A DNA stretch of 64,000 nt from Thelephora terrestris (Eukaryota; Basidiomycota; Agaricomycetes; Thelephorales; Thelephoraceae): NCBI GenBank assembly GCA_015956445.1, contig WIUZ02000003.1, positions 2,108,001-2,172,000 of the forward strand. The letters run 5' to 3'. Both the position numbers and the translations under genes were made by a program. Shown one piece after another: positions 1-64,000 of the stretch (positions are counted from its first letter, which is position 1; every line of letters begins with the position of its first letter). Below the pieces are notes generated by a model. It saw only the letters and a program-made list of their open reading frames with translations, did not search any database and was not told where the DNA came from.

Positions 1-162
1 GTAAATGAGTGACTGTCCACAGGACTAGATTACAGCAGGAATATATATATCCGTTGCAGAAGGGTGCCACTAGCCGAGATTCGCCGCAACAGTCCACAAA
101 TATTCACCTAAGTTTGAGTGCAAACTGTGTACATCCCACGGACAGTCACTCAATCTATCAGT

Positions 163-1190
163 GGCAGATTTTTTTAATAAAAAAAGAACTCAGTATGAAA
201 CCTTTACCCCAATTGTTGCCAGAGGAAACTAGGAGCCCTCGCTCAGTACCTATCGTCGGGGTGTGTCTCGCGGCGCTCAAGGTTGTCAAGTGTCACGCCT
301 GAGTCAAAATTCGTGCGTCATACATATATCAGGCTCAAGGAACGCGCTCCGAGTCAAAGCTTATTGTCCCCCTCACGGTGTGTAAGTGGATGTCCGTTAC
401 GATGGTCCTGGCCAGCCTATTCGGTACGTTCCGAGGCTTGGAGCTCGAAAACGCTCGCTGCCTTTCATTGCCGCTAGCCATGCAATCTGAGTTTCATCCC
501 CCCACCGCTCTTCACGGCGGACCTACGAAACATCAACGTGGTGCCGCGAGCCCTTTGATCATGGTGTGTATCCATGCTGGCTGACTTCCGTTCGGGTCCA
601 TTGTAGAGACCGTTTGCGCAGCGGGGTTGGACGTGAGGGTGGGAAAAACTTGACGAACAGGGAGCAGAAGGGGAAAGTCGCAATGTACCCACGTGCTCGG
701 GTTTACCGTAAATTTAATCCTCAGATTGGATTGAGGAGGCAGCAGAGTTTTGACGGGCCAGAGCCACATCCGCAGACCCCCCCATCGAGATCAGGATCGA
801 CCCGATAGTTGAAGCGTCGGCTGCGCAAAGTAAATGACGGTACTTGCCCGAGGCGTGCCATGAATAAATGGTAACAGAGCCTGCGCCGCAAACTCTGCAG
901 GGTCGGGCATTGATCTTAGCTGGTAGGCGGTTGTACAGCCGCTCGAGTTGTATGCGGCGAAGAGGCAGGTTACCTGGTCCCACCCTTTATACTAGTAGTA
1001 CACATCGGTCTTTATCCTGTCATCGGAAGCCGCGGATCTTCACAGATGTGGCGATTGCAAAAACCTGCCAAGGGTGGTTCGCTCAACCAAAACCCTTGTT
1101 CAAAAGAGCAATGGCCGTCTGCTGGGGGTGAGGTGTGCCTCTCGAAGTGTCCTTGCCCTGCGGTGTACCCTCTGAAACAAGTCAACCGCT
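163..1190 (-). repeat. Dispersed ~1 kb repeat, copy R1 (inverted)
   Basis: Read on the reverse strand, this stretch matches 30065-31115 and 37905-38820 along most of its length, including the A/T run near 170-190, the 'gaactcagtatga' block, the 'gtgtaagtggatgtcc' block and the 'ataaatggtaac' block. Part of it also matches 3845-4180. No open frame here is conserved among the copies, so I regard it as a non-coding repeat, not a gene. Its end near 1190 fades out and is approximate. It lies just 3' of DUF4246 copy 1, and the other copies lie just 3' of DUF4246 copy 2 and of both FunK1 genes. Confidence 0.7.
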
Positions 1191-1256
1191 TCACAATTTG
1201 GACATGAGCTATAACACAAGGCTTAATGGTAGCTTCAGATATACGGACACCCTCAA

Positions 1257-3416
1257 TCACCGCGGAGACACGCGACTAAGGTCCGGAATTTCAGCTCCGA
1301 GGGCGGGAGACCAGCAAGGAAAAAACGCACAGTCTGCATTACTTCCAGTTGTTCCGAAATAACCCGAATCACTTGCCCGAACAAACGCCGTTCTTTCCTC
1401 CATGATATCCAACCTATATGGCTCTGCCTCGGCTCTCGACATGGTCCCGTCGTCCCCGCGGGAGATGAACTCGATTAGTTCGACGGGAAGCCTACCAAGC
1501 CGTGACGAGTTACCGGCCTCCAACATCGCATCTCGAATGAATTCGCGCTGCTGGGGCGCGGTAGTGGTGGCAGAGGGGATGGTGGACGTCGGGTCCACCA
1601 GGAAGGCAACAAATATCTTGCGGCATCCAGGCTTTTTCCGGTCTTTGAGACGGAAAGGTTGGACTCGGTGTTGGTAGATATTCGGGAAGGCGACGCAACG
1701 ACCTTCAATGGTTTCGACACTTCCGAGTTCTTGCAAACTTCTGTCACGACTAGTTGCAACAGGCAATAGTCATTTCACTGACTTTTCCTACAATGACGCA
1801 AGGTGGGCTCACCGGTCGAAATCATAAAGAACGCGCATACAGTGGTTTTCATCTGGCCTGTAGTGTGCTGGTGCACATGTTGCCCTTCGGAACGCGAGTC
1901 GTGACGAGGTGATGTTTTCACAGTCATAATACTTTGCGGGGTCTCACAGTTGAGTCGTCATACCACGGTTGACGAACGGACTCACATATATGAAACTGGA
2001 AACAATCCGCTCATTCTTCATTCCTAGGATGCCCAAGTCAACCATCGCTGCAAAGTACATAGATCTTACAGTCCACAAACCTTCGACGTGCCAATTGCCA
2101 CCAGCATATTCTGGCTTCTCGGGGGTCAGCACGATGTTTACAAGCTTTATGATGCACTGTATGGTGGTCCCCTTCAGCGAGACCGTTGGCGTCTTCATGA
2201 CACCGAGATCACCGGTATAATTCTCCCTAGCGTCTGGTAGATTCAGGTTCAATTTAGAAAGGTGCGCATCCATGTCTATGTCCCCGTAACCTGCCGGGTT
2301 AGGCTCATCAACCCCTTGGAATACGCAGTCGGGCGAAGTATTCCCGGGTGTTAACTTGGTCCTGAAAGGGAGCAGGGGTCGACGCAAATCGGAGAGTACA
2401 CGTTCCCACAAAGGCACAGCACGTTCGAGCAGCTTAGGGACAACGGACTCCAGTGCGGCGTGCTTCTGTGGATGTATGTTGTTTATGTATGGGGAAGCGA
2501 GGGTGACAGAACCATCCTCCGCGACGGTAAAGTCCGAAGGGAGCCACTGGAATTTCTGCGAGACATGGGATTCATGACCCCCCGGAGGCCTCAACGTTTC
2601 GCATTTGCCGGTCCGTGGATCTTTGATGAGTGTACGGTTGTAGATAATGGGGTAGAGGTAAGGGTGGACGAGACTGAGGATCTGGTTGTTGGACCCGGGG
2701 TGCCAGTCTTTCTCCAGATCTGGAACGTTCTCGAGAGGAGAAACTGCGTTGACCAACTGGTTTCGGAGATCACCAGAGATCAGCGAGTCAGACCTCCAAA
2801 CGCGCTCGTAGGGTCCAGCCTGACAAAGTGATGTTTGGCGAAAGATACGCGGGGTAGGAACGAGACCTCACTTCTATCCCGGTGTTAGGATCTCGGATGG
2901 ACGCATACCCATGCAGCTCCTGGAACACATAGTCGATCTTCGGCCGAGGTCAGTCCCAAGCAACTCCGAAAACTTTCGAACCTCGTTACCATCTTCCACG
3001 TGAGCTGCCGGATGCGATACTCATTCTTTTGCTGATCTACGGCTTCTCGCATCCATTTCCGGACGAGGGAGGGATCCTTGATCTGTTCCCACCAGTTTGG
3101 TTTCTCCCGGATCGCATTCGAGAGAGCGCACATTCGCATTTCGACGACCTTACGATAGCACAGTGATTCAGTCAAACCAACAAGCCCCAGTGATGGAGGG
3201 GATCCTCACTGTTCTCGGGTGCTCCTTACCCTCCTTCCTGGAATAGAACCAGCTCAGATGAAATGGATGTATGTAGTGGCCGCCTGGGAAAGGGTCATAA
3301 TCTGCACCATCCACATATATGCTTGACCTGGCTATTGGGCAAGCCATATGAGGTCGGTGACGAAAGATTATCGATGAGTTGATTTTCGTACCCATCGGTT
3401 CGTTATAGCGAGACAT
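1257..3416 (-). CDS. DUF4246 family protein, tandem copy 1 (intact)
   Basis: I model eight exons: 3392-3416, 3210-3331, 2990-3148, 2872-2937, 2081-2819, 1986-2023, 1813-1931 and 1257-1749. Every intron is GT..AG and the exons sum to 1,761 nt, or 586 residues. The family is recognised from the N-terminal block (DPFPGGHY), the central block (PLENVPDLEKDWHPGSNNQ), the GGNWHVEG block near residue 370 and FPNIYQHRVQPFRL near residue 450. The function of DUF4246 is not established. The H-x-E pair followed about 80 residues later by H and R resembles the metal and co-substrate ligands of Fe(II)/2-oxoglutarate oxygenases; that is inference. The start is chosen because the 25-nt first exon joins in phase and is conserved in copies 2 and 3. 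No signal peptide or membrane segment is visible. Confidence 0.85.
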
Positions 3417-3479
3417 GGTCTCACTTTTGTTGCTCCTATTCCCGTCGCAACAGTTCGCGCGTAGTGGATCAAGCTTCAA

Positions 3480-3844
3480 GCTTCAAGGGAGGCCTGACTC
3501 GCGGGGTGCGGCGAATGAATCTGCCGGAACAGCGGCTCGCAAGGCCTTGTGCTTCAGGCCTGGAGGATGATATTGAGACTCCGACCTGCACTCCGCCATC
3601 GGACGCAATTTGGCGGCCGATCAACGTCGATTCCGGCTCACGTTCGAGCGTTGCGTCGACGTTGAGTACCTGAGTGGTCAGAAACCGCGCTCCATTACCG
3701 AATGGCTGCCCATCTTCAGTGTATATTAGCAAGGACTGGCAATCCGCATTGGCTACGCTTGCTCATGTGAACCTCATTTCGGTGGGAGATACCCCAGCCT
3801 GTTTTCCAGCGAGTACATACGTCGGATTAGATACACAAAGTTAT
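3480..3844. other. Upstream flank of DUF4246 copy 1, no gene seen
   Basis: The first 200 bases match 6450-6610 and are the shared upstream flank of copies 1 and 2. They hold a short direct repeat of 'aagcttc' near 3470-3485. I see no supported open frame and no clear TATA element. A promoter for copy 1 must lie here, but its elements cannot be read from sequence alone. Confidence 0.5.
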
Positions 3845-4180
3845 ATATCATATAGCCGGGGCGGCGCCCCAAATCATGCGGGGTCGGGCACTGGTATTAG
3901 CTGGTAGGGGGTCACACAGCCACTCGACTTGTATGCGGCGAAGAGGACATGGGAAGTAGGTTAGCCTCAGTTTCCACCCTGTGTATAATCCACGACGATC
4001 CCAATCCTGCAAAGGGAAGCCACAGGTTTTTCGTCGATGTGGCGAATGCAAAAGTCCTGCCAAGGGTGAGTCGCTCAACCAAAAACCTCATCCGCGAGAG
4101 CAATGACCGTCTGCTGAGGCCGAGGCCCGGGGCTGCCTCTCGATGACGTGCCGTGTACCCTTCGAACCATTTAACCACTT
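3845..4180 (-). repeat. Dispersed repeat, partial copy R4
   Basis: This segment aligns with 870-1190 of copy R1, sharing the blocks 'ggggtcgggcactg', 'gtatgcggcgaagagg' and 'gagcaatgaccgtctgctg'. Through R1 it also aligns with the reverse complement of the repeat following the FunK1 genes. It lies 3' of DUF4246 copy 2, in the same relative place as R1 to copy 1, so it was probably duplicated together with the gene. Confidence 0.65.
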
Positions 4181-4283
4181 CACAACCCGTGCGTGAGTCA
4201 AGTTACAAGTTTTGATGATAACATACTCCAGATATACAGACACCCTCAGTCACCACGAAGATACATGACTAAGGTCCGGAATT

Positions 4284-6404
4284 TCAGCTCAGGGCGGGGG
4301 ACCAGCAAGGAAAAAACGTACGATCTGATCCAGCTCCAGTCGTTCCGAAATACCCCGAATCACTTGCCCGAACGAAAGCCGTTCTTTCCTCCATAATATC
4401 TAGCCTATATGCCTCAGCCTCAGCTCTCGACATGGTCCCGTCGTTCCCGCCAGAGATGACTTCAACCAGTTGGACGAGGAGCCTACCCAACCCCGAGCTA
4501 TCTGCCTCAAACATCGCATCTCGAATCAAGTCGCGCTGCTGGGGTGCGATAGTAGTAGCGGAGGGGATGGTGTACGTAGGATCAACTAAGAAGGCAACAA
4601 AGATCTTGCGGAACCCAGGCTTCGTCGGGTCTTCGAGACGGAAAGGTTGGACGCGGTGTTGGTAAATGTTCGGGAAAGCGATGCAACGACCTTGGATGGT
4701 TTCAACACTCCCAAGTTCTTGCAAACTTCTCTCAGAACTAGTTGAGATAGGCAATAGTCATCTCAGTTGCGTTCCTACAACGACACGATCGAATGGGCTT
4801 ACCGATCGAAACCATAAAGGACATGCATACAGTGGCTGTCACCTGGTCTGTGGTGGTCTGGTGCACATGTTGCCCTTCGGAATCCGAGTCGTGACGAGGT
4901 GATGTTTTCACAGTCATAGTACTTTGCAGGGTCTCACCATTGAGCCGCAATGCCATGGTTGGTGAACGGACTTACATATATAAAACTGGAAACAATCCGT
5001 TCGTTATCCATTCCTGGGTTGCCCAATTCAGCCGTTGCGGCCAAAATACATGGATTTTACAGCCCACAGACCTTCGACGTGCCAATTGCCACCAGCATAT
5101 TCCGGCTTCTCGGGGGTGAGCACGATATTCACAAGCTTTATTATGCACTGTATGGTGGTCCCCTTCAGCGAGACCGTTGGCGTCTTCATGACACCGAGAT
5201 CACCGGTATACCCCTCCCTAGCGTCTGGTAGATTCAAGTTCACTTCCGAGAGCCGCGCATCCATGTCTACATCCTCCTCGTAATCTTCCGGGTCAGGCTC
5301 ACCAACCCCTTGGAATACACATTCGGGTGAAGAATTCACGGGTGTTGACTTGGTCCTGAAAGGGAGCAGGGGTCGACGCAAATCGGAGAGTACACGTTCT
5401 CACAAAGGCACAGCACGTTCGAGCAGCTTAGGGACAACGGACTCCAGTGCGGCGTGCTTCTGTGGATGTATGTTGTTTATGTATGGGGAAGCGAGAGTGA
5501 CAGAACCGTCCTCCGCGACGGTAAAGTCCGAAGGGAGCCACTGGAATTTCTGCGAGACATGGGATCCACGACCCCCCGGAGGTCTCAACGTTTCGCATTT
5601 GCCGGTCCGTGGACCTTTGGCGAATGTGCGATCGTAGATGATGGGATAGAGGTACGGGTGGACGAGACTGAGGATCTGGTTGTTGGATCCGGGGTGCCAG
5701 TCTTTCTCCAGATCTGGAACGTTCTCGAGAGGAGAAACTGCGTTGATCAACTGGTTTCGCAAATCACCAGAGATCAGCGAGTCAGACCTCCAGATGCGCT
5801 CGTAGGGTCCGGCCTGACAATGTGATGTTTGTCAAACGATCCACGGGACAGGATAAAAAGCTCACTTCTATTCCAGCATTAGGATCTCGGAGAGACGCAT
5901 ACCCATGCAGCTCTTGGAACACGTAGTTAACCTTCGAACGAGGTCAATCCCGTGCAACGCCGAAAACTATTCGACCTCGTTACCATCTTCCACCTGAGCT
6001 GCCGGATGCGATACTCGTTCCTTTGCTGATCTACGGCTTCTCGCATCCATTTCCGGACGAGGACGGGATCCTTGATCTGTTCCCACCAGTTTGGTTTCTC
6101 TCGAATCGCATTTGAGAGAGCGCACATCCGCATTTCGATGACCTTACGATAGCGCAGTTATCCGGTCAAACCAAAGAGCCTCAGTGACGGAGAGGATCCT
6201 CACCGTTCTCGGGTGCTCCTTGCCCTCTTTCCTGAAATAGAACTGGCCCTGGTGGAATGGATGTATGTAGTGGCCGTCCGGGAAAGGATCATACTCAGCA
6301 CCATCCAGATACGCACTGGACCTGGCTATTGGGCAAGCCTTGAGGTCGACGACAAGATACTATCGAAGGATTTTCGTACCAATCGGTGCGTTACGGCGAA
6401 ACAT
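4284..6404 (-). pseudogene. DUF4246 family, tandem copy 2 (nonsense codon)
   Basis: The exon structure matches copy 1, including the short first exon ending near 6380 and the last exon starting at 4737. All splice sites that I checked are kept. The long central exon carries TGA on the minus strand at 5402-5400, where copies 1 and 3 read TGG (Trp), at about residue 262. This separates the N-terminal half from the HVEG and IYQHRVQPF blocks, so the predicted product lacks the putative active site. Apart from that codon the reading is open to the end, which suggests a young lesion, a read-through case or a sequencing error. I see no alternative splice that would remove the codon. Confidence 0.75.
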
Positions 6405-6609
6405 CTTCTCACTTTCGTAGCTCCTACCGTCGCAACAGTTCGCGCGTAGTGGATGAAAGGGGGTCTGACTCGCGGGGTGCGGTGGATGAATCTGAAAGAA
6501 CAGCGGCTTGCGAGGCCTTGTGCTTCAGGCCTTGAGGACGATATTGATACTCCGACCCGCACTCCGCCATCAAACGCAATCTGATCAACATCGATCCAAC
6601 GTCGATACG

Positions 6610-7340
6610 AGGTCCGGTCTACTATGTAGGAAAGGGACACGAGTAGCGTGATGAGAAAGGGTTGGGTAGAACCGAGCGCTAACTCGGTAGGACGCGGAAC
6701 AAGAAGGTGCCGCTCGGGAGGGCGGGACCCCAGTCCGCGATTTTCCGTCGCTACATCGTGTACGGACCAGTGTTGGACGGCTAATGGCGAAAACCCAAAG
6801 CTTACAGCCAGCGCTAAGCGATGCCACTGGTTATAGCCACAAGGCGAAATGGCTGCTGGCTTTCGGTCTTGCCCGGTTGCACCTCTGAACTTTGCCGAAC
6901 CAATGGGAACACCTGATGGGAAGGACGGTTTCGGCTTCTCGGAGGAAGGTACAAAGTAGAATTCCGGGTACTGATATCGCGCATCTCCCCTTGGCGGAGG
7001 CGTGAGAACGGAAACCCCCGAAAGCTACGGCCATATCGCGGCGATTTGTCGACATTTGGCACGGCCATTGGCATTGTGTCGCTAGCCATTGGCCGGCACA
7101 ACACTGGTACGGACAACCAATTGAAAATATATCACAATCACTATACTAATACAAAGGCTGACGGGCGGGCGGGTGGGAGACAAAATTTCGATGTACGACA
7201 GCAGGAGTTGACGAGAACGGCGAGACGAGTGTGGCGAGAAAAGGGCGAGATGTGGGAGTCGCGAATTGAGAGGGGTGATGCTAGTGACCCTCCCCTCTCC
7301 TCCGTCGGACGTTGGTGCCGATCGCTAGCTCACGTTCGCT
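6610..7340. other. Spacer between DUF4246 copies 2 and 3
   Basis: The spacer is about 0.7 kb, with no frame resembling known coding sequence and no match that I noticed elsewhere in the window. A G/A-rich stretch occupies 7150-7280. The open frames on the two strands overlap each other and start at non-ATG codons or weak contexts. I see nothing supportable in it. Confidence 0.4.
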
Positions 7341-7433
7341 AGCGACGTTGAGTACATGGGTGAGTGACTTATAAAGTTTAATGTTACAAGGTTCAACGAT
7401 AACTCCAGATATGCTTCAGATACACAGCCACGC

Positions 7434-9576
7434 TCAATCACCGCGAAGCAGTGGGACTAAGGTCCGGAATTTCAGCTCAGGGCAGGGGGGACCAGCGAGG
7501 GAAAAAAACGTACAGTTGGTTCCGAAATAACTCGAATCACTTGCCCGAACGAACGCCGTTCTTTCGTCCATGATCTCCAACCTATACGCCTCCGCCTCAG
7601 CTCTCGATAGTGTCCCGTCGTTCCCACTGGCGATGTCATCAATTAATTCAACGGGGAGCCTACCCAACCACGACGAGTTACCCGCCTCCAACATCGCATC
7701 TCGGATTATTTCGCGCTGCTGGGGCGCGATGATAGTAGCGGAGGGGATGGTGTATGTTGGGTCGACCAAGAAGGCAACAAAGATCTTGCGGAGCCCAGGC
7801 TTGGTCGGGTCTCTGAGACGGAAAGGTTGAACTTGGTGTTGGTAGATGTTAGGGAAGGCGACACAACGGCCTTGAATGGTTTCGACACTTCCAAGGTCTT
7901 GCAAACTTCTGTCAAAGCTATTTGGGATAGGCAATGATCATCCCAGTAAGGCTTCCTACAATGACAAGGCTGACTTACCGATCGAAATCATACAGGACAT
8001 GCATACAGTGACTGTCACCCGGACGGTGGTGTCCTGGTACACATGTTGCTCTTCGGAATGCGAGTCGCGACGTGGTTATGTTTTCGCAGTCGTAGTACTT
8101 TGTGGGGTCTCAGCCGCAATATCATGGTCGGTGAACGGACTCACATATATGAAACTAGAGACAATCCGTTCGTTCTCCATTCCTAGAATGACCAATTCAG
8201 CTGCTGCAGCCAAAATACACGGATTTCACAATCCACAGACCTTCGACGTGCCAATTTCCACCAGCATATTCTGGCTTCTCGGGGGTGAGCACGATATTCA
8301 CAAGTTTTATTATGCACTGTATGGTAGCCCCCTTCAGTGAGACCGTTGGTGTCTTCATGACACTGAGATCACCGGTATACCCATCCCTAGCGTCTGGTAG
8401 ATTCAAGTTCAATTTTGAAAGCCGCGCGTCCATCCCTAAATTCGCGCCCTCATCCTCCAGACGAGGCTCGCCAACTCCTTGGAATACACAATCGGGTAGA
8501 GGATTCCCAGGCGTTGGCTTGGTCCTGAAAGGGAGCAGGGGTCGACGCAAATCGGAGAGTACACGTTCCCACAAGGGCACAGCACGTTCGAGCAGCTTAG
8601 GGACAACGGACTCCAGTGCGGCGTGCTTCTGTGGATGTATGTTGTTTATGTATGGGGAAGCGAGAGTGACAGAACCATCCTCCGCGACGGTAAAGTCCGA
8701 AGGGAGCCACTGGAATTTCTGCGAGACATAGAATTCAAGAGCGCTCGGAGGTCTTAGCGCTTCGCATTTACCGGTCCGTGGATCTTCGATGAGTGTGCGG
8801 TTGTAGATAATGGGATAGAGGTAAGGGTGGACGAGACTGAGCACTTGATTTTCGGACCTGGGTTGCCAGTTCTTCTCCCCATCTGGAACGTTCTCGAGAG
8901 GAGAAACCGCGTTGACCAATTGGTTTCGGAGATCATCAGAGATCAGCGAGTCAGACCTCCAAATGCGCTCGTAGGGTCCGGCCTGACAATGTGATGTTTG
9001 GTAAAAGATACGCGGGGCAGGAACGAGACCTCACTTCTATCCCGGTGTTAGGATCTCGGATGGACGCATACCCATGCAGCTCCTGGAACACATAGTTGAC
9101 CTTCGAGCGAGGTCAGTCCCATACTACTCCCAAAAATATTGAACCTAGTTACCATCTTCAACGTGAGCTGCCGGATGCGATACTCGTTCTTTTGCTGATC
9201 TACGGCCTCTCTCATCCATTTCTTGACGAGGGAGCGATCCTTGATCTGTTCCCACCAGTTTGGTTTCTCCCGGATCGCATTCGAGAGAGCGCACATTCGC
9301 ATTTCGACGACCTTACGATAGCGCATTGATCCAGTCAAACGAATAAGCCTCAGTGATGAGGAGGAACCTTACCGTTCTCGGGTGCTCCTTGCCTTCCGAC
9401 CTGGAATAGTACCGGCCCTGATGAAATGGATGTATGTAGTGGCCATCCGGGAAAGGGTCGTACTCGAAACTAGTATTCAAGGATCTACTTGACCCGGCTA
9501 TAGAGCAAGCCTTGAGGTCGACGACGAAAGACTATCGGCGAATTCCCGTACCTCTCGATGGTTTATAGCGAGACAT
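7434..9576 (-). CDS. DUF4246 family protein, tandem copy 3 (intact)
   Basis: The gene has the same eight-exon layout as copy 1. The first exon starts at ATG 9576, and the last exon starts at 7917 and ends with the stop at 7434. The frame is open through every exon, including the Trp codon that is TGA in copy 2. The product is about 580 residues with the GGNWHVEG and FPNIYQHQVQPFRL blocks; note HQ where copies 1 and 2 have HR. The last ~25 residues differ completely from copy 1 because small indels shift the frame near the C terminus, after the conserved region. It is probably a functional paralog. Role and location are unknown beyond the family assignment. Confidence 0.83.
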
Positions 9577-9630
9577 GTATCCGCCTTTGTTGCTCCTAGT
9601 TATCGTCGCAACTGTGTGCGCGTGGTTAAT

Positions 9631-10548
9631 AAAATAGAGCGAGGCTTGGCTCGCACAGCGGCACGGATATCGTAGCTGTTGACGATCGACGACTCTGGAG
9701 AAGCACTGGCGACTTCCCTGCCAGTGTGGGGCTCCAGCCCGCCACAATAAATCAGGTGACTCTCTGTGGGCGTAGCGCCCCCCGGGGAGGCGGCTAACTA
9801 GCCTTCCGTAGCGTAGTCGAGGCATAGATTCATCCTTCATCCGAACCCGAGTTACCCCTGTTGAACCTTGATGTCTAGACTCTATCCTCCCGAGTCCCGT
9901 ATTACATAAGCTAGTAGACCAGTATGAGCTGTCGAGGTACTGTAATACTAAATATCAAACATGGGACGCCTACGAACTGGTCTCCTCCGCGTTTTTACCT
10001 CGACGTCCGAGTCGACTCGCCTCGCGTGACCCGGAACGCCAGATCTCTTCTTTTTTTAACTGGGACGCCCGATCTCACGTTGAGACTAGGCTCGAGTCTG
10101 AGATCTGAGGGTTAAGACTCTCCTCGTGTTTTGATCGAACTGGGCTTGGGCTCGAATGGGAACTGGTAGCCCTCCTTCGGCGCGCACAGTGTTCATTTGA
10201 GATTGATTACTGGTGAGAGGTCCTCTGGCCACTTTTCCGGCTCATCCTGTGTACAATGGGTCAGATAAACGGAAATGAGGCATGACATAGCCGTGCGTCT
10301 TTTCACTGTTGGAATTTCTTAGAGTCGACCCGCCGCGTGACATATATCTACTAGCGGCCGCCAAAAGGAATGCCCTCCTCAGCAGCTGAGGAGTTATAGG
10401 CGGAGACTCCTGTGCGGAACCGAAATTTGGCACAGACAGAGGTGCCAACCGTCCAAGCGGCGCTCAGCTCTCATCTCTATACGAGGATTCGGGCTTTCCT
10501 CACGGCGTGGCTCCCACACAGCTCTCCCAGCTATCACGACCCTCGACA
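9631..10548. other. Intergenic stretch, no gene seen
   Basis: This is the region upstream of DUF4246 copy 3 and before the NLR relic. Open frames are short, overlap on both strands and show no family resemblance. 'atgtctagac' and 'gtctaga'-type words occur, but no long repeat structure was found by eye. Confidence 0.4.
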
Positions 10549-11045
10549 ATGGCTTCAGCCTTCCAGGTGCCTGAGAAAGGACGCGATGGCTTTCTCTCGA
10601 CATTGAATTTGGACATTCAAATTCTGAATCATGCAAAGGATACCTGCGATCTTTCACCAGTGCAGGGTGCCTTGAACTCATCTAGTGCCTTCCTGACTAC
10701 GATTGGGGTAGGACCCTTCCTATTCTGCAGCGTCGAGTCCTCGACTGGGGGGCTGTAAGGGAGACCGTCAGATGAACTCAGTCCGTCAGTGCTAGAGGCA
10801 ATCGAACAGTTGATTGAGTGAGTCGGTTTAGGATCGTCGAGGTTTCCACTTACGAGGACACCAATCGCAGAACTGTGCCCGCGATCCGGAGAAAGACCGT
10901 CAAGAAAGGTTTAAATCAACATCATAGCAAACATAGCCTCCCGATCCATCCGCAAGAATGAAGATAATGATGAGATTGCTGGTTGGAAGCTGGACCTCGT
11001 CAGGGTCCTTCGTATCTTCGACGTGCATTCAGTTGATCCCGCTTG
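10549..11045 (+). pseudogene. Decayed NLR N-terminal domain (relic 1)
   Basis: Three pieces match the helical N-terminal domain that precedes NB-ARC in many Agaricomycete NLR-like proteins. The first, from ATG 10549, reads RDGFLSTLNLDIQILNHAKD. The second, near 10760-10825, reads GRPSDELSPSVLEAIEQL. The third, near 10955-11043, reads DNDEIAGWKLDLVRVLRIF. The same order of blocks is found in the NLR at 42.6-46.3 kb (GRPSD..VLEAVEKLTT) and in the second relic. A TAA lies between pieces 1 and 2, the block expected between them is missing, and a TGA ends the third piece. No NB-ARC or repeat domain follows. I read it as a truncated relic; a short stand-alone gene is less likely. Confidence 0.6.
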
Positions 11046-12712
11046 AGGATGGCTGAGTGGCCTTTAGGCGGGGCTGTTAATGAATATTTACGAGATACTT
11101 TTGGATCCTAGTCCTAGCGCGTCAGCAGTCAGGAGCTCACAGACAGTCGACATCAATCGGCAAGCGCCGTTTTCTCTCCGTAGACCCACAGCTTCCGGAA
11201 TTTCTGGCCCATATCTCCAGAGCAGATGGAACCGTAGACAGCGGTTGCCACAACGATAAAAAGCACACCAACGGCACCAACAAAGATCGAGGTTATTTCG
11301 CCGGAGACAGGACAGTGGACGGTGGAACACAGAGCAAACATAAGCCCAGTAGTGAGGAAGACAGAGCGGGAGGGCGCGAGGGTTCATTTCGACCCTCGAG
11401 AACCCCCAACCCAAAGAAGCCCCAGTTCATTCTTCAGAAATCGACAAACTCAGTTCCATTGAGTACAGCCAAATGACTTGCTCGCCGTTCAATCGCATTG
11501 CACCAAATCACGCCATTGGCCTGTACGCAGAATGCATTGCCTGAGGCTTAGAAGCTTGAACGTTGGGAACACAGTCGTCATCACGACCTATTATGTGCGA
11601 CTGTGCTTTGCTGCTGTGACTTTTACGTCTCGATGAGATAAAGGTATTCTCTCGGATAGATGTCGGTGGTTGACAGACGCACATATTCTTTCCCCCGTTC
11701 CTCATCTTGTCAAACTGTTCAGCTAGTTCAGCAGCAGGGACGGTGATCATATCCAGAATTGGAGTGTGATCTCCAACGCCCAAGACTCAGCCTCTTGCAT
11801 GAGTAGCGCTTAGGGCGTTGGCACGCACCACCCAAGGTCGAACCAAACTGTAAAACGACCGTGAAACCATTTTAATTTTCATCTGAATCTGGATTGAACG
11901 GAGAACGAACAAACTCCGAGTCCTCTGCTGTCGTGGAGATAACAGTACCACGCGATGAAATTGTTGACAGTGGTCGCCAAGAAACTGATACAGCAGATGC
12001 ACAATATACCGCTGGCTGTTGGGGTACAGAAGAGTCACAAGGTCGTTTGAACGGCTCGCGTGAGGATCCACAATACACGGGGCAGAAGAATGGCGTTCAC
12101 GGTTCTTCGAAGTTCGGAAATGGGGTGGCCCTAGAGTCCGTTGAGTCCGTTCAATCGCCCGATCTTTAGCGCTTTGGCCCCCGCGACTGCCCCGCCCTCC
12201 GACGCAGTTGCAAGAGGCTGACCTCAGCCAGAGTGGAAACCATCCCTCACCGGCTCGCCGACGGGGGTCAGAGTATATTCTGTGGTAAATACTAATGCTT
12301 GGATAACGTATGTAGCGAGCGCTCAGGCTTGCAAAGTGCTGTGTCGAAAACAATGTAACGAGAAGAGTGGCGAGATGATTGGTTGAGCGAGTGAATGTAC
12401 TTGAGACGAAATTACGATTATCCACAAGAAACGAGGGTAGGTCGATTAAAATTTCGAGAAAGCGAGTGAAGAACTGAGGGAGAGTTGCACATGGACAAAA
12501 TGTTGGATGTATCGTGAGTTTCAACCGACACTCCGAAGCAGCAAACGAGTCACCCAGGGGTGGATAGAAACCGAGAATTTACAAAGATGATGAATGCAAG
12601 GAGTGTGCTGGAGTGGTAGAACGAAATCATGGACGTGCAGTCCTGAAGGAGGGGTGTGTTTGAACAGGTGACGCAGTGACACGGCGCAATTTAAGGTAGG
12701 GCAAGAAAGTCC
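11046..12712. other. Gene-poor stretch with weak coding candidates
   Basis: Three frames deserve mention but not a gene call. Minus strand 11153-11341 encodes a hydrophobic segment (FVGAVGVLFIVVATAVYG) followed by a basic tail, with normal codon use; it could be the last exon of a small membrane protein. Minus strand 11508-11783 starts with VPAAELAEQFDKMRNGG, which reads like coding sequence, but I cannot place it. Plus strand 11894-12169 is an acidic 91-residue frame. The 245-residue minus-strand frame 11787-12524 overlaps it and has the composition of an antisense shadow. Confidence 0.3.
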
Positions 12713-15700
12713 TCATCGATAGGATTGGGAAGTACGGGGCCGGTGACTTGAGGAGATCGTCGCCGCTTTCCCCAGCCCTCCCCCAAGCCCCAGATCTGAG
12801 TTCGTTCTGAGCTCGAACCCACTCAACAACGAAGACCCGGGACCTCTTGGTAAATTTTGTGGAACGCTAGGGAACGCGTCGAAAAGTTCCGTCGAATCGA
12901 AGAAGGAAGAAGTGTCGGGTGTGGAAGGGGTAAGCGGAATGGACGGGAGAGTCCTCAGGTTCGCCGATAGGTAGTCTGTAGAATTCGGGTTGTTCAGGGG
13001 TGTCCTCGTCACATCCTCGTTCCCGAAGAAGGGGAGTTCGATCCGTGGGGCTTGGCTAGTCGAAGTACCGTACCTGTCGTTCGCCTTACTTGTGCCTCGC
13101 TGGCTGTCACGAGAAGTTTTTCTGCTAGAGACAGTGTTGGCCCTCATCGGACTCAAATAATCGCTTGAGGAAGACCCTATGACAAAGCAAGTCAGCGAAT
13201 GGTTGGAATCATGAGGGTGCTGCAGCCACTACCTTGAGAGCTGTCCAGGAACCCCGACTTGGACTTCCCGACTCGACTGATCAACCGATCCGCAAACGAA
13301 GAAGCTCTCCCCAGCACATCCCTCCTCCTGGGAGGGGAGCCCCACTCGCTTCCGCTACCCTGGCTGATCTGACTCCGGCTCCCAGGACTTCCAATCCCAG
13401 AGCCGACTCTCCCGCTCTCACCGCTCCCAGTATCCTGCGGAGTCATAGGCTCGATTGAAACCGTCGTCGGACTGTCGAAGGACACACTCGTATCCGAGCT
13501 CAAACTCGGTCTGCTTAATGACCTGAGCGAATTCGTGCTCGCGCTGGCCAAAGACCGGAGCCTCGACGACAGTTTCCTGGCCCTCGGCATGGGGTCTTTG
13601 TCCTTCTCCTTTGCAGACTTCTCCGATTTCCTCGACTTGTATGAAGGAGCCAGAGACTTCCGATCGACCTCTTCCTGAGGACCACTCTTCCTCGACCGGA
13701 ATTGTGGAAGGAATGGAGGGATTCGCGGGGCAGAGGATAATCCGGAGTTCGAACTCCCATCGTCGTAAACCAGATCTGGTACAGGGGGAAGGTGGCCCGG
13801 GGTGGTCACCGAACTCGATACAAGCGTAGGGGTCGAGGCTGACTTGACCTTGTTGATATCAGACCTCAACATTGACCGCGGCGGTTCCAGAACGGAATGT
13901 TCTGCTGGGCCTGGTCTGTTCAGTCCTACGCCGCCGAGATCACCCACGCCCGACAGCTGAGCTTCCAAAATAGCCGCGTGTTGGACAAGGAATGCCAAGT
14001 CCGACGAAGGAGAAGCAGGGGTCGCAGGTTCGGCAAACGGACCCTGTTTCTTCTTCGGGGTCATAGACGAGTTTGCAGGATGGGATGGTTTAGGTGTCAC
14101 AGAATCAACCCTATCAGGAACGGAGGTCTGGACAGTGTTTCTCTGGTGGACAACCGCAGAGAAGGACCGTCGGCTGGGAGGAGGCAACAAAGTATCCCTA
14201 AAGCTTGTAGGAACAGTGTGATTCGTGTACAGCTTCTTGCGAATCCTGGGAGGGGATACCTGAGTGTCGTCGCCCTCAGGTGATGGGAGAGTCTCTTCTG
14301 GTAGGGGAGGCGTCTGCATGCGGAATGCGGTGGTGGTTGGGGAAGGGGAAGGCATTGCAACAAAGAGCGTGGGACTCGCAGGGCTTATCACCTCTGACTG
14401 GGCTATCACAATCTCAGCCTGACTAGCGTCAAGGGCAAGACTTTCATCCGCGGTTAAACTGATGTTGGGATCTGATGGTGTCGAGGGAACGCTTTTCGTC
14501 GCCATGACGGGGAAATCAATTGGTGGTTGCAGCGTTGGCGGAGGAGACACAAACGCCCGGTGCACTGATTGAGGCACCGCCACCTCTTTAACGATCGATC
14601 GTGGGGGCAACTCATCGTCCTTCGGAAGAGGAAGGACGAATAGATCGTCGTCGGGGTCTGATCCGCTTTGATAGTTGATTCCCGAGTCACTCAGATCCGA
14701 GGTAGATGTAGAGGCAGACGAAGAGGGCCTTGGGGTTTCCGGCGGCGTCTGTAATTCTGAGGGGGCATTTTCTATGGGAGAAGAATTTGTAGGTGAAGGT
14801 TGGGACGCGAGGGTAGGAGGAGTGTAAGTTTTCTCAGGTCTGAGTGCGTCGTCAGACTCTCGAACAACGTCGGGCGATGGAAAAAGCTCTTCGGAAGGTT
14901 CGAGGAGGGTCTCCTCATCCTTGTCAAAGGCGGGAAGAGGGTCTGCTGGTAGTCCGGGAGTGGAAGGCGTGGGGCTCCGGGGTGACGTCGGAGGAGATGC
15001 AGCCGCACAATCCGCGACAGATGCTAACGGAGGGTTTGTCTTTGACACCTCAGGAGCGTGATCCAAGAGTTGAGTGTACACGTCCGCATCAATAGATTGG
15101 CTATCTTCTGTCATGTCATCTTCGGCGACGTCCACCACCAGAATGGGCTCTGGGGAGAGTTCAGGAACGGTTTCAGCCGTCATTTTTTGGGACGGGTCGG
15201 TTGGAGGGGGAAGGTATGCAGTGGAAGGGGGAGACTGGACATCCGGCGTTGGTTCAGTGGGTAGTGAAAGCTCCAGAGGCAGCTCTGTAGGAGGTTGAAC
15301 CTCAGGCCCCTTCGGGTCGTCGTCTGCTTGTGAGTCTGGTATTGGCTCCGCTTCCGGTCGAGGAGACCCCCAAACCGACGAAGACAGAGGTACGTCCTCG
15401 TCAAGTTGTTCCAACGCCATCTCCGGGTCCGGTGTCAAAGCCCTCGTGATCCCATAGCTTGCCTGGAAATCCGAAACGACCCTCCTCTGGAACTTATCCG
15501 GAATGGCAATCCTTCCTGGAAGCTTGTCGCTGGCGGTAAGCTCCGGGGATGGTAACGACTGTGGCGTCAAAGTTGGAGAATAAAGCGAAAGTGATGTTTG
15601 AGGACGATCCAACCCATACAACCCTCCAAACTCGTCCACTTCCGACAACTCTGCCCCACCTTCCCCATCATACGCCGTGAGCGTGGGCGAGGTCAAGTTG

Positions 15701-16266
15701 GAATACGACGTGAACCTTCGATGATTGCTTCCCAGACTCTGGCTTTCTCCCCGGTTGTGTCGGTGGGCGGAGTTCTTCGCGATGGGCTTCACTGTCAAGT
15801 GAGATTTGGAAGTCATGCCCAGACCATCAGTTGGCAACGCGGCCGGCCTATTGAGTCCTGGCACGCGATTTCCCAGCATTTCGCCTTTCCTCCTCGAGAC
15901 GTCGTCCTCGTGGTGAGGCATGGGGCCCATGCCGAAACTACCTCTGGGGATGGGCGTCCCACCAGCTGCCTCGAACCTCGCGATTTTGTCTCGTAGCGAA
16001 ACTTTCGCGTTGTTGTTTCCATTAGTGTTGGGTTGCGTAGCGGAGAGAGAGGGTTCGGGGGAAGGGGAGGTTGCGCTTGGGTTCGGAGAGGTGGAAGGTG
16101 AGCCGCCCTGTTGATTCAGTCGCTGTAATGCGGCGATTCGATCCTTGAGGTTTTTGTGAGTTGGCAGCCTTGACCCCGTCGTATTTGTGGACCTATATGC
16201 GGGTAATATTGAGGTTAGACTAGTCTGACAGACGAGTACAAGGTGACAATCAAAGTAGGCTTACAT
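12713..16266 (-). CDS. Large disordered Ser/Pro-rich conserved protein
   Basis: I model three exons: two bases at 16265-16266, then 13233-16192, then 12713-13176. The introns are 72 and 56 nt and the sum is 3,426 nt (1,141 residues). The frame stays open upstream of the internal ATGs and contains two short helical blocks typical of conserved basidiomycete proteins: KNLKDRIAALQRL near the start and VSLRDKIARFEAAGGTPIPRGSFG about 50 residues later. The rest is mostly low-complexity Ser, Pro, Thr and acidic sequence, likely unstructured, with a basic Ser-rich segment (RARKLSSRLRSLASASTNSLRSL) near residue 860. The initiation ATG appears only after splicing (AT|G); use of a later in-frame Met is possible. 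I do not recognise a function; a scaffold or cortical protein is only a guess. Confidence 0.7.
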
Positions 16267-16606
16267 GGCAGGGTGCTTAGGCGGGGAAGTTGGCAGGAAT
16301 GATGGGGGGTGTGAGTTGGTCGACCTGGCGCGGTGAGAGTGTTTCCGTCTTCGCCTTCAATCCTGGTAACGGGCAACACCCCAACGACCTGCGCCACTCG
16401 CTGTTGATATCCGTCTGGGCGAAGGAAAAAGAAACGTCCAGAGAAGGAACAAACAAGTGACAGTACTCGGATTTTACACTCAATCCCCGAATGCAAAATC
16501 GTGGGAAATCACCATCACCCATCAAAATTAGGCGAGCAGGCGCGCTCAAAGCCAGGGAACTACATATTTGAGTACAAAAAGCCACCTTCCCTGAAATCGA
16601 CCTGGC

Positions 16607-18806
16607 CTACTCGTAGTCGTCGTCTGTCACGTATTCCTCGTACAAGTCGGACTTGCGTCGCTTTGCAGGAGGCTGTCTCGACGACCGCATCCGATACCGA
16701 CTTTCACCTTCCTCCTCCTCATCCTCGTCACTCTCGTGCCTATGCCTCTCAGATTCCGAAAGCTCCATATCAGATTCTTCTTCCTTGGGGTAAACATCCG
16801 AAATGTTGAACTTCTCGACGTTGTTTGTCTCTGGTGGGGGAGGGGGAGGTTGGGGTCGTGGAACGCCGAGCATATCTTGGAGTACGCCGGAGTCATAAAC
16901 CTCCTGAACCAGCTTCCGGTGGTTTATCGTCTGTCAAAGGCTCAGTAACCAGCCCGTATTGAAGACCGATACCAAGACAAACCTCTTGTGGAATACCCAA
17001 GATGCTCGAGAGGATGCTCAAGTCTTCGGGTGCCGTCCGTGATCTGAGTCTCGTGTACCGACCCTCCCTACGCGAGTTCATCAATCCGGCGTGCAAAAAC
17101 GCAGTGGACGTCAGAATAGTGTAGGCACCCGCAAACGTCGTTCGCACTTTCACAATCATATAGGTACCCTTCGAGACGTCGTTCGCTACGAAGCTAGACG
17201 TTAACAAGTGGAGAGATGCCGTGCGTTGCACAACGCACACACGTCATTGGGGTCCTCGATGGAAAGTAGGTGAGGCCTGCCTGGATCCTGCCATCCTCTC
17301 CTCGCCTTGGAAAAATACGATCCACCGTTCCGAATTGAGATTCCAACTTCGTGATAGTTGAAATAGCATCCGTAGAGCTCGAAAAATTCCACCATCAGGA
17401 CACCCAAGTTCTTCGATGGGTCGATCTCCCCTCTTCGAATCTTCGGATGCATCTGCAAGAATGAAGCGGCGAGGCAGACGATACTGTAACTCCCCAGCCC
17501 GCCACTGAACACCTCGTTCATCGACCGCTGACACAAGAATGCCTTGATGATCAGCACAAGCGCACGGAGGGCCGGCAGTTCCTTGAGAAACCCCTGGACC
17601 ATCTGTCCAGCGTAAACGCCATTGATGTGGTTGATGCTGATGTCGACAGAAAGGTGGCCGTGGTTTGTAACGAATTTGATTATGGGGACTTTGGCTTTCG
17701 CGATAATCGTCACGTTACTCGTGATCCCTGCACGCTTCATCGTGTTCGCCAGTGCGCGGAGGACCGTGACTTTATTCGTGTATGCCATACTCTCGGATTG
17801 GATGACCAAGTCTAAATCACTGCGATTGAGTTTGAGTGAACTATCCAGATACAATGATAGAGAAGCGGAAAAAATCACCCTGAAGGCAGGTAAAGTTTCG
17901 TCTCGAAACTCCCAAACGGTAGGACCTTGGCGTCTGGGAAGTTCCTCACTACAGCCCTAGTGATCAGATTCACGATCAACTCGCGAACTCCGTCTTCGGC
18001 CTTGGTGGGAGAAACATATTCAACAAAGGCCTCAACCTCCTTCAGCAGTCTACGGCCTACATCAGCCGCGGTCCCAACGAACATAAAGCAGGAGACACGT
18101 ACAACTCTGGAACGTTCGTGCACTTATCCCAATCCACGTTGGCAATCCAAGGAGCGTAACGAGGAACATTTCTCATCCGCTGTCTCTTCTCTCCGTCCCC
18201 GTCTCGGTCTCTACGATGATCCCCGTCCCTCCTTCTATCCCGGTCGTGCTGTCGGTCGTCTCGGGATATCTCTCCGGATTTCCTCTTCTTGCCCCTCTTC
18301 TCGACATCTACACTCTCTTTCCCTTGATCCCATTCCCGTATAGGCATGGCAGCGGTTTCTTCATCCGAGTCAGAGAAAGGAAATGCGATGAACTCTTCCC
18401 CACCACAGAACGACGCCGTGGCAGTGGAATCTGACCGTTTCGGGGTCATTGTACGGGTAGGTTGAGAAGGTGGGATAGGAGGGGATGTAGCACCCGATCC
18501 ATTTCTCTTGGGTTTTAACTCGGACACAGGAACAGGGGTAGAAGGCTGGCTGGGAAGCGTAGGGGTACCAATCACGTTCAAAATTTGTTCGGGTTCCGAC
18601 TCTCCAGCTTGTCCTATAGAGCTCGAGGACGAACTAGCCTGGGAGGTGAGATCTGTGATTGATGGGTTGGTGCCAGAGTTAAATTTTGCGTTCGAGTCGT
18701 TCTCGTCCGGAGGTAGGTTCAAATTTAAGCTCGGCCCGGGGGTACCTGGTTTTGAGCCGGACGTGACGGGTCGTGGTTTAGTTTTCTTCCTCTTCGTCGT
18801 GGTCAT
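16607..18806 (-). CDS. TRF4: Trf4/5-type non-canonical poly(A) polymerase
   Basis: There are five exons: 18103-18806, 17879-18049, 17241-17819, 16983-17193 and 16607-16930. They sum to 1,989 nt, giving 662 residues. In the family this enzyme adds short poly(A) tails to nuclear RNAs marked for exosome decay, as the catalytic subunit of the TRAMP complex (S. cerevisiae Pap2/Trf4, S. pombe Cid14). The nucleotidyltransferase signature is clear: FGSFETKLYLPSG followed by DLDLVI near residues 282-298, with a second-strand acid in HLSVDISIN. The PAP-associated part includes KNLGVLMVEFFELYG and the nucleotide-recognition block ISIRNGGSYF. The N-terminal ~200 residues are Ser/Pro-rich and end in an Arg/Asp repeat region. 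The C terminus is acidic with a basic PAKRRK patch. ATG 18806 is the first Met of the open frame. Neighbours give no functional hint. Confidence 0.88.
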
Positions 18807-19782
18807 CAAGGATCGGAAATCCTCCACCCGGGGATGGAGATAGGATGTGAATGCGTCGAAGAAGCGAGGCGCCTACAACTGCAAGCCACGCCACCGCGCC
18901 CGATCAGATTGCACATCCGCCAGCGGGAACAGGCATAGCCTGGTATACTAAAGCCGTTTCTTCCTCCCACAAGACTTGCGTAGCCCAAGTTTCCAGTGGT
19001 GACTGCTTGCCTTGCCAGCAGTCGACCGTGTTGCTAGAAGCGGTCGCCTACCTACCCGGTTCGCTTGTGAATTCACTGTTTACCACAAGCCATGCACGAA
19101 TGTTTGATCCCCAACCGCTTCACCTTCGAAACAAGAGCCGTTCGTGGAGATGGAGACATCAGGCTCTCCTCGGCTGGGACACGATGGACCTGGACTTCGC
19201 TTGTCCATTCTACAGCGAATCATGAAACAGTAAAAACTAACTCCAGACTATGCACCACCCCTTCCAAGCATGTGGACGTCGTGTTACTGAGGTCGTGAAA
19301 GCTGATCGAAAGCGGCTACTACCGTCTTCGACACCTCCCGGTCCAGAACGATGGGTGGCTCGAGATCCAATCTCGTACCAGGATATAAATCTAGATGAAG
19401 AGATGCACGAACTTCTGGCCCACCATGCGAAATGCGAAGGGTAATTTTCGGTGCGTTTCACCCATCCTGTGCCTAATCAACCCTGGAAGGTCCGCTGCGT
19501 GCGCCCAACTGGATGGCGAGAACGATGGCTTCCTTCTCGAAAACCCGGTCGACGCTGCAAAAATCCCCGTGCGCTCGCGCTTACCATGCACGACAAATAT
19601 TGCTCGGCAACTGACATGGGTCTGCAATGACCTGCTTTCCGCCGCACCGCCGCAATGCCCATGGACAACATGGGGTTTGTCATCTTCATCATATATAGCA
19701 GCTGATGCGGTCTGGATGGATCTTCTCATTTTCCCACTCCCCTTTCAAAGCGCCTTAGTTCACGGGTATCCTATCCTTCACG
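18807..19782. other. Intergenic stretch between TRF4-like and zinc-ribbon genes
   Basis: This probably holds the divergent promoters of the two flanking genes. The plus-strand frame 19250-19444 contains a segment (GPERWVARDPISYQDINLDEEMHELL) that reads like coding sequence, but its start is unsupported and I find no partner exon. It may be an exon of an unrecognised small gene. The remaining frames overlap antisense ones. Confidence 0.3.
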
Positions 19783-20369
19783 ATGTCTCCCTCGCCCAGC
19801 CCCACCCCCGCAGGTAAAGGACCTCATGACGACAGAGCTTCACCGGTCGTACGAGAGGTCAAGCCTCCCCAAGGCCGGTCAGCAGATCGGCATCTGCCAG
19901 GCACATCTACCCACGTCCTAGATCAGGCGCAAACGGACAATCCAGCCGCGCACCAGCCAGCCGATACCGCGGAGTCGCCCAACCCCCGGTTGAAATTTGT
20001 GCCCGCTGTTCCCACGAGTCCAGGCAATCCACTCTCAGGGCGCACACGAAATAAATACCTGTCAGTCAACCCCCCACCAGTCAAACCTGCCAACACCCCT
20101 GTCCCTAGCAGCCCGTCGAGCTCAGGGCTTCAAGGCGTTCAACCAAGCGGCCAACCAGACTCATCGAAACACTTACTTTTCAACAACCAAACCCGGTGTA
20201 GGCAATGCAAACAACCAATGAACAAAGTGAGAGACCTCCTTCACATTCATCCATCTGCTCCTTGCTGATCGTCGGGCGCTGGAATTTGGTAAAGGAGGGG
20301 ACTTGCCCAAATTGCAATCAAGGTGGACCACCAAAAGGTTGGGCGGGGACCGATGGACGGACTGGGTAA
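19783..20369 (+). CDS. Small Pro/Ser-rich protein with C-terminal zinc ribbon
   Basis: Two exons, 19783-20226 and 20295-20369, join over a 68-nt GT..AG intron and give 172 residues. The first ~135 residues are Pro/Ser-rich, contain repeated SP and TP pairs and are probably disordered. Splicing brings together CRQC (end of exon 1) and CPNC (start of exon 2) with nine residues between them, making a compact CxxC-9-CxxC motif that could hold one zinc ion. Unspliced, the frame loses the second CxxC, so the motif itself supports the intron. ATG 19783 is in good context and is the first Met. I do not recognise the family; a DNA, RNA or protein-binding role would be a guess. Confidence 0.6.
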
Positions 20370-21712
20370 CGGATCCAGTATCTGTGTAGGTGAAATCTGT
20401 TAGCAGGAATTTTGTCTGTCAGTAGTAAGCATACCGTAATTTAAAGTTTCGATCAAATGTTGTGGCGGAGGCTTGTGGCACTTGCGGCGGAGAACTTTTC
20501 AATCGCCCTGCACTTCACAACGTGAAAGTTCGGATGTAGAACTAATCTTCCGCAAACACGTCTTAAAAACCGAAACCTCGACTTTACGAAAGGTACTATG
20601 CGTTCAGGTTTTCGCCTGTGTGGAATTCGACGGGATCCTGGGGCGTCCAGCAAATTAGAACGCCTGATTTTCAGCACAACTTGTACGGCTGAGCTCGCGG
20701 ACATCGTCATTTATTCCATATGAACTGGGTCAGGCGGATCTCCTCACCCCTTCCTCACCCCCTCGAATGCTCTTTCCCGATGTGGTGATGTGGTTGCAGA
20801 GATAAGCCGCTTACGGCTTGAATCCCAGGTAAGACCTGTTCGGCGCAGATTTCGGGCACTTGTGTGGCCACCCTTTTCACCACCACGACCCCTTACGATA
20901 ATTTCATCGGTCGCACACGACCGCAGTCCAAACCTTCCATCGACTTTGGGTTGCCGACTCACCTCTGTTCTGGTCGCATCGTATCAAACGTTCTACTAGT
21001 ACGACACTCGATGGTTGGGAAATGTGGCTACACGGCCCGAGTCATCAAAATCAAGTCGTCTTTATTCACCGGCGATGGGGGACGTCTTTGATAAGGAGGT
21101 GGGACTTGTCAAAAGAAGATTGCCAGTGCCCGCTTTACGGAATCGCTGACCAGCCCTCTTGCACTGATCATAAATGACAAACGCTCGTGGGCCACGATGT
21201 TGTCGAAATCACAACGACCTCTCATGACATCGTAATGGCACAAATTCCACCTGAGAGACAGAGGTCCGGGTGTAGCCACAACTTGAATTAGACGCTGATA
21301 GCAAACCACCCTCCAATAACACCACCACAACAGTTCGTTCAGAGTAACCTCCCGGAAACCGTGGCTTATTTCGTTTCTCCAACTAACCGACAAAGCTTTC
21401 GTACCCACGTTTACAAGGCATTCTGATCAGTACTTCTCGCCACGCTAACAACAGGCCGTGTTATTCTGTGCGCGAGCACATTTGTGATCAATATCTACCT
21501 GCCCAGCTTCCGTGAACCATGTTCACAGTTGTCGTGCACGAGTGCAAATGGGCTTCTACCGTACTCCAAAATCTGGAGTTCTGTAACAAGCTAAGCTCAG
21601 CATTTCCCAAGGATACAAGCCGGATCATGGCTGTGGGCCGGGGCTCTCAGATCCCGGGATCTGGCTCCTTGCCGTGCGTGCTCCACTCCAATTGCCACCG
21701 TTCTCTACCTGG
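20370..21712. other. Intergenic stretch, no gene seen
   Basis: About 1.3 kb lies between the small zinc-ribbon gene and the MITE. Open frames are short and on both strands, without family resemblance. I noticed no repeat shared with other parts of the window. Confidence 0.4.
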
Positions 21713-21715
21713 TTA

Positions 21716-22126
21716 CAGCTGGTTGCGTTTCGATAGGCCTATTCCTACAAAATTAGGCCCCGCTTTTTTGTTCACGTTTTGATGGTATTGGAGCTCGGCA
21801 TCCTTGCATGACGCAGATGCGGGGGGTAGACGCGCGATGCCGGACCAATCACACGATGCTGGTTTAGGCCTTACATCATCACTCGCTCCCGTTTTCGTAC
21901 CCGTCCCAGGAAAATTCCAGTACTTGCCTGGCATTAATCACTAGCTGCTGACCACCCCAACTACCAAAAACAGAGCGAAAGAGATGAATTTATGACCCGC
22001 TGCAGACCGATGTGAAAACCGGCAGGTGCCATGATGCCGGAGTGCCGGCCCCAATACCATCAAAACGTGAACAAAAAAGCGGGGCCTAATTTTGTAGGAA
22101 TAGGCCTATCGAAACGCAACCAGCTG
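21716..22126. mobile_element. 411-bp MITE, 76-bp identical TIRs, TA target duplication
   Basis: The left terminus 21716-21791 and the right terminus 22051-22126 are exact reverse complements over 76 bases, starting CAGCTGGTTGCG. Both ends are flanked by TA (21714-21715 and 22127-22128), as for Tc1/mariner-type insertion. Inside the arms the palindrome continues imperfectly. The internal 260 bases hold no transposase frame, so the element is non-autonomous. It sits about 180 bp upstream of the F-box gene start, so it may lie in that promoter. The identical arms suggest recent activity or hairpin-based homogenisation. Confidence 0.82.
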
Positions 22127-22305
22127 TAAGCGACAACAGCCGTTTGCTGACATAGCACTCGCAGTCAATCGACTGACAGTCACTCCGTCACCAGCTTGCT
22201 GGTGAAATGGTGAAGGTTTGCACGTGGCATTCACGAAGCCAACTATCGCTAGGCGCTCAGGCCATCTCTTCCCCTCCAACCGCCACCTACTCCAACCCCA
22301 CGACA

Positions 22306-24406
22306 ATGAACTCATATCGACAATCGCACAGCGTCACGGGAGCGGACGTGAAACTCAGTCCGAGCGAGAATTATGTTGCGCCCACTCCAACGAAGAGGCG
22401 TAGGACCGGATGCGGCGCACCGAACCAGGCCACCAAACGAAGAAAAGGGAAGCTCTCAAAGCTCCCTGATATGCCATTGGACATTTTGTATGAAGTAGGT
22501 TCTAGGCAGCGTCGATGAGTCAAGAGATACCAAGACTCTCCTAGATCTTCTCGCTTCTTCACCCGCAGGATCTCCTCAAGATATCATGGACAACAAAGGC
22601 ATTTCGGCGGGTTCTCACGAACATCTCGTCTCGGACCGTTTGGATGAACTCGCTTGCCTCCGTTGAGGGGCTCCCCTCTCGCCCCGACGGCATGAACGAG
22701 GTAGAGTACGCCAACTTCTTGTTCAATACCCTTTGCCAGGTGTGGATGAAAACCCATTCTACGCCTATCATTTCCTCAAATTCCAACTAGTGCTGTTATA
22801 AACCACGTGCGCCAATCGCTTGGGCCATCTACAGCAGGATATGCAAAGATTGCCAACATATCGAGTTCGTACAAGCACTTTTCCAACCTTCCAAAATTCG
22901 CTGTGACAACGTCTCCTAGGGGCACGTGGACTGTTAACCCATGGTCGTTGATGCCAAATTCTTTTCATGCCATTAGACCATTTTCCAAGAAGCTGGACGA
23001 GCTTCTTCCGACTTACACCACCTCATTGAGACGTAATGAGATTTATTGGAGTGTTGGGAGACATGCGTTCTAAACGGTTTTAGCCAGATCCCGGAGACGG
23101 TTGACGTGGAACCGTTCGCTTTACTTGAAGGCCGACGTCGAAGCCTTTTTTGGAAGGCTTCACGCTGATGCCCTGTCTGATAACGATATTGCGACAATTC
23201 TCGAAAAAGACGCCCAGCTTGTTCGAAAAAGAAATGAAGTATGCTCTTGCTTTCCGCCTATTGCTTCCTTATCTCATATGCGCAGTTTGCTGCTGCTGGA
23301 CAGGCGTGGGAAGCGCTAGGAGAAGCGGAAAGAGCTATAAAGAGGGAGCGACTCAAGTCACTGCGCTATAAAAGGTGCGGTGTTATTTCACATCCTGACA
23401 CGTGTATTAACCTTTGGCTCCAGAGTGATAGAAAAGCTCAAAGAGGAAGGGTGGGCTGAAGAACTGGGAAGGCATCCATCCATCTATGCAAGCTTGGAAT
23501 ACATGACCGGAGTTAGAGTTGCGAAACCTCTCACAGCTAAAGGTACGTCAATTTGGGTCATCGCTCGAACTTACTAACAACCAAACAGCCTGGGAGGAAC
23601 TCAAGCCTTCGGTCCTCCCTTGGATGAATAACGTTCGAAAGGGATTCATTTCTCGCCGTGTTGGGGAACTAACTCGGATCATCGAGTCGAGCCAGCTCCA
23701 CCTTGGACCAACTAGCGATTTTTCCCTCTCCAAAGATGATATATGTTGGGTTCCCGGAATCAGGGAAATTATCACCGGAGGCTCAAACGAAGAATTCAAA
23801 GAGTTGAAAGCTGGACTCGCTGGAAGACTTCCGAGGCTGACCGACGAGGTCAAGGCGGTTCGCTCAGCCGCTTTGTTATCCCTACTACCATACGAGAACC
23901 CGCCTGCGGAGGAGCTCTCACTCGCAACAACTTGGTTCAAATGTGAACACGGTTCTTGCCAGGCCCTCCAGCCCAAGGGTGCCTTGGGCCATTCCTGTTT
24001 CAAACGGGCCTCCTCCGACGCTTCCGAATCAGACAGGTACTACATGGATTCGGTGGGGCCACCGTGGAGTGTCAGCCAGGGAGTCTCGTTCCACAAGGAG
24101 GCGGCAGGATTTGCAAGACAATTGATCCTGTCCGACGGGGGTGACCCTGAGACAATGACCCACGAAAAGATGGACGGCTTCGGGTTTGTTCGAGACCACA
24201 ACGATGCTGTAATTGAAACATTCGACTCGATGGTACGACAGATTCCCTGCCCTTGGGTTTGTAAAAGTGTTTTCTAACTGCGGAGGCCACAGGTCCAGGC
24301 CCTTGTCAGTGATGGATCTGGAGAAACGCAGTTTTGGATGACGCTGACGCCCGACGAGGTATCTGGACTCATATCGCTGTTGGGGCAGCATGAGTTCCCA
24401 AGCTAG
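22306..24406 (+). CDS. F-box protein with cysteine-rich segment
   Basis: F-box proteins recruit substrates to SCF ubiquitin ligases through Skp1. The F-box is formed when LSKLPDMPLDILYE (ending near 22495) is spliced to IFSLLHPQDLLKISWTTKAF (from about 22550). A CxxC..CxxC segment follows (TLCQCCYKP and ICKDCQ, near 22735-22850). Then come charged helical exons, and the long exon ending PCPW is joined by a GTTTGT donor near 24257 to the last exon, whose stop is at 24404-24406. This arrangement is common to a large family of Agaricomycete F-box proteins of unknown substrate. ATG 22306 has the better context; an in-frame ATG at 22207 is the alternative. Exon limits between about 22,900 and 23,080 and around 23,370-23,420 are not resolved, so damage there is possible. 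Confidence 0.7.
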
Positions 24407-24854
24407 AGCTGCAAAAATGATCTGGGATTGAACACTCTGGGACCTCACTCGTCCTCCTCCCACCCTTCACGCGGGCATGATGAGGGTTATTTAATGACGA
24501 AGAGCACAGGATGCACTACCTTCTATGGCCTTTAGTAACTCATGTATTTGTTTAACCTCCTCCTTTGATTGTTAAATAAATTGTATGTTTGTGTCTCACC
24601 CGTGTGCTACTGTCCCTTTGTGGCCGCCCTTTCTGTGGAGTCGCCCGCGGAAGAGATAGAGGCGCTGGCATACACATAGGTAGGCAATCGACGCTGCCTG
24701 TGGGGAATTGATGCGCACGTGCCCTCCGAGAGGCCCAGTGCGATGCGATGTGCAACTGCAGCACATCAACTTTACCCTTGCGTTTGATCTCTTACTAAAA
24801 GCTGGAAAGGATTCTCACTGCCTTCCTGCATACACCGCCGTAGGTAAAGCCCGC
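24407..24854. other. Intergenic stretch, no gene seen
   Basis: The 3' flank of the F-box gene includes T/A-rich sequence near 24540-24600 that may be its 3' end. No supported gene and no repeat match were noticed up to the start of the permease duplication. Confidence 0.4.
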
Positions 24855-26177
24855 CGTGTATGCGTTGTCAGCCCTGTGCAACCTGGTTCATTCGATGTAG
24901 GAGCTTCCCCGCCAAACCTGTATTGGCTGCGAGGGTAGCTTGGCCAGCCCATGGTAAAATAGATACAGAATAGCGCGCCTCGTCGATTGAACGGGGAGGC
25001 CCTCGTTACGGCTTTCTCACAACGGTGAATCGCGCCTTCTCTTTCTCTCAGAAGATCGCCCATTTAAGTTCGAAAGACGGCAAGTCACGTAGAGTGTGGA
25101 TTTTCGGCAGTTACGATCCCCGGAAATACTCCCAACGCCTCGAGTGTTTCTCGTGTTGGCAGCTTTTCTCGACGAGTGCTTAAACCGCTTACTAGTAAAG
25201 ATCCATAACACCAGTAACTTTCTGATCACGATAAACGTCGATAAAAAGTATGAAAAAAGTGGGAAAAAAGTCCACAGATCAACCCCGACGGAGGCGCAAC
25301 AACTTGAAGGCAATGAATACACGGATGTATGATATGCGTCAAAGGAGGACAGGTAGACCGGCGACTCCCACTATCGGTGCTTTCAGCTGGTGATACCCGT
25401 CACGAAATCCATCTCAGAAGCCCAAATCCACTTGGTCTTGTACCAAAACTTGGACCCAAAATACAAGCAGAAGAACACCTGGATCGGCAGATAATTAGTC
25501 ACGAATGAAGCCGTGTTCCAACTCCCCTTCAGGAACACGCTCCACTTGGCGAAGAGGATGATGATGATCGTTAAAATCAGACTCCACCAAGCCGCGTACG
25601 GCATCAGCTTGCTGTACCACGGCAGGTTCTCGTAACTGGTCCCCCGCCCCGTCAGGCCCTGTCGGAATCGGATGCCGGTTATGCAGATCCCGAGCCAGGT
25701 GAACATCCCGGTGACGGAGCTCATGTTGGAGAACCAGGCGAAGACGGTGTTCGAGGACTCGGAGACGACTAGGTAGAATAGGCCATCGAGAGCCGCGGAA
25801 ACGGCGAGCGAGTAGATGGGGGTTCCCTTGGAGTTAGCGCGGGTGAAGATCTTAGGAGCCTGGTTGATCTTGGCGAAACCGTACAATGCGCGGGAAGGGG
25901 TGTACAGATCGGAAGAGCCGGCAGACCATGCAGAGGCTAGGGCGGTAAGGGGTTAGAAACCATTCGTGCAGAGGGGAACAGAGATAAGTAGCGAGGTGCG
26001 CAAGAAGCAAGCATTGGAAATGTGGGGAAGGACTTTGATTCCGGCCCTCTGGATGGCGATCACCCATGCAGAAGAGGCGGCATTACCAGTGCCAAGCTTG
26101 GGGATCGTGTCGGACGGGCTGATCAAACCGAGCACGAATACGCCAATGATGTACAATAGGAGGATCCGGATCCAAAC
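24855..26177 (-). repeat. Segmental duplicate of permease 3' region (copy A)
   Basis: This segment aligns with 38920-40225, including non-coding 3' flank, with small indels. The match stops abruptly at the shared 'ccggatccaaac' (26165-26177 and 40213-40225), which marks a breakpoint. It contains the C-terminal half of an amino-acid permease gene only. Confidence 0.8.
25383..26177 (-). pseudogene. Truncated amino-acid permease (C-terminal half)
   Basis: The frame 25383-25886 and the piece above it match the last two exons of the complete permease at 39416-41265. Everything N-terminal to the block before IIGVFVLGLISPSD is missing, so about half of the membrane helices are absent. The intron that separates ACFL from TSAWSAGSSD in the complete gene has lost its donor here: the GTACGT motif has become a GCACCT-like sequence. 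The final Trp codon (SWKHQ in the complete copy) is TGA, shortening the C terminus by four residues. With no N terminus and no promoter I call it a pseudogene created by partial duplication. Confidence 0.8.
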
Positions 26178-26586
26178 AACCGGCTTCTGCTACTGAGTCG
26201 CCTACGAACGTGCACTTGTCAGCTCGGTTCGTGGGGGCGACAAGGGACTAGACCATGCAGAGAGATGCTTGGTGATAAACACACCAGAGAACCACCAACG
26301 ATCAGCCGAGTCAGAGTGTTTTCCATTGTCTCGTTTTTGTTCGCCTGCCACGGGCAGTCGGGTTTGATTTGTGACTCGTAGGCCGTGCAGGATCAATAGC
26401 TCCCGGCCCAACTTTTCCAAATATAACGGGGAAGATACGCCGAGAGAACCCATCCGCCCATTAACCGCATCAAACCGTGACAGAACGGAGTACGCATGGA
26501 TTTGGAAAGGTCGTGGTGTCAGTGGGATGGTTGAATCCCCGACGCAAACTCCGGGGGCAAAAAAACGCGGGTGTGGGAAGATCTCA
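26178..26586. other. Junction between permease fragment and FunK1 segment
   Basis: This stretch is unique in the window. It lies between the permease breakpoint and the start of the FunK1 duplication, and I see no supported gene in it. Confidence 0.4.
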
Positions 26587-26807
26587 CCGTTTCGCAACGA
26601 ATCGTCCAGAGCGTGTTGAGCCCGTGACCGTTGTATGCACGCGTTTGGACATCAAATCAACGTTGAACATTGATGAACGTAAGTATCTGATTCGTCGATC
26701 GCCACCATCCCACGGTTTCTTGTCACGCTTGGTCGCGACTGACCATCTGGGTGACCCCGAGAACTATCCACGCATGGCTCTCGTAGACTTTTGCCTGTTT
26801 GTCGACC

Positions 26808-26816
26808 TATATAAGG
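26808..26816 (+). promoter_or_regulatory. Likely TATA box of FunK1 copy A
   Basis: TATATAAGG lies 48 bp before ATG 26864, within a block kept in the duplicate (34633-34641). The spacing to the ATG leaves a very short 5' UTR, as is common in compact fungal genes. Confidence 0.55.
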
Positions 26817-26863
26817 TGCGCCGCGCAGATCCATGCTTCTAACCCATCCCTTCCAACCTCCCC

Positions 26864-29490
26864 ATGTCTAACACACCGCCACGTTCGTTGGTCCAGTCGA
26901 ATCAGATCCTCTTCGAGACACCGAAATCGAAACGCAATCCCAGTGTCGCCCCTTATGACGATGTATCAAGCAACACCCCCAGCACCCGCGGCTCAGCCGC
27001 TGTTATGAGGCAAGAAGGCAATACGGACCGGGTCGAGGGCTACAAGCGCAACGACTATGACAGCTACATCTCCGAGGATCTCAAAAAGCGAGTTTTTGTT
27101 GATTTCGAGACCTTCTTGCAGTCTGCCCTACACGTTCCTCGCGACTGGAGGACCCTATGGGGACCGGCTATCGAAGCAGTCAAGGCGAACAAGGAGTTCC
27201 GCAAAGGCAAAACAGAGTACTGCAAACAATGCAACGACGGCGGTTCTGTGGAGAAGCCATTCTACGAGCCGTTGATGGAAACCGCAAACGCTGTTCTCGA
27301 CGTCGTGTCTGCGTCCAAATTTGACGGCATCTCCGGGACTCCCCAGTACTACCATGTCAACGACCGCGGGAAGCTTCAGGGTGGTGTCATCAATAACAGC
27401 GACCTCTCCCCTGACCTGGTTGTCCTCCACAAGGGGTGTCAGGCCACCGAGGATAGCCAGACTACCGGGGAACTTCGACCCCCAAAGGAAATCCACTGGG
27501 CTAACGCGCTTCACGTCCTCGAAGTCAAATCGCATAACACCGCCATATGCGATGGAGATCACATACCAAGACTGATCATTAATGGTAAGCACGTATCGAG
27601 TTCGCTCTGGCGAAACACGACTGACTTGGGGGACAGAGATCGATCCGCTCTGGAACCACGCGCCTTCCACCAAGCGAAAAAGGGGCAAGACTGCTCGCCC
27701 TGGTACGCCCACAACTGGTTCCGACCCTCCTTCCGAAGCTTCGTCTAAAAAGCGGCCGCCTGTGGAATCGCATACAAGCGATCAGCCGAGGTCAAAGAAA
27801 GCCAAGACGACATCCAAATTGCTCCCGGTATCTGAAGACGACCCAGGCTCTTCTGTGTCAACGCCGGAACCCCAAACACAAGCTAGTCCGGCAGTCCAAA
27901 TCGGCAGCTATCTTTTGGAGATGTTCTCCGTCCCTCTGCTTCGTTCCCACGCTACCGTCTGCCTTGTCGACCGCGACCGTCTGCAGCTGTATCACGCCAA
28001 CCGCTCGGTCATCCTAGTCTCCTCGGCGATAAACATTTCCACGGCCCCCGGGTTGGACCAGTTCATCGCTGTCATCATCGCCTTTCACTGCCTTTCGCTA
28101 GGCCAAAATGGGATTCTGCATACCTTCGCAGAAGGCAACGCCGAACTAGTGAAAAACACCAAGATTCCGTCGGACGACAGGGCCATTCAGAAGCAGAACC
28201 AGCTGCTATTCAACGTTAAAGAACCGGAGAAACCGTTCACTCTGATCCTGGGCGATGTCATCTCACGCGAACCGGCGATTATCGGGCGGTCTACGGTGGT
28301 GCTGAGGGCAACCTCCGAAAAATGGCCGGGGGAAAAGCTAGTCGTCAAGGTCAGCTGGCCGAGTGACACCCGGGATTCAGAGAACGAGTTCGTGAACAAG
28401 GCGATCGAGGAGGCGAAGAAGAAGGAATCGACATGGGCAGCCAAGCACCTCCCCAAGATCTTTTGGGCAGGCGACATCAATTTCGGCACGGACTCAACCT
28501 TTAAGTCGGTCGCGAATCTGTTTGATACCGCCACGCTCGTGGGCGGCAACTTTAAGTATGAGCGGCGTGCCCTCCGGATTATCGTTCAGGAAGAGCTGCA
28601 CCCTCTGAAGTCGCTGGGGGATGTGAAGGAAATTGGACAGGTTTTCGTTGATGTCGCATGTGGTGCGTGCCCCCTTTGCTTCTCGGCTACTAGTACCGTC
28701 CACTTACACCGTTCTAGTTCACCGTTGGCTCCATGACCACCCTGGGATCCTTCATCGCGACCCCAGCCCGAACAACATCATGTGTCGCATTATCGAGAAA
28801 CCGAACGCAACAGGGGAACCAAGTCGGAAAGTCTATGGGGTCCTTACCGACTACGACCTTTCGTCGTGGACGGTCCGCCTTAAAAACGACTACACCAAAA
28901 CGTCGCAGCAGCGGACCGGAACGCCTCCCTATATGGCTCAGGAGTTGCTGGATGGAACGAGCGCCACTCACCTGTATCGACACGACCTGGAATCGCTCTT
29001 CTATGTCATGTTGCTGACGTGCGGGCGCCACGAGTTGGCTAATGAGAAAGTCGGGTCCACAACGGGACGAAGGATGGTCATGCGAGGCGGTTACCGTCCG
29101 TATAAGGGCTGGTTTAACCAAAAGGACTACGGCATACTTGGAAACGAGAAGTCTAGCTTCTTTACGCGTTCAAAGCCCATCGAGTTGTCCCCGTGCTTCG
29201 AGGACTTTCGTGCATGGTTACAACCACTTCTATTCCAATTCGCAGATGGGTTCACGCTCAAGTCTTTCCATAGAACGAAAATGGGCAGACAGCAGTATTA
29301 TGGAACTTCTGCGGGTGAGGTCGATAACCCGTTTGACGACGAAACGTTGGGGAACAACATCGACTACTCTTCCTTCATCGAACCAGTCCGTAGGCTATCG
29401 GGAGAACTTGAAGGGTTGGTTATCCGCTACGACCCCAAAGCAATTCCGCCCCCGACCCCGACCGGTGCGCCCAGTGCTGACGACGCTTGA
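26864..29490 (+). CDS. FunK1 fungal-type protein kinase, copy A
   Basis: Three exons (26864-27584, 27637-28662, 28718-29490) sum to 2,520 nt, or 839 residues. FunK1 kinases are a family expanded in Agaricomycetes and related to eukaryotic protein kinases; substrates are unknown. Visible kinase elements: a VVLRAT beta-strand and the VVKVSW lysine near residue 490, the catalytic loop HRDPSPNNIM near 594-603 (joined across intron 2), DYDLS in the place of DFG near 625, and GTPPYMAQELL as the activation-segment end. The catalytic loop differs from the usual HRDxSxNN only at its variable positions, so an active enzyme is plausible. The N-terminal ~240 residues form the separate domain usual in this family. 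A basic Ser/Pro linker (PRSKKAKTTSK) may serve as a nuclear signal. A dispersed repeat follows. Confidence 0.88.
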
Positions 29491-30064
29491 GTTCTGCACT
29501 TGTGGCCTCGGCGATCGAGCGTCCACGCCGTTCACCGCCTTCCCACCCAAGTTCTCGGTTGCCTATCCGATTTTTCTTCGGTATACTTGCTTACATAAAA
29601 CCATTTGTCGATGCTATGTCTGTAAGGCACTTGATACCATCCTGTTATTGTTTTAGGGTACACCGTTCAATACATCGTAGAAATCCTGGTTCTACAGGGC
29701 TGTGCCTCAAACGTCACATTCCTTAAAGAAAGTGGACACGATACATGAGTTTGAACCTCGCCGTCACGTGCAAGGAGGGATATTGCAGCGAGGCTCGTTC
29801 GAAACTGTCTCAGTATTGGATGATGTCCCAGTCCAGATACCATTGATCGTGCGCAGGTAGTACTTGTCCCCCGGTAGTATTTACTCGCCTTCTCACACCA
29901 CTCGCCCCGACAGTGGCCCTCTGTTCCCTTCAGATCCACAGAAGGGAGAAGTCCTACTCGACGAAAAGGGTGGCTCTCGACTCGACTCGAATCGGATTTG
30001 GACAAGTACCAGTTGAATCTACTACAGTAGAAAAGCTTGTGACATTGTCAACTTTTTAATGCTA
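29491..30064. other. 3' flank of FunK1 copy A
   Basis: Non-coding sequence shared with 37334-37904. A T/A-rich stretch near 29630-29660 may contain the 3' end of the transcript. No gene is supported. Confidence 0.45.
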
Positions 30065-31115
30065 TTTGCCCGGAGTCCCCAGCTGTCCCCAGGCAGCCCG
30101 CGACCACGACGAGAGACAGGGACGTTTAAGGGCAGCCATTGCTCCCGCGAACGGGATTTTTTGTTGAGCGTCTCAGCCAGAGCGGACCTTTGTATTTGCC
30201 GCATCGGACCCGGGGAAAAATCCGTGGCTTTTGATGACAGGATAAAGTCCGAACTATACAGAGGGTGGAACTGGCAGGTGACCTTCTTCGGAGTTCCTAT
30301 GCTCCTCTTCGTCGCTGATACGTCGAGCGGCTGTATGACTGCCTACTACTAGCCTGACCCTGTGTAATTAGCGGTGCAGCCTCGGTTACCATTTATTCAT
30401 GGCGCGCCTCTGGCAAGTACCGTCATTTACTTGGCGCAGCCGACGCCTCAAGGCCTCAAGCTTCAAGCTTCAAACACCGGATCGACGTTCGACCCTGACC
30501 TCGATGGAGGGGTCTGGTGGGTCCGGCTCTTGCCCGTCAGAACTCTGCTGCTTCCTCAACTTGTACAATCTAAGGATTGAATCTACGGTGGACCAGCGTA
30601 CGTGGGTACATTGTGACAAACCACTTCTGCTCCCTGTTCTTCCAGCGAGTCGAGTTATTCCCATCCTCACGTCCGACCCCGCTGCGCAGACAGTTTTCAC
30701 TGTAGACCAGAACGGAAGTCAGCCAGCATGACCGAAGGACTTACGGCTCCTGAACGATGTTTTGTAGGCCTGCCATGAAGAGCAGTGGGGGATGAAACTT
30801 AGATTGGGCGGCTAGCGGCAGTGAAAACTGCAGCGAGCGTTTTCGAACTCCAAGCGTAACAAACAGGCTGGCCAGGACCACCGCAACTGACATCCACTTA
30901 CACAGCGTGAGGGAGACCATAAGCTTTGACTCGGAGAGCGTGTTCCTCGAGTCTGGTATGAGGCGCACGGAAATGTGAACTCAAGCGTGACATTTGAAAA
31001 CCCGCCGCGAGACTCAGCGATGATGATAACACCCCGACGATACTGAGCGAGGCCCGCTTCAAGTTTCCTTTGGCAACAACCGGGATAAAGGCCTCATACT
31101 GAGTTCTTTTTTTTG
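30065..31115 (+). repeat. Dispersed ~1 kb repeat, copy R2
   Basis: This is the most complete copy in the plus orientation. Its right end is an A/T run ('ttttttttgattaaaaaaa') that is also found at the end of R1. No conserved frame, no TG..CA long-terminal-repeat ends and no transposase or reverse-transcriptase fragment could be seen. Its left end is uncertain because the adjoining sequence is shared with FunK1 copy B. Confidence 0.65.
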
Positions 31116-31843
31116 ATTAAAAAAAATCCGTCACTAATTGATGTACAACCACGCCGTGTATTACTTCCGTGTATCTATTATGTCCGGCATGTGTACTGTC
31201 CTTGTCGAAAGTGGGACAGGGTACCTCTCACCAAGATGAACTTCACATGGGGATGTGGGCCGGGGTTGCTCACAGTCGCCCCGGGTCGTTTGGAATCATT
31301 CCCAATCGATTGACTTCGAGTAACTAATCTAAATGTAGATCATTTATTTATTTACGTTGAAATTTGTCGCTACTGGTCGCGAGTCAGTTTGTTTTCGCGT
31401 TCCTCAACGACCCCGGCCAGTGCTGCTTGCGCTTCTCACTGGGGAGATTTGAAGATTGATCCGAGATTGATCCCCGGAAAATGAGCGTCACGTGCGGCTT
31501 CCAGGAAAACACGCGGCTCCCGAAGCTTCCGAAACTTGTACGCAGTTGTTTCCGCATTCCCAATTCCATCATTCTGTACAATCGAGGTATCGGCATCGGG
31601 GTCGGTGAGGGATTCCTTTGTTCTAAGCCCCATCGTTTCTCAGTGCTGACCTGTGGACTGCGACCGGCTCTTTTTTTCATTGGGTTAGGCATGCACTCCT
31701 GAGTCGGAGAAGTTAACTGTACCCCAGTAATACCAATACGGACCAAGATAGATACGGGCATTGGGATGCCTACTTAATTCAACGTGCTGGATGTTTCTGT
31801 GGCATCCCTACCCTCCTACCTGGTCATATCGACGACACCAAGA
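31116..31843. other. Region upstream of the carboxylesterase
   Basis: No gene is supported. A 125-residue minus-strand frame (31384-31761) lacks family resemblance and is read as chance. The esterase promoter should lie near the right end. Confidence 0.4.
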
Positions 31844-34340
31844 ATGTTATTCAACTCGCTTGTACTTCTCGGGACCTTCCTCCAGGTCGGCGTTAACACC
31901 GTGGCAGCTTCGAGCAAACGTGGCGGCGGTCCCGTGGTCACTCTGAGTTATGCAACGTTCGAAGGGGCTTCGACGGGTGGGCTAGAGAGTTTCTCGGGCA
32001 TTTCTTACGCCCAGCCTCCAATCGGTGACCTCCGATTTCGTCGTCCTCAACCCCCACTTTTGTTGTCTGGTACTAAGCTCGTGAGTTTTCTTGTGCTTTG
32101 TTGCGAGGATTTGACCCAGATATCTGACCTCGGTTGTTTTTCTTGTTTCTGTCAGGCCACGACGTACGGGAACGCCTGTTTTCCACAGGAATATACCCCT
32201 CCTCATATTCCGGGCATCAACTACACTATATTGGCCGGATTTCTCCCGAAAGCCAACGCGTCTGGAGACTGTACGAGTGTTTTGTTACCGTTTGAATTGG
32301 CGGGAACGTGAGATGAAATCTGACGAGAAACTCCGATGTTACAGGCCTTTACGCAAACGTGGTTCGCCCTGCCGGTGTCACAGAACAAAGTAAACTCCCG
32401 GTTGTCGTCGTGAGTACTTGTACGATCCTGGATGCCGCCCTGATAGACTCTGAACCATTATTATAAGTGGTTCTACGGCGGTGCTTTCGCTGTTGGTGAC
32501 GGCTCTTCCTATGATGGAAGTACTGTCGTGCAACGTTCGGTTGAGCTTGGGGAACCAGTCATCTACGTGAACTTCAACTACCGTTTGAATGCTTTTGGTT
32601 TCCTCGGTGGGAAAGAGGCTCTAGCGGGAGGAGCTACGAACATCGGCTTGTACGATCGTGAGTTTCACCTCAATCGACACACTTTCATGGCTTCTAACCA
32701 CTACTCCCGTCGGTTCTTTCGTTCTCGGCAACTGATGCATCGATGATCTGCGGGTTCAACAGAAAAATTCTTCTTGGACTGGGTCAAGACTTATATTTCC
32801 AAGTTCGGTGGCGATCCAAACCAAGTTACCGCGTGAGTTTAATTTGGCGGACCCGCCGCGTCACCGCTGATTGATTCGGTCATCACTCACATTGCGCGTT
32901 CCGTGCAACTGGGGCCAGAGTGCGGGGTCACAGTCGATCATAGTCCACATCCTCACGAACCCCACCAGCCCTCCCTTCAAGGCCGCTATTCTGGTACGCG
33001 CTTGCGAATTCGAAATTCCGGTTTGGTGCTGCTAAGAGTCTGACACAATTCGTAGCATTCAAGTTATACATCTGTTACTTACAAGACCGATAGCCAAAAC
33101 TACCAAGCGACTTACGATCAATTGGTTCAGTTCACCGGATGTGCTTCAGCTCCGGACACTTTGGAATGCCTCCGAGCTGCTCCGTATGCCACCCTTGCAG
33201 ATGCTGTCAACACTACCCCCTCCTTCTTGTCTCTCAACGGATTGGATTTAACTTGGGCCATTAGCATTGACGGAGAACTGATCGAAAAGGCTGTGAAGCA
33301 ATACATCAACGAGGGATGCTATGCTATGCTTCCAATCCTGGGTAGTCAGGTTGATGACGAAGGAACGTGAGTCCAGTTCCTACTCTCCCAGACGTCGTGG
33401 CGATGTCGTGGCCGATGCTCAGGCTGGAATTTTGACTTCTTCACTCTTGACGACCAGTCAATTACGTGGGTCCTCTTGCAGAATTACTACCCAACCACAC
33501 GGTCTCAAAATTTCTTTTGAAGCACTGACGCCGACCTCAAGGCATTCTTGAAGGCAGGCCTCTACCTAGGAGCTACTGATGCTCAAGTCAATTCGTTGGC
33601 CGACAAGTACTCTCAGGATCCTGCTGCAGTGAGCTAGTTCACATGACCGCTCAAAAACACATTCCGACTTGGTTCTCCTAGGGTTCTCCATTCAATACCA
33701 GAAATCGCAGCGCTTTGACGTGAGGCCGAACAGTCGTTTCGACTTACAGGAGGCTGACACACCTACCCAACAGCCCCGAATTCAAGCGCCTGGCTGCCAT
33801 CCAGGGCGATCTGTTCTTCCAGTCCGGTCGTCGTTCCGCGTTCTCGAAATGGGCTGCTACCCAGAACGTTTGGTCATTCTGTTCGTCCCTTCACGTTTAA
33901 ACCGGGTTGACTTCCCGCGTTGGAGCGCGCTAACTTGTGACTTCTTCGATCTAGTGTGGAAGCGCAGCAAGGACTCACTCTACCTTAGGTCCGTTCATGG
34001 TGGCGAGCTTCCTGAGATGTACGGCCTCACGGGTGATCACCTTGGCACGGATGCCATAGGTATGTGTCCGTTTCCCCCCTCCCCTTCGTTCATGCGACCT
34101 CTGCGATTGACGAGGATCACACCAGTCAACTTCGTCAACCATCAGGACCCTAACCATCCAGAAGGATCCACCGCTGCGAGCCTATTGTCTAGCGTCGCTT
34201 GGCCCAAATATGACCTCGACAGCAAGAAAATGTTTCTGTTCAGCGACAACGGCACGGAAGAGTACACCACCGTTCCTGACACTTACCGCGCAGATGCTAT
34301 CGCCGCCATTATCAAGGTTCAAACGGCTTTGGGGCAGTGA
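31844..34340 (+). pseudogene. Type-B carboxylesterase/lipase, probably disrupted
   Basis: This alpha/beta-hydrolase family hydrolyses carboxylic esters and is usually secreted in fungi. From ATG 31844 there is a signal peptide (MLFNSLVLLGTFLQVGV). Then come ISYAQPPIGDLRF, WFYGGAFAVG (oxyanion strand), the nucleophile elbow GQSAG near 32915, the acid region DDEGT near 33355 and the catalytic His in SVHGGELPEMYG near 34003. At least nine exons can be joined, including DPAA to GSPFNTRN. Two lesions are visible. The acceptor that should lie just before WGQSAG reads AA, not AG (32907-32908), and using the next AG causes an early stop. The join after DEGT (33367 to about 33430) is out of frame by what looks like a small deletion. 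Otherwise the frame is well kept, so the loss is probably recent. Confidence 0.65.
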
Positions 34341-34632
34341 AAATGGGCTTTTCTTCCAATTTTTGAGTCATTTTTCTAGAGAGGCGTCTGCGCTCAGTGG
34401 TACTTGAGTACTGAAGTCGTTTCGCAATAAATCGCCCAGACCGTGTTGAACCCGTGACATTGTGTGCACGCATTTGGACATCAAATCAACGTTGAACATT
34501 GATGAACGTATCTGATTCGTCGATCGCCACCGTCCCACGGTTTCCTGTCACGCTTGGTCGCAACTGGCCATCTGGGTGACCCTGAGAACTATCCACGCAT
34601 GGCTCTCGTAGACCTCTGCCTTTTTGTCGACC

Positions 34633-34641
34633 TATATAAGG
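34633..34641 (+). promoter_or_regulatory. Likely TATA box of FunK1 copy B
   Basis: TATATAAGG lies 54 bp before ATG 34695. The surrounding promoter block is nearly identical to that of copy A, so the two genes may share regulation. Confidence 0.55.
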
Positions 34642-34694
34642 TGCGCCGCGCAGATCCATGCTTCTCACCCATCCCTTCCAACCTCCCCCAGCCC

Positions 34695-37333
34695 ATGTCC
34701 ACCACACCGCTACGTTCGTTGGTCCAGTCGAATCAGCCCTCCTTCGAGACACCGAAATCGAAACGCGATCCCAGTGTCGTCCGTTATGATGATGTACCAA
34801 GCAACACACACAGCACCCGCGGGTCAGCCGCCTGTATGAGGCAAGAAGGCAATACGGACCGGGTCGAGGGCTACAAGCGCAACGACTATAACAGCTACAT
34901 CTCCGAGGATCTCAAAAACCGAGTCTTTGTTGATTTCGAGACCTTCTTGCAGTCTGCCCTACACGTTCCTCGCGACTGGAGGACCCTATGGGGACCGGCT
35001 ATCGAAGCAGTCAAGGCGAACGAGGAGTTCCGCGAAGGCAAAACAGAGTACTGCAAGCAATGCGACGCGCCCGGTTTTACGGAGAAGCCATTATACAAGC
35101 CGTTGATGGAAACCGCAAACGCTGTTCTCGACGTCGTGTCTGCGTCCGAGTTTGACGGCATCTCCGGGACTCCCCAGTACTACCATGTCAACGATCGCGA
35201 GAAGCTTCGGGGTGGTGTCATCAATAGGGCCGACCTCTCCCCTGACCTGGTTGTCCTCCACAAGGGGTGCCAGGCCACCGAGGATATCCAGACGAGCGGG
35301 GAACTTCAACCCCCAAAGGAAATCCACTGGGCTAACGCGCTTCACGTCCTCGAAATCAAATCGCGTAACACCGCCATATGCGATGGAGATCACATACCAA
35401 GGCTGATCATTAATGGTAAGCACGTATCGAGTTCGCTCTGGCGGAACACGACTGAATTGGGGGACAGAGATCGATCCGCTCTTGAACCACGCGCCTTCCA
35501 CCCAGCGAAAATCGCACAAGATTGTTCTCCCTGAGGCTGTTCTCCCTGACACGCCTACAACTGGTCCCGACTCTACTTCGTCTAAAAAGCGGCAGTCTGT
35601 GGAATCGCATGCAAGCGATCAGCCGAGGTCAAAGAAAGCCAGGACGACATCCAAATTGCTCCCGGTATCTGAAGACGACCCAGGTTCTTCTATGTCAACG
35701 CCGGAACCCCAAACACAAGTTGCCCCGGCCCTACAAATTGGCAGCTATCTTTTGGAGATGTTCTCCGTCCCTCTGCTTCGTTCCCACGCTACCGTCTGCC
35801 TTGTCGACCGCGACCGTTTGCAGCTGTATCACGCCAACCGCTCGGTCATCCTAGTCTCCTCGGCGATAAACATTTCCACGGGCGCCGGGTTGGACCAGTT
35901 CATCGCCGTCATCATCGCCTTTCACTGCCTTTCGTTAGACCAAAATGGGATTCTGCATACCTTCGCAGAAGGCAACGCCGAACTAGTGAAAAACACCAAG
36001 ATTCCGTCGGACGACAGGGCCATTCAGAATCAGAACGAGCTGCGATTCAACATTAAAGAACCGGAGAAACCGTTCACTCTGATCCTGGGCGATGTCATCT
36101 CACGCGAACCGGCGATTATCGGGCGGTCTACGGTGGTGCTGAGGGCAACCTCCCTCGAATGGCCGGGGGAAAAGCTAGTCGTCAAGGTCAGCTGGCCGAG
36201 TGACACCCGGGTTTCAGAGAACGAGTTCGTGAACAAGGCGATCGAGGAGGCGAAGAAGAAGGAATCGACATGGGCAGCCAAGCACCTCCCCAAGATCTTT
36301 TGGGCAGGCGACATCAATTTTGGCACGGACTCAACCTTTGAGTCGGTCGCGAATTTGTTTAATACCGCCACGCTCGTGGGTGGGGGTGGCAATTTTGTGT
36401 ATGAGAAGCGTGTCCTCCGGGTTATCATTCAGGAAGAGCTGCACCCTCTCAAGTCGCTGGGGGATGTGAAGGAAATTGGACAGGTTTTCGTTGATGTCGC
36501 ATGTGGTGCGTGCCCCCTTTGCTTCTCGGCTACTAGCACCGTCCACTTACACCGTTCTAGTCCATCGTTGGCTCCATGACCACCCTGGGATCCTTCATCG
36601 CGACCCCAGCCCGAACAACATCATGTGTCGCATTATCGAGAAACCGAACGTAAAAGGGGAACCAAGTCGGAAAGTCTATGGGGTCCTTACCGACTACGAC
36701 CTTTCGTCGTGGACGGTCCGCCTTAAAAATGACCACACCAAAACGTCGCAGCAGCGGACCGGAACGCCTCCCTATATGGCTCAGGAGTTGCTGGATGGAA
36801 CGAGCGCCACTCACCTGTATCGACACGACCTGGAATCGCTCTTCTATGTCATATTGCTGACGTGCGGGCGCCACGAGTTGGCTAATGAGAAAGTCGGGTC
36901 CACAACGGGACGAAGGATGGTCATGCGAGGCGGTTACCTTCCGTATAAGGGCTGGTTTAACCAAAAGGACTACGGCATACTTGGAAACGAGAAGTCTAGC
37001 TTCTTTACGCGTTCAAAGCCCATCGAGTTGTCCCCGTGCTTCGAGGACTTTCGTGTATGGTTAGAAGAGCTTCAGTTGCAATTCGTGGATGGGTTCACGC
37101 TCAAGACTCGCTATATGGCGAAACAGAAAAGACGGCTGCGTCATGGAACTTCTGCGGGCGAGGTCGATAACTCGTTTGACGACGAAACGTTGGGGAACAA
37201 CATCGACTACGCTTTCTTCATCGAACCAGTCCGTTGGCTATCGGGAGAACTTGAAGGGTTAGTTATCCGCTACGACCCCAAAGCAATTCCGCCCCCGACC
37301 CCGACCGGTGCGCCCGGTGCTGACGACGCTTGA
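34695..37333 (+). CDS. FunK1 fungal-type protein kinase, copy B
   Basis: Exons 34695-35415, 35468-36505 and 36561-37333 sum to 2,532 nt, or 843 residues. Both introns lie at the same places as in copy A. The same kinase elements are present: VVKVSW, HRDPSPNNIM, DYDLS and GTPPYMAQELL. The linker at the start of exon 2 differs by an indel (IVLPEAVLPD), and a block of about 34 residues in the C-terminal lobe (37053-37147) differs from copy A at about half its positions, while the rest is almost identical. The frame is open throughout, so both copies may be expressed. The complete permease follows on the opposite strand. Confidence 0.88.
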
Positions 37334-37904
37334 GTTCTGAACTTGTGGCCTCGGCGATCGAACGTCCATGCCGTTCACCGCCTTCCCACCCAAGTTCTCG
37401 GTTGCCTATCCGATTTTTCTCCGGTATACTTGCTTACATAAAACCATTTGTCGATGCTATGTCTGTAAGGCACTTGATACCATCCTGTTATTGTTTTGGG
37501 GTACACCGTTCAATACATCGTAGAAATCCTGGTTCTGCAGGGCTGTGCCTCAAACGTCACATTCCTCAAAGAAAGTGGACACGATACAATGACACATGAG
37601 TTTGAACCTCGCCGTCACGTGCAAGGAGGGGTATTGCAGCGAGGCTCGTTCGAGATTATCGGATGATGTCCCAGTCCAGATACCATTGATCGTGCGCAGG
37701 TACTTATCCCCCGGTAGTATTTACTAGCCTTCTCACACCACTCGCCCCGACAGTGGCCCTCTGTTCCCTTCAGATCCACAGAAGGGAGAAGTCCCACTCG
37801 ACGAAAAGGGTGGCTCTCGACTCGACTCGAATCGGATTCGGACAAGTTGAATCTACTACAGTAGAAAATCTTGTGACATTGACAACTTTTTAACGCTATT
37901 TGCC

Positions 37905-38820
37905 CGGGTCCCCAGGCAGCCCGCGACCACGACGAGAGACAGGGACGTTGAAGGGCAGCCATTGCACCCGCGAACGGGATTTTTTGTTGAGCGTCTCAGC
38001 CAGAGCGGACCTTTGTATTTGCCGCATCGGACCCGGTGAAAAATCCGTGGCTTTTGATGGCAGGATAAAGTCCGAACTAGTACACAAGGGGTGGAATTGG
38101 CAGGTGACCTTCTTCGGAGTTCCTATGCTCCTCTTCGTCGCTGATACGTCGAGCGGCTGTATGACTGCCTACTGGCCTGACCCTGTGTTATTTGCGGTGC
38201 GGCCTCGGTTACCATTTATTCATGGCACGCCTCTGGCAAGTACCGTCATTTACTTGGCGCAGCCGACGCCTCAAGGCCTCAAGCTTCAAGCTTCAAACAC
38301 CGGATCGATCCTGACCTCGATGGAGGGGTCTGGTGGGTCCGGCTCTGGCCTGTCAGAACTCTGCTGCTTCCTCAACTTGTACAATCTAAGGATTGAATCT
38401 ACGGTGGACCAGCGTACGTGGGCACATTGTGACAAACCACTTCTGCTCCCTGTTCTTCCAGCGAGTCGAGTTATTCCCATCATCACGTCCGACCCCCGGC
38501 GCTGCGCAGACGGTTTTCACTGTAGACCAGAACGGAAGTCAGCCAGCATGACCGAAGGACTTACGGCTCCTGAACGATGTTTTGTAGGCCTGCCATGAAG
38601 AGCGGTGGGGGATGAAACTTGGATTGGGCGGCTAGCGGCAGTTAAAAGCAGCGAGCGTTTTCGAGCTCCAAGAGTAACAAACAGGCTGGCCAGGACCACC
38701 GCAACTGACATCCACTTACACAGCGTGAGGGAGACCATAAGCTTTGACTCGGAGAGCGTGTTCCTCGAGTCTGGTATGAGGCGCACGGAAATGTGAACTC
38801 AAGCGTGACATTTGACAACC
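37905..38820 (+). repeat. Dispersed repeat, copy R3 (right end missing)
   Basis: Matches R2 until about 38820, where the sequence changes to the permease 3' flank. The terminal A/T run seen in R1 and R2 is absent, so this copy was cut at the duplication breakpoint. The longest plus frame (37900-38598) is not open in the other copies and starts at a poor context. Confidence 0.65.
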
Positions 38821-38919
38821 CGGCCCGATCGGAGGCAAGATCATCACCAGAAAGCTCACCATCAGCCTAATCCTGGGGTCTGCCCGTGACACGTCTGGGC
38901 CTCCATCCCACGATCCAGG

Positions 38920-40225
38920 TTGTATGCGTTGTCAGCCCTGTGCAACTTGGTTCGTTCGATGTAGGAGGCTTCCTCGCCAAACCTGTATTCGCTGCGAGGG
39001 TACATAGCTTGTGCCAGCCCATAGTAATATAAATCTAGAATATAGTGCGCTCTTGTCAATTCAAAGGGGACGCGCTCGTCCACGGCTTTCCTCAAAACTG
39101 TGAATCGCGCCTTCTCTTTCTCTCAGAAGATCACCCTTTTCGAAAGAACGGCAAGTCGCGCAGAATATAGATTTTCGGCAATACTCCCAGGGCCTCGAGT
39201 ATTTCTCGTGTTTGGCAGCTTTGGCTCGACGAGTGCTTAAACCGCTTACTTGTAAAGATCCATAACACCGGTAAGCTCTTTGATCATGATAAACATCGAC
39301 AAACGGTATGAAAAAAGTGAGAGAGAAAAAGTCCACAGATAAGTAAACCCCAACGGAGGCACAACAAGGAAATAAATACAATGATGTATGATATATGCGT
39401 TCAAAGGAGGACAGACTATTGGTGCTTCCAGCTGGTGATTCCAGTCACGAAATCCATCTCAGAAGCCCGAATCCACTTGGTCTTGTACCAAAACTTGTAC
39501 CCAAAATACAAGCAAAAGAAGACGGGGATCGGCAGATAATTAGTGACGAACGAAGCCGTGTTCCAACTCCCCTTCAGGAACACGCTCCACTTCGCGAAGA
39601 GGATGATGATTATCGTCCAGATCAGACCCCACCAAGCCGCGTACGGCATCAGCTTGCTGTACCACGGCAAGTTCTCGTAGCTGATCCCTTGGGCTTTCAG
39701 GCCCTGTCGGAATCTGATGCCGGTTATGCAGATCCCGAGCCAGTTGAACATCCCGGTGACGGAGCTCATGTTGGAGAACCAGGCGAAGACGGTGTTCGAG
39801 GACTCGGAGACGGCTAGGTAGGATAGGCCGGCGAGAGCCGCGGAAACGGCTAGCGCGTAGATGGGGGTTCCTTTGGAGTTGGTGCGGGCGAAAATCTTGG
39901 GAGCCTGATTGTTCTTGGCGAGACCGTACAATGCGCGGGAAGAGGTGTACAAATCGGAAGAGCCGGCAGACCAGGCAGAAGCTAGAACGATAAGCGGTTA
40001 GAGACCATTCGCGCGGAGGTAAAGGGAGATAACTAGCGACGTACTCAAGAAGCAAGCGTTGGCAATGTGGGGAAGAACCTTGATTCCGGCCCTCTGGATG
40101 GCGATCACCCACGCGGAAGATGCGGCGTTACCAGTGCCAGTCACAAGTTTCGGATCGTTGGACGGGCTGATCAAACCGAGTATGAAGACACCAATGATGT
40201 AAAACAAGAGGATCCGGATCCAAAC
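38920..40225 (-). repeat. Segmental duplicate of permease 3' region (copy B)
   Basis: Partner of 24855-26177 in the same orientation, about 14 kb away. In this copy the permease gene continues intact beyond the breakpoint. Confidence 0.8.
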
Positions 40226-41265
40226 CCCGCGAATCGCGCGAGGGATGTTCTTGGTCGGGTTGCGGGTCTCTGCAGCCGTGATCCCGACGATCTCTGTCCC
40301 CAAGAAAGCGTAGGCGGCGCCGATTAGGACGGACCAAACACCGGCGAAACGGCCCAAAGCTCCCGGAATCTCGTGGTATTGGACCAGAGGACCGGGATCG
40401 TGCTGCGTCAAAGAACTCGGTTATTCTCTTGGCCGGACTATAGAGAGTAGACGATGAACGTACCCAGTAACGGAATCCAAGACGGTCATGAGAAGGAGCA
40501 CCACCCAAGTCGATAACGAGACCGACGAGGATGAGACCGATGATTGTGAGTACCTTGATGGACGCGAACCAAAACTCGCATTCACCAAAGGCACGGGTTC
40601 CCAAAAAGTTGATTACAAGGACGACGACACCGGTGATTGTGATCCACACAGCGTTGTTGACCTTGGTGTCCCAGTCTGTTCACAGGCATGGTTGGTATCG
40701 ACTGCGGGTTTCGAAATGATGGAGCAAAGACGCACAATTGATTAGGACAGCCGCGGCGGACAGCTCAGCGGGAAGGGTGACAACCCAACAGTACCAGTAA
40801 TTCCAGCTAAAGATAGAACAACATTAGTCCAAGAAAAACAGAAGGCTGTCGTTCACTTACCCCATTGCAAAAGCCAAAGCTGGGTCGACGAATCGTCCGG
40901 CGAGCGTGACTTGGCCGCCAGGTACGGGGAGGAGCGTGATGAATTCACCCAAGCACATCATGACGGAGACGCAGGCGGAGGAAACGATGGCGTAACCTAG
41001 CAGAAGCCCGAGAGGACCACCAGCAGCGAGTGACCCTGCGGTGCCCAAAAAGAGACCGGTGCCAATAACGCCTCCGATGCTACAGCGTGATCGTACTCGA
41101 TCAGCATGCAGCGGTGAGGGACGCGTCGTCGGGACGATACGGTACTCACGAGATCATCTGAACGTGTCGATTCTTCAATTGTCGGTGAAGATCTTGGCCT
41201 GGGTCACCTTCTTCCTCCCTTACGACGGTGTTGTCCGAAGACTTTTTTTCGGACTCGTCAGACAT
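39416..41265 (-). CDS. Amino-acid permease (Gap1/APC family), complete
   Basis: The six exons are 41150-41265, 40861-41079, 40736-40806, 40464-40675, 40045-40402 and 39416-39981. They sum to 1,542 nt, or 513 residues. The fungal amino-acid transporters (AAT) imports amino acids with protons across the plasma membrane and has 12 membrane helices. The family start of helix 1 is clear (SIGGVIGTGLFLGTAG), followed by GEFITLLPVPGG, NYWYCWVVTLPAE and the LIGAAYAFLGTEIVGITAAETRNP block. TSAWSAGSSDLYTSSRALYGLA is joined across the last intron. The acidic N terminus (MSDESEKK) is cytosolic, where ubiquitylation normally controls turnover. ATG 41265 is the only Met before helix 1. Substrate cannot be told from sequence. 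Confidence 0.9.
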
Positions 41266-42591
41266 TGCTGCTAGAGGTGTCGGAAGATATGGTATTCAAC
41301 CACAGCGCGGGGAGGGGAGGTTCAGGAGGGTAGACCGGATTGGTTTGTAGGATCCGAAGGAAGAGGGCGAGGTTATAAACAGAAGGAGACGGACAGCCAT
41401 TCGAAGTTCATAAACAGACAACAAGGAGCTTCAAAGCGAGCGTGGACAGGACACTCTCGCGTGACCTAGAAGGTGGTTCTTGATGCCCGTTTTTTCACAG
41501 TCCGATGTAGTGAATTCACTGCCTCTTCTAGACGGAACGCAGACCGGACAGAGCCAGAGAATTCCGAGTATGGTTGCGTGTGACGATTTTCAGAGATGCT
41601 GCGGGATCATTTGGAGCAATCTACTGCGTTTAATCAGAAAGAAGAGACACCGCATCTGGCGAGCATCCGTGTACCCCGGAGATCACAGCATATCATCTCT
41701 GTGTCTTCAGGCTGTACATTTCGGTGTTACAGCGGCGATCATCTCAACACACAGTCTTCCGTAAGGTAAACCCCAAAACTTTGTTTACATACTACCTTTG
41801 AACGTGCCGGTGTGCGCCAGCAGGTCGTAGGTCCATCTGATTCAATTGTCGCCAGTTCCTCGTGGTTAGTGCCAGTGATGCATCGTGGTCGTTCTCAGAG
41901 GGTTCAGGTAATGAGCGGGAGTTATGGGGACCCAGTGACCCGACCCGACGCGCGATGCCAGCGCCAGACGCTCAATGCCGTGCCAGTGCCGGACCCAAGC
42001 GGAAATTGTCACTCAATCCGTACCGCACCCACCGTAGGGATATCACCATTGGGTCTGCACCGAAAGAAGGTGTCAATTTGTTCTCCGGCTGCTCGAGGTT
42101 GTCCTAGGTTTCATCCGAACGTTTCGCGGAAGCATGAACCGATTCGACCACATCCTCAACTTGGGATATGATCCTCGTACCGCCTCAGCGGACGCCAAAG
42201 AAAATTTGCAGGAATGTGGAATCAAATGGCAGAAAGAAGAGGATTATTCTGGGGTATAGGGGTTGAAACAACCAACGATAGAGGCAGTGGCTTGGAGGGA
42301 AGCTCGCAATGATATACAACATAGGTAGCCCTGCCCCTGTACAATGAAATAAAGCCCAAAAGGAAAGAAGAAACAAACAACGCGCCCAGAGAGAAAACAT
42401 GTGCTAACAGAATACATGATGCATGATGATGGCGAACAGCAGAAAAACAACAGACAAAGCAATCTCCATAACATGTCGAGTGGTACGATGGATAATGGCC
42501 TCGAAGATGAAGCGAACGATGGTGTGTTCAGGAGCGAATTTTCGTCCAATTGGCAAGATCAGCCCCTCGAGGTTTTTCCGATGAGTGGGCA
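41266..42591. other. Permease promoter region and NLR 3' flank
   Basis: About 1.3 kb with no supported gene. The right part (42350-42590) follows the NLR stop on the minus strand and probably holds its 3' UTR. The left part should contain the permease promoter; I cannot point to a defined element. Confidence 0.4.
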
Positions 42592-43480
42592 CTAAAATGA
42601 GACAAAATCAGCAGGGGGTTGGAAAGCATTATTGTGGCTAGAAAACGTACCAACGGAATCTGGTCCGGTTGTGAGCTGGCTTCCAACCGCTTCCTCAATA
42701 TCTCGCAGGTTTTTTTCGCACTCCACTGCATCCTTTGCCGCCCCGAGCCGCTTAAAGATCTCCAGTGCGTCCCGCGCCTCGGAACTCGCCTCTTTCAACC
42801 TGCGTTGCCGATACAAAATGAAAGCCCGCATGTGCGTCCCGCGACCCAGCTTGTACTCGTCTTGACCCGTGTGCGATTTGGCTAGTTCGATGTTGGCGTT
42901 CGCCTTGTCAAACTCGTCTTCATCGCAAAACAGCACTGCCATGAAATAATAGATCCAGAACGGCGCGCCTCCCGACTTGCAGCGAGATACGAATTTCAAC
43001 GCCGTTTCGAACTGATGGATCGCCTCCTTTTTCTCTTTCCTTGAATGATATATCTGGCCAAGAAGACAATGAGTTCGGTAGAGCGTGAAATTCTCGCCCT
43101 TGCCCTGGAGGAGTTCGATCTCCCGCAATGCACTTCCTTCCGCAGCTGCGAGTTGTCCGTCCTGCAGCAATAACCAAGCGAGGGCGCCCCAACTTTTCGC
43201 TTGCTCCACCGTGTCCCCGAGCCGTTCGAATAACCCCAACGCTTCCTTCGTCTGCTGGATTCCTTCTTCGGGAGAACCGGTCCGTGACAGGAACCTTAAC
43301 GTTTGCGCGACAAGACGATCATCCCCTTGCTGCCTCCTTATTTTCAACACATGAGTCAGGAGTCGCCTTTGTTCGGCTTTATTCCCGACTGATCCCGACA
43401 ACCGTGAGAGCATGAACAGACATTGGGCCTTGGAAGGATGATCGTCAGAAAGGCCCTCGATTTTCGACCTCAGCACCGTT
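42592..43480 (-). pseudogene. NLR-like STAND protein, 3' half (TPR region)
   Basis: This is the C-terminal part of the gene interrupted at 43484. The frame from QTVLRSKIEGLSDDHPSKAQ runs for about 296 residues to the stop at 42592. It is built of helical pairs typical of tetratricopeptide repeats, for example EEGIQQTKEALGLFERLGD, YHSRKEKKEAIHQFETAL and YRQRRLKEASSEARDALEIF. In the family, TPRs sense ligand or partner and release the NB-ARC switch. No stop or frameshift is visible inside this half. The only ATG-less start is at the transposon end, so on its own it is unlikely to be translated. Confidence 0.8.
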
Positions 43481-43483
43481 TGA

Positions 43484-44323
43484 CACTGGGGGCAAGGGGT
43501 CACTTATACAGCAATTACATTGTGATTACATTGTGATTTTTTAGACAATGTATCCAGCCTGTGGCCAGGAGGTACATGCTGAGTTCTTTTAGAAAGGACC
43601 CATCAATGTGACCACAATGTGGCCAGTGGGTCCATCTTGATCACTTTTACAAAGTACCCATCAATTCTATCACAATGTGCCCTGTGGGTCCATGCAGGAT
43701 ACATTGTAAAAGTATTCATCAAAGTGGCCACTGGGCACTTTGTGAAAGAAACACCTGGGTTCTTTCACAATTTTACCTACAATGTGTCCAGCATACACCT
43801 GAGCCACTCATTGAAAGTTCTTTCATAAAGTATCCAGCAATGTGTCCACAAAGTATTCAACCAGATACTCAATGGTTTCTTTGAGAGTTTGTTGTGAAAC
43901 CCAACCGCATTGAGAGTTCATTGTGAAAACATTGAGTAGAACCCCCTGGGAACATTGTGGTTGCATTGCAGGGTACTTTTTGAAAGAACTCTCAATGAGT
44001 GGCTCAGGCACCCAGTAGGATAAATTGTAAATAATATTGTGAAAGAAAACCCTGGTTTCTTTCACAAAGTGCCCAGTGGCCACTTTGATGAATACTTTTA
44101 CAATGTATCCTGCATGGACCCACAGGGCACATTGTGATAGAATTGATGGGTACTTTGCAAAAGTGATCAAGATGGACCCACTGGCCACATTGTGGTCACA
44201 TTGATGGGTCCTTTCTAAAAGAACTCAGCATGTACCTCCTAGCCACAGGCTGGATACATTGTCTAAAAAATCACAATGTAATCACAATGTAACCACTGGG
44301 TAAGTGACCCCTTGCCCCCAGTG
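43484..44323. mobile_element. 840-bp foldback transposon in NLR gene
   Basis: The element is almost entirely one long palindrome: the left arm (43484 to about 43900) is repeated in reverse complement in the right arm (about 43920-44323). The two arms even give matching open frames on opposite strands. The ends read CACTGGGGGCAAGGGGTCAC and its complement, ending CAGTG. TGA occurs directly at both sides (43481-43483 and 44324-44326), a 3-bp target duplication. CACTA/CMC-type DNA transposons have CACTA or CACTG ends and 3-bp duplications, so a non-autonomous member is the best reading. The interior is A/T-rich and full of 'acaatgt' words. No transposase is present. Confidence 0.88.
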
Positions 44324-44326
44324 TGA

Positions 44327-46257
44327 CGTGGTTTTTGCCGATGGAGGTGGTTTATGAAGTCGATACAGGCATTCCAGGAAACTTCGTCCCCATCGGTCGA
44401 TGCAAAAACATCGAGTAGGTGCTCGACGTTCACGTCCTCCGATACGATCCACCGCGTTTCCTTCAATCTGGGCTCGTTGGTATTGGAGCCAGCCGACAGG
44501 CGGGTGAAGTAACTATCCTTGGTGGCACAAAGAAGGGGGGATGATTTCGGCTCTCGGGGGCAGAGATAGTCTCGAATCGGTGCCAGCATCGTGATGAAGC
44601 CGTTGCATCGATACGTCAGAGAAAGGACGCAGAACTTGTCAAAGATCCTCCGTCGGTCGGGGATGGTGGGAAAAAGCCAATCGAGGTTTTTCTCCTCTAT
44701 GCCTTGAGGGAAGAAGGCGACCACCCCGAGGAGGTCACGGGCTGTGGGACCGAGGCTGCAGAACGTCGGGGAAGCCAGCGACAATTCGATCGTTGCCGCG
44801 AAGCTCTCGTGGTGATCCGTGCGAAGCACCTGCGCACGTTGTTCTTCCCACTGATTTGCCAGTCGCTCGGAATTCCACGTGTTTTCGACTGCGGCGGTGG
44901 CGAGTACTGTTATCGACAGGGCATGGAAATCTAGGCGCCGAAGAAGGTCGTCGATGGTCACAGACCGCTCGCCGTCACTATAGATCCCGTAAAAGATGTT
45001 GCATGCGGCTTCCTTCGACAACGGTGGAACGTACAAGCGTTCGCAGTACCGGGGGGTTGTCGTGATACGGGAAGTGATACAAAGCCATATGTTTTCGAAT
45101 TGAAACAGTTCGTGCACCGCTGCGTAGATCTCTTGGTGATTTGTCGCTTGGGGGTCAAGGAGGGACTCGGCGTTATCGAGGACTATGAACATATCCTCAG
45201 AGGAGAGCCGGGGTCGCAGGGGTGTCATATCTTTGGGGTTTTCGATCCCCGCACCGATGACTTCCGAGAGACGAGCGAGGAAATGGGGACACGAAGCCGG
45301 GAACTGATCACAGCGGATGAATCGACGGTTACTACCAAACCGTTTGCTGACGCGATCGTCGTGGAGGACCTTGAGAGCGATGGAAGTTTTGCCGATCCCC
45401 GCTGCGCCTATCAACGCGAAGTGTTGGAGGTTTTGGGCAAATCCGACGACCTTGTCGACCAACTCCCCGCGTCCGAAAAAGGCTCTTGGCGCCGGGGGAG
45501 GTAATTCTCCGTCGTGAGCACTGTGAAACCGTGAGACTGTGGACCCCCAACCTTAGGAACCACCGACCTGGTTTGAGGCTAGGAGGTAATCAGTGTCCTG
45601 TCGTCTACCGATAGGGCGCTGTGCTCACCGATCGCTGTGACTGGCCAATGCATTCCAGAGCTGCTAACGTGTCATGACGAAGGTCCGAAAGCATCGTATT
45701 GTTGCTCATTAACAACGCCATCTGAAGAGAAAATCCTTAACGATCGTCAAGCGAAGCTGGCTCAACGCACTTTGAGAGCCTGGGTGGCCCCGATTGGGTC
45801 ATGCTCCCCCCCGGCGATCGCATCCCCGTTATCCTTCTTGTTAAAGAGTCTGGAAGGCTTCCATTTAGCATTCCCGACTGACCCCCTCGAGGTCGCGGCC
45901 ACAGTCCTGCGGGAATGACCTTTGTAAGTAAAACATTCAGCGTCCAGGTTCCTGGTCAACTAACGTGGTCAGCTTTTCGACCGCCTCTAGCACTGGCCGA
46001 CTGGTTCTATCTGACGGTCTCCCTTCCAACGCCCGGTCGATTACTGCACATACGCCGACGTAATCTCGTTTGTTGGCCATCGCGTCCTGCAAGAACGTAA
46101 GCTGGAAGCTCATCGCTGGAGATACTCTGTTCGTGGCCAGAAAGATACTGACGAAGTTTTGAGCCGGTGGAATATCACAGGTGACCTTTGCACGATTTAG
46201 CGCTTGGACTTTCGTGTCTACTGTCGAGAGATCGGTATCAGAATCTTTCTGTCCCTA
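44327..46257 (-). pseudogene. NLR-like STAND protein, 5' half (NB-ARC region)
   Basis: This is a fungal NLR-like NTPase. The main exon (about 45540 to the insertion) has a Pro-rich lead-in (PPPPAPRAFFGRGELV), P-loop GAAGIGKTSIAL, Walker B MFIVLDNAESLL, sensor CITSR, a DLLGVVAFFPQG block of the winged-helix part and YRCNGFITMLAPIRDYLCP. Upstream pieces of the N-terminal helical domain are visible: IPPAQNFVSIFLAT and DAMANKRDYVGVC..LEGRPSD..VLEAVEKLTT (about 45937-46257), and SRLFNKKDNGDAIAG (about 45770-45870). Splices among the upstream pieces are not resolved. At 44323 the frame enters the transposon, adds about 19 foreign residues and stops, so the present product would be NB-ARC without TPR. 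Such proteins act as regulated switches, in fungi often in heterokaryon recognition or defence. Confidence 0.75.
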
Positions 46258-46729
46258 GGATATTGAAGCAACTGTCGAGGCTTGTGGGAACGAACTCGAG
46301 AAAGGGTTGAAAACCAAGTAGAGGGGAAAGCCGGAGCCTTATTTAAACTCATCGATGGGCGGCTATACTGGCATAGCATGCCTCACGGAAGCAGGCAGGC
46401 GAACCTAAGATACTTACAGCCAAAAATCCCGTGCTCTCACCTTGCCTCATTAGGATTGCAGAAGAGACACCTGACGGTTTGAGCGGTGTTCCAGATATCA
46501 TAGCCTATAGAGATATTGCATAGCTAGGGACGATCGCTCAACATGGCGGTAGATCCCGTGGCTCCCCACATATGTTTCAAAAAGCGGCGAGCAAAGATGA
46601 ATCGTTCGTTGTGCCCTTTGAAAACGAGCGCGAACCTGGGGGTCTCGCCGGAGGGTCTGGTCTTTGAAATTACCTCACCGAGGAAAAGGCCGTGACTGAG
46701 ACAGGGGTCGCAGAGCCGTAGAACATTCT

Positions 46730-47365
46730 ACTCACTAAAGTTTGCCGCCGTAAATCCGAATTGAGTCAGGCTTTGCAGACCAACGTCCGACCTGCGAGGG
46801 AATGCGGTCGCGAAACCAAAAATAGGTTGCAGCGAATGAGTGAACGAATACCACCAAACCAGTTCTTGATACGTTCGTCGTGGAACTTGAACGTAGGAGC
46901 AATAGAAGTTTTCCCACTCCCCCTGCACAGATTATGGCGATGCTCAGTTTAAACGGCAAACTATCAGTGACCGTCGAGCAGGGTCAACTAAACATACATT
47001 CAAGATTTTGAGGATCCTTATGAGACCCTGCCTCCGCTTGGCGATCGCATCCTGACCGCCCTTCTTGTGGAAGAGCCAGGAGGCCATACCCCAATTACTA
47101 CGGTTTCTGATGGCTTTCCGCCGAATCGCAGTCACATTTCAACCATTGGGAACTTCGAAAGTGGAACATTTGGCGTCCGTGTCCTTGACTCGACCACGAC
47201 CCACGTATTCAACGATTCGATTTCCTTTAGCATCGCCGGACTGAGCTCAGGAGGGCCCTTCCCTTCCAATCCCCGGTTCAAGGGCCCTGAACACAGTAGC
47301 TCAAGAGAGCCCAGGATCAACGTAATCCGGCTCGCCGGTCCCGGTCTTAGATACCCGCGCAAACG
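46730..47365 (-). pseudogene. Decayed NLR gene (relic 2)
   Basis: The pieces run in the right order on the minus strand: LNRGLEGKGPPELSPAMLKEI (about 47200-47290), ASWLFHKKGGQDAIAKRRQG (about 47010-47080), then a P-loop remnant near 46900 (CAGG in one frame, GSGKTSIAP in another) followed by HDERIKNWFGG. The P-loop is split by a frameshift and the sequence after about 46830 loses similarity. The blocks are those of the neighbouring NLR at 42.6-46.3 kb, so this is a tandem paralog that has decayed. No TPR region is found. Confidence 0.65.
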
Positions 47366-47399
47366 TGAGATTGAGGTTTGTCACTGGAGTAGGGAAGGA

Positions 47400-48773
47400 T
47401 GAGATCAAACCCTGATTGCAGTCGGGAGTTTGCCGGTCGAGTCAACGGCAACTTGAGCTTGCATAGTACCACAGGCGTCCTCAGCGCGATTTGGATCTTG
47501 GATCCCTGTATCCATCGTCAAAGGTGTCATGCGGTGAGGATAAGTGCAAACCTTATACGGATACGATGACCGTTTGGGAATGGTGCGCCTCGTTGCATGC
47601 AGCAGTTTAGTTCATCGCCAACGTTGTCCGGCTCGCGCATTGCTGGGATGTAGCCACACATAAGAGGCTACCAAACCGTTGGGCGCAGTTCCTGTGTTTC
47701 CTAGATCATAGAAAGGTTGCACGGCAAAGATCGGTCGTCCAGCACGGCGGTGGCAGTTTGCGTAAGTTCCAAGAAGAGGAGGAATCCAGCGAGCAGCGAG
47801 CTCAAAAATAACTCACTGCACACCCGTTAATGGCGGAGGCGAATATCACCTCGAAAGCTATTCCCAACTCATCCTTTGGAATCACCCGCCTCGAAAAAAG
47901 TCGAAAACGGTCGTGATCGCGATATGGGGTTACAGCGCGTGAGACACGCCGAGTCGGACTTGCCCGAGGATTGAGACCTTGAGAGAGGACCAGGTGATCA
48001 TCCATCCTCCCCCAAAGGCCAAGACGTTAGAAGAATCTCGATTGAAGCTACGAGATCGGACAAGCCAGTTACGGGGTGTGTTGATTAGCGCAGAGAGACA
48101 TTGGTGATATTGAGGCGAGCACGAGGAGAGCGGAGAACCCTGACCCACGCCGCCAGACGTTCATCAAATAACAGGACACAGGGCTCAACGTTGCTCCAGC
48201 GCACTGGCCCGTGGTGGTGTAGAGGTTGGGCTCTTCAAAGTTCTTCGAGTGCCGAACGTCGAGCGAATTGGACGAAACAACTGAAGAAAGATCGGAAAAC
48301 CCCGTCTGCTGTGGCTACAATGTTTGTCAGCCCTGGCACTCACTGTCGAACGTCGAACCCCTACTACTCGTTTAGGCAAATTCCCCGATTCGGAAGTGTT
48401 ATTCCCTTTTACCGCTCGTCCCAGCCTCAAGTATTCGCGGAAGAAGGGTCCCAACCATCGTGAAGGAGCCCCGGCAGCGTACCACCAAAATGCACAACAA
48501 AATCCATCTCTCGGCATCATATAAGTAACAGTCCAATCGTAAACACATCAGTCCATATACATCAACGAAACCAAAGAACCTCCGCAAAGACGTGAAACTA
48601 CTCGAAACCTCATCAAACTCCACGTCCAAAAAGTCTCGACTGAGAACCAGACATAAACGAACATCGGGTCCACCACACTTATCCCGCTCACCTGGAACCA
48701 AAACCCTGGGAAACAGGTACGAAATGAAAAGGGTGAAAAAGGCGGGCGTGCACGAGAAAGGATGAGACTTGAC
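47400..48773. other. Intergenic stretch, no gene seen
   Basis: Open frames on both strands are short and overlap. The right end adjoins the apyrase stop and should include its 3' UTR. No repeat was noticed. Confidence 0.4.
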
Positions 48774-51293
48774 CTAGTCCCCGTCCAAAGGTAAATGCAA
48801 CACGCTGTTTGATCTCGAAACGGCCTGCCTCGGAACCAAAGTTGACAGATTCATCTGACTCGAGTTCAGCGACCTCGTAGAATAGAACGACCCTATGGAC
48901 GTGCCAGCCCCCGCTTCGTCGAACCCGCTCAGTCGTGGAGAAGAAGGGGTCAGCTGGTGAGCTGTGCCTGTGCTTAAACTTGTGTTCAGAGTTAAGGAGG
49001 ATCCGGTGAGGGAGTTCGCAGGGTTGCCGCTGGGAATCGAGGAGGATGCAGAGAAGGAGGCGGAGAGCGGAGCAGGTAGCGGGAAAGAGGGCGACCGGCT
49101 TGGGCTTGGCCTCGACGAGCTTTGGGTCAACCCCCACGAATAGCTTCTCGTGAGCGAGGTATTGATCGCAGAAGGTTTTGAGGGGCGCGAAGGAGACGAA
49201 GATCCGGGCTTTGAACCGACGGGGAACCGCTGTAGTGGTTTGAAATTCGAACCTGACCTCGAGCTCGATAAGGACGAACGGGGCGACGAGCGCGGGGACG
49301 CGAAGACGTCGCCGTTGGCGTGACCCTCTTCCATAGCGTAGCTCTCCGACACGAACTTCCTCCCGGGGGTATATGTGCCATTCCTATGTCTTCCTCTGGA
49401 GGCGTACCTCGTAATCCGCTTGCACGTTGCCCGTAAGGAGAACCTCAATCTCCACGTTATCATCCCCAATCCACAGAGCATAAAGATGTAGAAGACGAAT
49501 CCGACAAAAGAGAATCCCAAGGACTTTCTTGTGAGCGAGGTGGGCAGGTGATCTGCTAGTTTGTCTTCGATGGTATCAAAGTCCCAGAAAGGCGGACTGA
49601 ATGCAAAGGGCGAGTCCATCCAGTGTGGCCGTGACCAACCATCCAGAGGGTCGGTTATAGGTTTCGTTGTCGAAGATAGCGGTGGGACCTCCTTCGAAGC
49701 TTCGAGCACCATCTTCCCCAACGTCCAGCTGAACGCGATATCTCCTACAGTGTTCACGCTCTGGAACGCCGGACGTCCCAACCCCTTCTCCTGCGCTTGG
49801 GCTGAAACCGCTGGCCCTCCTTCCGTCACTACCGGGTTTCCTGTGGGATCTATGATCCGCGGCATCCCTAGACCCGAGTGTAAGACGTTGACGACCCATG
49901 CAGCTTTGAAACACTGCATCTGCAGGCGAGGTATCTCGACGTTATCTCCCCACTTTCCAACACCAACGATCCTACCATCTTTCTCAACCTCTCCATCGCC
50001 ACCTAACCGTTCCTTTCCGCCTTCCAACTGAGAATTCCTGTGCTGCTCGAGAATATCGTCCCAGCCCCGTTGGCAAAACTCCACCGCGGCCCTCTCGTAT
50101 TGTACAAAATCGTACGCTCCACCGAGCCCGAAGACGTGTTCAGCAGAGTACCAATATTCTGACACACCGATGAAGTGGGAAACCGAAAAGTCGATCGGCG
50201 GGACGTGCACGCCGTTGAAAAGACAAGGAGGAGCAGAACAAGGGGCATCTTTATTGAGAAGCGAAGAGGTCTTCTCTAGACATTGTTCGAAGGAACCAGT
50301 TCCGACGAGGGTATGAGGTTGTTTAGAATGTTGAGAGGCAGAAGGAGGTTGAAGAGGCTGTCCGACTAGTTTGAGGTCCTTTGGGAGACACGGATCGAAG
50401 ATGACATCCGAAGAGGTATCAGGGTTCGTTAAGCGATCAGATTCGAAAGCGTTTACAGCCTGCGCGACGTATCGTTCCCGGGCCTGGTTCGTTCCATACC
50501 CCAGCCAAGTCGTGACGAACACTTTGTGAACGATCTCCTCCCCACCAAGTAACCTCAACCTGACCTCGATCAGGCTGTTTTCTGGATTTTCCCGCTCGGC
50601 TAAACTTGGCTCGAAAGCGATCTGGGTTGAGGCTCCTCCCATATCGAGAAACCCGTACGTAGTTCGGTCTTGTGAATGGCCAGTGAATCCATCCATGAGA
50701 TAGTTGACAGAAAGCCACCCAAAAAGCCCCTCTTCCTCCCCAGTGATTATCCGAATGCTCGACCCGCACGGACCCGCAGAGGAAGGCCCGTCAATTCGAA
50801 AGTTGGATTGTGTTCTGAAAAAGTGACAAGTTTCCTCCAAGATCTCGACCTGTTGCTCTTGGGTGAGTAGCCGCATGCCAGCGGTGGCCAATAGAAAAAC
50901 CGGCGTCTCAGCTTCGACCGAAGGCGGAAGGTGTGTCCTGGCGTAGTCAACGAACGGTTGTAGATACTCGGACACGCCCTTGGGGTTTTCCGCAAATGAG
51001 GAAAGACCTGTTCGCAAAAACAAGCTTAAACGTTAAGATAACAGTACCTGGAGGAGTTCCGAGAGTGAGAGTGCCGCACCAGGTTCAGCTTTGTAAATCC
51101 AGTCATCCGGATTCTGCGTCCCCTTCTCCACCTTTGGCAAACGACCATACGACTCCTCTCCTTCCAATTGTCGTACGACGGTAGCTTCTTTCCAGCTATA
51201 GATTTGCAGCCTCGAGCCGGATGAACCAGCGTCAATGACTATCCCAAATCGTCGCGCGTAGAGCCATGATTCCGTAGAGGTCGGAGGGGGCAT
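48774..51293 (-). CDS. YND1: GDA1/CD39 nucleoside phosphatase (Ynd1-like apyrase)
   Basis: Two exons, 51080-51293 and 48774-51007, joined by a 72-nt intron, give 815 residues. In yeast, Ynd1 hydrolyses nucleoside di- and triphosphates in the Golgi lumen, removing the GDP or UDP left by glycosyltransferases. The apyrase conserved regions appear in order: DAGSSGSRLQIYSW (residues ~21-34), ATAGMRLL, ITGEEEGLFGWLSVNYL and GFLDMGGASTQIAF. A membrane segment (GFVFYIFMLCGLGMITW) near residue 580 is followed by a long Ser-rich, basic tail of about 215 residues, presumably cytosolic. The intron is placed at KAEPG|LSSFAENP because only that join keeps the family sequence in frame. ATG 51293 lies 20 codons before the first apyrase motif; no classical signal peptide precedes it. 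Confidence 0.9.
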
Positions 51294-53802
51294 GTACAGT
51301 CTTCTCGTTCAGCGTTCGTGGCAAGTGAATGCGGTAATGGGTGAAAAGATCCAGCTTTGAGGGAGGAGGGTGGGAAGGGGGGTATCGCCTGGATATGGAT
51401 GATAGGCTGAGTGAGCAAAAGGACTTGGCAGCCGTGATGGTGATGATCGAGTTGCGACTCGTTCCATGCGCCCGCTCGCTGCGCCTCCACTCAGAACTCG
51501 TCGAGCGAGCGTACCACAACCTCAAGTCAACGTCCAGGAGCATCTGTCTGCGTCCTTTCCTCTAAAATCTAATCTGACGCCACGTTTACACGCGTGTCAT
51601 CCTGCGCGCACAGCAACGGCTGTCCAAATGGAAGGCATTGGCCACATTTCGGCCGCTGGGTCTGGACTCCTTAGCTCATACCCCCAAAAACGAAACTTAC
51701 CAATCACAACGAAGGGATAGGGTTTTGACCGCTCTTGCCGCAACTTTCATCTAAACAACCGAATCTACGCATTTAAATCGGAACGCCCTCTTATCTTTGC
51801 TTTCATTACGTCTGAACCCACGCCCCTGCGTTGCTTCTGCCATCCCCGAGGGCATTCAAAGTCGGCCTTATTCGTTCTACGCATGTCATGCGGGCAATTT
51901 GTAGGAGCGGAGAGAGAGGTTCTCGACTACGGACGCCGCAACTAGCCTTCCATCAAGCTTGATGGTTCTCGACCCTGTTCAGTCTACCCTGAGCTCACCT
52001 GACGAAGACAAATGAGCCAAACTTTGGTTTCGTTCTCGACTTCCTTGGGAATGGATACAAATACCTCCCGAACCCCTTCCCAACCCTACGGACAAACACG
52101 ATGAGAGTCCAGACTGCGGAACGGTGAGCATCAACGCCACGAGAATTCCTAATACCTCTCGGAGCGCTCGATTCACATGGACCGACGCTAACCTTTTGGC
52201 AGGGTCCCACACAAACTGATTTCCCAAGTCTCGACCTTCCCAATCTCGAATCCCCTCCTGAGAAAAATTTCTTTGACTTCAAATACCGCGGCACCTACCA
52301 TACTCAGACTTTACCGCGACCAGGTGATACCATTCTCACCTTCATCTTACCCCCGTTTCATCTTTCATCTAATACCAGATTGCATTGGTACGGCGGGTGC
52401 CCCGATCAATACGGCTGGACACCCCATCGTCATTCTCTACGTCATCCCTGCGACAAGATTCAACCCTCAATACATTCGTTACGCGACCACGAGTGAAGCC
52501 TGCATCAGGATCGTGTGGGCCCTCCTTCAAATTCACACAGAATTAGAGACGCGACCCAGCCCAGAACTTGATCTCAATCCAATAAGCATCGTCATGACGT
52601 CTTCATCCGTCCGTTCGGTATGAGGCGATGCAACATCCATTGGTTCAACGCATTCACGGACGAGACCCGCCCGCTCCCTTCGAGAGGACACGAACCGGTC
52701 TCAACTTGGGGGTTCGAAACCGCTCAAGCATGCCCTGTAAATTTCATATTCTTTCCACCGTCCGATGTGACCCGCCAGCCTCGTCATGCGCCGCACAGAA
52801 GGGGCAGTAATCTGCAACAACCCGTAGACCTTTCAATCAGAAACGAACGAGCGAGTGGGTGGTCGAACACAAATCAAAAAAACGCCTTCCCCCGCATCCT
52901 ACTGGGGATACTGACCACAGCTCCAAGCGACTCACGCCGCCTTCCTAATCTCGTCACCGTCGATCCCGGGGTTTGATGGGGGTCAAAAAAAATGAAGATC
53001 CAGGAACCCGTGGGTGGGGAAGGTCACAAGGGCGGCGGAACCAATGTCGCTCGTCTAACGAGTATGTACACATTATGCCAATCTTTGTCATTCCATGCCT
53101 CTTCTGACATTGCGCTAATCCCCAAGGGGCACATCGTTATATACATGGGGAGAGTGTGTGGGACGTGTGGATAGAAAATGGTGGAGGGTGAAAAAATCAC
53201 AAGGTAGGCGTGCAAGTCGTAAGTATACGTTTGTATACAAATACAGTGGCCCCTGAATACACTTTCGACCCATACAAAACCCAAAACAGAGATGAGAAAC
53301 GGCTAGGTGGACTACGGGGATGGGGGTGGCAAGGGGGAGTTTCAACCGCTGCGAGTGATATATGGAAGGACGGGAGGATAAAAGCAGAGAAACTGGGGAG
53401 AAGGGGGAGAAGGCAAGGTAGGGGATGAAAGGGGGGCTCGAAAATGCAAAAAAAAAAAAAACGGTACAAACTTGACAACTGATTATACGTACACACAAAA
53501 GGAGGGGGTAAATAAGCAGCAAGAAACGGAGGAGAGCATGCATAAGGGGGGCGGGGGTAACAATAACGGAGGGTTCGGCGGATATGAGGACTGCGGCGAT
53601 AACAAGCTGGAATAGGGGAATCGCAGAGACGGGGGCATATTGCAAGTGGAGGAGGAGAGCAATTGGAAGACGAGTCTGAAACCAGTGGGTGAAGATGTCG
53701 CACGAGGTGGTCGTCGGAGGGTTCGTGTGAGGGAAATCCAGGAGGGGGGGACGTCGCATGAGCGAGAGGTAGACGAGATCATGAGAACGAAGAGCGTCAG
53801 CT
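51294..53802. other. Intergenic stretch, no gene seen
   Basis: About 2.5 kb. The left part should hold the apyrase promoter, and the right part the 3' UTR of the Skn7-like gene. A poly(A) run (53448-53461) and G/A-rich, C/T-poor sequence from 53300 to 53780 make long antisense frames (for example 53115-53855) that are composition artefacts. I see no conserved gene. Confidence 0.4.
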
Positions 53803-56800
53803 TCACTCCACAACTTCAAACCGACCCCTCTTGTTCCTGTCGTCGACAGGATCAATCACCTCTCCTAAGCTCCTCTTTCCCATGATGCTCACGCCACTCA
53901 TCCCGATAACGCTACCAGACACTCCGCCGGCAGTAATTTCCGCGAAGCTCTCGCCGCCCACCATTCTTTGGAGGATATGGTTATATTGCTCGTCCGTAAG
54001 TCCCATTCCGGCGAACGGGTTGATCTTTCCGTCGTCATCAATCGACATACCAAGGCCCTGGGAAAGGTCCGCAGAGGCCCCTTGTGTCTGTACATGGATG
54101 GTCATCGCGTTCTCGAACGAAGGATCCGACATCGGGGGGATCCCTATTGACCGTGGGACCTTGCTGTTCAGTTGTTGCTGCTGAATCGCCTTCAAGTGCA
54201 TCAAGTGTTTCTGTTCGCCGAAAACGCAATCACCGATCAGTGGGGTCCTCGTGACGAAAGAAAAAAAGGGCAGACGTACGTCAAGCATGTCGAACAGGCC
54301 TTCTTTTGTGAACGGCTTCGGCAAAATATCGTTCATTCCTGTGTCAAGCGGGTCAATACGCCGCTTCGCATGAATCGGAATTAGCCAGACGCTCACCAGA
54401 CGCGTAATAGTTCATGATCTCCGCTGGCTTTGAGTTACTCGTCATCGAGATAATTGGTGTCATATGATCGAACTGCCTGATCATCGAAGTCGCCGATACA
54501 CCGTCCAGCTTTGGCATTACGATGTCCTGAGAGAGCAGACAGGTCAGGTCCACATCAGAAAGAAATCGCGAGAGGAGATCGCCGTACCATGAGGACCAAG
54601 TCGTACTTCTCCAAGTTCATCTTGTTCACAGCGCCGACTCCATCCACAGCAACGTCGATCGTGCACCCGAAGATCTGCAAAAACTTGCTCGAAAGTTTCC
54701 TGCTGACCGCATCGTCCTCGACCAACAATACCCTGGGGGGAACTGACCACCCAGGGACGTAAGTTGACCTCCTGACCCTCAGCTTCTGACGCTCCGGTTG
54801 TGGGACGTTCTGAACGGTCCCCTCACTCGACTGGCCGATACCACCATCAGCGGTTCTCGGGGTCGGCAAAACGACGGCGTCGTCAGCTACTGAGTCGGGG
54901 TCATAAGTCCAGTTGCCGTTCTCGTCATCCATAGCAGAGCGAGGCATAAGGTGACCCAAGGTGAACACTTGCAGCCCTTCGTGGCTCAGATCGGTGGTGG
55001 CAAAGGGTTCATGTGTGAGATTCGTAACAGATCCATTATCGGGACCGAGCACGAAAGCGTCAGCGGGACCGAACGCTGCCGAGGGACCTGGAAGGGGTAG
55101 CCTCATCTGCGCATCAGGTCGTGTCCGCTGCAATTCGCCAATCCGTGCGAGGGCATCTTGTCTGCTCAGAGGTCTTGGTGGTGCCTCGGTGGCTCCAGAT
55201 TGAGCTGGGTTAGTGCCGTTTGTGGGCTCATTATCCCCGCTCATCAACCCAGCGGTGGCTGCCATCAACCTCTGAACCGCAGAGCTTGGTCTTAGCAGCG
55301 CTTCCGGTGGTTGTAATGTTTGCCGTGACTGTTGGGTTTGTTGGGGAACACCGCCAGCGGTGTTAGTTGATCCGGTGGAACCGGAAGCTGCTGACGTCGA
55401 CGTGACACCGGTCACACCACTGAGACTGGCGTTCGCAGGATTGATCGAAGCTGGCCCTGTGGCATTGGAAGTCGTCCCACCGAGTTCGAATGACATGCCA
55501 GCCAACTCGGCACGCCGCGCGATCTCGTTCATCTGCATGAGCGAGGCGCGGGCGACGTCAGCCTCGGTAAATCCCCCTATCATCCGTTGGGCCTCTTGAG
55601 CGGGAACAAACGGGTTAGATTCCGAATCTGCCGAAGTCGATTCACCGAACGACTGATCGCTGTTTGTTCCGTTCCTGGCCACAACGAGCGCTTCCGCCTT
55701 GAGCTTTCCGTTCTCGATGTTGAGGAAGTATTGGATGAGGTTCTGCATTACACCGTCTTGTTGGGCCATGTTTCGTTGGAAGTTTACGAGTTCGCTCAGA
55801 ACGTTCTGATAGTTGCCTTCCACAGATCGAAGCCGGGTGGCCATTTCATCGTGACTTCGGGTAAGGTGATCGACTTGACCCTGAAGGGATTCAAGTGTGC
55901 GGGCGTATTCGACTGGAGGGTTGGCGGGGGCTGGAGGAGCAGGGGAGCTGACGTTGCGTGTTGAGTTCTTGCGAGCTGCGGGAACCTTGCGTTTGATGTT
56001 CTCCAAAGCGTCACGTCTGTCGGCGTGAAAATCGGGATGACGGAATGTCCAGCTCTGTGGAACAGGTGAGCAAACGCAGTACGTACAGCGAAACAAAAGG
56101 ACCGTGGGAAAGGGTAATTTCAGACAGAGATCAAAGAGCGGAGATCGAAAACCGGTGAGGAAGGAAGATGGGGAGAAACGGGAAGGGAGGAGTGTGTGAT
56201 GGGTCAGGTGAGGTAAATTTAATAAATGGAGAAAATTGCCATTCAGCAACCGAGGGTGAGTGGCAACAGACGAGAAACGTGGGTCACGGAAGCCAGTCGC
56301 GTAAGAAGGAACGGGTGAACGGAAGGAAGAGAAAGAGAGGGTGAACCATGCGGGGTGAATCACTTACATGTTCGCCAAACTGATTGTCGTCGGTGTTCTT
56401 GACCTTGTGAAAATCGTACTTGTTCAGTTGCCGGACAAAAGAGGCAAAATTCGAGTGTTTGAACATCCGAGGCAGTATCGATTTTGTGAATTCGTTCATG
56501 TCCTTGACGACAAAGCAGTCACCTCCGGGACCCCACGAGACTACATGCTGGAAATTGGGATCTTCGAGCATTCTAAAGAATTCGTCAGTATGTGCCACTG
56601 GAACTGACGAGATTAGAGCGCACTTGTAGAGCTTCTTCACGAAATCAGACGTAGAAGACATGGTATCCTCTGCTGGGTCATGTCTCGACGACCCAGATTG
56701 GGAAGCACCTGGTTCCGAGGACTCCCTGTGGCAAAGTGAGTGAGACTCCTGCTTCACGGGCGGTGGTTGTCGTTGGACGATGTCGTCTCTCGGGATGGGT

Positions 56801-57039
56801 TGATTCTGCCATGGTAGTTGTGAGGATTGGTGGGAGGAGGATACGGGGGAAGAGTGGTGTGGATAGGGGGCGTATCTGGGGCTGGCTTGGGGGAGAGAGT
56901 TTATCGGGGGGAGGGTGATGGACCGATTGCCGTAGGATGAGCCAGGGAGGAGTTGTGAGGGAGGAGGGAGTTGAGAGGAGGGGAACCGTTGGTGCCGCTG
57001 GTGAGAAGGTTGTTGGACGTATTGGCCAGACTGATCCAT
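53803..57039 (-). CDS. SKN7: Skn7/Prr1-type HSF-response regulator transcription factor
   Basis: Skn7 proteins receive phosphate from a histidine-kinase phosphorelay and control oxidative-stress and cell-wall genes. The gene has about six exons and a product of roughly 890 residues. After a Pro/Gln/Ser-rich start comes an HSF-type DNA-binding domain (DFVKKLYK spliced to MLEDPNFQHVVSW, then FKHSNFASFVRQLNKYDFHKV, the recognition helix). A coiled coil follows (ARTLESLQGQVDHLTRSHDE onward), then a low-complexity region and the receiver domain with all key residues: LLVEDD, the phospho-acceptor Asp in DIVMPKLDG, MTSN and LPKPF. The C-terminal ~130 residues contain GMGLTDEQYNHIL. The receiver is assembled from four exons. 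One intron, 56055-56367, is 313 nt, far longer than others here. ATG 57039 starts the open frame. Confidence 0.92.
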
Positions 57040-60000
57040 TGTCGACCGGTGGCCTGGGGCGGATTTTGCTGGAATTATCTAGGAATTTCTAGGTAGTAGT
57101 CGTGAAGGGCGTGCAAGGTCGGAGTTGTTGAGCTGAGCGGAAGGGATCTTTATGCTGACCGTAGCGGTGAGCGTAAAATAGTCCGGATCGTGTGAAAAAC
57201 GAAAGCCGGAAATATTTGATCTCATCAGCCTTTCTTCCAACCCCGCTCATCTCGTACTTTTACAAACTTTGCTCTTCATTTGTTTTACCAAAAAATCTAC
57301 GTCTGATCGGTCTGCGGTTCACCCAATTGGAACCAAACCGAACCTCTCTTCTACACACCCCCCCACCCGGCTTCCCCCATCCCAACCCACACGCTCAACC
57401 CGAGCTGCAAGGACGCACCTAGACCATCCCTTCCCTTCGGTCTCAATTGTGGAAGATCTCCTAAAGATGTAGACTGCTCGTTTCCGAGCTGCTCTCCCAT
57501 CGATGACGTCCTACCATCCACCGATTCGGGGAGGATTCTCCAAAGATAACCGTTGATATTCTCATTTATCAGTTCAGGAGGGGCGGCAAGCGGGGATTGA
57601 AACCAGGATCAACCCAGCCAATGCAAGATTTAGTGCGAAAAGTAAAACGTCGTGCCCTGTGCGTTGCGTGCTGTTGCATGCCGTGGCCAATCGCCTTTTT
57701 CCTCTCACCTAGCACGCCTTCACATGAGACGCCAGCCTTTCGGCACTCACCCTCTCAAACGCTGTAAAGGGAGTATCAGAACCTTACGCCTTGTTGATAG
57801 TAAATCGAATGTGCCCATGCCATATCCATACCCCCATCGATGATTTTGATCTGCTGGCCGATACTAGATAATATCACGCAGTCCTGTTTTCATCAGCGAC
57901 CACGTTGGTGCAAACCAGAGACCACGATGCATCATGTCATCAAACATTCGCACACAATTCAGTCCAACACAGGAACAAATGAATCACCTGAGGCCTCGTA
58001 CGTTGATCCGGTGAAAGGGAGGTCCCAGAGGGGCACCGGAAAGGTCCTCGGGGGCGTACTGTTAGCGAGAGACCTGGTACGTCATAGTTCATCGCGGAAG
58101 AGAGAAAAAAGTCAACGGATGGCGATCCACCGCTTACCCCAGCTACGCAATTTCTGACGCTTTTCTGGGGAAGGCGTTCATTACCGTCGGAGGGACAGTC
58201 CAAAAGCGGGAAAACGCGAGTGACACCAGCATCCGAGAACTGGGCGACATTGTCCACATGACAAGTGCAGTAAGCAGCAAAGCCGTAATACGAGACAGCT
58301 GGCACACCTTCTTTGGATCCCACCTCGCGTCACGGGCGCGATAACGAATATGATGGCCAGAAGAGAACTAGCAACCAACCAGGGAAGTTCCGGCCCTCAG
58401 GAAGCCAATCAAATACCTTACTGTTAGGCGTCAACGACCTCAAACCGACGAACCACGAGTCGTGAGAGCGTGTAGGGTCAACAGAGCGCCAGATTCAGTG
58501 GTTTGAAATCCTGGGAGACGACACAGGAGAGGAAGAGGTCGTCCTGGGAAGACGAAGGGTTGCACTCTGTTTGCCACTGTTTGGCAAAGGCCTTTGAGGA
58601 GCACCCCCAGACTTCCAGGCCTCCAGAAAGCATTACATCATCGTCCCCACGCTCACAGTTCCTCCAAAAAACCCTGGTCTCACCACCGGTCAAAGGGAAA
58701 CGGCGACCAGCGGTCTCTCATCACGAACTCTAAGGTAAATTAACGGAACCTCTAGCGGATGGACTTGCGCTCAGTTGATGACCTTAGGCTCCATTACGTT
58801 TCTTGAGTCAACTTCGCCAGCGCCAATAGCGCATCCGCGGTCAGCTTTCGCACTAAACCAATGGCGATGGCACAACCAGAGGACGGCGATGCTGAGCAAG
58901 CACGGACCATCTCCGGCCGATTAACGCTTTGGATAACTATTATCCTCTTCTCAGACACCCAATCTCTACACGCTGCTCGTTTTCCTACGTGGTCGTGGGT
59001 ATACAGGGGCAACTATTCTGCCTCATTTAACCCAGGCTACCTCCAGGTCGGCTCGCGATGTGCACTCGGGATTTCCCAACCCTTTCAATCTGACATCTCT
59101 GCTTGTTGACAGTGAGCATTCCATTAGAGTGGTCGGCGCGTCAACGTCATAACCCTCTGCCGCAGGCTTCTTCACGATCGACCGGAAGCAGAACAACGAC
59201 GAGCGACGCAAGGTGTGCGCAAAATTCTTGGATCTACAAGGATCCTCGCATATAAATCCATCTCCGCTTGCGGAGGGTCGAGGGCCAGGCGAGGCCCCCC
59301 CTCTAATTCAATCTACTGATCGTACTGATTGTGTTTGCCTCTCGCTCGGTTGTTTTCACACAGGATAATCCTTTCGTCATCTACAAGGAACATCTACTGA
59401 GCATGCAATCGTCGGTCGCCTTCTCCCGAAATCACTCTTGCTGGGTTCCGTGCCACAACGGGTCGAAAGGGGTTGGAACTTTAACACGCTTTGGGTGTCT
59501 TCTCTACGCCTGCATTTCATCCTCGTGTCCCTCATAAATGATCCTCTCAGTACCTGGAAGACAAGGAATTTAGTCAACCCTCATATCACTTCCGCACACG
59601 CGTTCCTTTTCCCAAAAGTCACGAATGTTCTCAGGTATGTGACCAAACCGCGCTGATACACGTACACATCACCCGGCGAACAGATATCCCCCGGTTCAGT
59701 TCACCAACATTCGAGGATACCGTAAGGTAGTGGAAGCGGAAAATAGAACCAAGTTCCGAACCTCCTTCCGCACTCCGAGTTCTCACCCTCCGATGCCTCT
59801 CCACCCGTACGTACAACCTCCCTTCTTTGATCTCCACCCGCGCCTTTGACCATCAGCCTCGTGACAACCCCCTCCTGTACCTCCAATCTTCTGCGGCCCT
59901 TGGTCTGTTATCTCTTTGTGTTGCTTGGAGCAACTGAGCACGACTCCGAATCCACCCTCGTTCATTTTTTTGGGTTCGCTGATGCGCTGGAATGACTTTA

Positions 60001-63000
60001 CGTTGTTCTAACGTCCACCCCCGAGCTTGTTCGCTCCATCTATTCCTTATCTTCCTTATCGGTCCAGTCGATCAGCCAGTTATTCGACCGCTCTGCCGTA
60101 ATCGGCCATCCTTCGCTCAATAAGTTCACTGTTCCGACGTTCAATGGCTAATGTATCCGCCGATCTGTGGTGGAGCTTGAATCTCGGAGGAAGTAAAAAA
60201 ACGATCCACAGTAACTTTCCGGTCGGGGGCGCGGAACCAGTCAAAACACGTTGAAGCGTCCAAGGGAGACTGCGATCGTAGGAATCACGCACTCCACACG
60301 ATCTCGATGCTTAAACCACGTGAGATTTTTCGGACGTTTAAGGTGAGGCGATAATGCTGGTTGGATAACGTGCAGGCGTTGGTTCCTGTGTCGTTGGGAA
60401 GCTCCGGGCTTCCAGGAAAACTGGTGCACGGCATGTGGTAAAAGGGAGAAATGTGCTAGTAACGCACCAATGGAGTTATCCTCTTGCTATTGTATAGGGA
60501 CGCGCCACAGAGTGGACGCGCCCCGAGGACGACTCAACCAATTGCATTCTTGCGCAAAACGAAGATGAGTGCCTTCCTTGCATTGAAAGAGGGACTCATT
60601 GATCAAGTTCCTGAACCGCGCATTGTGCCGAGTCAGCCAGCGGGCGCAGCTACCCAGGGTATGTAGCTGGCAGCAAATTCGAAGCTGGAATTCCCAAAAT
60701 GCAAACACGGGGCGCAAGATTGAATGTAAGAGAGGTAACGCCCTGAATTCCATCGCCTTTCGATCGTCGCGAGGAAGTAGTGGGATAGAAGAGGTGCAGT
60801 TCGCGGCGCGTTTGCGTGAGAGTTTACGGGTTAACTCTGGCCAGTCGTTCATGTATCCGGGGGGCGCAGAGGGAGGGAGGTAGGCACCATACACTTCCAT
60901 ACTTCCCTCCATCTCCCAGTCTAGCTTTGGGTTAAGCAGCCCGATTCTGATTTTCGAGATGCAGATGTACGACGCTTTCCTTTCGTTCCTGTCCCGCTTG
61001 ATCTTAACTCTCCTTAGCTAAGGATTATGAATCCTCCCGTCCCGCGAAACAGATTATGCCTCGATTTGGTGAAACCATGTGTACAGATTCTCGTAAGTAC
61101 GGAGGTAATAATCACTAATATCCACCTTCCCGAGGTCAAGGCAGAATGCTTACACGCCGCGTTGGAGATGTGTCTCAAATCTTACTAGTACAGTATGAGG
61201 GGGGAGATGGAGGGGTGTGTGAGAGATTAATGCGAGGCAGGGCGTTCGAGCTTGGGTGACTCGAGATATGGTGCTGCTTCCAAGGATAACGAGTGGAGAC
61301 TCGGTACGGTGGGGGTGCGATAGGCCTTGAGATCTCCCGGAAAGTATTGGCGCGCATCACCTCGAGTATTGCACGACTGCCCAGCGTTCAAGGAACTACG
61401 GTCGACCAACTGTGGCTTTATGCGATGGCATACAGGTTGGCCTTTCGATGCTCCGCGGCCCCGATTATCCAAGCCTTATCCGTCCCGAAGTTCCGGTGTG
61501 GTGTGAGGGCGTGCCCTCAGCCCTTCTCGGACTCACTACTCCCGTCCCATCCCCGTTCTGTGGTCAACGATTCCCGGCCTAGCACCTTTATTTTGCTTCC
61601 GCTTAGCATCACGCAGGATCGGTTTTCGTCTCCGAAGCTTGCGGGTCGTTTCGGTGCGTAGCGGTTAATGGGTTCATCGTGGGGTTGGGCATGTGATCGC
61701 GATTGGTATATGTTCCTGGGAAAGATTTTTTAGAAGTCGGTTTGAGATCTCAAGAACGGAAAGTTTTGGTTCTGTTCACCCGGCAGGCAAGAAGTGGACA
61801 AGCGGCTATCCCGCGTTTGAAACGTCAATTACTTTGGTGTATGCCACACTTCCAGCGCATATCGCGCGCGTTTACTCGTCTACATTTGTGTTCTTATAGG
61901 TCTTGTGGCCAACCGTTCAAACGTCCAACTTCATACCAGAAATGTTACGGGACGCCAAAGTAATCAAGCCTTAATACATAACAATCATGTCCTCGTGGTA
62001 CTTTCGGCTTGGGCTGTTGGAGGCAAGCCTTGCCTATCCTGCAGGGGTATGTAACGTTACTTTCTCAGCTCCGGTTGTTTGTACGTGGAGTGTACGTACG
62101 ACCGGGCTGAGCCATCTGATTCAATCTTTTCCTTTCGCTCCAATTAGTTCCGTTCTGATCTAAAACTAACCGCTCATACCGGAACGACCACGCCAAAGGA
62201 AGCATTCACATACCTAACTCGGGAAGGATGTGTTCCATATCTCCTGCTAGGTTTGGATCGTTTGGTTCCGGTCTTTGGTACCCAACGTTATCTTGCCGGG
62301 AACCCTCCCGGAGACTGCCAGTAGGGACAGGCTGTGTCCGCAGTTTTTTTTTACAGAAGCGAGTTTTTGATTTTTCACATTTCGGGTTTTTGTCCCTCGT
62401 TGCCGAAAGCCGAGTTTGAAAAGATCAAAGCGGAGTTACGAACTTTAGAACCAGCTGCTGGCTTTGCATTGTTGCGATGCAGTTGCTATAGCCTGAGCTT
62501 TGATATGTGCCCGTGAGGCCGCATAGATTCCCGAGAGGTCGGCGGTGAGCTGAACTACCCGACTCGGTTGTATTGGTAGCCTCGGTCCGACTTGCGTAGG
62601 TCAATGGTTTCCAACGTTCGCTCTTTGTGAAGGCCAAACGTTTGAAGGAGCACTGGGAGTATAGAGCCCGGCGGAATTGACCACCGAGAAGAACTCCCAG
62701 ATTGATGAGCACGTAAAGGACGAAATTCCATCACGGTGGAAGGACGGTGAATTCGGCACTACATGTAACAATCAACCACGGGGTGTAACCAAGCGTGGGA
62801 AGGGTGAGTTTGCCAGGAAAAATTCGGCTCCACCCACCACGGAAGGTTCCGACAAGAATAAGCTGGAGTGGCGCCCAAGTTTTCAGTGGGTCGGACCTGG
62901 CTAGGTGACCGTGATAATCAAACTGAGGAGACTAGCATGCACCTGCAGTGAGTTGGACGGATTTTACACTATCTGCCCGGGGACGTCTGGGATGTTTTGG

Positions 63001-64000
63001 ACCGTTTTGCAAACTCTTATTTCTCTTCCTCGCGTCCGCAGAAGCATGGAGAAAGTTGTCGGCCAAATGCTTCTCCAAAGTATAGCTGTACTCGAGACTC
63101 TTCAACCCCCAGACAATCGAACCCCGAACCCATGGTTCGTTCTTTGGACTTTCGCCGATTGCATTGGAAAGCGAGTCGAAAATTTCTCGAACCGATCATG
63201 CTTGACAGGTTCTTTGTAAGGATTCTGGAAGTCATAATTATATGCCACCCTGTTCAACGCAGGCTCGATGGCTATGTACCGGCAACCTGGACTTCTCGGC
63301 TGGTCGGTCCGGAGGCGCACAGAAGATGCGGTCTGATCGTCTGCAAGACTGCGTAGACGGGCGAAAGCTCCGAGGTTTTGTCAATGGATTATGGAAGACG
63401 AGCGAGGAAGGTATCCCCAATGGAAGTAGAGTGGGCTAGCGGTTAATGTATCCGACTTACAAGACGGAAGGGTCGCTCCGGTTTGTGACCAATGTGGAGT
63501 ACCTCTGGCCTCACGACGGTTGATGATAAACTTGGAAAATCCCTACAAAAGCGCTGTGGCAGAGCATGCGGCGAGCCGAAAGGAAAGTCATCGGATGTGA
63601 TGTAAGTTTATGTGTCGCACTTTCGAAGAAACCGCGTGACTTGATCTTCGCAACCTCTACGACTTTTGCTTCAACGGCCGAGGTCGGGGACTCACAAACG
63701 ACAACAAACTGGGGTCCATCGTGCAGACCGCATTTGGGGAGTCGGGCGCACGATGGCGAACGAAGGAGATATCTGCGGGTCAACACGTTGCGCAACTGGT
63801 ATCTGTTGAAGGCTGGGTACCGAATCCCGGGCTGACCAGGTGTGCTGCAGTGCTCGCTCTGCAGAAGAGGCGGGAAACAGCGCGGCTGCGTCCCGCTCTA
63901 TTCCCGTTGGCCACGAGCGCGAGTGGAGAGTGCCGACGACGAAAACTATCGATCGACGAGACATACAGTTGGACACTGACCCCGACCCTCTAGATGCATC
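57040..64000. other. Gene-poor region, no supported gene
   Basis: Nearly 7 kb without a frame resembling a known family. The first 150 bases should be the promoter and 5' UTR of the Skn7-like gene. Elsewhere frames are at most about 140 residues, overlap on both strands and have mixed composition. A tRNA-like string near 63431-63490 (box-A-like 'gggctagcggttaatg') lacks a good box B and acceptor stem. No NLR, FunK1 or DUF4246 fragment and no repeat copy were found by eye. Confidence 0.45.

Follow-up and report, generated by a model that had tools for sequence, protein, structure and literature searches.

The locus described here raises the question of whether a mobile element has recently disrupted a working NLR gene. 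In a 64,000-nucleotide stretch of Thelephora terrestris DNA (hereafter called the window), two halves of an NLR coding sequence flank a foldback element, and an original prediction, made from the letters of the sequence, held that this element is a transposon whose removal restores the reading frame exactly. The locus is very probably explained by insertion of a non-autonomous EnSpm/CACTA-type MITE into exon 6 of the NLR gene, which is now most likely a pseudogene. In the mechanism that we propose, the MITE, which is almost wholly one long hairpin, would have been mobilised by transposase supplied from elsewhere in the genome, and would have entered exon 6 of an NB-ARC/TPR NLR at a TGA, which became duplicated. 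Overall, the locus shows MITE biology of an ordinary kind in a genome rich in NLRs, to which probable gene conversion between the arms of the element makes a useful addition.

The predicted length of the element, its CACTG..CAGTG ends and the TGA on either side were all borne out, with the exact coordinates given in Table 1. The terminal sequence is CACTGGGGGCAAGGGGTCACTT, with the inverse at the other end. The outer arms of the window element are 94% complementary across 307 nt, and the hairpin goes on toward the centre at lower similarity; of the 402 pairs that align in the 47-copy consensus, 380 are complementary. When the minus strand of the element is folded as RNA, the predicted energy is -660.8 kcal/mol, versus a mean of -237.65 in 20 shuffles (z -50). 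As is typical of MITEs, the element is noncoding: no open frame inside it reaches 200 aa.

Table 1. Positions in the window of the element, its flanks and the exons of the interrupted gene
Feature	Position	Strand	Basis
840-bp foldback MITE, EnSpm/CACTA type, CACTG..CAGTG ends	43484..44323	.	ends, arms, family copies
TGA target site duplication, left copy	43481..43483	.	flank comparison
TGA target site duplication, right copy	44324..44326	.	flank comparison
Left outer arm; tracks the same copy's right outer arm across the family	43484..43789	.	arm comparison
Right outer arm	44018..44323	.	arm comparison
NLR exon 1 equivalent, without start codon, in-frame stop at codon 6	46126..46272	-	paralog exon model
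NLR exon 2, in phase and 21 nt shorter than its L033-L035 counterparts	45965..46086	-	paralog exon model
NLR exon 3, in phase and 3 nt shorter than its L033-L035 counterparts	45771..45906	-	paralog exon model
NLR exon 4, in phase and equal in length to its L033-L035 counterparts	45629..45721	-	paralog exon model
NLR micro-exon 5, 11 nt, inferred from borders common to L033-L035	45568..45578	-	paralog exon model
NLR exon 6 first part, NB-ARC/STAND NTPase half, open frame	44326..45520	-	profile match, paralogs
NLR exon 6 second part, TPR half with stop codon	42592..43482	-	profile match, paralogs

The NB-ARC and TPR halves share one frame across the element, and to this extent the expectation of "no frame change" on removal holds. 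However, it is weak evidence: the element plus one target copy (840+3) amounts to 843 bp, a multiple of three, and therefore a kept frame alone is uninformative. The frames of the two halves extend into the element for only about 20 and 60 nt. Because the NB-ARC half stays open until a stop 20 residues past the junction, and because truncated NLRs are known in general, one could propose that the element acts as an intron or exon donor and yields a functional chimeric or truncated NLR. We consider this highly improbable, given that the five introns of the gene measure 39 to 58 nt, as against an 840-nt element whose translation in the NLR frame, inspected by eye, contains 11 stops, and that exon 1 has no start.

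Insertion into a once-continuous coding sequence is instead indicated by related genes. Profile searches of the two halves gave a TPR_12 match above the cut-off (1.6e-13) and matches to nSTAND1 (6.2e-05) and NB-ARC (0.0035), both below the curated cut-offs. At least 111 stretches of the genome match the NB half (102 candidates scored) and at least 132 match the TPR half; the gene is thus a member of a paralog family that numbers about a hundred or more in this genome. We examined the 19 best NB matches after the window's own (L032-L050). As in an NB-ARC/TPR NLR, an NB-ARC/STAND region is followed by adjacent TPRs in 18 of the 19, and the same number cross the insertion point in one open frame; the other, L044, has an earlier stop. 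One paralog, L032, carries KPRQTVLRSKIEG, 13 residues identical to the window halves when abutted. These comparisons confirm that a transposon inserted, with a 3-bp duplication, where related proteins are continuous. A large paralog family, for which birth-and-death evolution is proposed, is also a feature of fungal NB-ARC/TPR NLRs as they are portrayed in one report (PMC4986451), and the window gene has in common with them the order of NB-ARC and then TPR repeats; it differs in that it is interrupted and has no usable start codon. Birth-and-death turnover presumably applies to the present family as well.

Whether the gene was working when it was struck is a separate matter. A six-exon model fits paralogs L033, L034 and L035 with equal phases and also fits the window gene, with in-frame length differences only. 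(In L035, the donor after exon 2 is ATAAGT where other paralogs have a GT donor, which is either a lesion particular to this paralog or a splice site of an unusual type.) Neither half was originally thought to be damaged otherwise in the main exons. The main exon indeed runs for about 2.1 kb without a stop or frameshift, but exon 1 is damaged: it has no start codon and contains a stop at codon 6. When the alignment was inspected by eye, the start codon was present in 14 of the 16 alignable paralogs, L037 and L045 being the exceptions; L036, L040 and L048, which are not alignable at the exon 1 start, were left out. The window gene therefore does not have the intact start codon and N-terminal exon of an NB-ARC/TPR NLR, and the assertion that a working gene was hit is not supported, given these two lesions. 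Because exon 1 is damaged in addition to the insertion, the gene is most likely a pseudogene today, with a presumed loss of function. It may not have been functional when the MITE arrived, and the exon 1 lesions may be older or younger than the insertion; they might also be circumvented by an alternative first exon elsewhere. Stops also occur in 16 of the 111 listed NB-half matches (our own count, in which some could be unrecognised introns), and decay looks common across this NLR family. To such decay of the fungal NLR repertoire the MITE contributes, and the locus serves as a warning that an exact empty-site reading alone is no proof of a functional target gene.

Measures of constraint and age bear on the same issue. 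For the NB half, median dN/dS is 0.219 in 18 pairs that include the window gene, versus 0.173 in 153 other pairs, whereas the TPR half exhibits no rise (0.333 versus 0.367); L044 was excluded from both comparisons. The low NB-half values show constraint through most of the history of the window gene, and the slightly higher value for its pairs could represent relaxed constraint before the insertion. The window copy of the MITE differs from the 47-copy consensus at 29 of 840 sites, and 7 of these differences are private. The latter set a rough bound of 0.8% on change since insertion, in which pre-insertion changes are perhaps counted and from which conversion has perhaps erased some. An undamaged main exon agrees with a young insertion, and the relative youth of the event, as originally proposed, is thus moderately supported.

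These observations can be assembled into a different history, in which, in line with the original prediction, the MITE recently entered a fully working NLR, the insertion is polymorphic among strains, and exon 1 was damaged later or is bypassed by an alternative start. The open main exon, the preserved exon phases (exons 2 to 6 are all in phase) and the few private changes in the element would fit such a history. Nonetheless, we view it as rather unlikely, since the start codon is absent and codon 6 is a stop, NB-half dN/dS is slightly raised, and a second, empty copy of the gene was not found in the assembly, where the best other match to the NB half is 72% identical. Insertion into a gene that is now most likely a pseudogene is therefore the reading that we retain.

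The identity of the element was investigated by using its relatives in the same genome (40.6 Mb, 60 contigs). Full-length places at 93-100% identity number 40, including the window copy, among 40 scored of 420 candidates. For detailed comparison, we used 47 copies, of which 46 are 836-841 bp and one is 700 bp. Two of these, L020 and L021, lie about 45 kb apart on G000:C45 within an inverted duplication that spans at least 3.8 kb around one MITE insertion and is exact (0 differences). They were counted as one insertion, so that the independent copies number 46. Of these, 44 are bordered by identical 3-bp flanks, whose sequence varies from copy to copy (the flanks of L010 and L029 are unequal), and other genomic copies with the same ends and 3-bp duplications, as anticipated, do exist. 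The outer bases of the duplications are A or T in 72 of 88 cases (p 4.7e-11), compared with 47% A/T in the window.

The ends are not a product of chance: a genome search for the 22-bp end gave 145 exact occurrences, and for its reversed control 0. At up to two mismatches, 474 ends are found, but these include a sister family that differs by two bases there. Ends of the form CACTGGGGGCAAGGGG, which are of CAC..GTG type, are present as 516 exact copies of a 16-bp core (reversed control, 0). Sister families with the same core and different following bases account for 363 ends (up to one mismatch) and 56 ends (up to two mismatches), and there seems to be a further sister group of about 725 bp, judging from the spacing among the ends listed. 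Only the window copy, of 47, has the NLR family in its flanks, when these were inspected over 1.5 kb in 30 copies (less on one side where a contig ends) and over 0.5 kb in the other 17. The open run over the empty site has a median of 178 codons in 46 copies, versus 140 at random window positions, which constitute a crude background.

Three long spans between such ends (L063-L065), examined as possible autonomous elements, are all simply MITE copies split by other inserts, and were kept outside the family counts. In two of them, the 3-bp flanks are equal. In the first (L063:135-9356, 9.2 kb between ends), the insert has a 1735-aa open frame with RVT_1, RNase_H and Exo_endo_phos matches, and is taken for a LINE on the basis of these reverse transcriptase, RNase H and endonuclease domains. 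The other two (L064:139-4255 and L065:141-3296) contain inserts that differ from each other and that both have TGTC..GACA ends with 5-bp duplications (GYGGC); they appear LTR-like by these ends alone. Both are situated at the same position of the MITE, a GTGGCCAC palindrome that is a possible insertion hot spot.

Comparison with known classes was used to assign the element. Fungal EnSpm elements have CAC..GTG ends and 3-bp duplications, Plavaka elements have either TGT..ACA ends with 2-bp duplications or CATCA..TGATG ends with 2- to 3-bp duplications, and Zisupton elements make 8-bp target duplications, according to the class descriptions in one source (PMC12730594). By those descriptions, Plavaka membership is ruled out by the CACTG..CAGTG ends, and Zisupton membership by the 3-bp duplications of the 44 copies. 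Like EnSpm/CACTA (CMC) MITEs, the element has CAC..GTG-type ends and 3-bp target duplications, is noncoding, and reaches high copy number. It differs from them in being nearly all hairpin, in its CACTG end (plant EnSpm elements end in CACTA), and in that an autonomous partner was not found among the ends listed. We infer that it is a non-autonomous EnSpm/CACTA-type MITE and that its transposase is of the same class. The genome contains 73 matches to Transposase_21, the CACTA transposase domain, along with 132 to Plavaka and 125 to KDZ, none of which was seen between paired ends when the first 100 listed ends of each pattern were inspected by eye. A Plavaka gene with 3.6 kb around it (L083) likewise had no CACTG-type end pair, a weak negative result in that ends may lie further out. 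At G000:C1:3984732-3994726, two Transposase_21 matches with 948-aa open frames in opposite orientation flank an element of the sister group of about 725 bp.

The abundance of copies allowed us to compare the two arms across the family. In 46 copies, complementary changes affect both arms in 202 cells, as compared with 54.9 expected and a maximum of 68 in 200 shuffles; distinct mirrored changes number 58, as compared with 20.6 expected and a shuffle maximum of 27. In a control with partner positions slid by 1-5 bases, 16-62 cells are changed on both sides. Because such shuffles do not respect the relatedness of copies, a second test was based on arm distances. If arms evolve independently, the within-copy distance should on average equal the between-copy distance on any tree. 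After exclusion of L021 and L080, 45 copies remained, in which the distance between outer arms (304 pairs) is 3.7% within a copy versus 6.0% between copies, and 0 of 2000 whole-arm permutations are as low; in 42 of the 45, an arm is closer to its own opposite arm than to the mean foreign arm. By contrast, the inner arms (58 pairs) show no effect, with 13.9% within and 13.8% between copies. Mirrored changes private to one copy number 15, whereas 0.5 are expected and at most 3 occur in 500 shuffles.

The lower within-copy distance together with the private mirrored changes suggests arm-to-arm gene conversion. Probably, the outer arms (about 96% identity) have been repeatedly homogenised by conversion within a copy, which acts only where the arms are alike enough, and the inner arms (about 86%) have not. 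Such conversion might proceed by mismatch repair in a hairpin or cruciform, or through gap repair in which one arm is copied. Six mirrored pairs make up 12 of the 29 differences between the window copy and the consensus; most are inherited, because just one pair (185/656) is private to the window copy, whose two arms diverge by 4.3%, slightly above the family mean. Mirrored changes could also arise by selection on an RNA hairpin, given that a transcript of the element would fold near-perfectly. This we regard as improbable: among distinct changes in a single arm, G.T mismatches (56) and A.C mismatches (64) are about equally common (transversion mismatches, 45), so wobble pairs are not favoured, and some mirrored changes are private to one copy.

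Conversion between arms therefore remains our preferred reading, and it is known in kind, because Galileo, an element of the P superfamily in Drosophila, is described in one report (PMC3573991) as having arms that are 98-100% identical within copies, with conversion as a proposed cause. The window element resembles Galileo, as depicted there, in its long inverted arms that are unusually alike within one copy; it differs in its superfamily and in that its arms nearly meet, with almost no middle. A limited literature search found no report of such homogenisation in a fungal MITE. If our interpretation is correct, the family offers a natural gauge, in a fungus, of conversion between inverted repeats over very short distances, and its many similar copies make conversion between closely spaced inverted arms measurable directly from the genome.

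Other features of the window include multi-frame pieces on the minus strand at 46947-47611, upstream of the interrupted gene, that are similar to the N-terminal exons of the NLRs L033-L035 (best E 2e-10) and are probably a relic of another NLR. A GDA1/CD39 nucleoside phosphatase gene is located on the minus strand at 48774-51032, and a fungal-type kinase gene (Pkinase_fungal) on the plus strand at 35407-36579.
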